Assembly: GCA_013151415.1 (NCBI GenBank)
Contig: JAADII010000098.1
Location: 1-47,998 of the forward strand
Length of the DNA stretch: 47,998 bases
Reading direction: 5' to 3'
Source of the DNA: Chloroflexota bacterium
GTDB taxonomy: Bacteria > Chloroflexota > Anaerolineae > J102
A model generated the notes under the pieces. It ran no database searches and was not told the origin of the DNA. It saw nothing but the letters and a program-made list of their open reading frames with translations. The first letter of the stretch is position 1. The number at the start of each line of letters is the position of its first letter. The position numbers and the translations under genes were made by a program. Positions 1 to 47,998 of the stretch are shown in pieces.

Positions 1-2
1 TT

Positions 3-161
3 CCCATTGGGGCCTATCGTCGCGCCACGGCGCCGCCCGAATATGTGTTGGCTCCGGGCAGCTATACGGTGACCTTCTATCTACGCGAGTCCGGCGCGCG
101 ACTGGATAAATGGCAGATCAGGTTGCAGGCGACGCGACCAACGACCCACCGATATCGATGA
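3..161 (+). CDS. C-terminal fragment of an exported or surface-type protein
   Basis: The window opens inside a gene; the frame starting at base 3 stays open to a TGA at 159-161 and gives 52 residues. The visible part contains LAPGSYTVTFYLRES followed by GARLDKWQIRL. This looks like the last two beta strands of a beta-sandwich module of the carbohydrate-binding or PKD-like sort found in secreted proteins, where a Gly-Tyr-Thr-Val turn precedes a strand ending in Leu-Asp-Lys/Arg. The final residues (RPTTHRYR) are basic and unstructured. The assignment rests on a short stretch, so only the reading frame and the beta-sandwich flavour are supported. The full length and function lie outside the window. 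Confidence 0.5.
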   Translation, partial: PIGAYRRATAPPEYVLAPGSYTVTFYLRESGARLDKWQIRLQATRPTTHRYR

Positions 162-306
162 AGAGACAATGGAAGCTGGCGGGCGCTGGAAGCCGCATAC
201 CCCATCGTCCACCGACCAACTAACCGATGGACATTGGACTTTGGGCGCTGTTTTCAGAAATTGTATTACGATACGATGATTGAGCGGGCGTTTATGGAAA
301 CGAGAA

Positions 307-328
307 CCCCGCGCAGCCTCGCGCGGGG
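307..328 (-). terminator. GC-rich hairpin after the DUF4013 genes
   Basis: CCCCGCGC at 307-314 pairs perfectly with GCGCGGGG at 321-328 across a 6-base loop. It lies about 100 bases past the stop of the minus-strand DUF4013 gene; on that strand the stem is followed by the T-rich TTCTCGTTT, so it may end that transcript. It could also serve the gene ending at 161. The rest of 162-427 shows nothing I recognise. Confidence 0.45.
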
Positions 329-427
329 CGGATATAGATATGGTGCGGTAAAGGAGCGCCAATCCGAATCGTTGACGCATCGTCAAGCTTGGAGCTTTCA
401 GGCGAAGCAGGCGAAGTCGCCCTAGGC

Positions 428-1123
428 TCAGGTGATGATCGAAAGCGGTGAGGTTGGCGCTGAATCCAATTCACGGCCAAGCTGGCCATAAAGATGACCC
501 TGCACCAGGATGCTGTAGAACGCGGTGAACAGCATGCCAACGCCACACAAAAGCATGCCCACGAAACCGGCCACAAGCTGGACGAAAAGCATGACGATCA
601 GGATGACGATCACTTCCAAGAGATGCTCGCGCGTAAAGGCCGCGATTTCGCCAAACTGGAACCCGGCGCTTATCTCGCCGCTCTCCGCATATTTGATGGT
701 GATGGCCGGCGCAGCCAGCGCCACGGCAATGGCGTAAATAAAGGTGAGACAACTGAAACAAAACAACAACAAAGATGCCACAGCCGACGCGTCTGAATCG
801 GCCATCAGACCAATGACAAGCCCCACCGGAAGCGCTACGACAACCATCGGTAAGGACCAAATCAGAAAAATGACGAATAGCTTGAAGCCATCGGTCATTT
901 TCTCACCCCATTCATCCCAGGCGGGCAGGGGGCGTTCATCGCCGCGACGCACATTGCGTAACAATTCGAGCATGTATCCCGTTATCAACGCACCGCCAGC
1001 AAGAGCGCCGATGAATGTCCAGGCCAGCAGCATGGTGAGAAAGAAGATCAAGCCGCCGATGAGCACTTTACTAATCCATTCCTCATCCTCAAAAACGAAG
1101 GTGATGGCTTTGCCATAATCCAT
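428..1123 (-). CDS. DUF4013 family membrane protein (second of a tandem pair)
   Basis: A 231-residue, very hydrophobic protein. It opens with MDYGKAITFVFEDEEW, the N-terminal signature I associate with DUF4013 proteins (a Tyr-Gly-Lys, Phe-Glu-Asp helix before the first membrane segment). Five or six membrane spans can be drawn, at about residues 20-50, 85-110, 115-140, 165-195 and 198-218. The start is fixed by AAGGAGG about 8 bases upstream of the ATG. It follows its paralogue at 1175-1951 by 51 bases on the same strand and shares its opening almost residue for residue, so the two look like a local duplication and probably one transcript. Its molecular function is unknown; family members are integral membrane proteins without known catalytic residues. 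Confidence 0.85.
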   Translation of the reverse strand: MDYGKAITFVFEDEEWISKVLIGGLIFFLTMLLAWTFIGALAGGALITGYMLELLRNVRRGDERPLPAWDEWGEKMTDGFKLFVIFLIWSLPMVVVALPVGLVIGLMADSDASAVASLLLFCFSCLTFIYAIAVALAAPAITIKYAESGEISAGFQFGEIAAFTREHLLEVIVILIVMLFVQLVAGFVGMLLCGVGMLFTAFYSILVQGHLYGQLGRELDSAPTSPLSIIT

Positions 1124-1174
1124 GATGCATTCCTCCTTGCAGTGATAGCGACGAGATGAAATTCGAATTGAGAC

Positions 1175-1951
1175 TCAACCGACCGCGATGTCATCGTCCA
1201 GGATGACATCCACCTCAGAATCGTCCAATGGCTCGATCGCCTCCGATTCCTCTGAATTCGCGGATTCGTTTTCCCGCGCCGGCTCCTCGGCGGGAGCGGC
1301 GAGCCCAATTTGGCCATATAGGTGCGATTGCACCATAACCGTCCATACCGAAGTGAAGAATAGACCAATGCCACAAATGAGCAGACCCACAAAGTTGGCC
1401 ACAAAGGTGACGAGCCAAACAACGATGACTGCCGCGATAACATCGCCCGCGTTGTCGCGGGTGAAGTCCCACAGCCAAGCGACATCCAGGCTGTCGATGA
1501 TCTCTCGCGTATTCGCGTAGCGCACTGTGATGCCGGGAATGAAAAACGCGTAGAGAATGCCATATAAGATGGCGAGAAAGAAGAGGCAACTTCCCAAAAG
1601 AACAGCAATGGCCTGAATAGAAGTGTCGCTGAAAACGCTGATAAGCGCTGCGCCAGGGCTGAGTAAGATGATGGCGGGGACCGCGTAGATGAGATAAAGC
1701 AGCATCAATTTAACGCCGTCAACGAATAAACGGCCCCAGTCATCCCATTCAGGCAGCGGGTTTGGATTGCGAGCGCGCACGCGACTCACGATCTCGACGC
1801 TATATCCCAGAAGCAAGGCGCTTGCGATCAAGGGAGCAAACATAGTAAACGAGAAGAACACGCCCACAAACGTAATCAACGCCGCAATGAGCACCTTCTC
1901 GATCCATTTTTCATCTTCGAAGACGTAGCTCAATGATTTGCCGATCTCCAT
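1175..1951 (-). CDS. DUF4013 family membrane protein (first of a tandem pair, acidic tail)
   Basis: A 258-residue paralogue of the gene just downstream. The N-terminus MEIGKSLSYVFEDEKW matches the neighbour's, and the hydrophobic segments fall in the same order. It differs by a C-terminal extension of about 40 residues that is strongly acidic and rich in Glu, Asp and Ser (EESEAIEPLDDSEVDVILDD), which would lie in the cytoplasm or bind a basic partner. The ATG is preceded by AAGGAGG at the expected distance. An extended -10 at 2091-2099 is a likely promoter for the pair, leaving a leader of about 130 bases that contains a small TCGACG/CGTCGA hairpin. Function unknown. Family assignment is from sequence style, not from a search. 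Confidence 0.85.
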   Translation of the reverse strand: MEIGKSLSYVFEDEKWIEKVLIAALITFVGVFFSFTMFAPLIASALLLGYSVEIVSRVRARNPNPLPEWDDWGRLFVDGVKLMLLYLIYAVPAIILLSPGAALISVFSDTSIQAIAVLLGSCLFFLAILYGILYAFFIPGITVRYANTREIIDSLDVAWLWDFTRDNAGDVIAAVIVVWLVTFVANFVGLLICGIGLFFTSVWTVMVQSHLYGQIGLAAPAEEPARENESANSEESEAIEPLDDSEVDVILDDDIAVG

Positions 1952-2090
1952 GGCTCCTCCTTGAAAATCGTAAAGGGTGAGGGGATGATAAAATGGCGGG
2001 ATGATGAAGCGGGCTCAATTGGCCTGCCTGCTCCACGCGCTTTCCTTTCGACGTTTCACGTCGAGGGCCGTCATTCATCTCTCGCTTGCG

Positions 2091-2099
2091 ATTATAACA
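2091..2099 (-). promoter_or_regulatory. Extended -10 promoter for the DUF4013 pair
   Basis: On the minus strand the sequence reads TGT-TATAAT, a perfect -10 hexamer with the TGn extension. A weak TTGTTC lies 18 bases further upstream. It faces the DUF4013 genes and sits back to back with the def promoter at 2150-2158, so 1952-2263 is a divergent control region. Confidence 0.55.
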
Positions 2100-2149
2100 A
2101 ACCGCGTTGCAATAGAACAATGTGCGGTTCAGAGATCGCCGCGGTTTCG

Positions 2150-2158
2150 TGGTATACT
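2150..2158 (+). promoter_or_regulatory. Extended -10 promoter for def
   Basis: TGG-TATACT forms an extended -10 about 105 bases before the def start, with no clear -35. The wider string GTGGTATACTTGGC (2149-2162) differs by one base from the element in front of the gene at 8696, which supports it as a real promoter type in this genome. Confidence 0.5.
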
Positions 2159-2263
2159 TGGCCAACCGAGTGATGATGGGGGCGTTCGCATCCCCGTTGT
2201 CGAACTATCGAGCCTTCCATATACAAAACATCATCATTTTTTGAGAACAACCTGAATCAACCT

Positions 2264-2836
2264 ATGGCGACATTGGACATTCTCACTCTTGGCGACCCGC
2301 GACTGCGCAAAAAGAGCAGACCGGTGCGACGATTTGATAGACGCCTGAAACAACTGGCCGAAGACATGGTGGAAACCATGCAAAAATCTCAGGGCGTGGG
2401 CCTGGCCGCGCCTCAGGTGGGCATCAATGAACGCCTGATCGTGGTGCAAATGCCCGAGGAGGGGTTCGAAGATGATCCACAGGCGGGAAAGCTCTATGTG
2501 ATGGTCAACCCGGAAATCGTGCGAGTGCGAGGCGAGGAGGTGGCCGGAGATGAAGGTTGTCTTTCTATCCCCGGTTATATTGGCGAGGTGGTGCGGCGCA
2601 ATCAAGTTACGGTGAAAGGGTTCGATGTGAACGGCAAACCTTATCGCGTGAAAGCATTCGACTACCTGGCCCGCATTTTCTTGCATGAAATCGATCACTT
2701 AAACGGCGTGCTGTTCATTGATCATATCGACGACCCCTCCAAACTGCGCCGCATCATATATGACGCGGAAAAGGATGAATACTACGAGGAGCCATTGGTT
2801 TCATTAGATGGCCTGCTTACTCGCGAACCAGCATAA
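2264..2836 (+). CDS. def: Peptide deformylase
   Basis: Removes the formyl group from the N-terminal formyl-methionine of new proteins, using a bound metal. The 190-residue protein carries all three family motifs in order: GVGLAAPQVG at residues 44-53, EGCLSIPG at 97-104 and HEIDHLNG at 141-148. Metal ligands are Cys99, His141 and His145, and the catalytic Glu is Glu142. A stretch between motifs 1 and 2 (EEGFEDDPQAGKL) and a charged tail after residue 155 are typical of longer bacterial forms. It is a stand-alone gene: the usual partner fmt is absent nearby, and its last 20 bases overlap the 3' end of the convergent FHA gene. The start is the first Met matching family length; no strong ribosome site is visible. 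Confidence 0.97.
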   Translation: MATLDILTLGDPRLRKKSRPVRRFDRRLKQLAEDMVETMQKSQGVGLAAPQVGINERLIVVQMPEEGFEDDPQAGKLYVMVNPEIVRVRGEEVAGDEGCLSIPGYIGEVVRRNQVTVKGFDVNGKPYRVKAFDYLARIFLHEIDHLNGVLFIDHIDDPSKLRRIIYDAEKDEYYEEPLVSLDGLLTREPA

Positions 2837-3611
2837 AGCCAAACAACGTTTGGCCCATGATGATGCGATCGCCGTGTTCCAGCCGTCGTCGTTGCTCGAT
2901 TCGGTTATTGACATAGACGCCGTTTACACTGGCCAGATCATAGAGAACAAACCCTTCTGATTCGAAGCGAATACGCGCATGTTGGCGTGACATGGCTGGG
3001 TCATCGATGGAGATATCGTTGTATCGACTGTCGCGGCCGATATCGGTCAGCGCGCCTAACCGATATTCTTTCCCTGCAAAACGCCCACTCATCACCACCA
3101 GCCACGCCAGCGGCGGTGTGGGGGAAGGCGCAGCCGAGGGCGGGGTGATGGGACCGGATGTTGTGGAGGAAGCGGAGACGCGGCCGTTGATCATGGGCGC
3201 AGGCGGAGTTTGATTGGTTGCGGTGGTCGAATCGGCGGGGGGCGGCAAGGGCAACGGGTCCTCTTCCAACACGCCAACCAAAGGCCCTTCGACCACGCCA
3301 ACGCCGGCCGTGTAAAGAATAAGGCTGATGGTGGAAATAAGCGTGGCCAAAGCGCCCAAATAACCCAACAACAACGGCATGTTTCCCATCCCCGAAGCGA
3401 GTTCAGGAAAGAGAAAAAGCACGGCGCTAGGCGCCACCACCATCGCACACACCAGCGAGATCACGCGCCAAACCCCGGCCTGTAGCGAGCGACGCTGACT
3501 ATCAAAGAATATCCAACAGGCCGCGACAAGAGTGATGGCCATACCAATGGCTATGCCCCAACGAAACCAGGCGTCGATTAAGATGAGTGGAAGCGAAAGG
3601 GAGGGGTCCAT
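2817..3611 (-). CDS. Membrane-anchored FHA-domain protein
   Basis: FHA domains bind phosphothreonine peptides. This 264-residue protein has three predicted membrane spans near residues 9-36, 46-68 and 80-107, then a Pro/Ser/Thr-rich linker (about 115-165), then a C-terminal FHA domain. The domain shows the diagnostic set: DIGRDSRYNDI (the conserved Gly-Arg), SRQHARI (Ser and His of the binding loop) and DLASVNGVYVNN (the Asn-Gly turn). It starts 2 bases after the stop of the next FHA gene upstream, so the two are surely cotranscribed. The 3' end overlaps def on the other strand by 20 bases. Likely role: membrane recruitment of a Thr-phosphorylated partner; the partner is not identifiable here. 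Confidence 0.9.
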   Translation of the reverse strand: MDPSLSLPLILIDAWFRWGIAIGMAITLVAACWIFFDSQRRSLQAGVWRVISLVCAMVVAPSAVLFLFPELASGMGNMPLLLGYLGALATLISTISLILYTAGVGVVEGPLVGVLEEDPLPLPPPADSTTATNQTPPAPMINGRVSASSTTSGPITPPSAAPSPTPPLAWLVVMSGRFAGKEYRLGALTDIGRDSRYNDISIDDPAMSRQHARIRFESEGFVLYDLASVNGVYVNNRIEQRRRLEHGDRIIMGQTLFGFMLVRE

Positions 3612-3613
3612 GC

Positions 3614-3976
3614 CTAAAGCTGCTTGAACACCAGAACGGTGTTTCCGAGTTGCAGACGGTCTTCATCCTTCAGCGCCTGTCGGGTGATGCGCTCACCATT
3701 GACAAACGTGCCATTCACGCTGGCCAGATCTTGCACAATAAATTGCAAACCCGAAGGGCCTGGCTCGGCAACGATGCGAGCGTGAAATCGTGAAACGCTC
3801 TCATCATCCAGGCAAATATCATTGGCTTCGCCCCGACCCAAACTGACCCCTTCAGGCTTGAGCGGATAAAGCCGTCCGCGACGGGGGCCGCGTAGCATCA
3901 CCAACCATGCGTAACTGGAGGCGTGGTCGTCGATTTCGATCGTGGGGATATGTTCGGGCGGGACGTGGGAACCCAT
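3614..3976 (-). CDS. Small single-domain FHA protein
   Basis: A 120-residue soluble protein that is essentially one FHA domain. Conserved elements are SLGRGEANDICLDD, SRFHARI and DLASVNGTFVNGERI, in the right order and spacing. No membrane segment or signal peptide is seen. It sits between two larger FHA proteins that do have membrane segments and is 2 bases upstream of one of them. The three domains are clearly related but not identical, suggesting an old local duplication. A free FHA domain of this size usually acts as an adaptor between a phosphorylated protein and an effector. The ATG at 3976 is chosen because the reading frame upstream runs into a repetitive region; no clear ribosome site precedes it. 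Confidence 0.88.
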   Translation of the reverse strand: MGSHVPPEHIPTIEIDDHASSYAWLVMLRGPRRGRLYPLKPEGVSLGRGEANDICLDDESVSRFHARIVAEPGPSGLQFIVQDLASVNGTFVNGERITRQALKDEDRLQLGNTVLVFKQL

Positions 3977-3978
3977 GA

Positions 3979-4012
3979 CTTGCGAATCGTGAATGTGGAA
4001 TGCGAAATGGAC
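3979..4012. repeat. Short 7-base-period repeat between FHA genes
   Basis: The sequence breaks into heptamers sharing a GAA core: TTGCGAA, TCGTGAA, TGTGGAA, TGCGAAA. It begins just upstream of the small FHA gene's start codon and belongs to the same class of 7-base-period repeats seen at 6700, 9720 and 16207. Confidence 0.5.
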
Positions 4013-4050
4013 GTAATGATGGCGTTGATGACGCGCAATGCATTACGAGA

Positions 4051-5109
4051 TTACGCGGCATGTTGACTTTCGAATATGAAACGCAACTGACACGCTCCAA
4101 GACGAATTTCATCGCCGTTTTGCAATGCGTGTTCGGCCACCGCAATCCCATGCACATAAGTTCCATTGGTGCTCTTCAGATCGCGCAAAACGAAATGGCC
4201 GTCCTCTTCATCCACCAGCGCATGACGACCACTGACGGTTGGTTCGGTGAGTATGGCCTGGGCGCGAGCGGGGTCGCGGCCAAGAATGAGGGTCTCCCCG
4301 GGATGGATAGGGAAGCGTTTTCCGGCATCGGGGCCATTTTCCACCACCAGCCATGCAAGAGGCCGTTGCACCGAATCAAGAGCCGCGGTGGGGGGCGCCA
4401 GGCGTTGGGTGGCCGCGCTTGCCGCAGGGGGCGTAAGACGGCGGGTGGTTGCATCGGCCTGTGAAGATTCGTCGGCCACGGTTGGGGACTCGGCCGCACC
4501 GGTTGAGAGGGGTTGCGAACGAGGCGGCGGAGGGACAAAAGCCGCGGGCGGCGCTGGGGCCGGCCGCGCGCTGTGATAGGTTGCCTCGACCGAACCCTCA
4601 GCCCGGGAGGGAGCGGGCGGGATCACGGGGTCTTGAGAAGCGTCGAGTTCGGGTTGCGGCGGCGATGCAGGAGCGGGAGGAGGTTCTTCGCCAAAAGGAA
4701 CGCTCCACACATAGATGAAAAAAACCACGCATAAAAGCAAAAACCCCACCACAAACATGAGATTCGAAGGTGATGCAAGCGTGAACGCCGCGAGAAAAGC
4801 CAATCCTGCAATCCCCAACAACAAAAGAAAGAAGAGGAGCGTTAACACAGCCGGCTTGGCCCAAGGCTCCTGATTCCACAAGCCGCGAAACACCAACCCC
4901 GCCAACCCCGCCGTTATCAGCGGTGGTGCGGCCAAAAGGTTGATGAGCGCAGCCGAAATTTGCAAACGCTCGAAAAGCGCGATGTAATCCATCATGCCAT
5001 CAGGATTGACCAACACATACGCGGCCAAACCCAGATTTACAATGGCGATGAATAAAAAGATGAACGCCAGAAGCGTGATGCCAAAGGGGCGAATGCGAGA
5101 AGGTCTCAT
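4051..5109 (-). CDS. Polytopic membrane protein with C-terminal FHA domain
   Basis: A 352-residue protein. The first 155 residues hold about four membrane spans (near 10-32, 50-72, 80-110 and 116-140). Residues 150-250 are a low-complexity Pro/Ala/Ser/Thr linker, and residues 258-350 an FHA domain with ILGRDPARAQAIL, SGRHALV and DLKSTNGTYVHG. The architecture matches the protein at 2817-3611 with a longer linker, so the two are probably paralogues. Upstream there is a textbook promoter (TTGACA, 17 bases, GATAAT) ending only 8 bases before the ATG, so the mRNA should begin at or within a few bases of the start codon. An AGGA sits in those 8 bases but could not be fully transcribed. First gene of the FHA group. 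Confidence 0.9.
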   Translation of the reverse strand: MRPSRIRPFGITLLAFIFLFIAIVNLGLAAYVLVNPDGMMDYIALFERLQISAALINLLAAPPLITAGLAGLVFRGLWNQEPWAKPAVLTLLFFLLLLGIAGLAFLAAFTLASPSNLMFVVGFLLLCVVFFIYVWSVPFGEEPPPAPASPPQPELDASQDPVIPPAPSRAEGSVEATYHSARPAPAPPAAFVPPPPRSQPLSTGAAESPTVADESSQADATTRRLTPPAASAATQRLAPPTAALDSVQRPLAWLVVENGPDAGKRFPIHPGETLILGRDPARAQAILTEPTVSGRHALVDEEDGHFVLRDLKSTNGTYVHGIAVAEHALQNGDEIRLGACQLRFIFESQHAA

Positions 5110-5117
5110 AAATCCTG

Positions 5118-5146
5118 ATTATCGCGTGCTGGTTAGCGGCTGTCAA
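5118..5146 (-). promoter_or_regulatory. Consensus promoter, probably giving a leaderless FHA mRNA
   Basis: On the minus strand a perfect TTGACA (5141-5146) is followed after exactly 17 bases by GATAAT (5118-5123). The ATG of the FHA gene begins at 5109, with 8 bases between. Transcription normally starts 6-7 bases past the -10, so the 5' leader would be nil or one to three bases. Confidence 0.8.
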
Positions 5147-5217
5147 AGCTTTGTTTACTGCAAGAGGGCGTTTCAGCATTTCAAGAATTTGAGGGAGCGA
5201 TGACCAGCCTGGCGCCC

Positions 5218-6696
5218 TCATCCTGTTGAATTGCCCTCTTGCTCCCTCTCTTCGAAGGGCGGCAATTGCCGTTGGCCCTGACGAAAGGCGTAAAAATTCC
5301 ATATGAGACGGCTGAGATCGTTCATGAGCGGGTTGCTGTAATCCCAGATCACCCAGCCCGCCTGATAGACGAAAATAGCCAGAACATAGGGCCCTTCCGG
5401 CCCGTAGATGAGCGCGACGTCGCCCTGGTTGTCCGCGCCGTAACCGTGTTTGTGGGCCACGCGCGCATCCTTGGGCGCGCCATATTTGATCAGATATCCC
5501 ATGGGGTTTTGTTCAAGCCAGGCGATGAGCTCCTCGCATTCGGCCGGTGTGATCTTGTCGGGAAACGCGGCTACAAGGTTGCCCTTGCCCTCCGCACACT
5601 GTCCGATCTCGGCCAGGATTTCACCAATGTCGCGCGGGGTGGTCTGAGTGGCGGGATCAGGGTTGGTGAAGTATTCGGGATTCGTGTTGGCCGGAGTGGC
5701 GATATAGGGCGGGATTAAATCGCTGTCGTAAGGCACGGCGATGAATGTATTCTTGAATCCCAGCTCGCGCACGAAATCGGTGACCCGCTGCGCGCCCGTC
5801 AATGTGTCCTGATCGCCGATGTAGTAGAGCAACGCATTGGCCGCGGCGTTGCTGGCCGTGGTCGATTTCACTGTGTCGCTGATCCAACGCGTGATATTGT
5901 CGGGCAGGGGTTGCTCGTAATCGTAATAGATTTTGAGCAAAATGGGTATCTTAACCGTGCTCATGCCCGAAAACGCGGTGTCTGCGTCGATATCGATGGT
6001 TGCGCCGCTGGGAAGGTGTTGCAAATAGAGACTGTAGACGCCGGGAAAACGCTCCAATCGCTCGCGCAGGGCCTTTTCCAACGCCTCGTAGTCGGGTGGG
6101 ATGGGCGACTTTTCGATGAAATGGATGCGGGCTTCGCGATCGTAAGCGTTGGTGAAAGCGTCGATGATGTCGATGGCGCTTTCATTAAGATCGGTGTAGC
6201 GTCCTGGCTGGCCAGCAACCCATTGCAAGGAATCTAGATTGGCGTAGGCTGGGGTGGGATCGGTGTCGTATTGAGCGGCCGTCTCATGCAACCACGCGGC
6301 CAGCTTTTCCCGATCGTAATCGTATTTTAGGGGGACGTCGCCTCCCAAAGGCGGTTGATTGGCCATGTAGAGCAAAAAATCTCGCAGATAATAGAGACCC
6401 CGACCATATTCCTGAGCCTCGGCCACCATGCTTTCCGCGTCGATGGTGAAATCGATCTCCTCTGGCCTGAGCACCAGCCGACGTTTGTCATGATAGACAA
6501 GAATGGGCGACTCGAAAACTTGACGTAAATTGGCTGCGGCTTCTTCAGCGGTGGCTCCGCCCACGCCCACGCCGCCCAGGGTCACGCCGGGCGGGATCGC
6601 GTCGCGGCCGGCGCGAAAGGCCACCCATTGCGGCCCAATGAACACAATAGCGGCTACAATAAGCACAAGGAAGAGAAAACGGATGAGCGATTTCAT
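5218..6696 (-). CDS. Membrane-anchored class A beta-lactamase-like serine hydrolase
   Basis: A 492-residue protein with an N-terminal membrane anchor (residues 5-25). Residues 35-190 resemble the YoaR/VanW-associated peptidoglycan-binding fold: they start with VTLGGVGVGGATAEEAAANL, then a strand pair with LVLRPEEIDFTID. A serine hydrolase domain of the beta-lactamase-2 type follows. Its nucleophile motif is Ser246-Thr-Val-Lys249. The second motif position is occupied by Ser282-Asn283 in STTASNAAAN rather than a clean Ser-Asp-Asn, and the third motif is Lys416-His-Gly in place of Lys-Thr-Gly. The protein likely acts outside the membrane on cell wall or as an esterase; whether it hydrolyses beta-lactams is unknown. 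The ATG at 6696 gives a good signal anchor. It lies downstream of guaA in the same direction, separated by a repeat. Confidence 0.85.
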   Translation of the reverse strand: MKSLIRFLFLVLIVAAIVFIGPQWVAFRAGRDAIPPGVTLGGVGVGGATAEEAAANLRQVFESPILVYHDKRRLVLRPEEIDFTIDAESMVAEAQEYGRGLYYLRDFLLYMANQPPLGGDVPLKYDYDREKLAAWLHETAAQYDTDPTPAYANLDSLQWVAGQPGRYTDLNESAIDIIDAFTNAYDREARIHFIEKSPIPPDYEALEKALRERLERFPGVYSLYLQHLPSGATIDIDADTAFSGMSTVKIPILLKIYYDYEQPLPDNITRWISDTVKSTTASNAAANALLYYIGDQDTLTGAQRVTDFVRELGFKNTFIAVPYDSDLIPPYIATPANTNPEYFTNPDPATQTTPRDIGEILAEIGQCAEGKGNLVAAFPDKITPAECEELIAWLEQNPMGYLIKYGAPKDARVAHKHGYGADNQGDVALIYGPEGPYVLAIFVYQAGWVIWDYSNPLMNDLSRLIWNFYAFRQGQRQLPPFEEREQEGNSTG

Positions 6697-6699
6697 GTT

Positions 6700-6743
6700 G
6701 GTTTATGGTTCACGGTTCACAGTTCACGGTTGACTGCTGACCG
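6700..6743. repeat. 7-base-period repeat (GGTTCAC family)
   Basis: Heptamers GGTTTAT, GGTTCAC, GGTTCAC, AGTTCAC, GGTTGAC, TGCTGAC run head to tail between the serine hydrolase start and guaA stop. The fragment CAGTTCAC-GTTGA recurs at 41830-41845, so this is a dispersed family. Confidence 0.6.
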
Positions 6744-6749
6744 TTTTCA

Positions 6750-8309
6750 TCACTCCCACTCAATGGTCGCGGGGGGCTTGGAGGTGATGTCGTAGACCAC
6801 GCGATTGACGCCTTCGACCTCGTTGACGATACGGTTGGCCATGCGTCCCAGCACATCGTAGGGCAATTTGGCCCAATCCGCAGTCATGAAATCGTCGGTG
6901 GTGACCACGCGCACCGCGAGCGCGTGCGCGTAGGTGCGATAATCGCCCATCACGCCCACGGTTTGCACGGGCAAAAGCACCGCGAAGGCCTGAGCCGTGG
7001 CGCGATAAAGCCCCGCGCTCTCCAATTCCTGAATGACGATGGCGTCGGCCCGACGCAGGGTTTCCAATCGCTCCCATGTCACTTCGCCCAGGATGCGGAT
7101 GGCCAGGCCGGGGCCGGGAAAAGGGTGTCGCCAAACGATGCGTTCGGGCAGGCCCAAAGCCAGCCCCACGCGACGCACTTCGTCCTTGAACAGATAGCGC
7201 AACGGTTCGAGCAGCTCGAACTCGATGTCTTCGGGCAAGCCGCCCACATTATGGTGCGTTTTAATGGTGCGGGCCGACCGTTCACGACTGCTGCTGGCGC
7301 TCTCGATGACGTCGGGGTAAAGGGTGCCCTGGGCCAGAAAACGGTAGGGCGGGCCGGATTCTTCGCGCACCAACCGCGCGGCTTCGGCCTCGAACACGCG
7401 CACAAAGCGATGACCGATGCGTCGTCGTTTTTCTTCGGGGTCGGTCACGCCCGCGAGGTCGGAGAGAAACTGCTCGGCCGCGTTGACCGCGACCAGGCGG
7501 ATGCCGTGCGCGCGACGAAACGTATCGATGACTTCATCGGCCTCGCCCAAACGAAGCAGGCCGTGGTCCACGAACACACAGGTGAGTTGATCGCCGATCG
7601 CGCGATGAATGAGCGCGGCCGCGACCGAGGAATCGACCCCGCCGCTTAGCCCGCAAACGACGCGATACTCGCCCACCTGTTCGCGGATGGCCTGCACGCT
7701 CTCCTCGACGAAATTGCTCGGCGTCCAGTCAGCGTGCAATTGGGCCACGTCGAAGAGGAAGTTGCGCAGCAGGTCCATGCCCTGGCGGGTGTGTTGCACC
7801 TCGGGATGAAATTGCACGCCGTAGCGGCGATTGGCGATGTCGCCCATCATGGCGATGTTATCCTGCCGCGACTTGCCCAGCGCCACCCAGCCGGCGGGCA
7901 AGCGATCCACATGATCGCTGTGACTCATCCACACGTGCAGAACCGGGGGCAGGCCCTCGAGCAAGGGCGCGGGTTGGGTGATCTCGACCTGGGTGTGGCC
8001 GAATTCTCGGGCGCTGGCCGGGGCCACATGGCCGCCCAGAGCATGGGCCAGCAGTTGCATGCCGTAGCAAATGCCCAGCACGGGCTTGCCGCTTTCCAGC
8101 ACAATGTCGGGCAGCCGCGGCGCGTCCGGTTCATAGACGCTGGTGGGGCCGCCGGAGAGAATGTAGGCGTCGGCCTGGGCCAGCCGTTCGGGCGGTGCGT
8201 CCCAATGAACCAACTCGCTATAAACGCCCAGATCGCGCACGCGACGAGCGATGAGCTGCGCGGTCTGCGAGCCGAAGTCGATGACGATGACAGTGTGGTG
8301 AAAGAGCAT
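6750..8309 (-). CDS. guaA: GMP synthase (glutamine-hydrolysing)
   Basis: Converts XMP to GMP with ATP and glutamine, the last step of guanine nucleotide synthesis. The 519-residue chain shows the glutamine amidotransferase domain first (nucleophile Cys81 in GICYGMQLL; His-Glu in VQFHPEV). The ATP pyrophosphatase domain follows, with its P-loop [15 protein letters not shown], and then the dimerisation tail ending in KPPATIEWE, which is the typical GuaA C-terminus. Length is normal. I chose ATG at 8309 ([15 protein letters not shown]) because family members begin about ten residues before the IDFGSQ strand. A GTG at 8336 is in frame and would add nine residues. Neither has a clear ribosome site. 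No guanine or PRPP riboswitch is evident upstream. Confidence 0.97.
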
Positions 8310-8695
8310 ATCTAACCAGACGCCGCGAACGGCCACGCGGCGACGCGAGAGAAAAAGACGCCAGATGGAAGACTAAAACAATGGGTGTCAAATCGACGCC
8401 ACATTTTACCTCATGTTGGATGGATTCTCTAGGTGGAGAGGAGGTGAAAATGGCCGCGCTGAGGATGAACTTAGGGTCTATGTTCGTCTGGTTGCATGCC
8501 AGGCGAGACGCCGATGCTTTCGCCTCCTATCTCAAGCCGCTCAAGTTTCAAGTCATAACGCACTTAACAAGGCGCGACCATCCAATTTGCATATGCAGCT
8601 CCAGGTTCAGGACGAGCAGATCGGCGCACAGACGTTCTAAAAACGAGGTGCGCGAACTACGGAAATTCGGACATTTGTGGTATAATTGGCTTGTT
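8310..8695. other. Gap between guaA and a membrane-protein gene
   Basis: 386 bases with no confident gene. The stretch 8434-8452 contains a very good ribosome site (GGAGAGGAGGT) five bases before an ATG at 8450. That ATG opens a frame continuous with the next gene, but the 82 added residues use codons rare in neighbours (AGG, AGA, ATA) and look non-coding in their second half. An extended -10 at 8678-8686 closes the gap. I see no RNA gene here. Confidence 0.5.
8678..8686 (+). promoter_or_regulatory. Extended -10, start codon almost at +1
   Basis: TGG-TATAAT is a perfect extended -10. The ATG at 8696 begins 9 bases after it, so the leader would be two or three bases. The surrounding GTGGTATAATTGGC (8677-8690) matches the def promoter element at 13 of 14 positions. 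No -35 is obvious. Confidence 0.65.
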
Positions 8696-9712
8696 ATGGA
8701 ACAGCCTGCAAACGTTGCCAGCAAGCCTTTGGGCGTCATCGATGCGGTGCGCCTGGGCATCGATATCGTCAATCGCAATCTCTGGTTGTTGGCGCTTCCT
8801 GTCCTGGTCGATCTTTTGTTGTGGCAAGGGCCGAGACTCTCTATTTCCCCCTTGGTGCGCCGCGGCGTGGACATGATGTTGAGCCAACCCGACGCGCCCG
8901 CGGACCTGGCGCGCGATATGACCGCATATGCCGAACAGCTGCGCGCTTTGGGAGATAACTTCAACCTTCTCATACTTTTGGCTGGAACGATCTTGCCCTT
9001 CCCCTCGTTTTTCGCCCGGTCAGACGCGGCGCTCGAGATCGGGGGGGCCGGGCCGGTGATCGTTCTTTCGTGGGAGCAGGCCGCACTCTTCACCCTGATT
9101 CTCCTGCCTTTGGGGTTGCTCATCGCCAGCATCTGGCTGGCGTTGCTCGCGCGTTCGGTGGATAATGGCCTGACGCGATGGCGGCTTGTTTTGCGCCGCG
9201 CGGGCTGGATATGGTTGAACGGCGGTCTTTATTTGCTCGCTCTTATTGTCTTTTCCCTTGCATTGAGCGGCCTGTTCGTGCTTTTGATGTCGGTGATCAT
9301 GTTGGTGGCTGGCGCGGCGGGCTTGGGCGTCGTCAACTTTCTGTTCGCCATTTTTCTTGGTTTCAGTCTCTGGTTGAGCGTCGGGTTGATCATCGCCCTA
9401 AGCTTTGTGGTCGCGGCTATTGCTTTGGACGGCGTCAACGTGGCTCGCGCGGTTTGGCGCAGCCTCAATGTCGTCGGTCGCAATTTTTCCAGCACTGTGG
9501 GTCTGCTGCTCTTGCTTTTTATCATCACCGAGGGCTTCGCGCGCATCTGGCTGCGATTGAGCGTTTCTGATTGGGGCGTGGCCTTGGGCATCGTAGGTTC
9601 CGCCTATCTTGGCTCAGCTCTCACCGCGGCCCTGTTCCAATTCTATCGTGCGCGTTATCAATCCTGGCAACGCGTTCGCAGCGAAGTGGCCAACACTCGT
9701 CGCGAGGGATGA
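8696..9712 (+). CDS. Hypothetical polytopic membrane protein
   Basis: A 338-residue hydrophobic protein that I do not recognise. About six membrane spans can be placed: near residues 25-45, 88-108, 122-150, 175-215, 218-250 and 270-300. An extracytoplasmic loop with few charges lies around residues 50-85. The last 25 residues are basic (RARYQSWQRVRSEVANTRREG), consistent with a cytoplasmic C-terminus. The even spacing of amphipathic segments between pairs of spans recalls the DUF4013 or glycerophosphodiesterase-membrane-domain type of protein, but I cannot assign it. The start at 8696 is preferred because it sits just after a strong extended -10. An in-frame ATG at 8450 with a good ribosome site is the alternative. 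The gene is followed by a heptamer repeat and then gyrB. Confidence 0.75.
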   Translation: MEQPANVASKPLGVIDAVRLGIDIVNRNLWLLALPVLVDLLLWQGPRLSISPLVRRGVDMMLSQPDAPADLARDMTAYAEQLRALGDNFNLLILLAGTILPFPSFFARSDAALEIGGAGPVIVLSWEQAALFTLILLPLGLLIASIWLALLARSVDNGLTRWRLVLRRAGWIWLNGGLYLLALIVFSLALSGLFVLLMSVIMLVAGAAGLGVVNFLFAIFLGFSLWLSVGLIIALSFVVAAIALDGVNVARAVWRSLNVVGRNFSSTVGLLLLLFIITEGFARIWLRLSVSDWGVALGIVGSAYLGSALTAALFQFYRARYQSWQRVRSEVANTRREG

Positions 9713-9719
9713 TGATGTT

Positions 9720-9807
9720 GGATATTGGATATTAGATACTGGATAGTGGATACTGGATATTGGGTATTGGATACTGGATATTGAGGTTAGTGTCCAATAT
9801 CCAATAC
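9720..9807. repeat. 7-base-period repeat (GGATATT family) with inverted end
   Basis: Nine consecutive heptamers of the form GGATATT, AGATACT, GGATAGT, GGATACT or GGGTATT fill 9720-9782. After GAGGTTAGTGT, the complementary CCAATATCCAATAC (9794-9807) follows, able to fold back on the array. It lies between the membrane-protein stop and gyrB. The same unit occurs, mostly inverted, at 16207-16282. Confidence 0.75.
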
Positions 9808-9811
9808 GTAA

Positions 9812-13489
<3,678 letters not shown>

Positions 13490-13514
13490 CGCGTTGTCTT
13501 GAAAAGGGTTGGGC

Positions 13515-13555
13515 GGACGGGAGCCGGCTTAGTCAATCTCGCCGGTCTCCCGTCC
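13515..13555. terminator. Bidirectional hairpin between gyrB and dnaN
   Basis: GGACGGGAGCCGGC (13515-13528) pairs with GCCGGTCTCCCGTCC (13541-13555) with a single bulged T and a 12-base loop. It sits midway between two converging genes. T-runs are weak on both sides, so it may be partly Rho-dependent or simply protect 3' ends. Confidence 0.7.
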
Positions 13556-13646
13556 TTGATCGTTGATTTCCAGTTTCCGCTCCTGCAACGTTGCTCTCGG
13601 CGCAAGCCATTTTGTCAGAGCGTTGGTGTGTTCTCGCCGGCGACAA

Positions 13647-14795
13647 TCACTTTGGGCTCATGGGCATGATCAGATGCGTGTAAATCTCGTCGCCCGCGCC
13701 TACAGGACGGAATACGCCGGGACGAGAGGCCGAGATAAGATCGAACATGACTTCAGGCGTGTCGATCACCTGCAGCACGTCGATCATAAATTTGCCGTTG
13801 AACGCGGCCTGAACCGGCTCGCCCTCCACCCGAGCGTCCACCTCGACCTCATTGTCGCCCAATTCGGGGCTGGTCGCGGTGAGGACCATCTTACCCGGAT
13901 CGCCGGGGATAATATTCATGCGCACAATGTTGCCCGAATCGCGTGCAAATAATTGCGACACTCGCATCGCATTGAGCATCTCGGCCGTTTCCACGATGAC
14001 GCGCGTGTTATAGGAAGAAGGCATAATGCGGTTATAATCGGGGAAGGTGGCTTCGATGAGCTGGCTCACCAGGTCCACGCCTGGCAGATGGAACATGACC
14101 TGATTACGAGCCTCGGTCACTGTCACCTCGAGGCCGTCGTCTTCGCTCAACTCAAGCGAGCCAATGATGCGCGAAAGCTCCGATAGCGCGCGAGAGGGGA
14201 TGATCACGCCAAAAGATACGGGCGCAGGCTCTTCGAGCGTGGTCGAACGAACGGCCAAGCGGAAGCCGTCAGTTGCGACCATGGTCAATCGTTCGCCGTC
14301 GAACCGGGTGAACACGCCTGTGAGCGTGGGCCGACTTTCATCCGTGGCCGCCGCGAACGCGACCTGTTCGATCATGCGCCGGAATTTCTCCGGAGGCAAT
14401 TCGATAATGGGAAGCCCGGTCTCGCGGCGATGGGTGGGAATGATGGGAAATTCTGACGCATCAATGCCTTTGAGATTGGCCTCATAACGACCGCAAATAA
14501 GATGCACCGTCTGCGTGCGCACATCCAACGAGATGTCGATGCGCTCCTTAGGCAGCGAATTGACAAAATCGCTTAGCAACCGCGCCGGAATGGTTATCGC
14601 GCCTTCGTCTTCGATCATGGCGCCCACCCAACAGTTGATGCCGATCTCCATATTCATGGCCGAAAGCTTGAGTTGCGCCTGATCGGTTTCGAGCAGGATG
14701 TTGCCGAGAACGGGTAGGGTGCTGCGCGTAGCCACCGCGCGACCGACAATGGCGAGACCTTTGGCCAGATTTTCTTGCAAGACAGAAACGCGCAC
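13647..14795 (-). CDS. dnaN: DNA polymerase III beta subunit (sliding clamp)
   Basis: The ring-shaped clamp that tethers DNA polymerase III to DNA. The 382-residue length is right for the three-domain clamp. Family landmarks are the opening MRVSVLQENLAKGLAIVGRA with TLPVLGNILLE, IPARLLSDFVNSLP, VATDGFRLAVR in the middle domain, EATFPDYNRIMP, and the C-terminal LIMPMSPK, which matches the usual MPMR-type tail. The start is GTG at 14795 with GGAGGT 5 bases upstream. It is transcribed toward gyrB and is not in a dnaA-dnaN-recF operon. A promoter-like element at 15046-15054 implies a leader of about 240 bases that crosses a large inverted repeat at 14906-14983, which could affect expression. Confidence 0.97.
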   Translation of the reverse strand: MRVSVLQENLAKGLAIVGRAVATRSTLPVLGNILLETDQAQLKLSAMNMEIGINCWVGAMIEDEGAITIPARLLSDFVNSLPKERIDISLDVRTQTVHLICGRYEANLKGIDASEFPIIPTHRRETGLPIIELPPEKFRRMIEQVAFAAATDESRPTLTGVFTRFDGERLTMVATDGFRLAVRSTTLEEPAPVSFGVIIPSRALSELSRIIGSLELSEDDGLEVTVTEARNQVMFHLPGVDLVSQLIEATFPDYNRIMPSSYNTRVIVETAEMLNAMRVSQLFARDSGNIVRMNIIPGDPGKMVLTATSPELGDNEVEVDARVEGEPVQAAFNGKFMIDVLQVIDTPEVMFDLISASRPGVFRPVGAGDEIYTHLIMPMSPK

Positions 14796-14905
14796 GCTAG
14801 ACCTCCGGGATATGAGGGGAATCGATGAAAGGTGTATGATCTCTCAAGCGGCAGGTGGCGGGTGCGGGCGAGCCCGCTCCGATACCGCTGAAATTCGCTT
14901 GCGCC

Positions 14906-14983
14906 GACCAACGTAGACCAAAGTAGACCAAGAGAGACGATGGATCTTTTGGTCTATGTTGGTCCTATGGTCTATGTTGGTCT
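14906..14983. repeat. Inverted and direct TAGACCAA repeats upstream of dnaN
   Basis: GACCAAC, GACCAAA and GACCAAG occur every 10 bases at 14906-14932, separated by GTA or AGA. They face TTGGTC and TGGTCTATGTTGGTC units at 14949-14983 in the opposite orientation. The two halves can form a long imperfect hairpin. The region 14796-15102 contains nothing else except the promoter-like element at 15046. Confidence 0.65.
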
Positions 14984-15045
14984 GGCCGCTCATCACGACA
15001 TGACCTGTCCGACCAACCTTGGACCTCGGACGCTATTTACAAAGC

Positions 15046-15054
15046 AGTATACCA
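15046..15054 (-). promoter_or_regulatory. Extended -10, possible dnaN promoter
   Basis: The minus strand reads TGG-TATACT, the same extended -10 found before def. It points toward dnaN, 250 bases away, with no other gene between. No -35 is recognisable. Confidence 0.45.
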
Positions 15055-15102
15055 AACCCATGCTGGGGTTGAAAAAATGGGATGAAGCGCGCGTTATGTT
15101 CT

Positions 15103-16122
15103 TTAGCCGCCAACCGTCGACGCGGCCGCGAGCGTCAGCAAGACCAATGTGGCATTGTAACCCGCATGAACCAGCGCGGCCATGGTCGTGCTCCAACGAT
15201 TGCGCATCCACCCGAAAGCCAACCCCAAGGCGACGATGAGTAGCAAAGTGGGGTTGAGATATTGAATGTGATGAAATGCGAAAATGAAACTGGTGAGAAC
15301 CAGGCCGAAGGCCGGCTGCAAGGCCCCGCGATAGAGCATCTCTTCGCTCACGCCGCTGAGCAAACCCAAGACGATGGCGCCCAGAGGGCTGCTAAATGCA
15401 GCGATGATGATCTGATTGAAAGCATCGGCTTCGCTTAAATCTTGAGGCGACAGCAGCATTAAAACAGCGCCGCCCAGGCCGCTGCCCACCACCAATAAAA
15501 TAGTGAGCCAGAACGCAGTCATCACCTCGCCGATCGAGAGCCCGCGTAGTTTGAGCCGCTCCAATGCCTCTGGCCATGAACGCCGCATCCCCAACCCCAC
15601 GCCCAATAGGGCCAGCGCCACAAAGCCGGCCGCCTGAGCCGCCAACTCACCCACACCCAGCTGAAAGCCCCCTTCCAGCAACGCTGAGGGATCGGATATC
15701 AGCGCGGCCTGGGCCAGATTGACGCCTGTGTAAAGAATGACCAGAGTGAGCGCTGTGAGATGCACTGGCCGCGCCCATCGTTTGAATGCCACGCGAGAAC
15801 ATAGGCCGCGGCCAGCCGCGTTCGCCTCGGCTTGGTTTGGCATACGATGAGCAAGAAAGAGCGTCAAGCCAATGCTCAGCGCGCTTAGCGCGCCGGTCAA
15901 CGAGAGCCAGAGGCGGGCGGCGTTGAAATTCGCATCCAGCCCCGCCGGCAACTGCGCTTCGAGCATCTCAAGGGGAGCTATGACGCCTGTCAGAAAAATG
16001 AGCAAGCTTGCCATCAGCAGCAAAGCGTAAGTCAAACGCCGCGCCCAACGGTAACCCTCGCCCAGATTGGCGAGCACCACGAGCATAAGGACGGGAACGA
16101 AGGCGAGAAGGAGAAGAAGCAT
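15103..16122 (-). CDS. CPBP-family intramembrane metalloprotease
   Basis: A 339-residue integral membrane protein with about eight to nine spans. The C-terminal third carries all three signature motifs of the CPBP (Abi/CAAX-protease) family: Glu260-Glu261-x3-Arg265 in SEEMLYRG, Phe281-x3-His285 in FAFHHIQ, and His319-x3-Asn323 in HAGYN. These are the metal and catalytic residues used by Rce1-like proteases inside the membrane. Bacterial members process or protect against peptides such as bacteriocins, but this one has no peptide neighbour to suggest a substrate. The start at 16122 has no clear ribosome site. The upstream gap is filled by heptamer repeats. Confidence 0.88.
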   Translation of the reverse strand: MLLLLLAFVPVLMLVVLANLGEGYRWARRLTYALLLMASLLIFLTGVIAPLEMLEAQLPAGLDANFNAARLWLSLTGALSALSIGLTLFLAHRMPNQAEANAAGRGLCSRVAFKRWARPVHLTALTLVILYTGVNLAQAALISDPSALLEGGFQLGVGELAAQAAGFVALALLGVGLGMRRSWPEALERLKLRGLSIGEVMTAFWLTILLVVGSGLGGAVLMLLSPQDLSEADAFNQIIIAAFSSPLGAIVLGLLSGVSEEMLYRGALQPAFGLVLTSFIFAFHHIQYLNPTLLLIVALGLAFGWMRNRWSTTMAALVHAGYNATLVLLTLAAASTVGG

Positions 16123-16140
16123 GGGAGATATGTTCAGGAT

Positions 16141-16282
16141 TGGGTGTTCGGTATTGGGATATTAGGGTCGTGGGGTAATTGGATATTGGACGAGCTGCGC
16201 CGGATGCCGAATACCGAATACCTAATATCTAATACCCAATATCCAGTATCTAATATCCAGTATCCAATATCCAACTATCCAA
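16141..16282. repeat. 7-base-period repeat (CCAATAT family) running into a stop codon
   Basis: From 16207, heptamers CCGAATA, CCGAATA, CCTAATA, TCTAATA, CCCAATA, TCCAGTA, TCTAATA, TCCAGTA, TCCAATA follow one another, the complement of the 9720 family. A shorter oppositely oriented piece (GGATATT-like) lies at 16141-16190. The last units overlap the final codons and TAG of the minus-strand gene at 16275. Confidence 0.75.
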
Positions 16283-17759
16283 CTCGATAGGCGGCCAAGG
16301 CCTTGCGGACGCGGTCGGGGATATTGCCGTGGGAGGCTTGTTCGAGAAAGTGTAACACCTGTTGTGGAGAGACGCCAGAAGCCGCGGCGCGTTGCAATCC
16401 ACGCTGTGTGATGCGATAGCGATACTCCGGTTTGCTGGCCACCCAAATGCAAAACCGCGCCACTCGAAACCGGTCGTAAATACTCGCTCTTGATGGTAGG
16501 ATGATCTCGAAATCTTCGGTGACCTGCAGCGGCGGAGTGGAGGATGAGGGCGGGGATGCAGAGGCCAGGCCGAGATGGGCCGCGCCGGCCTGGGTCAAAC
16601 GCCAGGCCTTCCCCGATGCGTCCCATGCAATGAGACCCAACCAAAACAGAGGCCCTGACCACACATAACGCAAATAACGACCTTCCACATCCGGCCAATG
16701 TTCGAAGCCTTTCAACCACAAGCCCTCAGCGTCTCGGATATACCATGTGTGGTAGTTGCCGTCAGGGCGCAAAAAATCAGGCCGGGTGCGATGCACAGCC
16801 TCGACGAATGCATCCCAGGCGTGCCAGGTGTTTGGTTGCACGTCGGCTAACAGGGCTAGTGCGGCGTTGCGCTCGGCCCTGGCGTTGTGTCGCCAGTTTC
16901 CCTTTTCGCACACCAGGTTTGGCGTCAGACACAGGTCGTCCCAATCCTCCGACTCGCGCCAGCCTTGCACCAGCGCGGCCATCTGCGCTTCGCGCGTCAT
17001 ATTGAGCCAAGAGGTCACGGTGGCTGCGCGAAGGGTCAAACGACGCTGTTTGATAACCACAAGATCGAGAGCGCGGAGCAGGTGGAAGATAAGATCAGCC
17101 CGCCCTCCTGGCCGCGGAGGCGCATCCAACGCGGGCGGGGGCTCCAACCATTGTCGCCACACGCGGTGTAAATCTTTTGCCCGCCATCGGCCATCATCGT
17201 TCACCCACAGACGATGGTTGTGCGCGTAGATAAGCGTCGTGGCCAGATCATCCAGCAACTTTTGATCCTCGTCATATATCTCGTCGGGCGCATCGATAGG
17301 CTCTAGCGTCAGCCGGTTGGGCTGCGGCGACAAAGGAAGGCGCTCGGCCATATCCGCCGGAATGCCCACGCACTCCACCATATCTTCATCCATTTTGACA
17401 AAAGCCCGAGTGATCAACCCCCAGTACCAAAGTCGCTCCGCAATATTGACAGGGGCGTTCCACGGTTGCTCTTGCTGCAATCGTCCTGGACCAAACCGTC
17501 GAATAGCGCCGTATTTCCGTTCGAAGGTGGGCGTGGGAATGCGATTGTTTGCGGCCAGTAGATCGGCAAGCGCCGCCCGCGCTTGGTGATCGAGCTCGTC
17601 CACCACATGGCGTAGATGCTCGGCGTCCAATATCACCGCGGCCAACTTTGCAATCCATTCGCCCCGAGACGACGCCTCGATCACCAAGCCCTGTCTGCGA
17701 GCGATGGCTTCTAAAACCACCAAAGGCAGTTCACTGAGATGTTGCTCAAGGGTCTTCAT
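16275..17759 (-). CDS. XPB/Ssl2-like helicase-associated domain protein
   Basis: A 494-residue soluble protein. Its C-terminal 100 residues match the pattern of the XPB/Ssl2 helicase-associated domain (Helicase_C_3): a strand LQVTEDFEIILPSRAS, a helix with FRVARFCIW, then YRITQRGLQRAAASGVSPQQVLHFLEQ and a last helix with VRKAL. I see no Walker A or DEAD/DEAH box, so the motor is absent. The N-terminus (MKTLEQHLSELPLVVLEAIARRQG) and the middle look like winged-helix segments: DELDHQARAALADLLAANNRIP, then WYWGLITRAF. Such stand-alone proteins occur in Actinobacteria and Chloroflexota and are often labelled helicase-associated, with unproven roles. The last three codons lie in the heptamer repeat. 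Confidence 0.7.
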   Translation of the reverse strand: MKTLEQHLSELPLVVLEAIARRQGLVIEASSRGEWIAKLAAVILDAEHLRHVVDELDHQARAALADLLAANNRIPTPTFERKYGAIRRFGPGRLQQEQPWNAPVNIAERLWYWGLITRAFVKMDEDMVECVGIPADMAERLPLSPQPNRLTLEPIDAPDEIYDEDQKLLDDLATTLIYAHNHRLWVNDDGRWRAKDLHRVWRQWLEPPPALDAPPRPGGRADLIFHLLRALDLVVIKQRRLTLRAATVTSWLNMTREAQMAALVQGWRESEDWDDLCLTPNLVCEKGNWRHNARAERNAALALLADVQPNTWHAWDAFVEAVHRTRPDFLRPDGNYHTWYIRDAEGLWLKGFEHWPDVEGRYLRYVWSGPLFWLGLIAWDASGKAWRLTQAGAAHLGLASASPPSSSTPPLQVTEDFEIILPSRASIYDRFRVARFCIWVASKPEYRYRITQRGLQRAAASGVSPQQVLHFLEQASHGNIPDRVRKALAAYRVG

Positions 17760-17884
17760 GGAAGAGACTCAATGCAACCGATTGGGCTGGAATTCGTATA
17801 GATGTTAACCGAACCGAAATCGACCATTTCCAACATTGTAAACCAGTTACCCTAAACCAACAACTAAACCGCCCCCAAAACCTC

Positions 17885-17913
17885 TTGTCACCTGCCTTGC
17901 CCTGTGGTAGGAT
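17885..17913 (+). promoter_or_regulatory. Promoter for the DUF1232 gene
   Basis: TTGTCA (17885-17890), a 17-base spacer ending in TGG, and TAGGAT (17908-17913) make a good sigma-A-type promoter with an extended -10. The leader to the ATG at 18024 would be about 104 bases. The remainder of 17760-18023 shows no gene. Confidence 0.6.
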
Positions 17914-18023
17914 GAGAGTGAAGGCGAGTGCGAGAGATCTGATGAGGTCGATATAGTGAACGGCTACGAACGTTTCATCGTTCAATCCACCGACTTTGGA
18001 CGCCATTGAAGGAATAACTTATC

Positions 18024-18395
18024 ATGAGCTCGAAACAGAAAACGACAACCGGCCGAACTTCCGGTTCGCCCGCTGAATTCTTCCAAAATTTTGTCATTGC
18101 CTGGAAACTGATGCGCGACGGTCGCGTCAATCCTTTGCTGCGATTTGGCATCCCCCTTCTGGCCTTGATCTACGTCCTCTTTCCCATCGACGTGATCCCC
18201 GACATCATCCCCGGTTTGGGTCAGATTGACGACATCGGCGTCATTCTGTTGGCCTTACAAATGTTGGTGCAGTTTGTCTCGCCCGACATCGTGGACGGTT
18301 ATCGTTCGGACGCGAGGCCGAGCCGGGATGACGCGGCCACCGGCCAGAGCAAAGACGACGACGTGGTGGATGCGGATTATCGCGTCGTCGAATAA
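18024..18395 (+). CDS. DUF1232 (YkvA-like) small membrane protein
   Basis: A 123-residue protein. The core at residues 40-90 reads LRFGIPLLALIYVLFPIDVIPDIIPG(L)GQIDDIG (broken here for length), the hallmark of DUF1232: a short hydrophobic hairpin around Pro-Ile-Asp-Val-Ile-Pro-Asp and an Ile-Asp-Asp turn. The flanks are charged: a basic Ser/Thr-rich N-terminus and an Asp/Arg-rich tail. AAGGAA lies about ten bases before the ATG. It precedes the MerR-like gene by 131 bases on the same strand. The biochemical role of the family is not known; members are small membrane-associated proteins. Confidence 0.88.
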   Translation: MSSKQKTTTGRTSGSPAEFFQNFVIAWKLMRDGRVNPLLRFGIPLLALIYVLFPIDVIPDIIPGLGQIDDIGVILLALQMLVQFVSPDIVDGYRSDARPSRDDAATGQSKDDDVVDADYRVVE

Positions 18396-18526
18396 TTTCT
18401 GTTCATCCTTTGCGCCATGAAGCGAAACAAAACGACATAGACGATGCAACGAATCGGGCATACAACCAGAAAAGACCCATCGACTTATCGTTTCTTCGCC
18501 CACACAAATCGCAGGAGAGGGGCGAC

Positions 18527-19369
18527 ATGAACGCGTCTGGCCGCACCCCGGGCGAAGTCGCTCGCGAGTTGGGCGTTTCTGGCGCAACCTTGCGGCGCTG
18601 GGCGCGGCGTTTTAGCAATTGGCTTTCGCCTTCGGCCCGACGACCGCGTCAGCGACAATACACCGATGCAGATATCGTCATTTTTCGGGCCATCAAGGGC
18701 ATGTTGCAAGAGGGGCTGACCTACGAGGAGGTGGAGCAGCGACTGGCGAGACTCGCCCTGGAAGGCGGCGAAGGGTCAACCCAAGCCGCCATCGCCGTCG
18801 CACATGCAGAAGACGAAACCGCCACAGACACACTGGCATTGCCTGAGGCGGCCATCGAGGGTGAACTCGAAGTCGCGCGGCTCATCACCGAGACGTTATC
18901 CTCCATTTCGGGTCAGCAGCAAATGGTGATCACCGGCCAGCAGACCATGCGGCAACTTTTGGGCGTGGTGTTGCAAGACAATTTCAACCTCAAAGAGGAG
19001 AATATCCGTTTGCGCGAGCGCATTTTGGAGACCGAACGAAAACTGTATGAATTGAAACGGGAAATGGCCGCCACGCGCAGCGAAGAACGCGAGCGCATGC
19101 GTCAGATGGAATCTTATTTATTCGAACTGCAACGTCGCCTGGACTTGATGACCGCGCGTCCGGCCGCGTCGCCTCAACCCGCCCTTCCCACGGCCACCGT
19201 CGCTTCTAGCCCACCCCTTCATCCGCCTGAGAAGCCATCTTCGACCTCATCCTCCACCCCATCCTCTGGGCCGGAGGCCGCCAAAACCCCGGTTTCCTCC
19301 GATAGTGCGGCCTCGCCGCCGCCTAAACCAGGCCTCTGGCAGCGTTTCCTTCATTGGCTAGAGACGTAA
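18527..19369 (+). CDS. MerR-like DNA-binding protein with coiled coil
   Basis: A 280-residue protein. Residues 1-75 form a MerR-type helix-turn-helix and wing: TPGEVARELGVSGATLRRWARRF, then QRQYTDADIVIFRAIKGMLQEGLTYEEVEQRL. Instead of a ligand domain there is a long coiled-coil region (about 125-215, with NLKEENIRLRERILETERKL). A Pro/Ser/Thr-rich tail ends in PKPGLWQRFLHWLET. The start at 18527 is chosen because AGGAG lies 9 bases upstream and the helix-turn-helix begins right after; the frame is open further upstream. Similar proteins with MerR head and coiled coil are thought to act as regulators or nucleoid-type factors; no target is evident. The last 12 bases overlap prmA on the other strand. 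Confidence 0.85.
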   Translation: MNASGRTPGEVARELGVSGATLRRWARRFSNWLSPSARRPRQRQYTDADIVIFRAIKGMLQEGLTYEEVEQRLARLALEGGEGSTQAAIAVAHAEDETATDTLALPEAAIEGELEVARLITETLSSISGQQQMVITGQQTMRQLLGVVLQDNFNLKEENIRLRERILETERKLYELKREMAATRSEERERMRQMESYLFELQRRLDLMTARPAASPQPALPTATVASSPPLHPPEKPSSTSSSTPSSGPEAAKTPVSSDSAASPPPKPGLWQRFLHWLET

Positions 19370-20251
19370 ACCGGCTAACGCCACCCAGTCTCCTTCCTGC
19401 ACCCGCTCCCTCACTTGCAATTCTCGCGCGGCCAGGGCCAGATGAACCACATGCTCGCGCGGCGCGACAATGCCAGAAAGAAGCAAGACGCCATTCGGGG
19501 TCAGGCGTTCACTCAAATCGGCGTGCAAGATCAGATCGGCCAGGGTTTCGGCCAGAATGTTGGCGCAGATCAGATCATACTCGCCCGAATCGGGAACAGA
19601 ACCTTCCCACACGCGGACGCGATCACTCACCTTGTTGGTTCGCGCATTTTCCTGGGCGACGCGCACCGCGTCCGGGTCGATGTCGGTCGCGTCCACATGG
19701 CTCGCACCCAACTTGCAAGCCGCGATGGCTAATATCCCCGAACCGGTTCCCACGTCCAATACACGGCGGCCCGGTCGCATATGACGCTCCAGCAGCTGTA
19801 AAATCAAGGTGGTCGAAGGATGCATGCCCGTGCCAAAGGCCATGCCCGGGTCCAGCCAGATCACGCGGTCGCCTTCGCGTGCATCGGGTTGCTCCCAGGT
19901 GGGGCTGATGACCAATGTTCGGCCCACGCGACGGGGATGATAACGTCGTTTCCAGGCTTCGGTCCAATCGGCTTCGTCCAAACGCTTGAGCTGGAGTGGG
20001 CCGAAATGGTCGGATTCAGGGGACGCGGCCAGGGTCTGTCGCAGCGCGTCCACGGTCGCCCGCCCTTTAGCCGCATCCGCCACATACGCGCGCGCCAGGA
20101 TAGGAAACGGGGACGAAGAGGGCGTTTCATATCGTTCCAAAATCGCGCCCGCGGGGATGAATGTTTCGATGATGCGCGCGGCCACTTTCGCTGGCTCGGC
20201 CTCGAAATCATCCGCAGCAATGGGGAGGGTCAGTTCCAGCAAGGCTCCCAT
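19358..20251 (-). CDS. prmA: Ribosomal protein L11 methyltransferase
   Basis: Methylates ribosomal protein L11 using S-adenosylmethionine. The 297-residue protein has the L11-binding N-terminal domain. A Rossmann methyltransferase domain follows, with WLDPGMAFGTGMHPSTTL (the family signature upstream of motif I), VLDVGTGSGILAIAACKLG as motif I, DATDIDPDAV as the SAM ribose-binding acidic loop, and DLICANILAETL as motif IV (Asn-Ile in place of the usual Asn-Pro-Pro, as is normal for PrmA). It begins 2 bases after dnaJ on the same strand, the widespread dnaJ-prmA arrangement, and is almost certainly cotranscribed. Its 3' end overlaps the MerR-like gene by 12 bases. Confidence 0.96.
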   Translation of the reverse strand: MGALLELTLPIAADDFEAEPAKVAARIIETFIPAGAILERYETPSSSPFPILARAYVADAAKGRATVDALRQTLAASPESDHFGPLQLKRLDEADWTEAWKRRYHPRRVGRTLVISPTWEQPDAREGDRVIWLDPGMAFGTGMHPSTTLILQLLERHMRPGRRVLDVGTGSGILAIAACKLGASHVDATDIDPDAVRVAQENARTNKVSDRVRVWEGSVPDSGEYDLICANILAETLADLILHADLSERLTPNGVLLLSGIVAPREHVVHLALAARELQVRERVQEGDWVALAGLRL

Positions 20252-20253
20252 CC

Positions 20254-21393
20254 TTACAAGCCAAACACCTCGCGCATTCGGTCGAAAAAGCCCTGCTCGT
20301 GGTTTTCGTAAGAGACCGGTCCAAGAGACTGGGCAAGTTGCTCGAACAAGGCGCGTTGCTCATCGGTAAGCTGAGTGGGGATGTGCACGTTGACGGTCAC
20401 CAGCATATCGCCGCGACCGTTGCCGCGCAAATGAGGAACGCCCAACCCGCGTAAGCGCAACACCTTGCCCGGTTGGGTTCCCGGTGGAATGCGCACGCGC
20501 TTGGGGCCGTCGAGCGTGGGCACTTCCACCTCTGCGCCCAACACAGCCTGCGCAATGTTGATGGGCAATTCTAGCAAGATATCGTCGTCGCGGCGCTGGA
20601 ATATCTTGTGGGGCTTGACATGAATGAACACATAGAGATTGCCGCTCGAGCCCCCGCGCAAACCGGCCGCGCCCTCGCCAGGCAGCCGGATGCGCGTGCC
20701 CTCGTCCACTCCGGCGGGAATTTTCACCCGTAATCGTCGTTTCATGGCCACCACGCGTCCGCCATGACACTGCGAGCAAGGCGTGGTGACGATCTCGCCC
20801 TCGCCGCGACAACGCGGACAAGTGCTCACATTGACGAATGTGCCCAAAATGGTTTGCTGACGCCGACGCACTTCACCTGAGCCATTGCATGTGGGGCATC
20901 GGATGGGTGATGTGCCTGGCTCCGCGCCGGTTCCTGAACAACGCGGGCACATCTCCTCTCGTTCGATTTCGATGTCCTTTTCCGCGCCCAGCACAGCCTC
21001 TTCGAACTCGATGGTTAAATCATAGCGCAAATCCGCGCCGCGCACAGGGCCGCGTTCAGGCCCGCGGCGAAAACCAAAACCGCCGCCAAATCCAGCGCCG
21101 AAGAACTCCTCGAAGATGTCGGCGATATCGGGGCCGCGGGCGGCCGACCAGCCGCCACCGCCCATGCCCTGCACGCCGGCCCGGCCAAAACGATCATAGG
21201 CCGCGCGTTTGTCGGGATTGCTGAGCACCTCGTAGGCTTCGTTGATTTCTTTGATGCGCGCGTCTGCATCCGGCCCTTTGTAAATGTCCGGATGATATTT
21301 CTTGGCCATTCGTCGATACGCGCGCTTGATCTCTTCAGGGCTTGCGTTTCGGGGAACGCCGAGAATGTCGTAATAATCTTGCTCGTTGCTCAT
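20254..21393 (-). CDS. dnaJ: Chaperone DnaJ (type I, with zinc fingers)
   Basis: The Hsp40 co-chaperone that delivers substrates to DnaK and stimulates its ATPase. The 379-residue chain has a J domain (residues 5-70) with the essential His-Pro-Asp in [10 protein letters not shown] and a Gly/Phe-rich linker (GGGFGFRRG). The zinc-binding region shows four CxxCxGxG-type repeats: [32 protein letters not shown] and [10 protein letters not shown]. The C-terminal peptide-binding domains follow. It is the first gene of dnaJ-prmA. dnaK lies 11.6 kb away on the opposite strand, and neither grpE nor hrcA is present. No CIRCE element is visible in front of it. Confidence 0.97.
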
Positions 21394-21521
21394 GCTTTGC
21401 TTCGAAAATAAACCACGGTTCTCACGGATTCCAGGGATTGGTTTGCTGTGATAATAGATGAGGGGCGGGCGATAAGGCGATGGGAGCGCTTGCCAGCGGA
21501 TGACATAAAAACACGATGACT

Positions 21522-21767
21522 TTACGAGTCAACAGCTTCCGCGGTTTCTGAGGGTGGTTCATCCAGGGGCGCGCCCACCTCCCAGCTGATGATCCAGATG
21601 CAAAGCGCGGCCAGGGCCACAGTGGCGACGGCCAACACAAACCACTGAATCGTCGTGAAACCCACATGCCGCGCGGAGAAATAAAGAATGATCAGCATGC
21701 CAATGGCGAGAATGCCAAAAGACATGAGATTGGGATGCTCATTCCACAAGCGTTTGATCGCGTTCAT
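21522..21767 (-). CDS. Small two-span membrane protein, hypothetical
   Basis: An 81-residue protein starting [20 protein letters not shown]. It has two hydrophobic segments at about residues 14-32 and 38-62, joined by a short loop ([12 protein letters not shown]), and an acidic tail ([11 protein letters not shown]). The open frame extends upstream into coaE, but that part is in an unrelated frame and lacks hydrophobicity, so the Met at 21767 is the likely start. It lies 29 bases downstream of coaE in the same direction and is probably part of that transcript. I do not recognise a family; short proteins of this layout are common in cytochrome or transporter neighbourhoods, but nothing here supports such a role. 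Confidence 0.65.
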
Positions 21768-21796
21768 AGTGCTGGTGATCTGGAATTTGGCGAAAA

Positions 21797-22387
21797 TTAC
21801 TTTTTGCGCCAGGCCGCTTCGACTTGCGCTTCTAGCTCGTCCAGTGTGCCGCTGTTGTCGATAACCACATCGGCCTGACTGACTTTGAAAGTTTGCGGGC
21901 TTTGCATGGCCATGCGTCGTTCGGCCTCTTCGCGACTCATGTTTCGGTCTTGCATCAGGCGTTGGATTTGCGTCTCGACCGGCGCGGTGACCACCCACAC
22001 CTGGTCGCACAAACCCAGCGTCATGCCCGATTCAAGCAATTTGATGGCTTCGATGACGACTATATCTGCATCGGCGCGCTCGATTTCATCCAAAATGGCT
22101 GCGTATACGGCGGGGTGAACGATGCGTTCGAGTTGCGCCAGTTTGTTTTGATCAGAAAATACCATGTCGCCCAATATCGAGCGATCGATCTCGCCCTTTT
22201 CGTTCAAAATGCGTTCGCCAAAGGCGGACACAATCGCGTCGTAGGCTCGCCCGCCTGGGGCCATGACCTGATGCGCCACTTTGTCTGCATCGATAATGTG
22301 CGCGCCGCGCCGCGCGAGCATGTGCAACACCGTGCTTTTTCCTACGCCTATGTTGCCGGTGAGGCCAATGATGGTCTTGTCGGGCAT
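21797..22387 (-). CDS. coaE: Dephospho-CoA kinase
   Basis: Phosphorylates the ribose 3' hydroxyl of dephospho-CoA, the last step of coenzyme A synthesis. The 196-residue protein opens with the P-loop in IIGLTGNIGVGKST. Other family features are DADKVAHQVM, the lid region with IVHPAVYAAI, VVIEAIKLLESGM, and the C-terminal QADVVIDNSGTLDELEAQV. The ATG at 22387 gives the normal CoaE N-terminus; a longer open frame exists but has no family similarity. It follows the ABC-F gene by 112 bases on the same strand. Confidence 0.95.
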   Translation of the reverse strand: MPDKTIIGLTGNIGVGKSTVLHMLARRGAHIIDADKVAHQVMAPGGRAYDAIVSAFGERILNEKGEIDRSILGDMVFSDQNKLAQLERIVHPAVYAAILDEIERADADIVVIEAIKLLESGMTLGLCDQVWVVTAPVETQIQRLMQDRNMSREEAERRMAMQSPQTFKVSQADVVIDNSGTLDELEAQVEAAWRKK

Positions 22388-22499
22388 GATGCAAGGGGGC
22401 AAGGGCAATGGTTGCGGGCGCGAATCAGCAGACGGAAAACAGACAATCCGAGGCCGAAATGGGCCTCCAAACATAACATTATTGATCCATCGCCCCCAT

Positions 22500-24473
22500 T
22501 CACACAAGTTCGGCCCAGGTTTCAATGAGTCGGTTCAATTCGCGTTCGGTTTGGGCATACTCCTGGCCCAAATGTTGGATTTCGTCTAATTTCTGATTTG
22601 CACTGGCCGCCTCCAGCGCTTGCTCGATGGCCTCCAGTTGGCGCTCTAGTTCATGGATGCGCGTTTCCAAGGCCGCGGCCTCGGCCTGGCGTTTCTCCAT
22701 TTCTTTACGTTTTCGTCGCTCTTCGCGAGCGCGGCGGCGATGCGCTGCGCTCGCCTCGCGCTCGGTTCGACGCCCATTGCCCGATAACGCGCCTTCGGCC
22801 TCGCGGGCCGCGACGTAATCACTGAAATTTCCTTCGAACGTCCGCAAACGGCCATTCTCCACGGCCCAAATCTGGGTGGCGAGGCTATCCAGCAGGTAAC
22901 GATCATGCGAGACCAGAAGCACTGCGCCGTCGAATGCAGCCAACGCGTCTTCCAGCACCTCTTGCGACTCGATATCGAGATGATTGGTGGGTTCGTCCAG
23001 CACCAGAAAATTGGCTTGCTGGCGGATCAACCGCGCCAAAGCCAGTCGGCTGCGCTGGCCGCCGCTCAATGTCTTCACGGTCTTGAACACATCGTCGCCT
23101 GTGAAGAGAAATTGAGCCAAAATGCGCCGCGCTTCGGCTGGTGACAACTTCGGGTCCGCGTCCATAAGCGCATCCAAGACGGTCCATTCGGGTTTCAGGG
23201 CGGCTTGAATCTGCGCCAGATAGCCCAACCGCACACTCGCACCAACTCGCAACTCGCCGGACAGGGGCGGAATTTCACCCAGAAGCGTGCGGACGAAGGT
23301 CGTTTTGCCCGCGCCGTTGGGACCGATGAGACCCACGCGTTCGCCTCGTTTGAGCAGTGCGTTGTCTGCATGAAATAGCACTGTGTCTTCCGGCCCGAAT
23401 CGTCCCTCGCCCACATAAACGTAGCCCCCTGAGCGCTGACGACGTTGCACCGATTGGGGGCGCGCGGCGTAGCCAATGACCAAATCTCGCATGGCCAGCA
23501 CCAGTTCGCCACTGCGCGCACGCGCCTGCATTCTCAATCTCATGCGTTTTTGCCGGCGCGGCGCTTGCAAACGCCTCGTGGCCAACATGCGCGCCAGGCG
23601 CGTGCGTCGGCCCTGCGCCTGGCGCGTATTTTGGCCGGCAATGTTGCGGCGAATGTATGCCTGCTCTTTGGCGATGAAGGCTTGCTGCGCTTCGTATTCC
23701 TTGCGCAATCGCTCCATGCGCTCTTCGCGCTGGATGAGATAATGGCTGTAGTTGCCGCGATAAATGGTCATCTGGCCCCATGCCATCTCCCAGATGCGGG
23801 TGGCGATGCGGTCTAGAAAATAGCGATCGTGCGCGACCACCACCATCGCGCCTTCCCATTTTAGCAAGACGTTCTCCAGCCATTCCACCCCATGCAGATC
23901 GAGATGATTGGTGGGTTCGTCCAGCAACAGGAGATCGGGCTTTTGCAATAATATGCGGGCCAGCAGCGCGCGGGTGCGCTGGCCGCCGCTGAGATGGGTT
24001 AAGGGTAGGTCGAACTGGTCGGGGCGGAATCCAAGACCGGTGAGGGTTTGACGGATGCGCGTGAGATATTCATAGCCTCCGCGCAACTCAAAGCGGTGTT
24101 GGCGTTCGGCATAACGCTCCAGCGCGGCCTCGCCATGAATAGGATCGGCCATCTGCTCTTCCAACTGACGCAGCGCCTTCTCTTCCGCGCGCAAATCTTC
24201 AAACACCTCCAGCATATCTTCCCACAAGGTTTTATCGCTGGCCGGGGGCGGCGTTTGGGGCAAGTAACCCACTTTCAGCCCGCGACGCCAATGCACCACC
24301 CCGGATGTGGGCGCCTGTTCGCGGGCCAGCGCGCGTAGAAGAGAGGTCTTGCCTTCGCCATTAGGCCCGACCAGGCCTATGCGATCGCCTTCGGTCACAG
24401 ACGCGTTCACCCCCTCGAACACATCGAGCGGGCCGTAAGATATGGCCAGATTGACGGCGGTCAAGAGAGACAT
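22500..24473 (-). CDS. ABC-F family ATPase (EttA/Uup type)
   Basis: A soluble duplicated ATPase of 657 residues without membrane spans; ABC-F proteins act on the ribosome to relieve stalled or antibiotic-blocked translation. The first ATP site has Walker A GPNGEGKT at 36-43, signature LSGGQRTR and Walker B LLLLDEPTNHLDL. The second has GPNGAGKT, LSGGQRSR and LVLDEPTNHLDIE. The inter-domain linker (about 250-330) is long and very basic, rich in Arg and Gln (RRNIAGQNTRQAQGRRTRL), as in rRNA-contacting linkers. The C-terminus is a charged coiled coil (Glu/Arg-rich, about 565-655), as in Uup. TATAAT lies 6 bases before the ATG, so the mRNA is probably leaderless. The subfamily is not determined. 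Confidence 0.93.
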   Translation of the reverse strand: MSLLTAVNLAISYGPLDVFEGVNASVTEGDRIGLVGPNGEGKTSLLRALAREQAPTSGVVHWRRGLKVGYLPQTPPPASDKTLWEDMLEVFEDLRAEEKALRQLEEQMADPIHGEAALERYAERQHRFELRGGYEYLTRIRQTLTGLGFRPDQFDLPLTHLSGGQRTRALLARILLQKPDLLLLDEPTNHLDLHGVEWLENVLLKWEGAMVVVAHDRYFLDRIATRIWEMAWGQMTIYRGNYSHYLIQREERMERLRKEYEAQQAFIAKEQAYIRRNIAGQNTRQAQGRRTRLARMLATRRLQAPRRQKRMRLRMQARARSGELVLAMRDLVIGYAARPQSVQRRQRSGGYVYVGEGRFGPEDTVLFHADNALLKRGERVGLIGPNGAGKTTFVRTLLGEIPPLSGELRVGASVRLGYLAQIQAALKPEWTVLDALMDADPKLSPAEARRILAQFLFTGDDVFKTVKTLSGGQRSRLALARLIRQQANFLVLDEPTNHLDIESQEVLEDALAAFDGAVLLVSHDRYLLDSLATQIWAVENGRLRTFEGNFSDYVAAREAEGALSGNGRRTEREASAAHRRRAREERRKRKEMEKRQAEAAALETRIHELERQLEAIEQALEAASANQKLDEIQHLGQEYAQTERELNRLIETWAELV

Positions 24474-24479
24474 AACGTG

Positions 24480-24485
24480 ATTATA
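24480..24485 (-). promoter_or_regulatory. -10 element directly before the ABC-F start
   Basis: The minus strand reads TATAAT with only 6 bases before the ATG at 24473. The first base of the start codon is then the seventh base after the -10, the usual +1. No good -35 is visible. No ribosome site can fit, which supports a leaderless message. Confidence 0.65.
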
Positions 24486-24516
24486 CCGCAGATGTCGTAT
24501 GGTCGGCGAAAGCCAT

Positions 24517-24546
24517 TTGACCGCATGAAAGCGCGAGGTTTATACT
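24517..24546 (+). promoter_or_regulatory. Promoter for the class IV aminotransferase
   Basis: TTGACC (24517-24522), an 18-base spacer and TATACT (24541-24546) face the aminotransferase gene. It is back to back with the ABC-F promoter. The predicted transcript start near 24553 leaves a 35 to 55 base leader, depending on the start codon. Confidence 0.6.
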
Positions 24547-24607
24547 GTGCCATGTTTTCGACGCCGAGCCAAAAGGCCTTTTTGCATTGGAATATTTTTC
24601 AGCGATT

Positions 24608-25438
24608 ATGTCCATTTTTTCAAAAATCATTCACAACGGCGAATTCATCGCTCGTGAACAAGCTGTCATGCCGGTGTATGCGCCCGCGTTGGTGGGCGCG
24701 TTGGGCGTTTACGAGACCATCTTGGCGCGACGCGGGCGCTACATCGCGCTGGAAGAGCATCTTACGCGGTTGTTTGCGTCGGCCAGCGGAGCCAAACTAA
24801 ATCTCGATGTGGATATAGCGCAGCTCAAGCAGTGGTGTTATTTGCTTTTGGCCGCGAATCATCCTGAGGGATTGGTGCGGGTGTTGGTCATGGATCTGGG
24901 ACATCCCGCAGCGGATATTTTTCTTTATCAAATGACTTACGAGCCGCCCTCGGCCGAAGATTATGTTCGCGGGACGCGGGTCATTCTCTATCATGGCGAG
25001 CGCGCGTTGCCGCCAGTGAAGTCATTCAACACCCTGGTTCCTGGTTTGGCCCGCAAGGCCGCGCGCGAGGCCGGCGCGCACGATGCGTTGCTGGTGGACC
25101 GTAACGGCTACATTACCGAGGGCTCCAATTGCAATGTGTTCGCGGTGATGGATGGAACCCTGTTCGCGCCGCCGAGTGATATGATTTTGGAGGGCACGGT
25201 CATGAATCGGGTGATTCGGCTGGCCGAGGAGTTGGCCATCCCTTTCCAGCGGCGATTGCTGGCGTTGAGCGAGGTTCCCCAGTGGCAAGAGGCCTTTCTC
25301 ACCTCCACGCGACGCGGGGTGTTGCCCATCCGCCAGGTGGGCGAACATAAATTGGGCGAACCTGGCCCTATCACCCGGCGTCTGCGCGAGGCCTACTTGG
25401 CCTGGGAGGAAAGCGTGTTAACCTCAGTCGCTCTGTGA
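24608..25438 (+). CDS. Class IV PLP-dependent aminotransferase or lyase
   Basis: The fold shared by branched-chain aminotransferase (IlvE), D-amino acid transaminase and aminodeoxychorismate lyase (PabC). In the 276-residue protein the PLP lysine is Lys138 in LPPVKSFNTL, and the conserved Glu is Glu171 in GYITEGSNCNVF. The phosphate-binding turn is in ILEGTVMNRVI, and the C-terminal FLTSTRRGVLPI holds the usual Thr-Ser-Thr. The sequence is closest in style to IlvE/DAAT-like proteins of unsettled substrate; the Tyr and Arg that fix substrate class cannot be judged by eye. ATG at 24608 is preferred; a TTG at 24587 is in frame and would add seven residues. The last 15 bases overlap the ArsA-like gene. 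Confidence 0.88.
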   Translation: MSIFSKIIHNGEFIAREQAVMPVYAPALVGALGVYETILARRGRYIALEEHLTRLFASASGAKLNLDVDIAQLKQWCYLLLAANHPEGLVRVLVMDLGHPAADIFLYQMTYEPPSAEDYVRGTRVILYHGERALPPVKSFNTLVPGLARKAAREAGAHDALLVDRNGYITEGSNCNVFAVMDGTLFAPPSDMILEGTVMNRVIRLAEELAIPFQRRLLALSEVPQWQEAFLTSTRRGVLPIRQVGEHKLGEPGPITRRLREAYLAWEESVLTSVAL

Positions 25439-26614
25439 TCCGTTCCGTCGATCCAGAAAGCGGATTTCCAGATGGTCTTCGCGGTAGCGCGCGCCCGCGA
25501 TGCGCCGCCCCATGAGCGATTGGGGCAAACTGATGTGCCGTTTCCAGTTGCCAATGCGCACGATCAGTTCGTCGTGCACTCCGCGATGAAGCTTGACTTC
25601 TTGCTTATCGACCAGTGGCAAGGGGATGATGAGCAAATATTCGCCATCGCGCTTGATAATTTGTTGGGGTTTGCCCTTATAGAAAATCGTGGTGGGGTCC
25701 TGACCATGATATGTGGCCTCGCCCACGCGACGCAACATCTCGGCTCCCACCACTTCACGCTCGAATAGGGGAATCTGAAAGATGGGCAAGGGGCTGAACG
25801 ATTGCTCGATGATCTCGCTGTATTTGTGTTGGCTCGCCTTCCATTTTTCGAAGTAAGGATCGCTCACCACATCGGGGATATGACGGTTGCTGATGATGGC
25901 GTCGGTGGAAAGGCTGTAAAGATTGAGATAGGTGAACGCGCGCCGCGCCTCTTTGATGACCATTTTCTCAGGATTGAGCACCAGCCGCACAGTGCTGATA
26001 TCGGGATTGGTGACCAGGCGCTCCAGGCGTTGCAGATCGCGCACCAGCTCTTCCACCGCATCGAAAAGCTGCTCCTCGGGCAAAGGCATGTCGGTGACGG
26101 CTTTCATCAATGGTCGCGCCACCTTCATGGCTTTGCGCTCCACCGGAAATATCTTCTCGATGTACCAGGCGGCCATCTCGGGAAAGGCGAGCAGTTGTAA
26201 GGTGGCTCCGGTGGGGGCCATGTCCACCACAACCACGTCGTAGTCACCCGATTCGGCCAGGGTTGCGATCTGAAGCAGGCTGGCTAATTCTTCCATGCCG
26301 GGCAGCACGCTGGTTTCTTCGGCCACCAGGTTGTCCATCCCGCGCCAGGCGAAAAGGGCCATGAGATATTGCTGGACGCGACCCCAATATCGCTCCATTT
26401 GGTGAAGCAGGTCGATCTCCTGCCCCCAAAGCTTATCGGCGATGCGCACAGGTTCGGGGCCAATGCGCTGATCAAAACTATCGCCCAACGAATGAGCGGG
26501 ATCGGTGGAGACGACAATGGTGCGATAGCCCAATTCGGCGCAACGCAAGGCTGTGGCCGCGCTGACGGTGGTTTTGCCCACCCCGCCCTTGCCGGTGTAG
26601 AGAATGATTCGCAT
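25424..26614 (-). CDS. ArsA/GET3-family ATPase
   Basis: A 396-residue single-unit member of the ArsA P-loop ATPases. The deviant Walker A is at residues 8-15 in YTGKGGVGKTT, switch I in VVSTDPAHSLGDSFD, and switch II in VVVDMAPTGATLQLLAFPEM. The C-terminal 90 residues (IPLPLVDKQEVKLHRGVHDELIVRIGNWKRHI) form a small beta domain like the HSP20-type tail that follows many bacterial ArsA-like ATPases. No arsenic genes (arsR, arsB, arsD) are nearby and I do not see the Cys triad of true ArsA, so arsenite transport is unlikely. Related proteins act as membrane-protein targeting or metallochaperone-like ATPases. AGGTGAT lies before the ATG. Confidence 0.88.
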   Translation of the reverse strand: MRIILYTGKGGVGKTTVSAATALRCAELGYRTIVVSTDPAHSLGDSFDQRIGPEPVRIADKLWGQEIDLLHQMERYWGRVQQYLMALFAWRGMDNLVAEETSVLPGMEELASLLQIATLAESGDYDVVVVDMAPTGATLQLLAFPEMAAWYIEKIFPVERKAMKVARPLMKAVTDMPLPEEQLFDAVEELVRDLQRLERLVTNPDISTVRLVLNPEKMVIKEARRAFTYLNLYSLSTDAIISNRHIPDVVSDPYFEKWKASQHKYSEIIEQSFSPLPIFQIPLFEREVVGAEMLRRVGEATYHGQDPTTIFYKGKPQQIIKRDGEYLLIIPLPLVDKQEVKLHRGVHDELIVRIGNWKRHISLPQSLMGRRIAGARYREDHLEIRFLDRRNGSQSD

Positions 26615-26837
26615 ATTCAGTGATCACCTGTGTGTGGAATGTGTTCAGCGTCCGATGCCTGGCGCCCGGTTTTTTCTTGAAATCCGCTCTCGCGCTCAAG
26701 CGTCGCTCTTTTGCAACCGGGCTTCAAGGCTGTGGACCTCTGATTTCGGCCTCAAAGTATACCGGAAAAGAGACCAGGCGAGAAGCTGCAACGCGCGTTT
26801 TTTGACCTGAAGTCGAATATGATAGACTAAATGGCGT

Positions 26838-28157
26838 ATGAGCAACGTTTATCTTACCACACTTGGCTGTAGGCTCAACGAAGCCGAGGTTGCGGGTTGG
26901 GCGCGGCGCTTTCAGGCGCAAGGGCATCGGGTGGTGCATTCGCCGCAAGAGGCCCAAGTCATGCTGCTGAACTCGTGCGCCGTGACCACCGAAGCCGCGC
27001 GCAAATCGCGGCAATTTATCAAGCGGCTTCATCGCCAAAACCCCGAAGCGCGACTGGTGATCACCGGTTGTTACGCGCAGCTAGAGCCGGAGCGGGTGGC
27101 CGCGCTCACGGGCGTGGACCTGGTCATTGGCAATGACGAAAAGGAGCGGTTGGTCGAGTTGGTGAGCACGCGGCTCGATCTGCACGCCATGCCGGCCATG
27201 GCCGCGGAGCCGGAAAGCGCGCACATGTATCCGGGCAGCCGCACGCGCGCGTTCGTCAAGGTGCAGGATGGATGTCGCAATCGCTGCACGTTTTGCATCG
27301 TCACCATCGCCCGCGGCCCGGAGCGCAGCCGGCCCATCGATGCGGTGATCGATGAAATCAACGCCTTGCATCGCGGCGGATATCAAGAGGTCGTGCTCAC
27401 GGGCGTGCATTTGGGCGGATATGGTCGCGACCTGGGGACCGACCTATACGCGTTGGTGGACGCGATCCTGCATCATACCGACATCCCCCGCCTGCGCCTT
27501 TCATCCCTGGAGCCGTGGGATTTGCCGCCCCACTTCTGGAACCTGTGGCAAAATCCCCGTCTCATGCCTCATTTGCATCTTCCTCTACAGAGCGGTTGCG
27601 ATAGCACGCTCCGGCGCATGGCCCGGCGCTGCGACACAGCCACTTACGCCCGCCTGGTCGAGGACGCGCGCGCGGCCATCCCTGATCTGACCCTAACCAC
27701 CGACCTGATCGTGGGCTTCCCTGGCGAAACCGAGGCCGAATGGGCGGCCACGGTGGATTTTGTGCAACGCATTGGTTTCGCGCACATGCACATTTTCACC
27801 TTCTCCCCCCGCGAGGGGACCGCAGCCGCGCGCATGAAAGACCAGGTTCCGGCCGAGATCAAACGCACTCGTAGCCGCCAGATGCACGCCATGGCCGCGG
27901 CCATGAAGGCCGAGTATCTGGCGCGTTATGTGGGCGCGACGCGAGCGGTGCTTTGGGAAGGCCCCGGCAAATCCACGAATCATGGCCATACGCGCTGGTT
28001 GGGTTACACCGATCATTACTTGCGCGTCGAGACCACCGTTTCGGCCCATCTCCATCTCGAAAACCGCATCACCCCCGCCCAATTGCACCGGCTCAACGCA
28101 GACAAAACCGGCTTGCTCGCGCGAATAGCTGCAAATGAATTTGCAGGCTACGCGTAG
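26838..28157 (+). CDS. mtaB: tRNA t6A37 methylthiotransferase MtaB
   Basis: A radical-SAM enzyme that adds a methylthio group to t6A37 in tRNAs reading ANN codons. In 439 residues it has the N-terminal cluster cysteines Cys11, Cys47 and Cys78 (TLGCRLNEAE, LNSCAVT, ITGCYAQ). The radical-SAM triad is Cys146-x3-Cys150-x2-Cys153 in DGCRNRCTFCIV. GVHLGGYG and the C-terminal TRAM-like region follow. Cys-Arg-Leu-Asn after TLG is the MtaB form rather than MiaB (Gly-Cys-Gln-Met-Asn). TTGACC at 26802 and TAGACT at 26823 form a possible promoter ending 9 bases before the ATG, which again suggests a very short leader. It precedes the HIT gene by 65 bases on the same strand. Confidence 0.95.
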   Translation: MSNVYLTTLGCRLNEAEVAGWARRFQAQGHRVVHSPQEAQVMLLNSCAVTTEAARKSRQFIKRLHRQNPEARLVITGCYAQLEPERVAALTGVDLVIGNDEKERLVELVSTRLDLHAMPAMAAEPESAHMYPGSRTRAFVKVQDGCRNRCTFCIVTIARGPERSRPIDAVIDEINALHRGGYQEVVLTGVHLGGYGRDLGTDLYALVDAILHHTDIPRLRLSSLEPWDLPPHFWNLWQNPRLMPHLHLPLQSGCDSTLRRMARRCDTATYARLVEDARAAIPDLTLTTDLIVGFPGETEAEWAATVDFVQRIGFAHMHIFTFSPREGTAAARMKDQVPAEIKRTRSRQMHAMAAAMKAEYLARYVGATRAVLWEGPGKSTNHGHTRWLGYTDHYLRVETTVSAHLHLENRITPAQLHRLNADKTGLLARIAANEFAGYA

Positions 28158-28222
28158 AAAAACCGGCTAAAAGCCGGTTGACGAGCGTCAAATCTGAGAC
28201 AACCACCAACGGAGGTCACCCC

Positions 28223-28576
28223 ATGTCCGACTGCATCTTCTGTAAGATCGTCAACGGTGAGATTCCTTCGGAAACCGTTTACAATGGCCCCCATGTGACC
28301 GCTTTTCGCGACATCAATCCGGTCGCTCCCGTGCACGTGCTCATCGTGCCCAATCGCCACATCGACGACATCCGCGATCCGCGCGCGTTCGAGGACGACA
28401 TTCTCACAGAGATGTTCGATGCAGCCAACAAGGTGGCCGAAATGGAGGGCGTCGCGGGATCGGGCTACCGCTTGCTCATCAATTACGGGCCGGATGCAAA
28501 CCTTGTGGTGCCGCATTTGCATCTGCATCTTATTGGCGGTCGTCCTCTTGGGCCTATGGTAAGTCGGCGCAAGTAG
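28223..28576 (+). CDS. HIT-family nucleotide hydrolase (Hint-like)
   Basis: A 117-residue purine nucleotide phosphoramidase of the histidine triad family. It begins with the zinc-type CIFCKIVNGEIPS, has the FRDINPVAPVHVLIVPNRH core, and ends with the triad PHLHLHLIGGRPL, which carries the catalytic His. One deviation is seen: the usual Gly-Gln just before the triad (in NGPDAGQTVFHLH-type sequences) is replaced by Asn-Leu in GPDANLVVPHLH. The start at 28223 has GGAGGT 6 bases upstream. It follows mtaB and is closed by a hairpin at 28613-28637. Confidence 0.94.
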   Translation: MSDCIFCKIVNGEIPSETVYNGPHVTAFRDINPVAPVHVLIVPNRHIDDIRDPRAFEDDILTEMFDAANKVAEMEGVAGSGYRLLINYGPDANLVVPHLHLHLIGGRPLGPMVSRRK

Positions 28577-28612
28577 ACGACCTGCATGCCATCGGCTCTT
28601 CCGAAAAGCTAT

Positions 28613-28637
28613 TTCGCCCCCGAGACGCGGGGGCGAA
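28613..28637. terminator. Perfect 10-bp hairpin between HIT and LysM genes
   Basis: TTCGCCCCCG (28613-28622) and CGGGGGCGAA (28628-28637) pair completely over a 5-base loop. It lies between two converging genes. Short A/T runs flank it on both sides, so it can act in both directions. Confidence 0.75.
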
Positions 28638-28674
28638 GAGAAAATCAAATTAGAAATTTATGCTTGGCGCTCCA

Positions 28675-29706
28675 TTATCGCCAGTTGAAATAGCGCATCT
28701 TGCTGGGGGGGCCAAGAGGCGTCGCATTGTTGTCGGCGTCCATGCGCACAACGCGCACTCGCCAAAAAATGCCCGGCGACACAGCGTCATCGGGCGGACG
28801 CAAGGCCGGATCCAGGCGCACGCTGGTCGCTTTGGTGAGAATGGGTTCGGGATCGTCGAGACCTGGGTCGCGATAGTTCAGGCGAACTTGATACCAGGCG
28901 TCTTCGGGCAACAGGCCCACTGTAACCCAGCGAAGCAACGGCGGCGGTTCAAAAGGCATTTCGGCCTGGTTGGGCGGACTGATAAGGATGGGAGCGGGGA
29001 AGGCGACCTCGGGCGTGGGACGGATTGCATCGGTCGCCTCCTCCTCTTCTTCTTCCCCTAAGGGTATGATGAGCACAGAGCCGGGAACAAGGTTGTTGGG
29101 ATCGGGAATGTCGTTGGCTTCCAGAATCTTGCTCACATCTATTTGAAAGTGAATCGCGATCCCATTCACAGTGTCGCCCTGTTGAACGGTGTAATTCAGC
29201 GTGCCGGTCAGGGGTTCGGGTGTGACGCCGGGGAATCGCTGCTCTTCGGGCCGCGGGGGCGGCACCAACAACACCTGTCCTACGCGCAAAAGGTCTTTGG
29301 TGGTGCGGTTGTTGGCGGCCAATAAATCGTCCAATGTCACGCCGTATTGTCCGGCAATGCCTAGATAGGTGTCGCCCGAGACCACGGTGTGAAAGATGGG
29401 CGTGGGCGTGGGCGTGATGGTGGGCGTGGGCGTTCGCGTTGGGGTGGGCGTCGCGGTGGGCGTGGCCGTGGGGGTGAGGGTGGCCGTGGGGGTGGGGCTG
29501 GGCGTTAGGGCCAGGACGCGTTGTTCTGCATCCCAACGCCACCAAAAGAGAACGACGGCCGCGATGCCGAACACCAGGGCGAGATCGGCGAAGGGGAGGC
29601 GAACGCGGCGCGGCTTCTTCTGCGCGAAGCGATAGCCGCACATGTAACAGTCGGGCGCTTGATGACTGACAGCCGCGCCGCAATTGGGACAATGCCGAAT
29701 AGACAT
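28675..29706 (-). CDS. Zinc-ribbon, membrane-anchored LysM protein
   Basis: A 343-residue protein with an unusual order. First comes a zinc ribbon with Cys6, Cys9, Cys20 and Cys23 (CPNCGAAV and CYMCGY), then a basic patch. One membrane span lies near 36-57 and a Pro/Thr spacer at about 67-105. Two LysM domains follow at about 107-151 (HTVVSGDTYLGIAGQYGV) and 172-216 (YTVQQGDTVNGIAIHF). An acidic Glu run (GEEEEEE) precedes a C-terminal beta domain with LRWVTVGLLPEDAWYQVRL, typical of Ig-like modules. LysM binds N-acetylglucosamine polymers, so the outer part likely contacts the cell wall while the zinc ribbon stays in the cytoplasm. The start at 29706 is set by the zinc ribbon; the open frame extends into glyA. 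Gap to glyA: 26 bases. Confidence 0.9.
   Translation of the reverse strand: MSIRHCPNCGAAVSHQAPDCYMCGYRFAQKKPRRVRLPFADLALVFGIAAVVLFWWRWDAEQRVLALTPSPTPTATLTPTATPTATPTPTRTPTPTITPTPTPIFHTVVSGDTYLGIAGQYGVTLDDLLAANNRTTKDLLRVGQVLLVPPPRPEEQRFPGVTPEPLTGTLNYTVQQGDTVNGIAIHFQIDVSKILEANDIPDPNNLVPGSVLIIPLGEEEEEEATDAIRPTPEVAFPAPILISPPNQAEMPFEPPPLLRWVTVGLLPEDAWYQVRLNYRDPGLDDPEPILTKATSVRLDPALRPPDDAVSPGIFWRVRVVRMDADNNATPLGPPSKMRYFNWR
29392..29508 (-). repeat. Pro-Thr codon repeat in the LysM protein
   Basis: The coding strand has tandem 6-base ACGCCC/ACCCCC-type units, and the plus strand shows GTGGGCGT repeats. They encode the alternating Pro-Thr spacer between membrane span and LysM domains. Such runs change length easily and may vary between strains. 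Confidence 0.8.
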
Positions 29707-29732
29707 AGGAAACCTGATCTGTTGACTCTTCT

Positions 29733-31007
29733 CTAACTCGGAGCGGGGAAGTGCGTCAGCATTTCGCGAACCTGCGCCGCGATGCGCTCGTGCAGGGCTT
29801 CGTCCGTGGGGTTGTGCAACACGTCCACCATCCAGGCCGCGAGTTGGCGGAATTCGGCCGTTCCCAGGCCGCGGGTGGTCATCGCGGCCGCGCCCACGCG
29901 GATGCCGCTGGGATCGTTGGGTTTGCGCTGGTCGTAAGGGATCAGGTTTTTGTTCACGGTGATGCCGGAGCGGCCCAATGCATCTTCGGCCAGCGCGCCG
30001 CCAATGCCAAAGGGCGTTACATCCACCAGGGCCAGGTGGTTGTCGGTTCCACCCGAAACCAGGCGCAGGCCGTTGGCCATAAGTTCTTCGGCCATGGCCT
30101 GCATGTTGTCGATGATAGCCTGAGCATAGGCTTTGAACGAAGGTTGAAGCGCTTCGTGGAAGGTGACGGCCTTGCCCGCGATCTGGTGCATGAGCGGGCC
30201 GCCTTGCAGGCCAGGAAATACGGCCTTGTCCACCTTGCGCGCGTGCTCGGCCTTGCATAGGATCAACCCTCCGCGCGCGCCGCGCAGGGTCTTGTGGGTG
30301 GTGGAGGTGACGATATCGCAATAGGGCACGGGATCGGGGTGCAGGCCCGCGGCCACAAGCCCGGCGATATGGGCCATGTCCATCATGAGATACGCGCCCA
30401 CCTCGTCGGCGATCTCTCGCAAGGGCGCGCAGTCGATGAAACGAGGATAAGCGCTGGCACCAACCAAGATCAGGTTGGGTCTTACTTGCAAGGCCAAAGC
30501 GCGAATCGCGTCGTAATCCAGGCGTTCGGTCTCGCGGTTCACGCCATAGGCGTGAAACTCGTAGGTCTTGCCACTAAAATTGAAGCGAGCGCCGTGTGTA
30601 AGATGCCCGCCATGGTCCAGCTTCATGCCCAACACCTTGTCGCCGGGCTTGAGCAGGGCCATATAAGCCGCGGCGTTGGCCGGCGACCCCGCATGGGGTT
30701 GCACATTGGCGTGTTCGGCCCCGAAAAGCTCTTTGGCGCGATCGATGGCCAATTGTTCGATAATGTCAACATACTCGCAACCGCCATAATAACGGGCGAA
30801 TGGAAGACCTTCCGCGTATTTGTTGGTCAGGATCGAACCGACCGCTTCCAGCACCGCGCGGCTCACATAGTTTTCAGAGGCAATGAGTTCCGCGTGGTCT
30901 TGTTGGCGTTGTCGCTCCTTTTGGATGGCTGCATATACAGCCGGGTCTGCGGTTTGCAAATCGGTTTGCAAAGCGGCAAGGGTGGGAGGAAGGGAGAAAG
31001 TGGTCAT
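29733..31007 (-). CDS. glyA: Serine hydroxymethyltransferase
   Basis: Interconverts serine and glycine while charging tetrahydrofolate with a one-carbon unit; PLP enzyme. In 424 residues the landmarks are [19 protein letters not shown] near the N-terminus, [35 protein letters not shown], and [14 protein letters not shown]. The PLP lysine is Lys239 in [15 protein letters not shown]. The ATG at 31007 gives the standard N-terminus and is preceded by AAGAGG. The frame is open 34 codons further upstream, without family similarity. It lies between the antiporter and the LysM gene on one strand; a terminator after the antiporter suggests glyA has its own promoter, not located. Confidence 0.97.
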
Positions 31008-31085
31008 GGGAGAAGCCTCTTGTAAAGGGGTGCAGAAGTGGAATTGCGTCTGTTTGAGAATTGTCGAATTCACTTGCTTCGTATG

Positions 31086-31107
31086 AAAAATGGGCTGAAA
31101 AGCAGCC
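31086..31107 (-). terminator. Rho-independent terminator after the antiporter
   Basis: On the minus strand GGCTG, loop CTTTT, CAGCC is followed by CATTTTT. It lies 47 bases past the antiporter stop. A second stem (GCCAAAA/TTTTGGC) directly before it may add to the effect. Confidence 0.65.
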
Positions 31108-31153
31108 AAAATAGGCTTTTTTGGCAGACTCCAGTGGACAGAAGGACGGCGCG

Positions 31154-32737
31154 TTACGCACCGGGCGCGCCCAACGGCGATGATTGAGAGAGCTCCGGCT
31201 CGGAGGTGGGCGGGTTTTCCAATTGCTCGTCGATCTCGCGCATGAGCTCTTCGGCCACGGCTTCAGAGAGAATGCCTTCGCGTTGCAAAGATAACACCGC
31301 CGCGCGTTCGGTGCGCAAAACTTCGCGACGCGCAGAGTGGACGATGCGCTCCAGGATGTCGGGATTATTCTCGGCCAGATGCGCGATTTCCTTTTCCAGT
31401 TCCTGAATACGCGTTTGAAGCTCCGGCGCAATGATGCGCCAGGCCTGGGGGTCGAGACTCCCATTTCGATAGCGCTCCTCCATGCGCTGGTAAGCCGCGT
31501 GCGTGGCCAATAATCGTCCTTGCAAGGCCTCATATTTCACTTCGATGGCGGGCCGGCCTGTGAGGCCCAGGCGCCGCATCAAACGGCTGATGGTGGTGCC
31601 TTGCACCAAAAGCGTGAAAAGCACGACGCCATAGGTCATGTGCAAAATCGTATCGCGATTGGGCAAGGAGCGGGCCAGGCTAAGAGCCAGGGCCAAACTG
31701 ACCGCGCCGCGCAATCCGCCCCAAAAGAGAATATGTTGATGCTTGAGGGGCACAACAGTTCCGAGCGCCTTGCTTAGCCCCGAAAAGCCATATACAGTGA
31801 CCATTCGAGCCACAAGCACAGCCGCCACAGCCAGCAAAATGGCGAGCATGCTTTCGGCCAATCCCGCCACATTGATCTCGGCGCCAATGAGAATGAAGAT
31901 GATGCTATTGGCGATAAAGGCCACGTACCCCCAAAAGTTGTGCAACATGGTGCGAGTGGTGGGCGACATGCTGCGCGCGCTGCCCGAACCAATGAACAAA
32001 CCGGTGAACACCACGGCCAGGACGCCGCTCATATGAAGCTCTTCCGCCAGCAAATAGGAGCCATAGGCCACCACCGCGCTCAATGTGGTCTCGATCAGCG
32101 TGTCGTCGATATGGAAGAAGACGCGATCGGCCAGATGGCCGATGACCACGCCAATCAGCGCGCCTCCTAGCGCCACGCGCATGAACTCGATGACCGCCTC
32201 GGCGAGAGTGAACGAACGCCCCAGAAATAGGATGCTGAAGATCATGCCGAAGAAGACGATGGTGGTGGCGTCGTTGAACAAACTTTCGCTTTCCACCAAA
32301 GTGGCCAATCGCTTGGGCGCGCCTAACGATTTGAAAAGCGAGATGACCGCCACCGGATCGGTGGCCGCGATAAGCGAGCCGAAGAGCAATGCATATTGCC
32401 AGGGCAACATGCCGCTGACAGTGAGCGCGGCGGCCACGATCACCGCCACCACCAACACGCCAGGAATGGCCAGGAGCGTCACCGGAAGCAACACGCTGCG
32501 CAAAAGCCGGGGCTGGATGGCCAAAGCCGCCTCGAACACCAATGGCGGCAGAAAAAGAAACAAGATCAAATCTGCGGTTAGATCAAGGGTGATGTATGTT
32601 TGAAAAGAAAGTAAAAAACCCACCAGAACCAGCGCCACGGTGTAGGGCATTCGCGTCCGCTGTGAGACCAGTGCAATAATGGCCACAATCAGCAGCAGCG
32701 TGACGACGGTTATCTCGGCGGAAAGAAGGCCTTCCAT
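31154..32737 (-). CDS. CPA1-family Na+/H+ (cation/proton) antiporter
   Basis: A 527-residue protein with about twelve membrane spans in residues 1-400 and a cytoplasmic tail of about 125 residues. Family features are [13 protein letters not shown], the core [19 protein letters not shown] with the ion-binding Asp in the Thr-Asp-Pro-Val pair, [16 protein letters not shown] with the second essential Asp, and [16 protein letters not shown]. This is the NhaP/NHE pattern, not NhaA. The tail is helical and charged ([21 protein letters not shown]) and probably regulatory. The start at 32737 is chosen because the preceding 18 codons lie in a heptamer-like repeat. A minus-strand extended -10 at 32793-32801 is the likely promoter. 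Confidence 0.93.
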
Positions 32738-32741
32738 GCGC

Positions 32742-32765
32742 GTTTCGTATTGCGTATTGCAAGTT
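32742..32765. repeat. Short heptamer repeat before the antiporter
   Basis: CGTATTG occurs twice in tandem at 32746-32759, flanked by CGTTT and CAAGTTTCGTG, so the 7-base spacing continues. It lies just upstream of the antiporter start. Confidence 0.4.
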
Positions 32766-32792
32766 TCGTGAGGGGTGATCGCAACCACCAAA

Positions 32793-32801
32793 AGTATAGC
32801 A
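32793..32801 (-). promoter_or_regulatory. Extended -10 for the antiporter gene
   Basis: The minus strand reads TGC-TATACT, an extended -10 about 55 bases before the antiporter ATG. No -35 is seen, as with the other extended -10 elements in the window. Confidence 0.5.
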
Positions 32802-32871
32802 CGATAGCGCCGCCCCTCCTAAACCCGCGCCTCATATACTACGCTAATACTAACCTAACGTTCGATATATG

Positions 32872-32914
32872 TTTGTGGCGTATGCTCAAGATGCTGTGAA
32901 CATACGCGCGCAAA
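32872..32914. promoter_or_regulatory. Inverted repeat upstream of dnaK
   Basis: GCGTATG (32878-32884) and CATACGC (32901-32907) form a perfect inverted pair 16 bases apart, extended by TTTG on the left and CAAA on the right. It is 90-130 bases before dnaK. It does not match CIRCE (TTAGCACTC-N9-GAGTGCTAA), so if it is a heat-shock operator it belongs to another regulator. No convincing dnaK -10/-35 pair was found. Confidence 0.4.
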
Positions 32915-33004
32915 ATCGGCTTCATGCGTTTTCATAAGTGAACTCATCGGTTCCACCCCAATCTTATTTTGACACTTTACGAACATTGAGGAGGCTTGAT
33001 ACAG

Positions 33005-34927
33005 ATGGCTAAAATCGTAGGCATCGACCTCGGCACCACCAACAGCGTGATCGCCGTCATGGAAGGCGGGTCCGCGACCGTTATTCCCAACGCAGAAGGC
33101 GGACGCACTACGCCGTCGGTGGTGGCTTTCAATAAGAACGGCGAACGCCTGGTGGGCATGACCGCCAAACGTCAGGCGATTGTCAATCCCGAAAATACAT
33201 TCTATTCCATCAAGCGGCTCATGGGCCGCCGCTTCGATGATCCCGAAACCCAGCGCACCATGCAAATGGTGTCGTATAAGATCGTGCGCGGGCCCAAGGA
33301 TGACGCGCGCGTCGAGGCCCCGGTCATGGGCAAGACCTACACGCCCCAAGAGATCAGCGCCATGATCCTGGCCAAGCTCAAGAAGGATGCGGAAGCATAT
33401 CTGGGCGAGCCGGTCACACAGGCCGTGATCACCGTCCCGGCCTATTTCAACGACAGCCAACGCCAGGCCACCAAAGACGCGGGCAAAATCGCGGGTCTGG
33501 AAGTGTTGCGCATCATCAATGAACCCACGGCCGCGGCCCTGGCCTATGGCCTGGACAAAAAGGCCGATGAAACCATCCTCGTCTTCGACCTGGGTGGCGG
33601 CACCTTCGACGTCTCCGTGTTGGAGGTTGGCGAAGGCGTTATCGAGGTGAAGGCCACGGCCGGCGATACGCACCTGGGCGGCGATGACTGGGATGAGCGC
33701 ATCGTCAACTGGATGATCGAGGAATTCAAAAAGGATCAAGGCATTGATCTGAGCGCCGACCGTCAGGCCCTGCAACGACTGCGCGAAGCGGCCGAGAAGG
33801 CCAAAATCGAACTGTCCAGCGTCAAGGAAACCGAGATCAACCTGCCCTTCATCACCGCGGACAGCAGCGGGCCCAAACACTTGCAGATGAAGCTTTCGCG
33901 CAGCAAGTTTGAGCAACTCACCGAAGACCTGGTGCAACGCTGCCGCACGCCCTTTGAGCAGGCCCTGCGCGATGCGGGCCTTTCGCAAGGCGATTTGAAC
34001 GAAGTGATCCTGGTGGGCGGCGCCACCCGCATGCCCATGATTCAGGACCTGGTGCGCGAGCTCACGGGCAAAGAGCCCAACAAGACCGTCAACCCCGACG
34101 AGGTCGTGGCCATTGGCGCGGCCATTCAGGCCGGCGTGTTGGGCGGCGAGGTGAAAGATGTCTTGCTGCTCGATGTGACCCCGCTGAGCCTGGGCGTCGA
34201 GACCCTCGGCGGCGTGATGACGGTGATGATCCCCCGCAACACGACCATCCCCACCCGCAAGACCGAGATCTTCAGCACCGCGGAGGACAATCAAACCGCG
34301 GTGGACATCAAGGTCTTGCAGGGCGAACGCCCCATGGCCCGCGACAACAAACTCCTGGGCAACTTCCGCCTGGATGGCATCCCGCCCGCGCCTCGCGGCG
34401 TGCCTCAGATCGAGGTCACCTTTGATATCGACGCCAACGGCATCTTGCACGTGACCGCGAAAGACAAGGCCACAGGCAAGGAGCAAAGCATCAAGATCAC
34501 GGCGACCACGAATCTGAGCGAAGAGGAAGTGGAGCGCATGGTGCGGGAGGCCAAGGAGCACGAGCGCGAGGACGAGCAACGACGCCAGCTGGTGGACGCC
34601 CGCAATACGGCCGATAGCGTCATCTATGCGGTCGAAAAGGCGCTGAACGAGCTGGGCGACAAAGTGCCCGCGACCGAACGCGGCCAGATTGAAAACACCA
34701 TCCATGAATTGAAGCAGGCCATGGATGGCGATGATGTGAGCCGCATCCGCACGCTCACTGAACAATTGCAGCAGGCCAGTCACGCGTTGTCGCAACAGCT
34801 CTATCAGCAAACCCAAAGCGCCGCGGGCGGCGACGGTCAATATCAGACCGGACCCGAAGCTACGCCAGGCGCTGCGCCTGGCGGCGAAGAAGAGGACGTG
34901 GTGGAGGGTGATTTCCGCCCGGCCTGA
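33005..34927 (+). CDS. dnaK: Chaperone DnaK (Hsp70)
   Basis: The ATP-driven folding chaperone. In 640 residues the ATPase domain starts [22 protein letters not shown], with [32 protein letters not shown] and [16 protein letters not shown]. The linker [13 protein letters not shown] leads to the substrate-binding domain, and the C-terminus ends in a Glu/Asp tail ([13 protein letters not shown]) as in bacterial DnaK. The ATG at 33005 has GAGGAGG ten bases upstream; a TTG at 32996 is too close to that site. The gene stands alone, with its own terminator, and without grpE or dnaJ. A 661-codon open frame on the other strand of this gene is a composition artefact. Confidence 0.98.
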
Positions 34928-34953
34928 TGCTTCTCCTGCAACGCGATTAAAAA

Positions 34954-34997
34954 GGCGGGATGACGAGACGAAAGCTTCGTCATCCCGCCGTTTTTTT
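34954..34997 (+). terminator. Strong intrinsic terminator of dnaK
   Basis: GGCGGGATGACGA (34954-34966) pairs perfectly with TCGTCATCCCGCC (34977-34989), followed by G and seven T residues. It begins 27 bases after the dnaK stop. Confidence 0.92.
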
Positions 34998-35341
34998 ACC
35001 CAAATCCTTTCAGGGCGAAAGCGCGGGCGGCGAATCCGGGGCTAAATGAAATGGCGTTTTATCAGCTCCATTTGGGAAAGCGCGTTTGCGGGGAAATGGC
35101 TGAAATTTCGTGATGAAATCGTTTTCAAAACGCGATTGGCGTTCTCAAAACACCCCCATTTCGGGCCGAAAAATGCTGTAAAACCTCCTAAAACTCGATA
35201 TTATGTCAATGAAATCGTTTTCAAAGGGCTTTTTCGCTCCACCAACCGCCGACAACAACCGCGAGAACGCCTCCTTGCCTCTTTTTCCGTTTTGAGGTTC
35301 AATCATATTCGCATCCTATCTCGCCCCTACAGGAGGCTTCT
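34998..35341 (+). promoter_or_regulatory. Control region with two cre/LacI-type operators
   Basis: No gene is seen here. ATGAAATCGTTTTCAAA occurs twice, at 35113-35129 and 35209-35225, 96 bases apart. Each contains TGAAATCGTTTTCA, a full match to the LacI/CcpA-family operator pattern TGWAANCGNTNWCA. A weaker relative (ATGAAATGGCGTTTT) is at 35046-35060. They precede the LTD-phospholipase D gene, so a LacI-family repressor from elsewhere may control it, possibly by looping. AGGAGG just before 35342 is its ribosome site. No clear -10/-35 pair was found. Confidence 0.6.
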
Positions 35342-37306
35342 ATGCTTCGCTTTGTTCTCGCCTTTTTGCTCACCTCGCTCTCGTGGTTGGCCGCGGCCTC
35401 CACCCCGCTGCAACCCGCGCGCGCGGACGCGCCAACCACGCTTTTTCTCCCTCTCCAGGCCCGCGTGGCCAACACCGCGGCCGCGGCTCGCGTTCACATC
35501 GTCGCGTTCCTGCCCGATGGGCTCGCGTCGCAAGATATGGATGAAACCGTGGTCATCCAAAACACGGGCGACGCCTGGCTCACCCTCAAGGGCTGGCGTC
35601 TCACAGATGGTGAGGGGGCCGTCATCCTACCCGACCTGCCCCTGGCCCCGCGCGAGTTCGCCTGGTGTGCGTATAACGCGCGGGCTTTTCGTCAGGAATG
35701 GGGTCGCGACGCCGATTGTGAATACGGCGCGGATTCCGATCCAGGCATCCCCAACGCCACTGGCCAGGCCCCGCGACTGAGCAACAGTGGCGACGAACTG
35801 CAGCTGCTCGCTCCCGATGAGCGCGTGGTCGATGCAGCGGCTTTTGCCGGTGGAGATGCAAGCATCGAAGGCTGGCAGGGCGATGCGGTCAATTACTATA
35901 GCCGTGGAACCCGCTTCGCCCGTGAAGGCCAAATTTTTTACCGTCTTTTCGATCCTCTGACGCTGCTTCCCCTGAGCGATACAGACTCGGCCGCGGATTG
36001 GGCCCAAGGCAATCTTGATCCTGCGCGCGGTCGTCGAGCGGCTTACCCTGGATGGGAGCTCCTTCGCTTCTCTCAAGCCGCGCACGTAAGCCGCGAGGCA
36101 TCCAATCCCTTCTCGGCTCAGTTTTTGGTTGCGCCCGATAACATGTTTGGCCCGGTGCGCGATCTGCTGGCCAACGCCCAAAGCAGCATCTATCTCGAAA
36201 CCTACGAGATCAATCACCCCGACCTGGTGGATGTGCTGGTGGAGCGCGCCCAGGCCGGGGTCGAGGTGAAGCTGCTGCTCGAAGGCTCGCCGGTGGGCGG
36301 GCTGAGCGACGAATCCCGTTGGGTGGGGCAACGGATCACCGAGGCGGGCGGGCAGGTGGATTTCATGGTGAACGACATCGAGGGCGCGCATGATCGCTAT
36401 CCTTCGCAGCACGCCAAGTTCATCATCGTCGATGGCCAGACCCTGTTCGTGGGCACGGAGAATTTCAAGGCCAGCAGCATGCCCCCGTCTTCGGATACGA
36501 GCGATGGGCAAACTCAAGGGCGTCGCGGTTATGGCGTTATCCTCACCGAACCCACGTTGGTGGCCCGCGGCCTGGCCATCTTTCAAGATGACGACGATCC
36601 CGCTCATCCCGATATCTTCACCTGGCGAGCGGATCATCCTCAGTATGGCCTGCCGCCATCCGGCTACAAGCCGCCCACCACATCCAACCAATCGGGCTAT
36701 GCAGTGCGTTATCCGCAGCCCTACACCGCGCCCGACGTGACCGAGGGCTATCTTTTCACTTCGCCCGAGTCCAGTCTTACGCCCGGCCCCTTGCTCGACC
36801 TGCTGGCCCAAGCCGGCGCCGGAGATGAGATTCTCGTGCAGCAATTGTATGAACACCCGTTTTGGGGGGCGACCGATAGCAACCCTACGGATGATCCGAA
36901 TCCTCGTTTGGAGGCGCTCATCGCCGCGGCCCGTCGCGGCGCTCGCGTGCGCCTATTGCTGGATGGTTTTTTCGATGACCCCGAGGCCAAGCGCAGCAAC
37001 GCCGGAACCGCGGCCTATGTAAACCAGGTGGCGCAGGATGAAGGTCTGGATTTGGAAGCGAAGGTGGGCAATCCCACCTTGGGCGGCATTCACGCCAAGA
37101 TTCATTTGTTGAGTTTGGGCAATGAACGCTGGGTGTCGCTCGGCTCCATGAACGGCGGCGAGGTGAGCAATAAGCTCAATCGCGAGATGGCCGTGGCCCT
37201 GCAATCGTCGGGCGCGCATGCGTATCTGAGCAGCGTTTTTTGGAGCGATTGGGCCGCTCCCGTGCAAAGGTTATCCACAGGCGTCCCTGATTTTCCACAG
37301 GAATAG
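35342..37306 (+). CDS. Exported lamin-tail (LTD) plus phospholipase D-like protein
   Basis: A 654-residue secreted protein. A signal peptide (residues 1-28, ending ARA) is followed by an LTD fold at about 45-165 (VHIVAFLPDG, VVIQNTGDAWLTLKGWRLTD, LSNSGDELQLL). Two phospholipase D half-sites follow. The first HKD motif is complete: His357, Lys359 and Asp364 in QHAKFIIVDGQTLFVGTENF. In the second, His584 and Lys586 are present but Ser591 replaces the Asp (IHAKIHLLSLGNERW, then GSMNGG), a change seen in some members. The substrate may be a phosphodiester of lipid or nucleic acid. AGGAGG lies before the ATG. Operator-like sites lie upstream, and DnaA-box-like nonamers overlap the last codons. Confidence 0.9.
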   Translation: MLRFVLAFLLTSLSWLAAASTPLQPARADAPTTLFLPLQARVANTAAAARVHIVAFLPDGLASQDMDETVVIQNTGDAWLTLKGWRLTDGEGAVILPDLPLAPREFAWCAYNARAFRQEWGRDADCEYGADSDPGIPNATGQAPRLSNSGDELQLLAPDERVVDAAAFAGGDASIEGWQGDAVNYYSRGTRFAREGQIFYRLFDPLTLLPLSDTDSAADWAQGNLDPARGRRAAYPGWELLRFSQAAHVSREASNPFSAQFLVAPDNMFGPVRDLLANAQSSIYLETYEINHPDLVDVLVERAQAGVEVKLLLEGSPVGGLSDESRWVGQRITEAGGQVDFMVNDIEGAHDRYPSQHAKFIIVDGQTLFVGTENFKASSMPPSSDTSDGQTQGRRGYGVILTEPTLVARGLAIFQDDDDPAHPDIFTWRADHPQYGLPPSGYKPPTTSNQSGYAVRYPQPYTAPDVTEGYLFTSPESSLTPGPLLDLLAQAGAGDEILVQQLYEHPFWGATDSNPTDDPNPRLEALIAAARRGARVRLLLDGFFDDPEAKRSNAGTAAYVNQVAQDEGLDLEAKVGNPTLGGIHAKIHLLSLGNERWVSLGSMNGGEVSNKLNREMAVALQSSGAHAYLSSVFWSDWAAPVQRLSTGVPDFPQE

Positions 37307-37320
37307 GCGAGTTATCCACA
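37271..37320 (+). promoter_or_regulatory. Cluster of three DnaA-box-like nonamers
   Basis: TTATCCACA at 37271-37279, TTTTCCACA at 37291-37299 and TTATCCACA at 37312-37320 lie on the same strand. Two are perfect matches to the consensus DnaA box and one differs by a base. Start-to-start spacing is 20 and 21 bases, about two helical turns. The first two overlap the final codons of the phospholipase D-like gene. No AT-rich unwinding tract is obvious nearby. Confidence 0.6.
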
Positions 37321-37392
37321 GGGGGCTGAGGTCCAGTGTCTCGTTCATGCTGATCAACGCGTTATCGCCCCCTTATCTCATCCCTTTCTCCG

Positions 37393-38274
37393 GTGTCTTC
37401 CTCGCAGCAAGCATCCTATCTTGTCGTTGCCGCGGCCGTGCTGTGGGGCACGGTGGGCGTGGCCGGGAAATGGCTCTACGCGTTGGGCGAGGTCAGCCCC
37501 CTCATGGTGAGTCTATTTCGATTGGGGTTGGCCGCGCCCCTCTTGGCCATGCTCTCGTTTCGCGTGGATCGCGGCGCGCCCTGGCGCATGGCCCGCCAAG
37601 ATGCGCTCTGGTGGGCTTTGGCCATGAGCAGCATGGCCGCGTATCAGATATTCATATTCGCCGCGGTGCAGCGCACCACCGTGACCGCGGCCGCGTTTCT
37701 CAGCATCTGCACAGCGCCTATTTTGGTGGCCGTGGCCGAACCGGTTTTCTTGCGCGAGCGGGTGGATGCGCGCGTGTGGCGGGCGGGTTTGCTGGCTTTG
37801 GTGGGGGTGGCTTTGGTGTTGGGGTTGGGAAATCCGGGCGATTTGGTGCGCCGCGATTATCTTATGGGCAATGCGTTGGCCCTGGCCGCGGCTGCGAGTT
37901 GGGCCACCTATGCCATCGTCGCGCGTCGTTTGGTGTGCGAATACAGCGTCACGCGCATCATTTTCATCACATTTGCGGGCGCGGCCTTGCTGGTTTCGCC
38001 CCTGGCGCTTCCCACCGCGGCCGATCTCGCTTTGCCCTGGCAGGGCTGGCTAATCGCGTTGTATTTGGGTGTGATGGCCACGGCTTTCGCCTATTATCTT
38101 TATGTGCGCGGCCTGCGCGGTCTCACGGCCACCACATCCGTGTTTCTGGCCCTGGCCGAGCCGGGAACCGCGGCCATTTTGGCGGCTTTGCTCTTTCACG
38201 AACAACTCAGTATGGCGGGATGGTTTGGCGTCGCGGCTCTACTGATCGGTCTTCTCGATCTCACGCGGCCCTGA
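37393..38274 (+). CDS. EamA/DMT-family transporter
   Basis: A 293-residue membrane protein with ten spans made of two EamA repeats of about 140 residues. The first repeat has AAAVLWGTVGVAGKWLYALG and ends in the FLSICTAPILVAVAEPVFLRE pattern. The second starts GNALALAAAASWATYAIVARR and ends in FLALAEPGTAAILAALLFHEQL. Both endings carry the Pro/Glu that is conserved in the family's fourth helix. Drug/metabolite transporters of this class export amino acids, nucleosides or other small molecules; the substrate cannot be read from sequence. The start is GTG at 37393; there is no good ribosome site. It converges on livM with only 20 bases between. Confidence 0.9.
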   Translation: MSSSQQASYLVVAAAVLWGTVGVAGKWLYALGEVSPLMVSLFRLGLAAPLLAMLSFRVDRGAPWRMARQDALWWALAMSSMAAYQIFIFAAVQRTTVTAAAFLSICTAPILVAVAEPVFLRERVDARVWRAGLLALVGVALVLGLGNPGDLVRRDYLMGNALALAAAASWATYAIVARRLVCEYSVTRIIFITFAGAALLVSPLALPTAADLALPWQGWLIALYLGVMATAFAYYLYVRGLRGLTATTSVFLALAEPGTAAILAALLFHEQLSMAGWFGVAALLIGLLDLTRP

Positions 38275-38282
38275 AGGGGCCG
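38266..38282. terminator. Short hairpin at the stop of the EamA gene
   Basis: CGGCCC (38266-38271) pairs with GGGCCG (38277-38282) across a loop that contains the TGA stop. It lies in the 20-base gap between converging genes. There is no T-run, so a termination role is uncertain. Confidence 0.3.
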
Positions 38283-38294
38283 GCGGCGGCTCTT

Positions 38295-39335
38295 TCATCC
38301 CATCATCTTGCGCCAACGTTCGAGCAACTCTTCCCATCCCGCCAGCATGTCCCGACGCCGCATTCGCCATGTTCCCACCAGGCCATAGGGCAAGAAGAGC
38401 ACAATCAGCACGTAGATCGCGCCCACCATGAAGCTGGCGCTCTCGCCAAACCATTTATTGAAGTAAAAATCCATGAATTTGAACAGGGCCGCGCCCAGCA
38501 TGGGGCCGCTGAGCGCGCCAATGCCGCCCATGAGCACCATCAGCAGCCCCTCGACCGTGAATCCCAGCCCGGCCACCTCGGGGCTGACGATGGGTTGAAA
38601 GAGCGCGTAGGCCATGCCGGCCAGCGCCGCCGAAATGGAAGCCATGGTGAGCGCCACGAATTTGAAAAGGATGGTGTTGAAGCCCAACATGCGGGCGCGC
38701 TCCTCGTTTTCGCGCGCGGCGATGCACACCCGACCGGTGGGCGAATCGACAAACCGGCGATAGAGCAGATAGACCAGCGCCGCGAAGACCAGCATCAGGT
38801 AATAGAAACGAAGTCGTTCGTCCGAGGGGTTGAGAAAGTCGGGACGGGGGATGCCCTGAAGACCCACATCACCGCCCGTATACTCGCCCAACTCACGCGT
38901 TTTGATCAGGATGTCGAACACATACGCCAACCCCAAGGTCACCAGCGCAAAGGTGATGCCCGACACTCGCGCCAGCACCACGCCAAACAATATCGCCTGC
39001 GCCAGGCCCAACCCCACCACCGCGATCAGCGTCGGCCCCAACGACCATCCCGCGCTTTTCAATAGAATGCCCGTCGCGTATGCGCCCACCGCGAAGAACA
39101 TGGCGTGACCAAAAGAGAGAATGCCCGCGACGCCCAAGATCAGGTCGTAACTGACCGCGTAAATGGCCAGGATGAAGATTTCGATCATCAGGCCCTGGAT
39201 GAACTTGGAGCGGCCCGCTTCTCCGGCCAACATGCTCGCGGGGGATTGCCCATCGAGCAGCCCCACAAGGAAGGGGAGAAGGGCCAGGATGAGAAGCAAG
39301 AGAAGCAGGGAAATGTGCGGGCGTAGGCGTGTCAT
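38295..39335 (-). CDS. livM: LIV-type ABC transporter permease (LivM)
   Basis: One of two membrane subunits of a branched-chain amino acid or amide type ABC importer. The 346-residue protein has about ten spans. LivM landmarks are YAVSYDLILGVAGILSFGHAMFFAVGAYATGI near residues 60-90 and the cytoplasmic coupling loop with IAARENEERARMLGFNTILFKFVAL. The late GGIGALSGPMLGAALF is also typical. The start at 39335 (MTRLRPHISLL) has GGAGG 10 bases upstream. It overlaps the end of livH, whose stop is at 39355, by none; the gap is 19 bases. It is the last gene of the cluster. Confidence 0.94.
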   Translation of the reverse strand: MTRLRPHISLLLLLLILALLPFLVGLLDGQSPASMLAGEAGRSKFIQGLMIEIFILAIYAVSYDLILGVAGILSFGHAMFFAVGAYATGILLKSAGWSLGPTLIAVVGLGLAQAILFGVVLARVSGITFALVTLGLAYVFDILIKTRELGEYTGGDVGLQGIPRPDFLNPSDERLRFYYLMLVFAALVYLLYRRFVDSPTGRVCIAARENEERARMLGFNTILFKFVALTMASISAALAGMAYALFQPIVSPEVAGLGFTVEGLLMVLMGGIGALSGPMLGAALFKFMDFYFNKWFGESASFMVGAIYVLIVLFLPYGLVGTWRMRRRDMLAGWEELLERWRKMMG

Positions 39336-39354
39336 GGGCGTCGATCCTCCAAAG

Positions 39355-40923
39355 TTATTCTCGTCGACCAAAGAGTCCCTGGGGCATGAGAAGCAGGACG
39401 ACGACCATGAGCAGGACGGTGGACGCGGGAACCAGGGGCGGGGTGGGCTTGAAGGGCTCGTCCATGAAGGGCAATTGGATGCCGATCTGACCGTATTTGA
39501 TGATAAATTGCTGCATCAGGCCGACGATGAGCGAGCCCACGGCCGCGCCCGGATAACTGGTGAGCCCGCCGATGGCCAGGGCGATGAGCGCGGTGAGCAG
39601 CACGTGCGCGCCCATCGCGTCGGAAAGGCCGGTCGCAGGAGCGGCCAGGACGCCGCCCAACGCAGCCAGGCCGACGCCCAATGCGAAAACCAGGGTGAAC
39701 ACGCGACGCACATCGATGCCCAGCGCCTCCACCATCTCGCTATCCTGCACCCCCGCGCGGATGATCATGCCCAACCGGGTGCGTTGCAGGATGAGCCACA
39801 CCACCACCAGCACCAGCACGCCCATAACGATGAGGAAGAGTTCGTTGTAGGTGCGGATGCGCGCTTTTTCGCCGGCGATTTCGATGACGATGGTGGAGCA
39901 GTGGTGTTGCAGCCAACCGCCAATGCTCGTGGCCGGACAACCCTCGCCGCGCCCCGCGAAAAGTTCGGGTTTGGGCATGGTGAAGCCCGACCGCCCCCAC
40001 ACCGCGCGCACAATCTCTGTGCCGATGAAGGCCAACCCGAAGGTGAGCATGATCTGGTAGAGCGCGCGTTCGTAGAGAGGCCGAATCAGCGTGGATTCCA
40101 TCAGGCCGCCCAGGCCCACGCCGGTGATGACGGCCATGACAATGGCGAATAGGAAGAGCCAGTTGCTGCTCAGGCTCAGCATGAACGCGGTGAGGGGGGT
40201 ATTGAAACCGTAGATAAGCAGGGCGACCGTGAGCAGGGCCAGAAAGAGGAATAGACCGCGCCGGAGGGCCGCGCTCGCGACCGCGACCGGAGGGCGTCGC
40301 TGCATATTGAACGCGATCAGGCTGGCGGCCAGCAACAGCCCGCCCAATAAAATGCCGCTCCAAACCAACCACGCCGGGACTTCCGCCACCGCAGGTTGCG
40401 CTAATTCGGCCACTCGCTCGGCCTCGAACGTCTGTGTCCAGACGATGGGGCTATCGGTGTATTCGCCGGGATGCCACGCGGCCATTGGCGCGTGCGGGAG
40501 CGCGAGATAGAGGACGAGCAACGCGGCCGCCAACAGACCCCAGGCGAACGCGCGTCGCTCCCGCAGCCGAGCCGGAATCCGGCTCAGACCGAGGGTGAGC
40601 GCCGGCGAGAGCGCGAATCCGGCCAGAAACAGCAACACGGGCGTGGCCAGATCGATGACCGTGTCCGGCCGCACGTAGGCCGTCCAACCCACATACGCGC
40701 CCAGCATGAACAGCGCGCCGTGGGCCAGGTTGAGCACATCCATGAGACCAAAGATGATGGAGAAACCGGATGCAACCAGAAAGGTCACCGCGGCCACCGA
40801 CAGCCCGCGCAGCACCGTCACCAGCCAGTCGCGGGTGCTCATGCCCTGCGCGGCCAGCAGGAATAGGAGCGCCAGCGCAGCCAGGATGATCCACTGTGCG
40901 CGATGGGTGCGGAATGAAGACAT
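39355..40923 (-). CDS. livH: LIV-type ABC permease LivH with large internal expansion
   Basis: The second permease. At 522 residues it is about 220 longer than a usual LivH. The N-terminus is standard (SGFSIIFGLMDVLNLAHGALFMLGAYVG, residues 52-79), and the C-terminal half resumes the family pattern at GLGGLMESTLIRPLYER (270-286), the coupling loop GVQDSEMVEALGIDVRRVF and LTALIALAIGGLTSYPGAAVGSLIVG. Between them, residues 85-255 contain extra hydrophobic segments (about 93-112, 125-142, 185-205 and 222-240) and a polar loop rich in Pro, Glu and Thr. A second insert at 310-355 includes two Cys (GEGCPATSIGG, QHHCST). Both may form outside surfaces facing the binding protein. No clear ribosome site precedes the ATG. 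Confidence 0.92.
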   Translation of the reverse strand: MSSFRTHRAQWIILAALALLFLLAAQGMSTRDWLVTVLRGLSVAAVTFLVASGFSIIFGLMDVLNLAHGALFMLGAYVGWTAYVRPDTVIDLATPVLLFLAGFALSPALTLGLSRIPARLRERRAFAWGLLAAALLVLYLALPHAPMAAWHPGEYTDSPIVWTQTFEAERVAELAQPAVAEVPAWLVWSGILLGGLLLAASLIAFNMQRRPPVAVASAALRRGLFLFLALLTVALLIYGFNTPLTAFMLSLSSNWLFLFAIVMAVITGVGLGGLMESTLIRPLYERALYQIMLTFGLAFIGTEIVRAVWGRSGFTMPKPELFAGRGEGCPATSIGGWLQHHCSTIVIEIAGEKARIRTYNELFLIVMGVLVLVVVWLILQRTRLGMIIRAGVQDSEMVEALGIDVRRVFTLVFALGVGLAALGGVLAAPATGLSDAMGAHVLLTALIALAIGGLTSYPGAAVGSLIVGLMQQFIIKYGQIGIQLPFMDEPFKPTPPLVPASTVLLMVVVLLLMPQGLFGRRE

Positions 40924-40933
40924 GGGGGAGAGG

Positions 40934-41006
40934 AGGTTAAGGTTAAGGTTGAGGTTGAGGTCGGGGTTGGGGTTTCATCGTCCCATCGTCCATCGTCTCA
41001 TCGTCC
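40934..41006. repeat. GGTTAA/GGTTGA hexamers and CATCGTCC units before livH
   Basis: GGTTAA twice, GGTTGA twice, GGTCGG, GGTTGG, GGTTTC run head to tail at 40934-40975. CATCGTCC-like units follow at 40976-41006. The CATCGTC motif recurs at 41855-41870. This fills most of the livF-livH gap. Confidence 0.6.
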
Positions 41007-41074
41007 GGTTGAAATGAGAAGGAAACCGGGATGCGACACCGATGGGGCGGGAAGGGTGTGAGGGAAAGGACATC

Positions 41075-41782
41075 TCACGCCGCGCCGAGATAGCGATGGA
41101 TCGCGGCTTCATCGTGGATGAGATCGGCCATGAGACCGCGCTTGACGGTGCGGCCTTCCTCGATGATGACATAATGCTCGGCCAAAGTGCTGGCCACCAG
41201 GAAATTCTGCTCAACCAGCAGCACGGTGGTCTTGGCCGAAAGGGCCTTGATGGCCTCCATCATTTGCTCAATGATGACCGGCGCCAGGCCCTCGCTGGGT
41301 TCGTCGATGAGCAAAAGTTCGTTGTCGGGAACCAGGGCGCGGGCCACGGCCAGCATCTGTTGTTGCCCGCCCGACAGGTTCGCGCCCGAGAGGTGGATCA
41401 GACGTTTGAGGTCGGGAAAAAGACCGAAGATGAAATCGGCTTTGCGCTCGAGATCGCCCTTCTTACGCTCCGCGATCTTCAGGTTTTCGTACACGCTCAG
41501 GTCGCGAAAGATGGCCCGATGCTCGGGGACATAGCCAATGCCCAAGGCCGCGATTTCATAAGGCCGCCGGCCCTGAATCTCCTCGCCGTTGAAAAGGATT
41601 TTGCCCTGGCTGGGCGGCGTCAGCCCGAGGATGGATTTGAGCGTGGTGGTTTTGCCCGCGCCATTGCGACCCAGCAAGGCCGTGATGCTTCCTTCGGGCG
41701 CGTCCAGGGAAACCCCTTCCAAAATGTGAAAGCGGCCGATGAAGGTGTGGATGGATTGGAGGGAGAGGATGGGGGCGGGCAT
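41075..41782 (-). CDS. livF: LIV-type ABC transporter ATPase (LivF)
   Basis: The shorter of the two ATPase subunits that drive the importer. In 235 residues: Walker A LLGRNGAGKTTTLKSILGL, signature NLSGGQQQMLAVARAL, Walker B LLLIDEPSEGLAP (Ser-Glu-Gly-Leu is the LivF form), and the H-loop region VLLVEQNF. The N-terminal SIHTFIGRFHILEGVSLDAPEG is also characteristic of LivF (aromatic A-loop near the start). No ribosome site is visible. It follows livG by 82 bases that hold a repeat. Confidence 0.95.
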   Translation of the reverse strand: MPAPILSLQSIHTFIGRFHILEGVSLDAPEGSITALLGRNGAGKTTTLKSILGLTPPSQGKILFNGEEIQGRRPYEIAALGIGYVPEHRAIFRDLSVYENLKIAERKKGDLERKADFIFGLFPDLKRLIHLSGANLSGGQQQMLAVARALVPDNELLLIDEPSEGLAPVIIEQMMEAIKALSAKTTVLLVEQNFLVASTLAEHYVIIEEGRTVKRGLMADLIHDEAAIHRYLGAA

Positions 41783-41811
41783 GGGAGGGCAAGTAATCGG
41801 TGGTCAGTGAT

Positions 41812-41864
41812 GCGTGAATCCGTGAACAGTTCACAGTTGATCGGTGGCCGTTATCGTCTCATCG
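41812..41864. repeat. Mixed repeat between livG and livF
   Basis: GTGAATC, CGTGAAC, AGTTCAC, AGTTGAT heptamer-like units are followed by ATCGTCTCATCGTC. It combines motifs of the 6700 and 40934 repeats and ends directly at the livG stop. Confidence 0.5.
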
Positions 41865-42620
41865 TCATGTATACAGTCCTCCGAGATACGCCTTTTGCAC
41901 GATCTCATTCGCGGCGATTTCCGCGGGAGTTCCCTCGGCCAGCACCGCGCCTTGGTGCATGACCGTGATCACGTCCGACGCCTGCATGACCACGTTCATG
42001 TTGTGCTCCACCAGCATGATGGTCTTGTCGCCGGTCTCGCGCACCCGCCGGATCAGGGACATGAGCTCAGGAACTTGCTCTGCGGCCATGCCCGCGGTGG
42101 GTTCGTCCAGCAGCAACAGTTCGGGGTCGGGCGCGAGCAACATGCCCAGTTCCAGCTTGCGCTGATCGCCGTGGGGTAAGGTGCGCGCGAGCATGAACGC
42201 GCGTTCGTCCAGCCCCACCTGGCGGATCACCTCCCAGGCGCGTTCCTCGTACCGCCGGAAACGAGACGCGGGGCTGAGAAGACGAAAATTGTCTTTGCCC
42301 ACAGCCTGAGCGGCCAGTCGCACGTTCTCGAACACGGTCAGGTTGGGGAAGATGTTCGTGATCTGGAAAGAGCGACCAATGCCGATATGCGCCATGCGGT
42401 GTGCGGGCAAACGCGTGATATCTTGCTCCTTGTAAAAAATATGGCCGCGGGTGGGGGGCAAGTTGCCGCTGAGGAGGTTGAACAGGGTGGTTTTGCCCGC
42501 GCCGTTGGGGCCGATGATGGCGTGAAAAGAGCCTTTTTCGACCCGAATGCTCACGTCATCCACGGCCACCAACGCGCCGAATTCCTTGCGCAAGTTCCGG
42601 GTTTCGAGAATGATGGACAT
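41865..42620 (-). CDS. livG: LIV-type ABC transporter ATPase (LivG)
   Basis: The longer ATPase subunit. In 251 residues: LRKEFGALVAVDDVSIRVEKG, Walker A IIGPNGAGKTTLFNLLSG, the LivG-specific stretch ITRLPAHRMAHIGIGRSFQI, and Walker B LLLLDEPTAGMA. The H-loop is in IMLVEHNMNVVMQASD. Its signature is LPHGDQRKLELG, with His-Gly-Asp in place of the usual Ser-Gly-Gly, common in LivG. The C-terminus IVQKAYLGG is also typical. The start at 42620 gives the family N-terminus; an earlier Met at 42656 is less likely. No ribosome site is seen. Confidence 0.95.
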   Translation of the reverse strand: MSIILETRNLRKEFGALVAVDDVSIRVEKGSFHAIIGPNGAGKTTLFNLLSGNLPPTRGHIFYKEQDITRLPAHRMAHIGIGRSFQITNIFPNLTVFENVRLAAQAVGKDNFRLLSPASRFRRYEERAWEVIRQVGLDERAFMLARTLPHGDQRKLELGMLLAPDPELLLLDEPTAGMAAEQVPELMSLIRRVRETGDKTIMLVEHNMNVVMQASDVITVMHQGAVLAEGTPAEIAANEIVQKAYLGGLYT

Positions 42621-42702
42621 GGAAGGACGAAGTGAATGCCCGGCATGGTTCATCACGATTTGTCAAGAACCCTCGACTTGAAATGAACCATGCCGGAGCA
42701 GA

Positions 42703-44106
42703 CTATTGGCCGCTGAGGCTGCCGACGGGGAGGTCTCCGCAGCGATCTTGCTGGTCTTCGGGGAGGAGACAGGGCGGCTCGGGGCGGTTGGTCTTGACCA
42801 GTTCGTAGTACTTGAACTCGGGGTCGTCCAGGTTGAGCAGCTTGACGATGTACATGTCCTGGATGGCCACATGGTCTTCGGGGCGGATGGTGATCTCGCC
42901 CTTGGGGCCGTCGAAGGTCATGCCCTCCATGGCGCTGATGAGCGCGGCTGCGCTGGCGTCGCCGCCTGTGGCCTTGATGGCCTCGATGGCGAGGAGCGCT
43001 GCATTCATGCCGTCGGCGTCGAAGAGGTCGGGCGGCTCGCCGTAGTCGGCCTTGATCTTCTCCACCAACCAGTCGTTGATCTCGTTGTCGGGGAGGGTGT
43101 AATGGTAGAGGATGCCGCTGATCTGGCCTTTCATGCGGTCGATGACGGGGCTGAACACCGCGGCCATGGTGCGGTTGTCGAAGAAGGAGACGCCCAGGCC
43201 CATCTCATCGAGCACGCCCAGTTCGGCTGCGGTCTGGAACATGGGGATGAAGCCGCCGCCGGCCCAGGTGACGATCCAGGCTTCAGCGCCGGAGTCGAGG
43301 ATTTGCTCCATGTAGGGGGTGAAGTCGGTGGTGTCGATGGGGGCGAAGATGTCATCGGCCACGAACTGGCCGCCGAAGAAGGTGCAGGCGTCGCGGGCCG
43401 ATTGAGCGCCGCCGTAGCCAAAGCTGTAATCAGGCGCGATCTGGACGAAGGTCTTGTATTGGGTGGTGAGATACTGACAGAGGTTGATGAAGTCCTGGTA
43501 GTTTTCGCGACTGACGCGGAAGGTGTGGTCGTTGAAGTTGGCGCCGGTGATGTCGTTGGCCGCGGCCGGTGCGACGATGAGGACGATATCGTTTTCTTTG
43601 GCGATCTCCTGCAAGGAGGCGGTGGAGCCGGAGGATACCGTGCCCACGAGGATGTCCACGTCTTCGACATCGATGAGTTCGCGCGCCAGGGATGCGGTGT
43701 TGTCGGCGCTGCCCTGGTCATCGCGGAGGAAGACCTGGATTTCGCAGTCGCCGAGCTTGTAGACGCCGTTGTCGGGGTCGGCTTCGTCGGCTGCGTACTC
43801 AAGCCCGGCCAGGAATCCGCGCTGGGTCATGTTTCCGTAGATGGCCAACGGCCCGGACAGGTCGGTGATGAAACCGATCTTGATGGGCTGAGCGCAAGTG
43901 AGCTTGGCTTCGGATGGGGCTTCGGTGGCCGTGGGCGCTTTGGTTGGCGTAGGGGCTTCGGTAGGCTCCGGAGCCTTGGTCGGCTCAGGCGCTTTGGTGG
44001 GGGGTGGGGGTGGCGAGGTGGCCGTGGGTTCGGCCTGTCCGCCGCCACACGCCGTCAGCAACGCCAACGCGGTCAGCAGTGTGATAAGCAAGATGGCTTT
44101 CTTCAT
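42703..44106 (-). CDS. livK: LIV/amide-type ABC substrate-binding lipoprotein (LivK)
   Basis: The extracytoplasmic binding protein of the importer. In 467 residues: a lipoprotein signal with lipobox LLTAC (Cys20), a Pro/Thr/Lys/Glu spacer at about 25-65, then a type 1 periplasmic-binding fold beginning QPIKIGFITDLSGPLAIYGNMTQRG. The family pocket signatures VGTVSSGSTASLQEIAKEND and TFRVSRENYQDFINLCQYL are visible. A C-terminal extension with several Cys (PPCLLPEDQQDRC) is unusual and may form a disulfide. AAAAGGAG lies 8 bases before the ATG. The ligand class (branched amino acids, amides, aromatic acids) cannot be decided by eye. Confidence 0.93.
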   Translation of the reverse strand: MKKAILLITLLTALALLTACGGGQAEPTATSPPPPPTKAPEPTKAPEPTEAPTPTKAPTATEAPSEAKLTCAQPIKIGFITDLSGPLAIYGNMTQRGFLAGLEYAADEADPDNGVYKLGDCEIQVFLRDDQGSADNTASLARELIDVEDVDILVGTVSSGSTASLQEIAKENDIVLIVAPAAANDITGANFNDHTFRVSRENYQDFINLCQYLTTQYKTFVQIAPDYSFGYGGAQSARDACTFFGGQFVADDIFAPIDTTDFTPYMEQILDSGAEAWIVTWAGGGFIPMFQTAAELGVLDEMGLGVSFFDNRTMAAVFSPVIDRMKGQISGILYHYTLPDNEINDWLVEKIKADYGEPPDLFDADGMNAALLAIEAIKATGGDASAAALISAMEGMTFDGPKGEITIRPEDHVAIQDMYIVKLLNLDDPEFKYYELVKTNRPEPPCLLPEDQQDRCGDLPVGSLSGQ

Positions 44107-44133
44107 TCTGTTGACTCCTTTTGAGAGGGAGGA

Positions 44134-44206
44134 GAGGTTGAGTGGAGATTGGTTGAGATTCGGTGGAGATTGGGAAGGGTTGGGGGTTCGAGGTTTCGGG
44201 GTTGGC
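44134..44206. repeat. GGTTGAG/GGAGATT repeat upstream of livK
   Basis: GAGGTTGAG, GGAGATT, GGTTGAG, GGTGGAGATT and GGGTTGG-type units follow one another with 6-7 base spacing. It lies between the livK ribosome site and the inverted-repeat element at 44224. Confidence 0.5.
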
Positions 44207-44223
44207 TTCACTGAAAAAAGGTT

Positions 44224-44331
44224 CACCGCCGAGCCCGCGGAGGACGCAGAGAGGAAAATGAGGTGAATTGAGCCATATTTTTCTCTTAAAACGCCCACTG
44301 TTTCTTCGCGCTCTCAGCGAACTCAGTGGTG
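44224..44331. repeat. Imperfect inverted repeat, possible dispersed element
   Basis: A left arm near 44225-44254 and a right arm near 44302-44330 match as inverted copies at roughly 20 of 30 positions. Each contains ACC-C-GAG and GAG-CGC blocks (ACCGCCGAG on one side, CTCAGTGGT on the other). The spacer is A/T-rich. The arms resemble a repeat I associate with other environmental bacteria with the theme CACCGCxGAG-GACGC-GAG. It separates the hydrolase gene from livK. Confidence 0.5.
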
Positions 44332-44352
44332 GAATAGCTTTTTTCAGGAGAG

Positions 44353-45417
44353 CTAAGCTTGCGCGAGAAAAGCGTGGAAGATGTCGTTGAATGCTTTGGG
44401 CTTTTCGATGTGGGGAGCGTGCGCCGTGTCGGGGATTACATGCTCAGTGAACGCGCCACCGGTGCGAACATAGTCCTCCAACACTGTGCGCGTTTGGCTC
44501 ACCATGGGTTGGGGCGGAAAGATATCCTCACCGGGCCATCCGGGAACAAGCCCCATCTTGCCCAACGCGCCGAAATCGAAGAACGAGTTATCCGACACAA
44601 TGAGATCGTCGCTGCCGCGCACCCAAAGGATGGGTGGTTTACGCGCCATGGTCAGCAAGGCGGGCACATCGTCTCGCACATATTTGGGGCTGCCCGCGTT
44701 GATAGGCCCCCACACGCCCGGCGCGACGTTGGGCCAGTTGGGTGAGGGGACGAAATCGCCTGGGTAGCGATCTTCGCCCACTTTTTCCTGCAAGGCCGCG
44801 GTGAGAAAGTCCTCCTCGCGGGCCGCGCGGAAAGGCGGTTTGTAGTAGAAGGCGTTGATGACGTTGCGCGGCGAGTTTTGGTCTTCGTCGCTGCGATCGC
44901 CGGCTTTGATGCGCTTCACAAATTCGGGATTGACCACGCCGCCGCCCGAACCCGCGAAATCATCGTAACAGGGTTCGCCGTCCAAACCTTTGGTGCCGCC
45001 AAATCCATAGGGCGAGACCGGATTCACCAGGGTGATGGAGCGAACGAGATCGGGGTAATCGATGAGAAAGCGGTAAAGCGCGCCTCCGCCCAACGACCAT
45101 CCCACCAGATGCGCTGGCTCGAGACTCATGGCCGCAAATAGCGCGGCCAGGTCGTCCGACCAGACGCGATAGCCGCGGCGCGCGTCGATGAGCTTGTCCT
45201 CGGTCCAGCCATAACCCCGCAGGTCGGGCGCGACGCCGCGATAGCCCTCGGGCAAGGCCAGCATGATCTCTTCCCAAAAGATGGCCGCGGAAAAGTTGCC
45301 ATGTACAAACACCACCGGCGCGCCCTCTTTGGGACCGCATGTCAAAACGTGAAAGCGAATGCGGTCGGTGTCGATGAATTGGGAAGTCGTTCCTTCGAGA
45401 TGGGGAATGTCGTTCAT
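44353..45417 (-). CDS. Alpha/beta hydrolase
   Basis: A 354-residue esterase or amidase of the alpha/beta fold. Landmarks are the oxyanion hairpin VVFVHGNFSA, the nucleophile Ser108 in LVGWSLGGG, an acidic residue in LWVRGSDDLIV and the catalytic His near 333 in DTAHAPHIE. A long cap (about 135-250) with many Gly, Tyr and Asp residues probably selects the substrate. Its ATG overlaps the stop of the gene upstream (ATGA at 45414-45417), and AGGAGG lies 7 bases before it, so translation is coupled. Lying between a MetX-like enzyme and livK, it likely acts on the imported compound or its CoA-linked product. The exact reaction is unknown. Confidence 0.9.
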   Translation of the reverse strand: MNDIPHLEGTTSQFIDTDRIRFHVLTCGPKEGAPVVFVHGNFSAAIFWEEIMLALPEGYRGVAPDLRGYGWTEDKLIDARRGYRVWSDDLAALFAAMSLEPAHLVGWSLGGGALYRFLIDYPDLVRSITLVNPVSPYGFGGTKGLDGEPCYDDFAGSGGGVVNPEFVKRIKAGDRSDEDQNSPRNVINAFYYKPPFRAAREEDFLTAALQEKVGEDRYPGDFVPSPNWPNVAPGVWGPINAGSPKYVRDDVPALLTMARKPPILWVRGSDDLIVSDNSFFDFGALGKMGLVPGWPGEDIFPPQPMVSQTRTVLEDYVRTGGAFTEHVIPDTAHAPHIEKPKAFNDIFHAFLAQA

Positions 45418-46529
45418 GATGCGCCTCCTGAGAGCAAGAAATCGTGGATTCGTTGTGCAAAAAGGTCGGTATGAAAAACACAGGCGAAGTGCCCCCAATC
45501 GCTCGACACCGGATAGAGTTCAGCGCGACCGCCGCCTGCTTGCACGGCCCGCACCACATCTTCACTATCCGAGGGCGGGAAAAAGAGATCTTGTTCGCAT
45601 GGGATCAGCAAAATGTCAGCCCGAACATTGGCCAGCGCGCGCGAAAATCCCCCGCGACCCGCGCCCACGTCGAACACGGTGGCCGCGCGACCGATGGTTA
45701 GCAGTGCGTTGGCGTCGGCGTAGGTCGCGCGCGTCTCGATAAACGCGTCCAGTTCTTTTTCGAAGGGAAAACGCCCATCCTCGTCCGCGACGCCCCAACC
45801 CGCGGCCCGCCCCACCTGATTGATGCGCGCGGGCGTTTGCGCCAGGAGGGTCATCACCTGCAGAGCCTGCTTCAAACCCTGTTCTGGCCCCGAACCGTCG
45901 TAATAGTCCCCGCCACGCCAGTTGGGGTCCGCGTGGATGAGATCGCGACACCAGCGATAGACGCCCAACGTGAAGTTGGGGCTGGTTCGGCCATATGTGC
46001 ACACGCCGAAGGCCCTGTCCACGAAATGGGGATACGCGCAGGCCCATTCCAGCGCCTGCATCCCCCCGCCCGACGGTCCACCCACCGCATGTAAATGCTC
46101 GACGCCTAAGTGCGCCATCAAGGCCCGTTGCACCCGCACGATATCGCCAAAGGTGAGCGCGGGATAGCGGCTTCCAAAGGGTTTGCCCGTGCTCGGATCG
46201 ATACTGGCCGGGCCGGTGCTGATCACGCGCGGGTCTCTCGCCTGCACATTGGACAACGTGTCTGAGCAAATGACGAAAAAGCGGTCCGTGTCGATGGCCT
46301 TGCCCGGCCCAATGAGCGCATCCCACCAGCCGGGAAGCTCGTCGTCCGGCGCGTATCGGCCCGCGGCGTGCGATGTGCCTGTCCAATAATGGCAGATGAG
46401 CACTGCGTTGTCGCGAGCGGCGTTCAATTCGCCATAGGTCTCGTAGCCGATCTCGACATTGAGCACATGGCCATCGTCGAAACGAAAGCCGGGTAATGAA
46501 AAGCGCTTTTTGGCCACGCGATCCATCAT
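45414..46529 (-). CDS. Homoserine O-acetyltransferase-like alpha/beta enzyme
   Basis: A 371-residue member of the MetX superfamily. Shared features are VEIGYETYGELNAARDNAVL, TGTSHAAG, the PGPGKAIDTDRFFVIC-type strand (ALIGPGKAIDTDRFF), VISTGPASIDPSTGKPFGS, and LTFGDIVRVQRALMAHLG. The catalytic Ser153 is in GGPSGGGMQALEWA, where true MetX usually has Gly-Gly-Ser-Met-Gly-Gly; Asp314 and His347 complete the triad. The altered nucleophile elbow and its place in a transport cluster argue against methionine synthesis and for a different acyl transfer or hydrolysis. GGAGGT precedes the tandem ATG codons; the first (46529) is used. It overlaps both neighbours by four bases. Confidence 0.88.
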   Translation of the reverse strand: MMDRVAKKRFSLPGFRFDDGHVLNVEIGYETYGELNAARDNAVLICHYWTGTSHAAGRYAPDDELPGWWDALIGPGKAIDTDRFFVICSDTLSNVQARDPRVISTGPASIDPSTGKPFGSRYPALTFGDIVRVQRALMAHLGVEHLHAVGGPSGGGMQALEWACAYPHFVDRAFGVCTYGRTSPNFTLGVYRWCRDLIHADPNWRGGDYYDGSGPEQGLKQALQVMTLLAQTPARINQVGRAAGWGVADEDGRFPFEKELDAFIETRATYADANALLTIGRAATVFDVGAGRGGFSRALANVRADILLIPCEQDLFFPPSDSEDVVRAVQAGGGRAELYPVSSDWGHFACVFHTDLFAQRIHDFLLSGGAS

Positions 46530-47998
46530 GCCTCACCTCCAAACTGCTTACGCAACTCGGTCTTGAGGATTTTGCCCGCGCCGGAAAGGGGCAAGGCGTC
46601 CACGAAAACCACCGATTTGGGGATTTTATAGCGGGCCAGATGGTCTTTTAGAAAGGCGAGAAGCTCAGCCTCGGTGACGGTCGCGTTCGGCTTGAGCGCA
46701 ACGATGGCCTTGCCCACCTGTCCCCACTTCTCATCCGGGACGCCAATGACCGCGGCCATGTGCACCGCGGGATGTTTGTATAAGACTTGCTCGATCTCGG
46801 CCGGATAGACGTTTTCGCCGCCGGAGATGAACATATCCTTTTTCCGATCCACCACATAGAAATACCATTCCTCGTCATACCGCACCAGGTCGCCGGTGTG
46901 GAACCAGCCCTCGTCGTCCAGCACTTCCGCGAACGCGTCCGGTTGGTTGAAATAACCGGAGCACATGCTGGGGCCTTTCAGAACCAGCTCGCCCACCTGA
47001 TTGGGGCCGAGGGGACGATTCTGATCGTCCACCACGCGCGCATCGATGAAGAAATTGGGGCGGCCAATGCTCCCGGCTTTGCGGATGGCGTCCTCAGGGG
47101 CCAGGGCGAACAATCCCGGCCCGAATTCGGTCATGCCAAAGCCCTGTTTGAAGCGCACGCCCTTTTCAGCCGCGTATTTTTCCACCAGAGGAACGGGCAA
47201 GGCCGCGCCGCCGCTGGTGCAAAAGCGCAGGCTGCTCAGGTCCGCGTCGGCCCAATTCCGCGCTTGGGTCATCATCTGATACATGGTGGGCACGCCCGCG
47301 AACACGGTCACGCGCTCTCGCTCGATGAGTTCCAGCACCCGCGCGGGATCGAACTCCCGCAGCAGGATGGTCGTGTTGCCCAGCGCGACTTGCGAAGAAA
47401 GGTAGACGAAAAGACCGCCCGTATGAAACAAGGGGAACACGTTGAGATACACGTCATCATGCGCGATGTCATGAATGACCGTGTTCATGATGTTCCAGGC
47501 GATCATGCGGTGGCTGATCATCGCGGCCTTGGGCAAGCCTGTGGTGCCCCCGGTGAACAGCAAACAGGCGATGTCCTCTTTGTCCAGGCCTTCGCAGGTG
47601 ACGGGAGCCGTGGGCGAGTGTTGCAAAACGCTCTCGAAGTGGAGGCTTCCTGAAACGCCGTCGCCATCGAGGTGCAGAAGATGGCCAATGGCCGCGGGCG
47701 TCTGTTCGATGGCCGACATGATCTGCGCGACCGCGTCTTTGAAATCGTGGGAGAAGATCAGAACTTTGGGTGTGGTTTGTTCCATCAGTTGCACAAGTTC
47801 GCGCCAGTGCAAACGCCAGTTGAAAGGCGTGTGGATCGCGCCCAACTTGCCGCAGGCGTAGAAGCAATCGAGGTGCTCCACGCCATCCCGGGCCAAAACA
47901 CCCACTCGATCCCCCTTGCTCACCCCGACCGAGCGCAACCAGTTGGCCAGCCGGTTCGCACGCGCGTTCATTTCCCGGTAGCTCAGCCGCCAGGCCGG
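46526..47998 (-). CDS. Acyl-CoA ligase (AMP-forming), truncated by the window
   Basis: 491 residues are visible; the frame continues past the window end with PAWRLSYREMNARAN, which is the family pattern, so the true start is outside. Motifs are the P-loop LLFTGGTTGLPKAAMISH, the acyl pocket strand FKQGFGMTEFGP, WFHTGDLVRYDEEWYFYVVDRKKDMFISGGENVYPAEIE and the catalytic Lys in GAGKILKTELRKQ. Such enzymes activate a carboxylic acid to its CoA thioester via an acyl-AMP. The pocket residues suggest a medium-chain or aromatic acid, but this is not decisive. It is the first visible gene of the cluster; its stop overlaps the MetX-like start by four bases. Confidence 0.95.
   Translation of the reverse strand, partial: PAWRLSYREMNARANRLANWLRSVGVSKGDRVGVLARDGVEHLDCFYACGKLGAIHTPFNWRLHWRELVQLMEQTTPKVLIFSHDFKDAVAQIMSAIEQTPAAIGHLLHLDGDGVSGSLHFESVLQHSPTAPVTCEGLDKEDIACLLFTGGTTGLPKAAMISHRMIAWNIMNTVIHDIAHDDVYLNVFPLFHTGGLFVYLSSQVALGNTTILLREFDPARVLELIERERVTVFAGVPTMYQMMTQARNWADADLSSLRFCTSGGAALPVPLVEKYAAEKGVRFKQGFGMTEFGPGLFALAPEDAIRKAGSIGRPNFFIDARVVDDQNRPLGPNQVGELVLKGPSMCSGYFNQPDAFAEVLDDEGWFHTGDLVRYDEEWYFYVVDRKKDMFISGGENVYPAEIEQVLYKHPAVHMAAVIGVPDEKWGQVGKAIVALKPNATVTEAELLAFLKDHLARYKIPKSVVFVDALPLSGAGKILKTELRKQFGGEA

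Follow-up and report, generated by a model that had tools for sequence, protein, structure and literature searches.

Leaderless genes have been described in the Chloroflexi by the signals that precede them. In the available text of Zheng et al. (2011; PMC3160421), TA-like signals are placed about 12 bp before the starts of leaderless genes, with the form TAtaaT in Chloroflexi. The accessible sections of two other papers bear on how common such starts are: in PMC5397173 two Chloroflexi species have a negative mean (PC 3, −2.34) on the component linked to a −10-like AT bias, and in PMC10783764 the table on Shine-Dalgarno (SD) sites gives 58% beside Anaerolineae. As far as these sections go, leaderless starts make up no more than a minority in the phylum and are not its main mode of initiation. 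The portion of PMC9031893 at hand describes 70S particles binding to initiation codons located at the 5′ end or close to it, and states that the MazF stress-ribosome model was not reproduced by other laboratories. Among ABC-F genes, msrD and vmlR are drug-induced and, in the published excerpts, controlled by stalling in a leader open reading frame (ORF) together with attenuation. The excerpts of the literature on leaderless Chloroflexi, Chloroflexota or Anaerolineae, on ABC-F and on mutL (including PMC9159947 and PMC10502375) do not mention any ABC-F gene as leaderless. The leaderless arrangement is already known for Chloroflexi, by the same text of PMC3160421; what is new here is a predicted ABC-F case.

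The window, by which we mean the whole stretch of DNA analysed, comprises 47,998 nucleotides and is contig C153 of a Chloroflexota genome of 4.52 Mb (197 contigs, 97.66% complete). The ABC-F gene occupies 22500..24473 on its minus strand and, from profile matches, encodes an ATPase of 657 residues with two ABC domains and an ABC_tran_Xtn linker. Its start is backed by 30 loci: the ATG aligns in every one of them, the second residue is S, A or T, and the N-termini are similar. The earlier note, which named no strand, had placed a TATAAT six bases 5′ of this ATG, with the A at +1, and the coordinates confirm that placement on the minus strand: the −10 box, which matches the TATAAT consensus at six of six positions, lies at 24480..24485, the six-base gap CACGTT at 24474..24479, and the start codon at 24473..24471. 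Six bases is the usual distance from a −10 box to the transcription start, so that the A of the ATG (24473) is the predicted +1.

No SD-like 4-mer of AAGGAGGTGA is present within the 30 bases 5′ of the ABC-F ATG. A promoter scan of positions 24400-24700 found no −35 element that fits the TATAAT box, which is why the box is missing from the list of sites that the scan returned, and no TGn precedes the box to make it an extended −10; no terminator-like site is seen in the same interval. The first 40 nt of the predicted message fold with −6.2 kcal/mol, close to the mean of −6.1 for other first-ATG 40-mers (n = 562; inner 40-mers have a mean of −9.0 kcal/mol), and the 5′ end is thus not unusually open for a gene start.

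We propose that a sigma-70-type −10 box is placed such that the first transcribed base of the ABC-F gene would be the A of the start codon. The resulting message, leaderless or nearly so, would carry ABC-F and probably coaE, and the ribosome would start at the 5′-terminal AUG without an SD site. The ABC-F gene would then be one case of a general leaderless class, with no special tie to ABC-F function. We regard it as likely that the gene is leaderless or nearly so, and that it belongs to such a class without a special functional link.

The protein passes the NCBIfam model for ribosomal protection-like ABC-F proteins (NF000355; 467.3 bits against a cut-off of 380). Pfam finds PF00005 in two stretches and PF12848 at residues 229-311, with a C-terminal domain just below its cut-off (31.4 against 32). 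Among the 25 of 191 NCBIfam families listed, the resistance subfamilies fall below their cut-offs (score/cut-off: Msr 295/680, Vga 305/725, Lsa 206/750, OptrA 304/1450, Sal 263/725, CplR 281/780, CarA 263/1050). The solved structures closest in sequence are those of EttA and Uup; since neither NCBIfam cut-off is reached (EttA 405/599, Uup 423/900), the label 'housekeeping' is based on coaE as the neighbour. Of the eight public ABC-F loci returned, seven come from Anaerolineae MAGs, at 64-72% identity, and the eighth is distant (26%); on this basis the genome probably lies in or close to the Anaerolineae.

The gene coaE, for dephospho-CoA kinase, is assigned by profile matches to 21797..22387 on the minus strand, with its start putatively placed at MPDKT. 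It lies inside a listed ORF (21797-22525) that overlaps the end of the ABC-F gene. In 28 of the 30 loci ABC-F is followed by a coaE match in the same orientation, and the two genes are probably co-transcribed.

Within the window the exact pattern TATAAT-N6-ATG occurs once, against 0.08 expected, and at least one copy appears in 8 of 100 shuffles. TATAAT alone is at chance level (4 against 4.04 expected) and the looser TANNNT-N6-ATG shows no enrichment (6 against 8.08), so that the weight falls on the exact box, its place and the real start behind it. Elsewhere in the window, at 8681-8696 of the plus strand, TGGTATAAT forms an extended −10 box 9 bases 5′ of the ATG of a 338-aa ORF, a predicted near-leaderless candidate.

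Counts of TATAAT-Nd-ATG were made singly for N5, N6, N7, N8 and N11. Over 20 genomes of the family the totals are 175 at N5, 399 at N6, 289 at N7, 219 at N8 and 147 at N11, against 56, 45, 40, 34 and 42 respectively for reversed-pattern controls. Because the pattern exceeds its control at every spacing tested, the comparison is made between spacings. N6 is above N5 and N11 in all 20 genomes and above N8 in 19 (equal in one); relative to N7 it is higher in 14, equal in one and lower in five. The source genome itself has 23, 32, 22, 19 and 14 sites at these spacings, with 32 sites at N6 against 4 for the backward pattern, and 331 TATAAT-ATG pairs at N0-N20 pooled against 101 in the control; its N6 excess is modest, the four other spacings averaging 19.5 (Poisson p 0.006). 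A spacing profile built on crude gene calls in an 846-kb sample was rejected, being noisy with only a weak N6 peak. Before early in-frame ATGs at N6 in this sample, TANNNT was found 12 times (3.6 expected) and exact TATAAT once (0.2 expected). Given the noise in such profiles, whole-genome exact counts and a gene-start test were used instead. The 40 stretches of 18-20 kb that were read come from contigs already known to hold TATAAT-ATG matches, and are thus not a random sample.

In the gene-start test, an ATG of the source genome was counted as a gene start if it opened at least 100 codons and had at most 60 open codons upstream. The sites covered were 30 of 32 at N6 (two having no locus), 20 of 23 at N5, 19 of 19 at N8 and 14 of 14 at N11, with three stretches sharing one TATAAT between two spacings. 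Gene starts made up 17/30 at N6, 3/20 at N5, 4/19 at N8 and 2/14 at N11, a difference between N6 and the pooled others (9/53) with a Fisher p of 2.6e-4. An SD-like 4-mer stands in the 15 bases before one of the 17 N6 genes and none of the nine at other spacings, a count that says little because the box fills 6 of those 15 bases and the genes at other spacings also lack SD sites. In the 846-kb sample, SD-like 4-mers precede 34% of the first ATGs (n = 562) and 14% of the inner ones (n = 954), which indicates that SD starts are used too; no 16S rRNA from which to read the anti-SD sequence was found in the source genome. Pfam searches of five N6 genes identified mutL, a cation-efflux protein and a glycosyltransferase, two genes having no match at 1e-10. 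The N6 excess and the enrichment for gene starts together make it probable that a leaderless class exists in this Anaerolineae-related family and that the ABC-F gene is a member. The leaderless start that the earlier note proposed for this gene, a prediction from sequence, agrees with the position of the box and gains support from the family-wide excess and the gene-start test.

Comparison of ABC-F orthologues covered 30 loci, 18 from the family and 12 from outside it, 60 of 100 genomes having matched at 1e-100. An exact TATAAT ends within 60 nt of the ABC-F start in 23 of the 30, against 1.4% of 66-nt windows drawn from them at random. Among the family loci the spacing is N6 in one (the source genome only), N8 in eight and N28-N50 in six, with no box in three; the N8 loci are all from genus g5 (8/8), six with TATAAT and two with TACAAT. 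Outside the family it is N6 in one and N28-N39 in nine, with no box in two. A leader of about 22-44 nt is predicted at 15 of the 30 loci. SD matches of at least 4 bases precede ABC-F in none of the 18 family loci and in 7 of the 12 others. A −10 box near ABC-F is common, as read from these sequences, and its distance to the start drifts. At six family loci (L004-L008 and L012) the box lies 28-50 bases upstream without an SD-like match, and these ABC-F genes are apparently leadered but non-SD.

On the other side of the ABC-F start, the divergent aminotransferase and an ArsA-like gene are matched at the source locus only, within compared flanks of mostly 1.5 kb, shorter at contig ends. The latter gene, at 25424-26614 of the minus strand, encodes a Get3/ArsA-type ATPase with an HSP20-like C-terminal domain and adjoins the aminotransferase gene. 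The genes on this side have been reshuffled, which may have been the route by which this promoter came to the ABC-F ATG.

Two genes were compared with ABC-F for conservation of the spacing, mutL and the third N6 gene (L040 type, no Pfam match). For mutL, 18 of 20 genomes matched, two matches having no start, and in all 16 readable family loci (L164-L177, L179 and L180) TATAAT lies at N6-N8, with 12 at N6, three at N7 and one at N8; in the source genome the box precedes the ATG at G000:C134:35612-35626. The L040-type gene, matched in 17 of 20 genomes, gives a mixed picture, with exact N6 in 5 of the 17. The comparison sets mutL, in which a leaderless spacing is kept, apart from ABC-F, in which the spacing drifts; judged by sequence, leaderlessness is conserved at mutL, which would serve better than ABC-F as a test case.

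Other starts for the ABC-F message can be considered. The promoter scan of 24400-24700 returned three sites, against 0.3 expected in shuffles, two of them on the minus strand. One of these lies within the ABC-F gene (24464..24437). The other, TTGAAA-18-AAAAAT (24594..24623; 9/12), has a poor −10 word, and from it the leader would measure about 114 nt; an alternative −10 word, TATAAA (24539..24544, minus strand), is likewise poor, has no reported −35 and would give one of about 59 nt. The TATAAT could then be incidental and ABC-F transcribed from a promoter further upstream, with a non-SD leader. The box without a −35, the TTGAAA-18-AAAAAT on the same strand and the six of 18 family loci with a box 28-50 bases upstream and no SD all agree with this, as do the short ORFs of the 114-nt stretch, which run to 10-30 codons if transcription starts near 24587, the 30-codon one overlapping the ABC-F start. 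We nevertheless think an upstream promoter quite improbable, given an exact consensus at the exact distance, the poor −10 words AAAAAT and TATAAA, and the mere 134 bases between the ABC-F ATG and the aminotransferase ATG (24608). The search for an upstream start carrying a ribosome site, which the earlier note had named as the finding that would count against a leaderless message, revealed a weak promoter-like site and no SD-like 4-mer before the ATG. In the same region (24540-24599, minus strand) the AAAAAT also lies 6 bases 5′ of an ATG (24587) that opens a 15-codon ORF, MQKGLLARRRKHGTV; the match is probably due to chance, though a leaderless upstream ORF would look alike. The third scan site, TTGACC-18-TATACT (24517..24546, plus strand), is context only: it faces the ORF of the class IV aminotransferase, whose leader from this site would be about 55 nt long, and by eye there is no SD before the ATG at 24608. 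A closer variant is that the TATAAT works and the leader is very short (1-4 nt) or the starts are mixed. Sigma-70 polymerase varies its choice of start by one or two bases, N7 ranks second among the spacings counted, and genus g5 keeps N8 at all eight of its ABC-F loci; set against this, N6 has the highest family total and a purine sits at the preferred distance, and we consider such a near-leaderless message unlikely.

A start at the A of the ATG, which we prefer, is compatible with a further proposal, that leaderlessness of the ABC-F message has been selected as a means of sustaining ABC-F synthesis when antibiotics block normal initiation. Leaderless translation in E. coli is reported, in the accessible text of PMC4929434 and PMC5230787, to continue under kasugamycin, and near-leaderless spacing is found in genus g5 as well. 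However, the ABC-F spacing is kept neither across the family nor across the class, the same arrangement precedes the unrelated mutL, cation-efflux and glycosyltransferase genes, and the named resistance subfamilies among the 25 of 191 families listed all stay below their cut-offs; as an explanation it seems to us extremely improbable. A narrower form, in which the leaderless or near-leaderless ABC-F messages of the source genome and g5 escape initiation inhibitors and have for this reason been retained by some members of the family, is very doubtful. The earlier note had suggested that a leaderless ABC-F message would be favoured when ribosomes stall. This idea is unsupported, since the ABC-F spacing, unlike that of mutL, is not conserved, with N6 in only one of 18 family loci; the N6 arrangement also occurs at unrelated genes, the usual neighbour is the housekeeping gene coaE, and the drug-induced msrD and vmlR are described, in the excerpts available, as using leader ORFs and attenuation. 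For leaderlessness to be credited with a role in ABC-F function, a conservation would be required that is absent from the compared loci.

The resemblance to msrD and vmlR, on the published excerpts, lies in an ABC-F protein that acts on the ribosome; theirs is control by a leader ORF and attenuation, whereas a transcript from the box at the ABC-F ATG would have no leader, and a message starting there would leave no room for leader-ORF attenuation. In the portion of PMC9031893 at hand, Mycobacterium tuberculosis and Deinococcus deserti are named for leaderless mRNAs that likewise begin at the start codon or close to it and are initiated without an SD. Those are described as common messages; the present ones are predicted from sequence, and exact TATAAT-N6-ATG sites are few (32 in 4.5 Mb). 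The likeness to the TA-led genes in the available text of PMC3160421 extends to a −10-like signal about 12 bp 5′ of the start, the form TAtaaT and no SD, the present analysis differing in that it concerns a single ABC-F gene, with exact counts over 20 genomes and the gene-start test applied to one. With it, the leaderless class of Chloroflexota gains one more predicted member.
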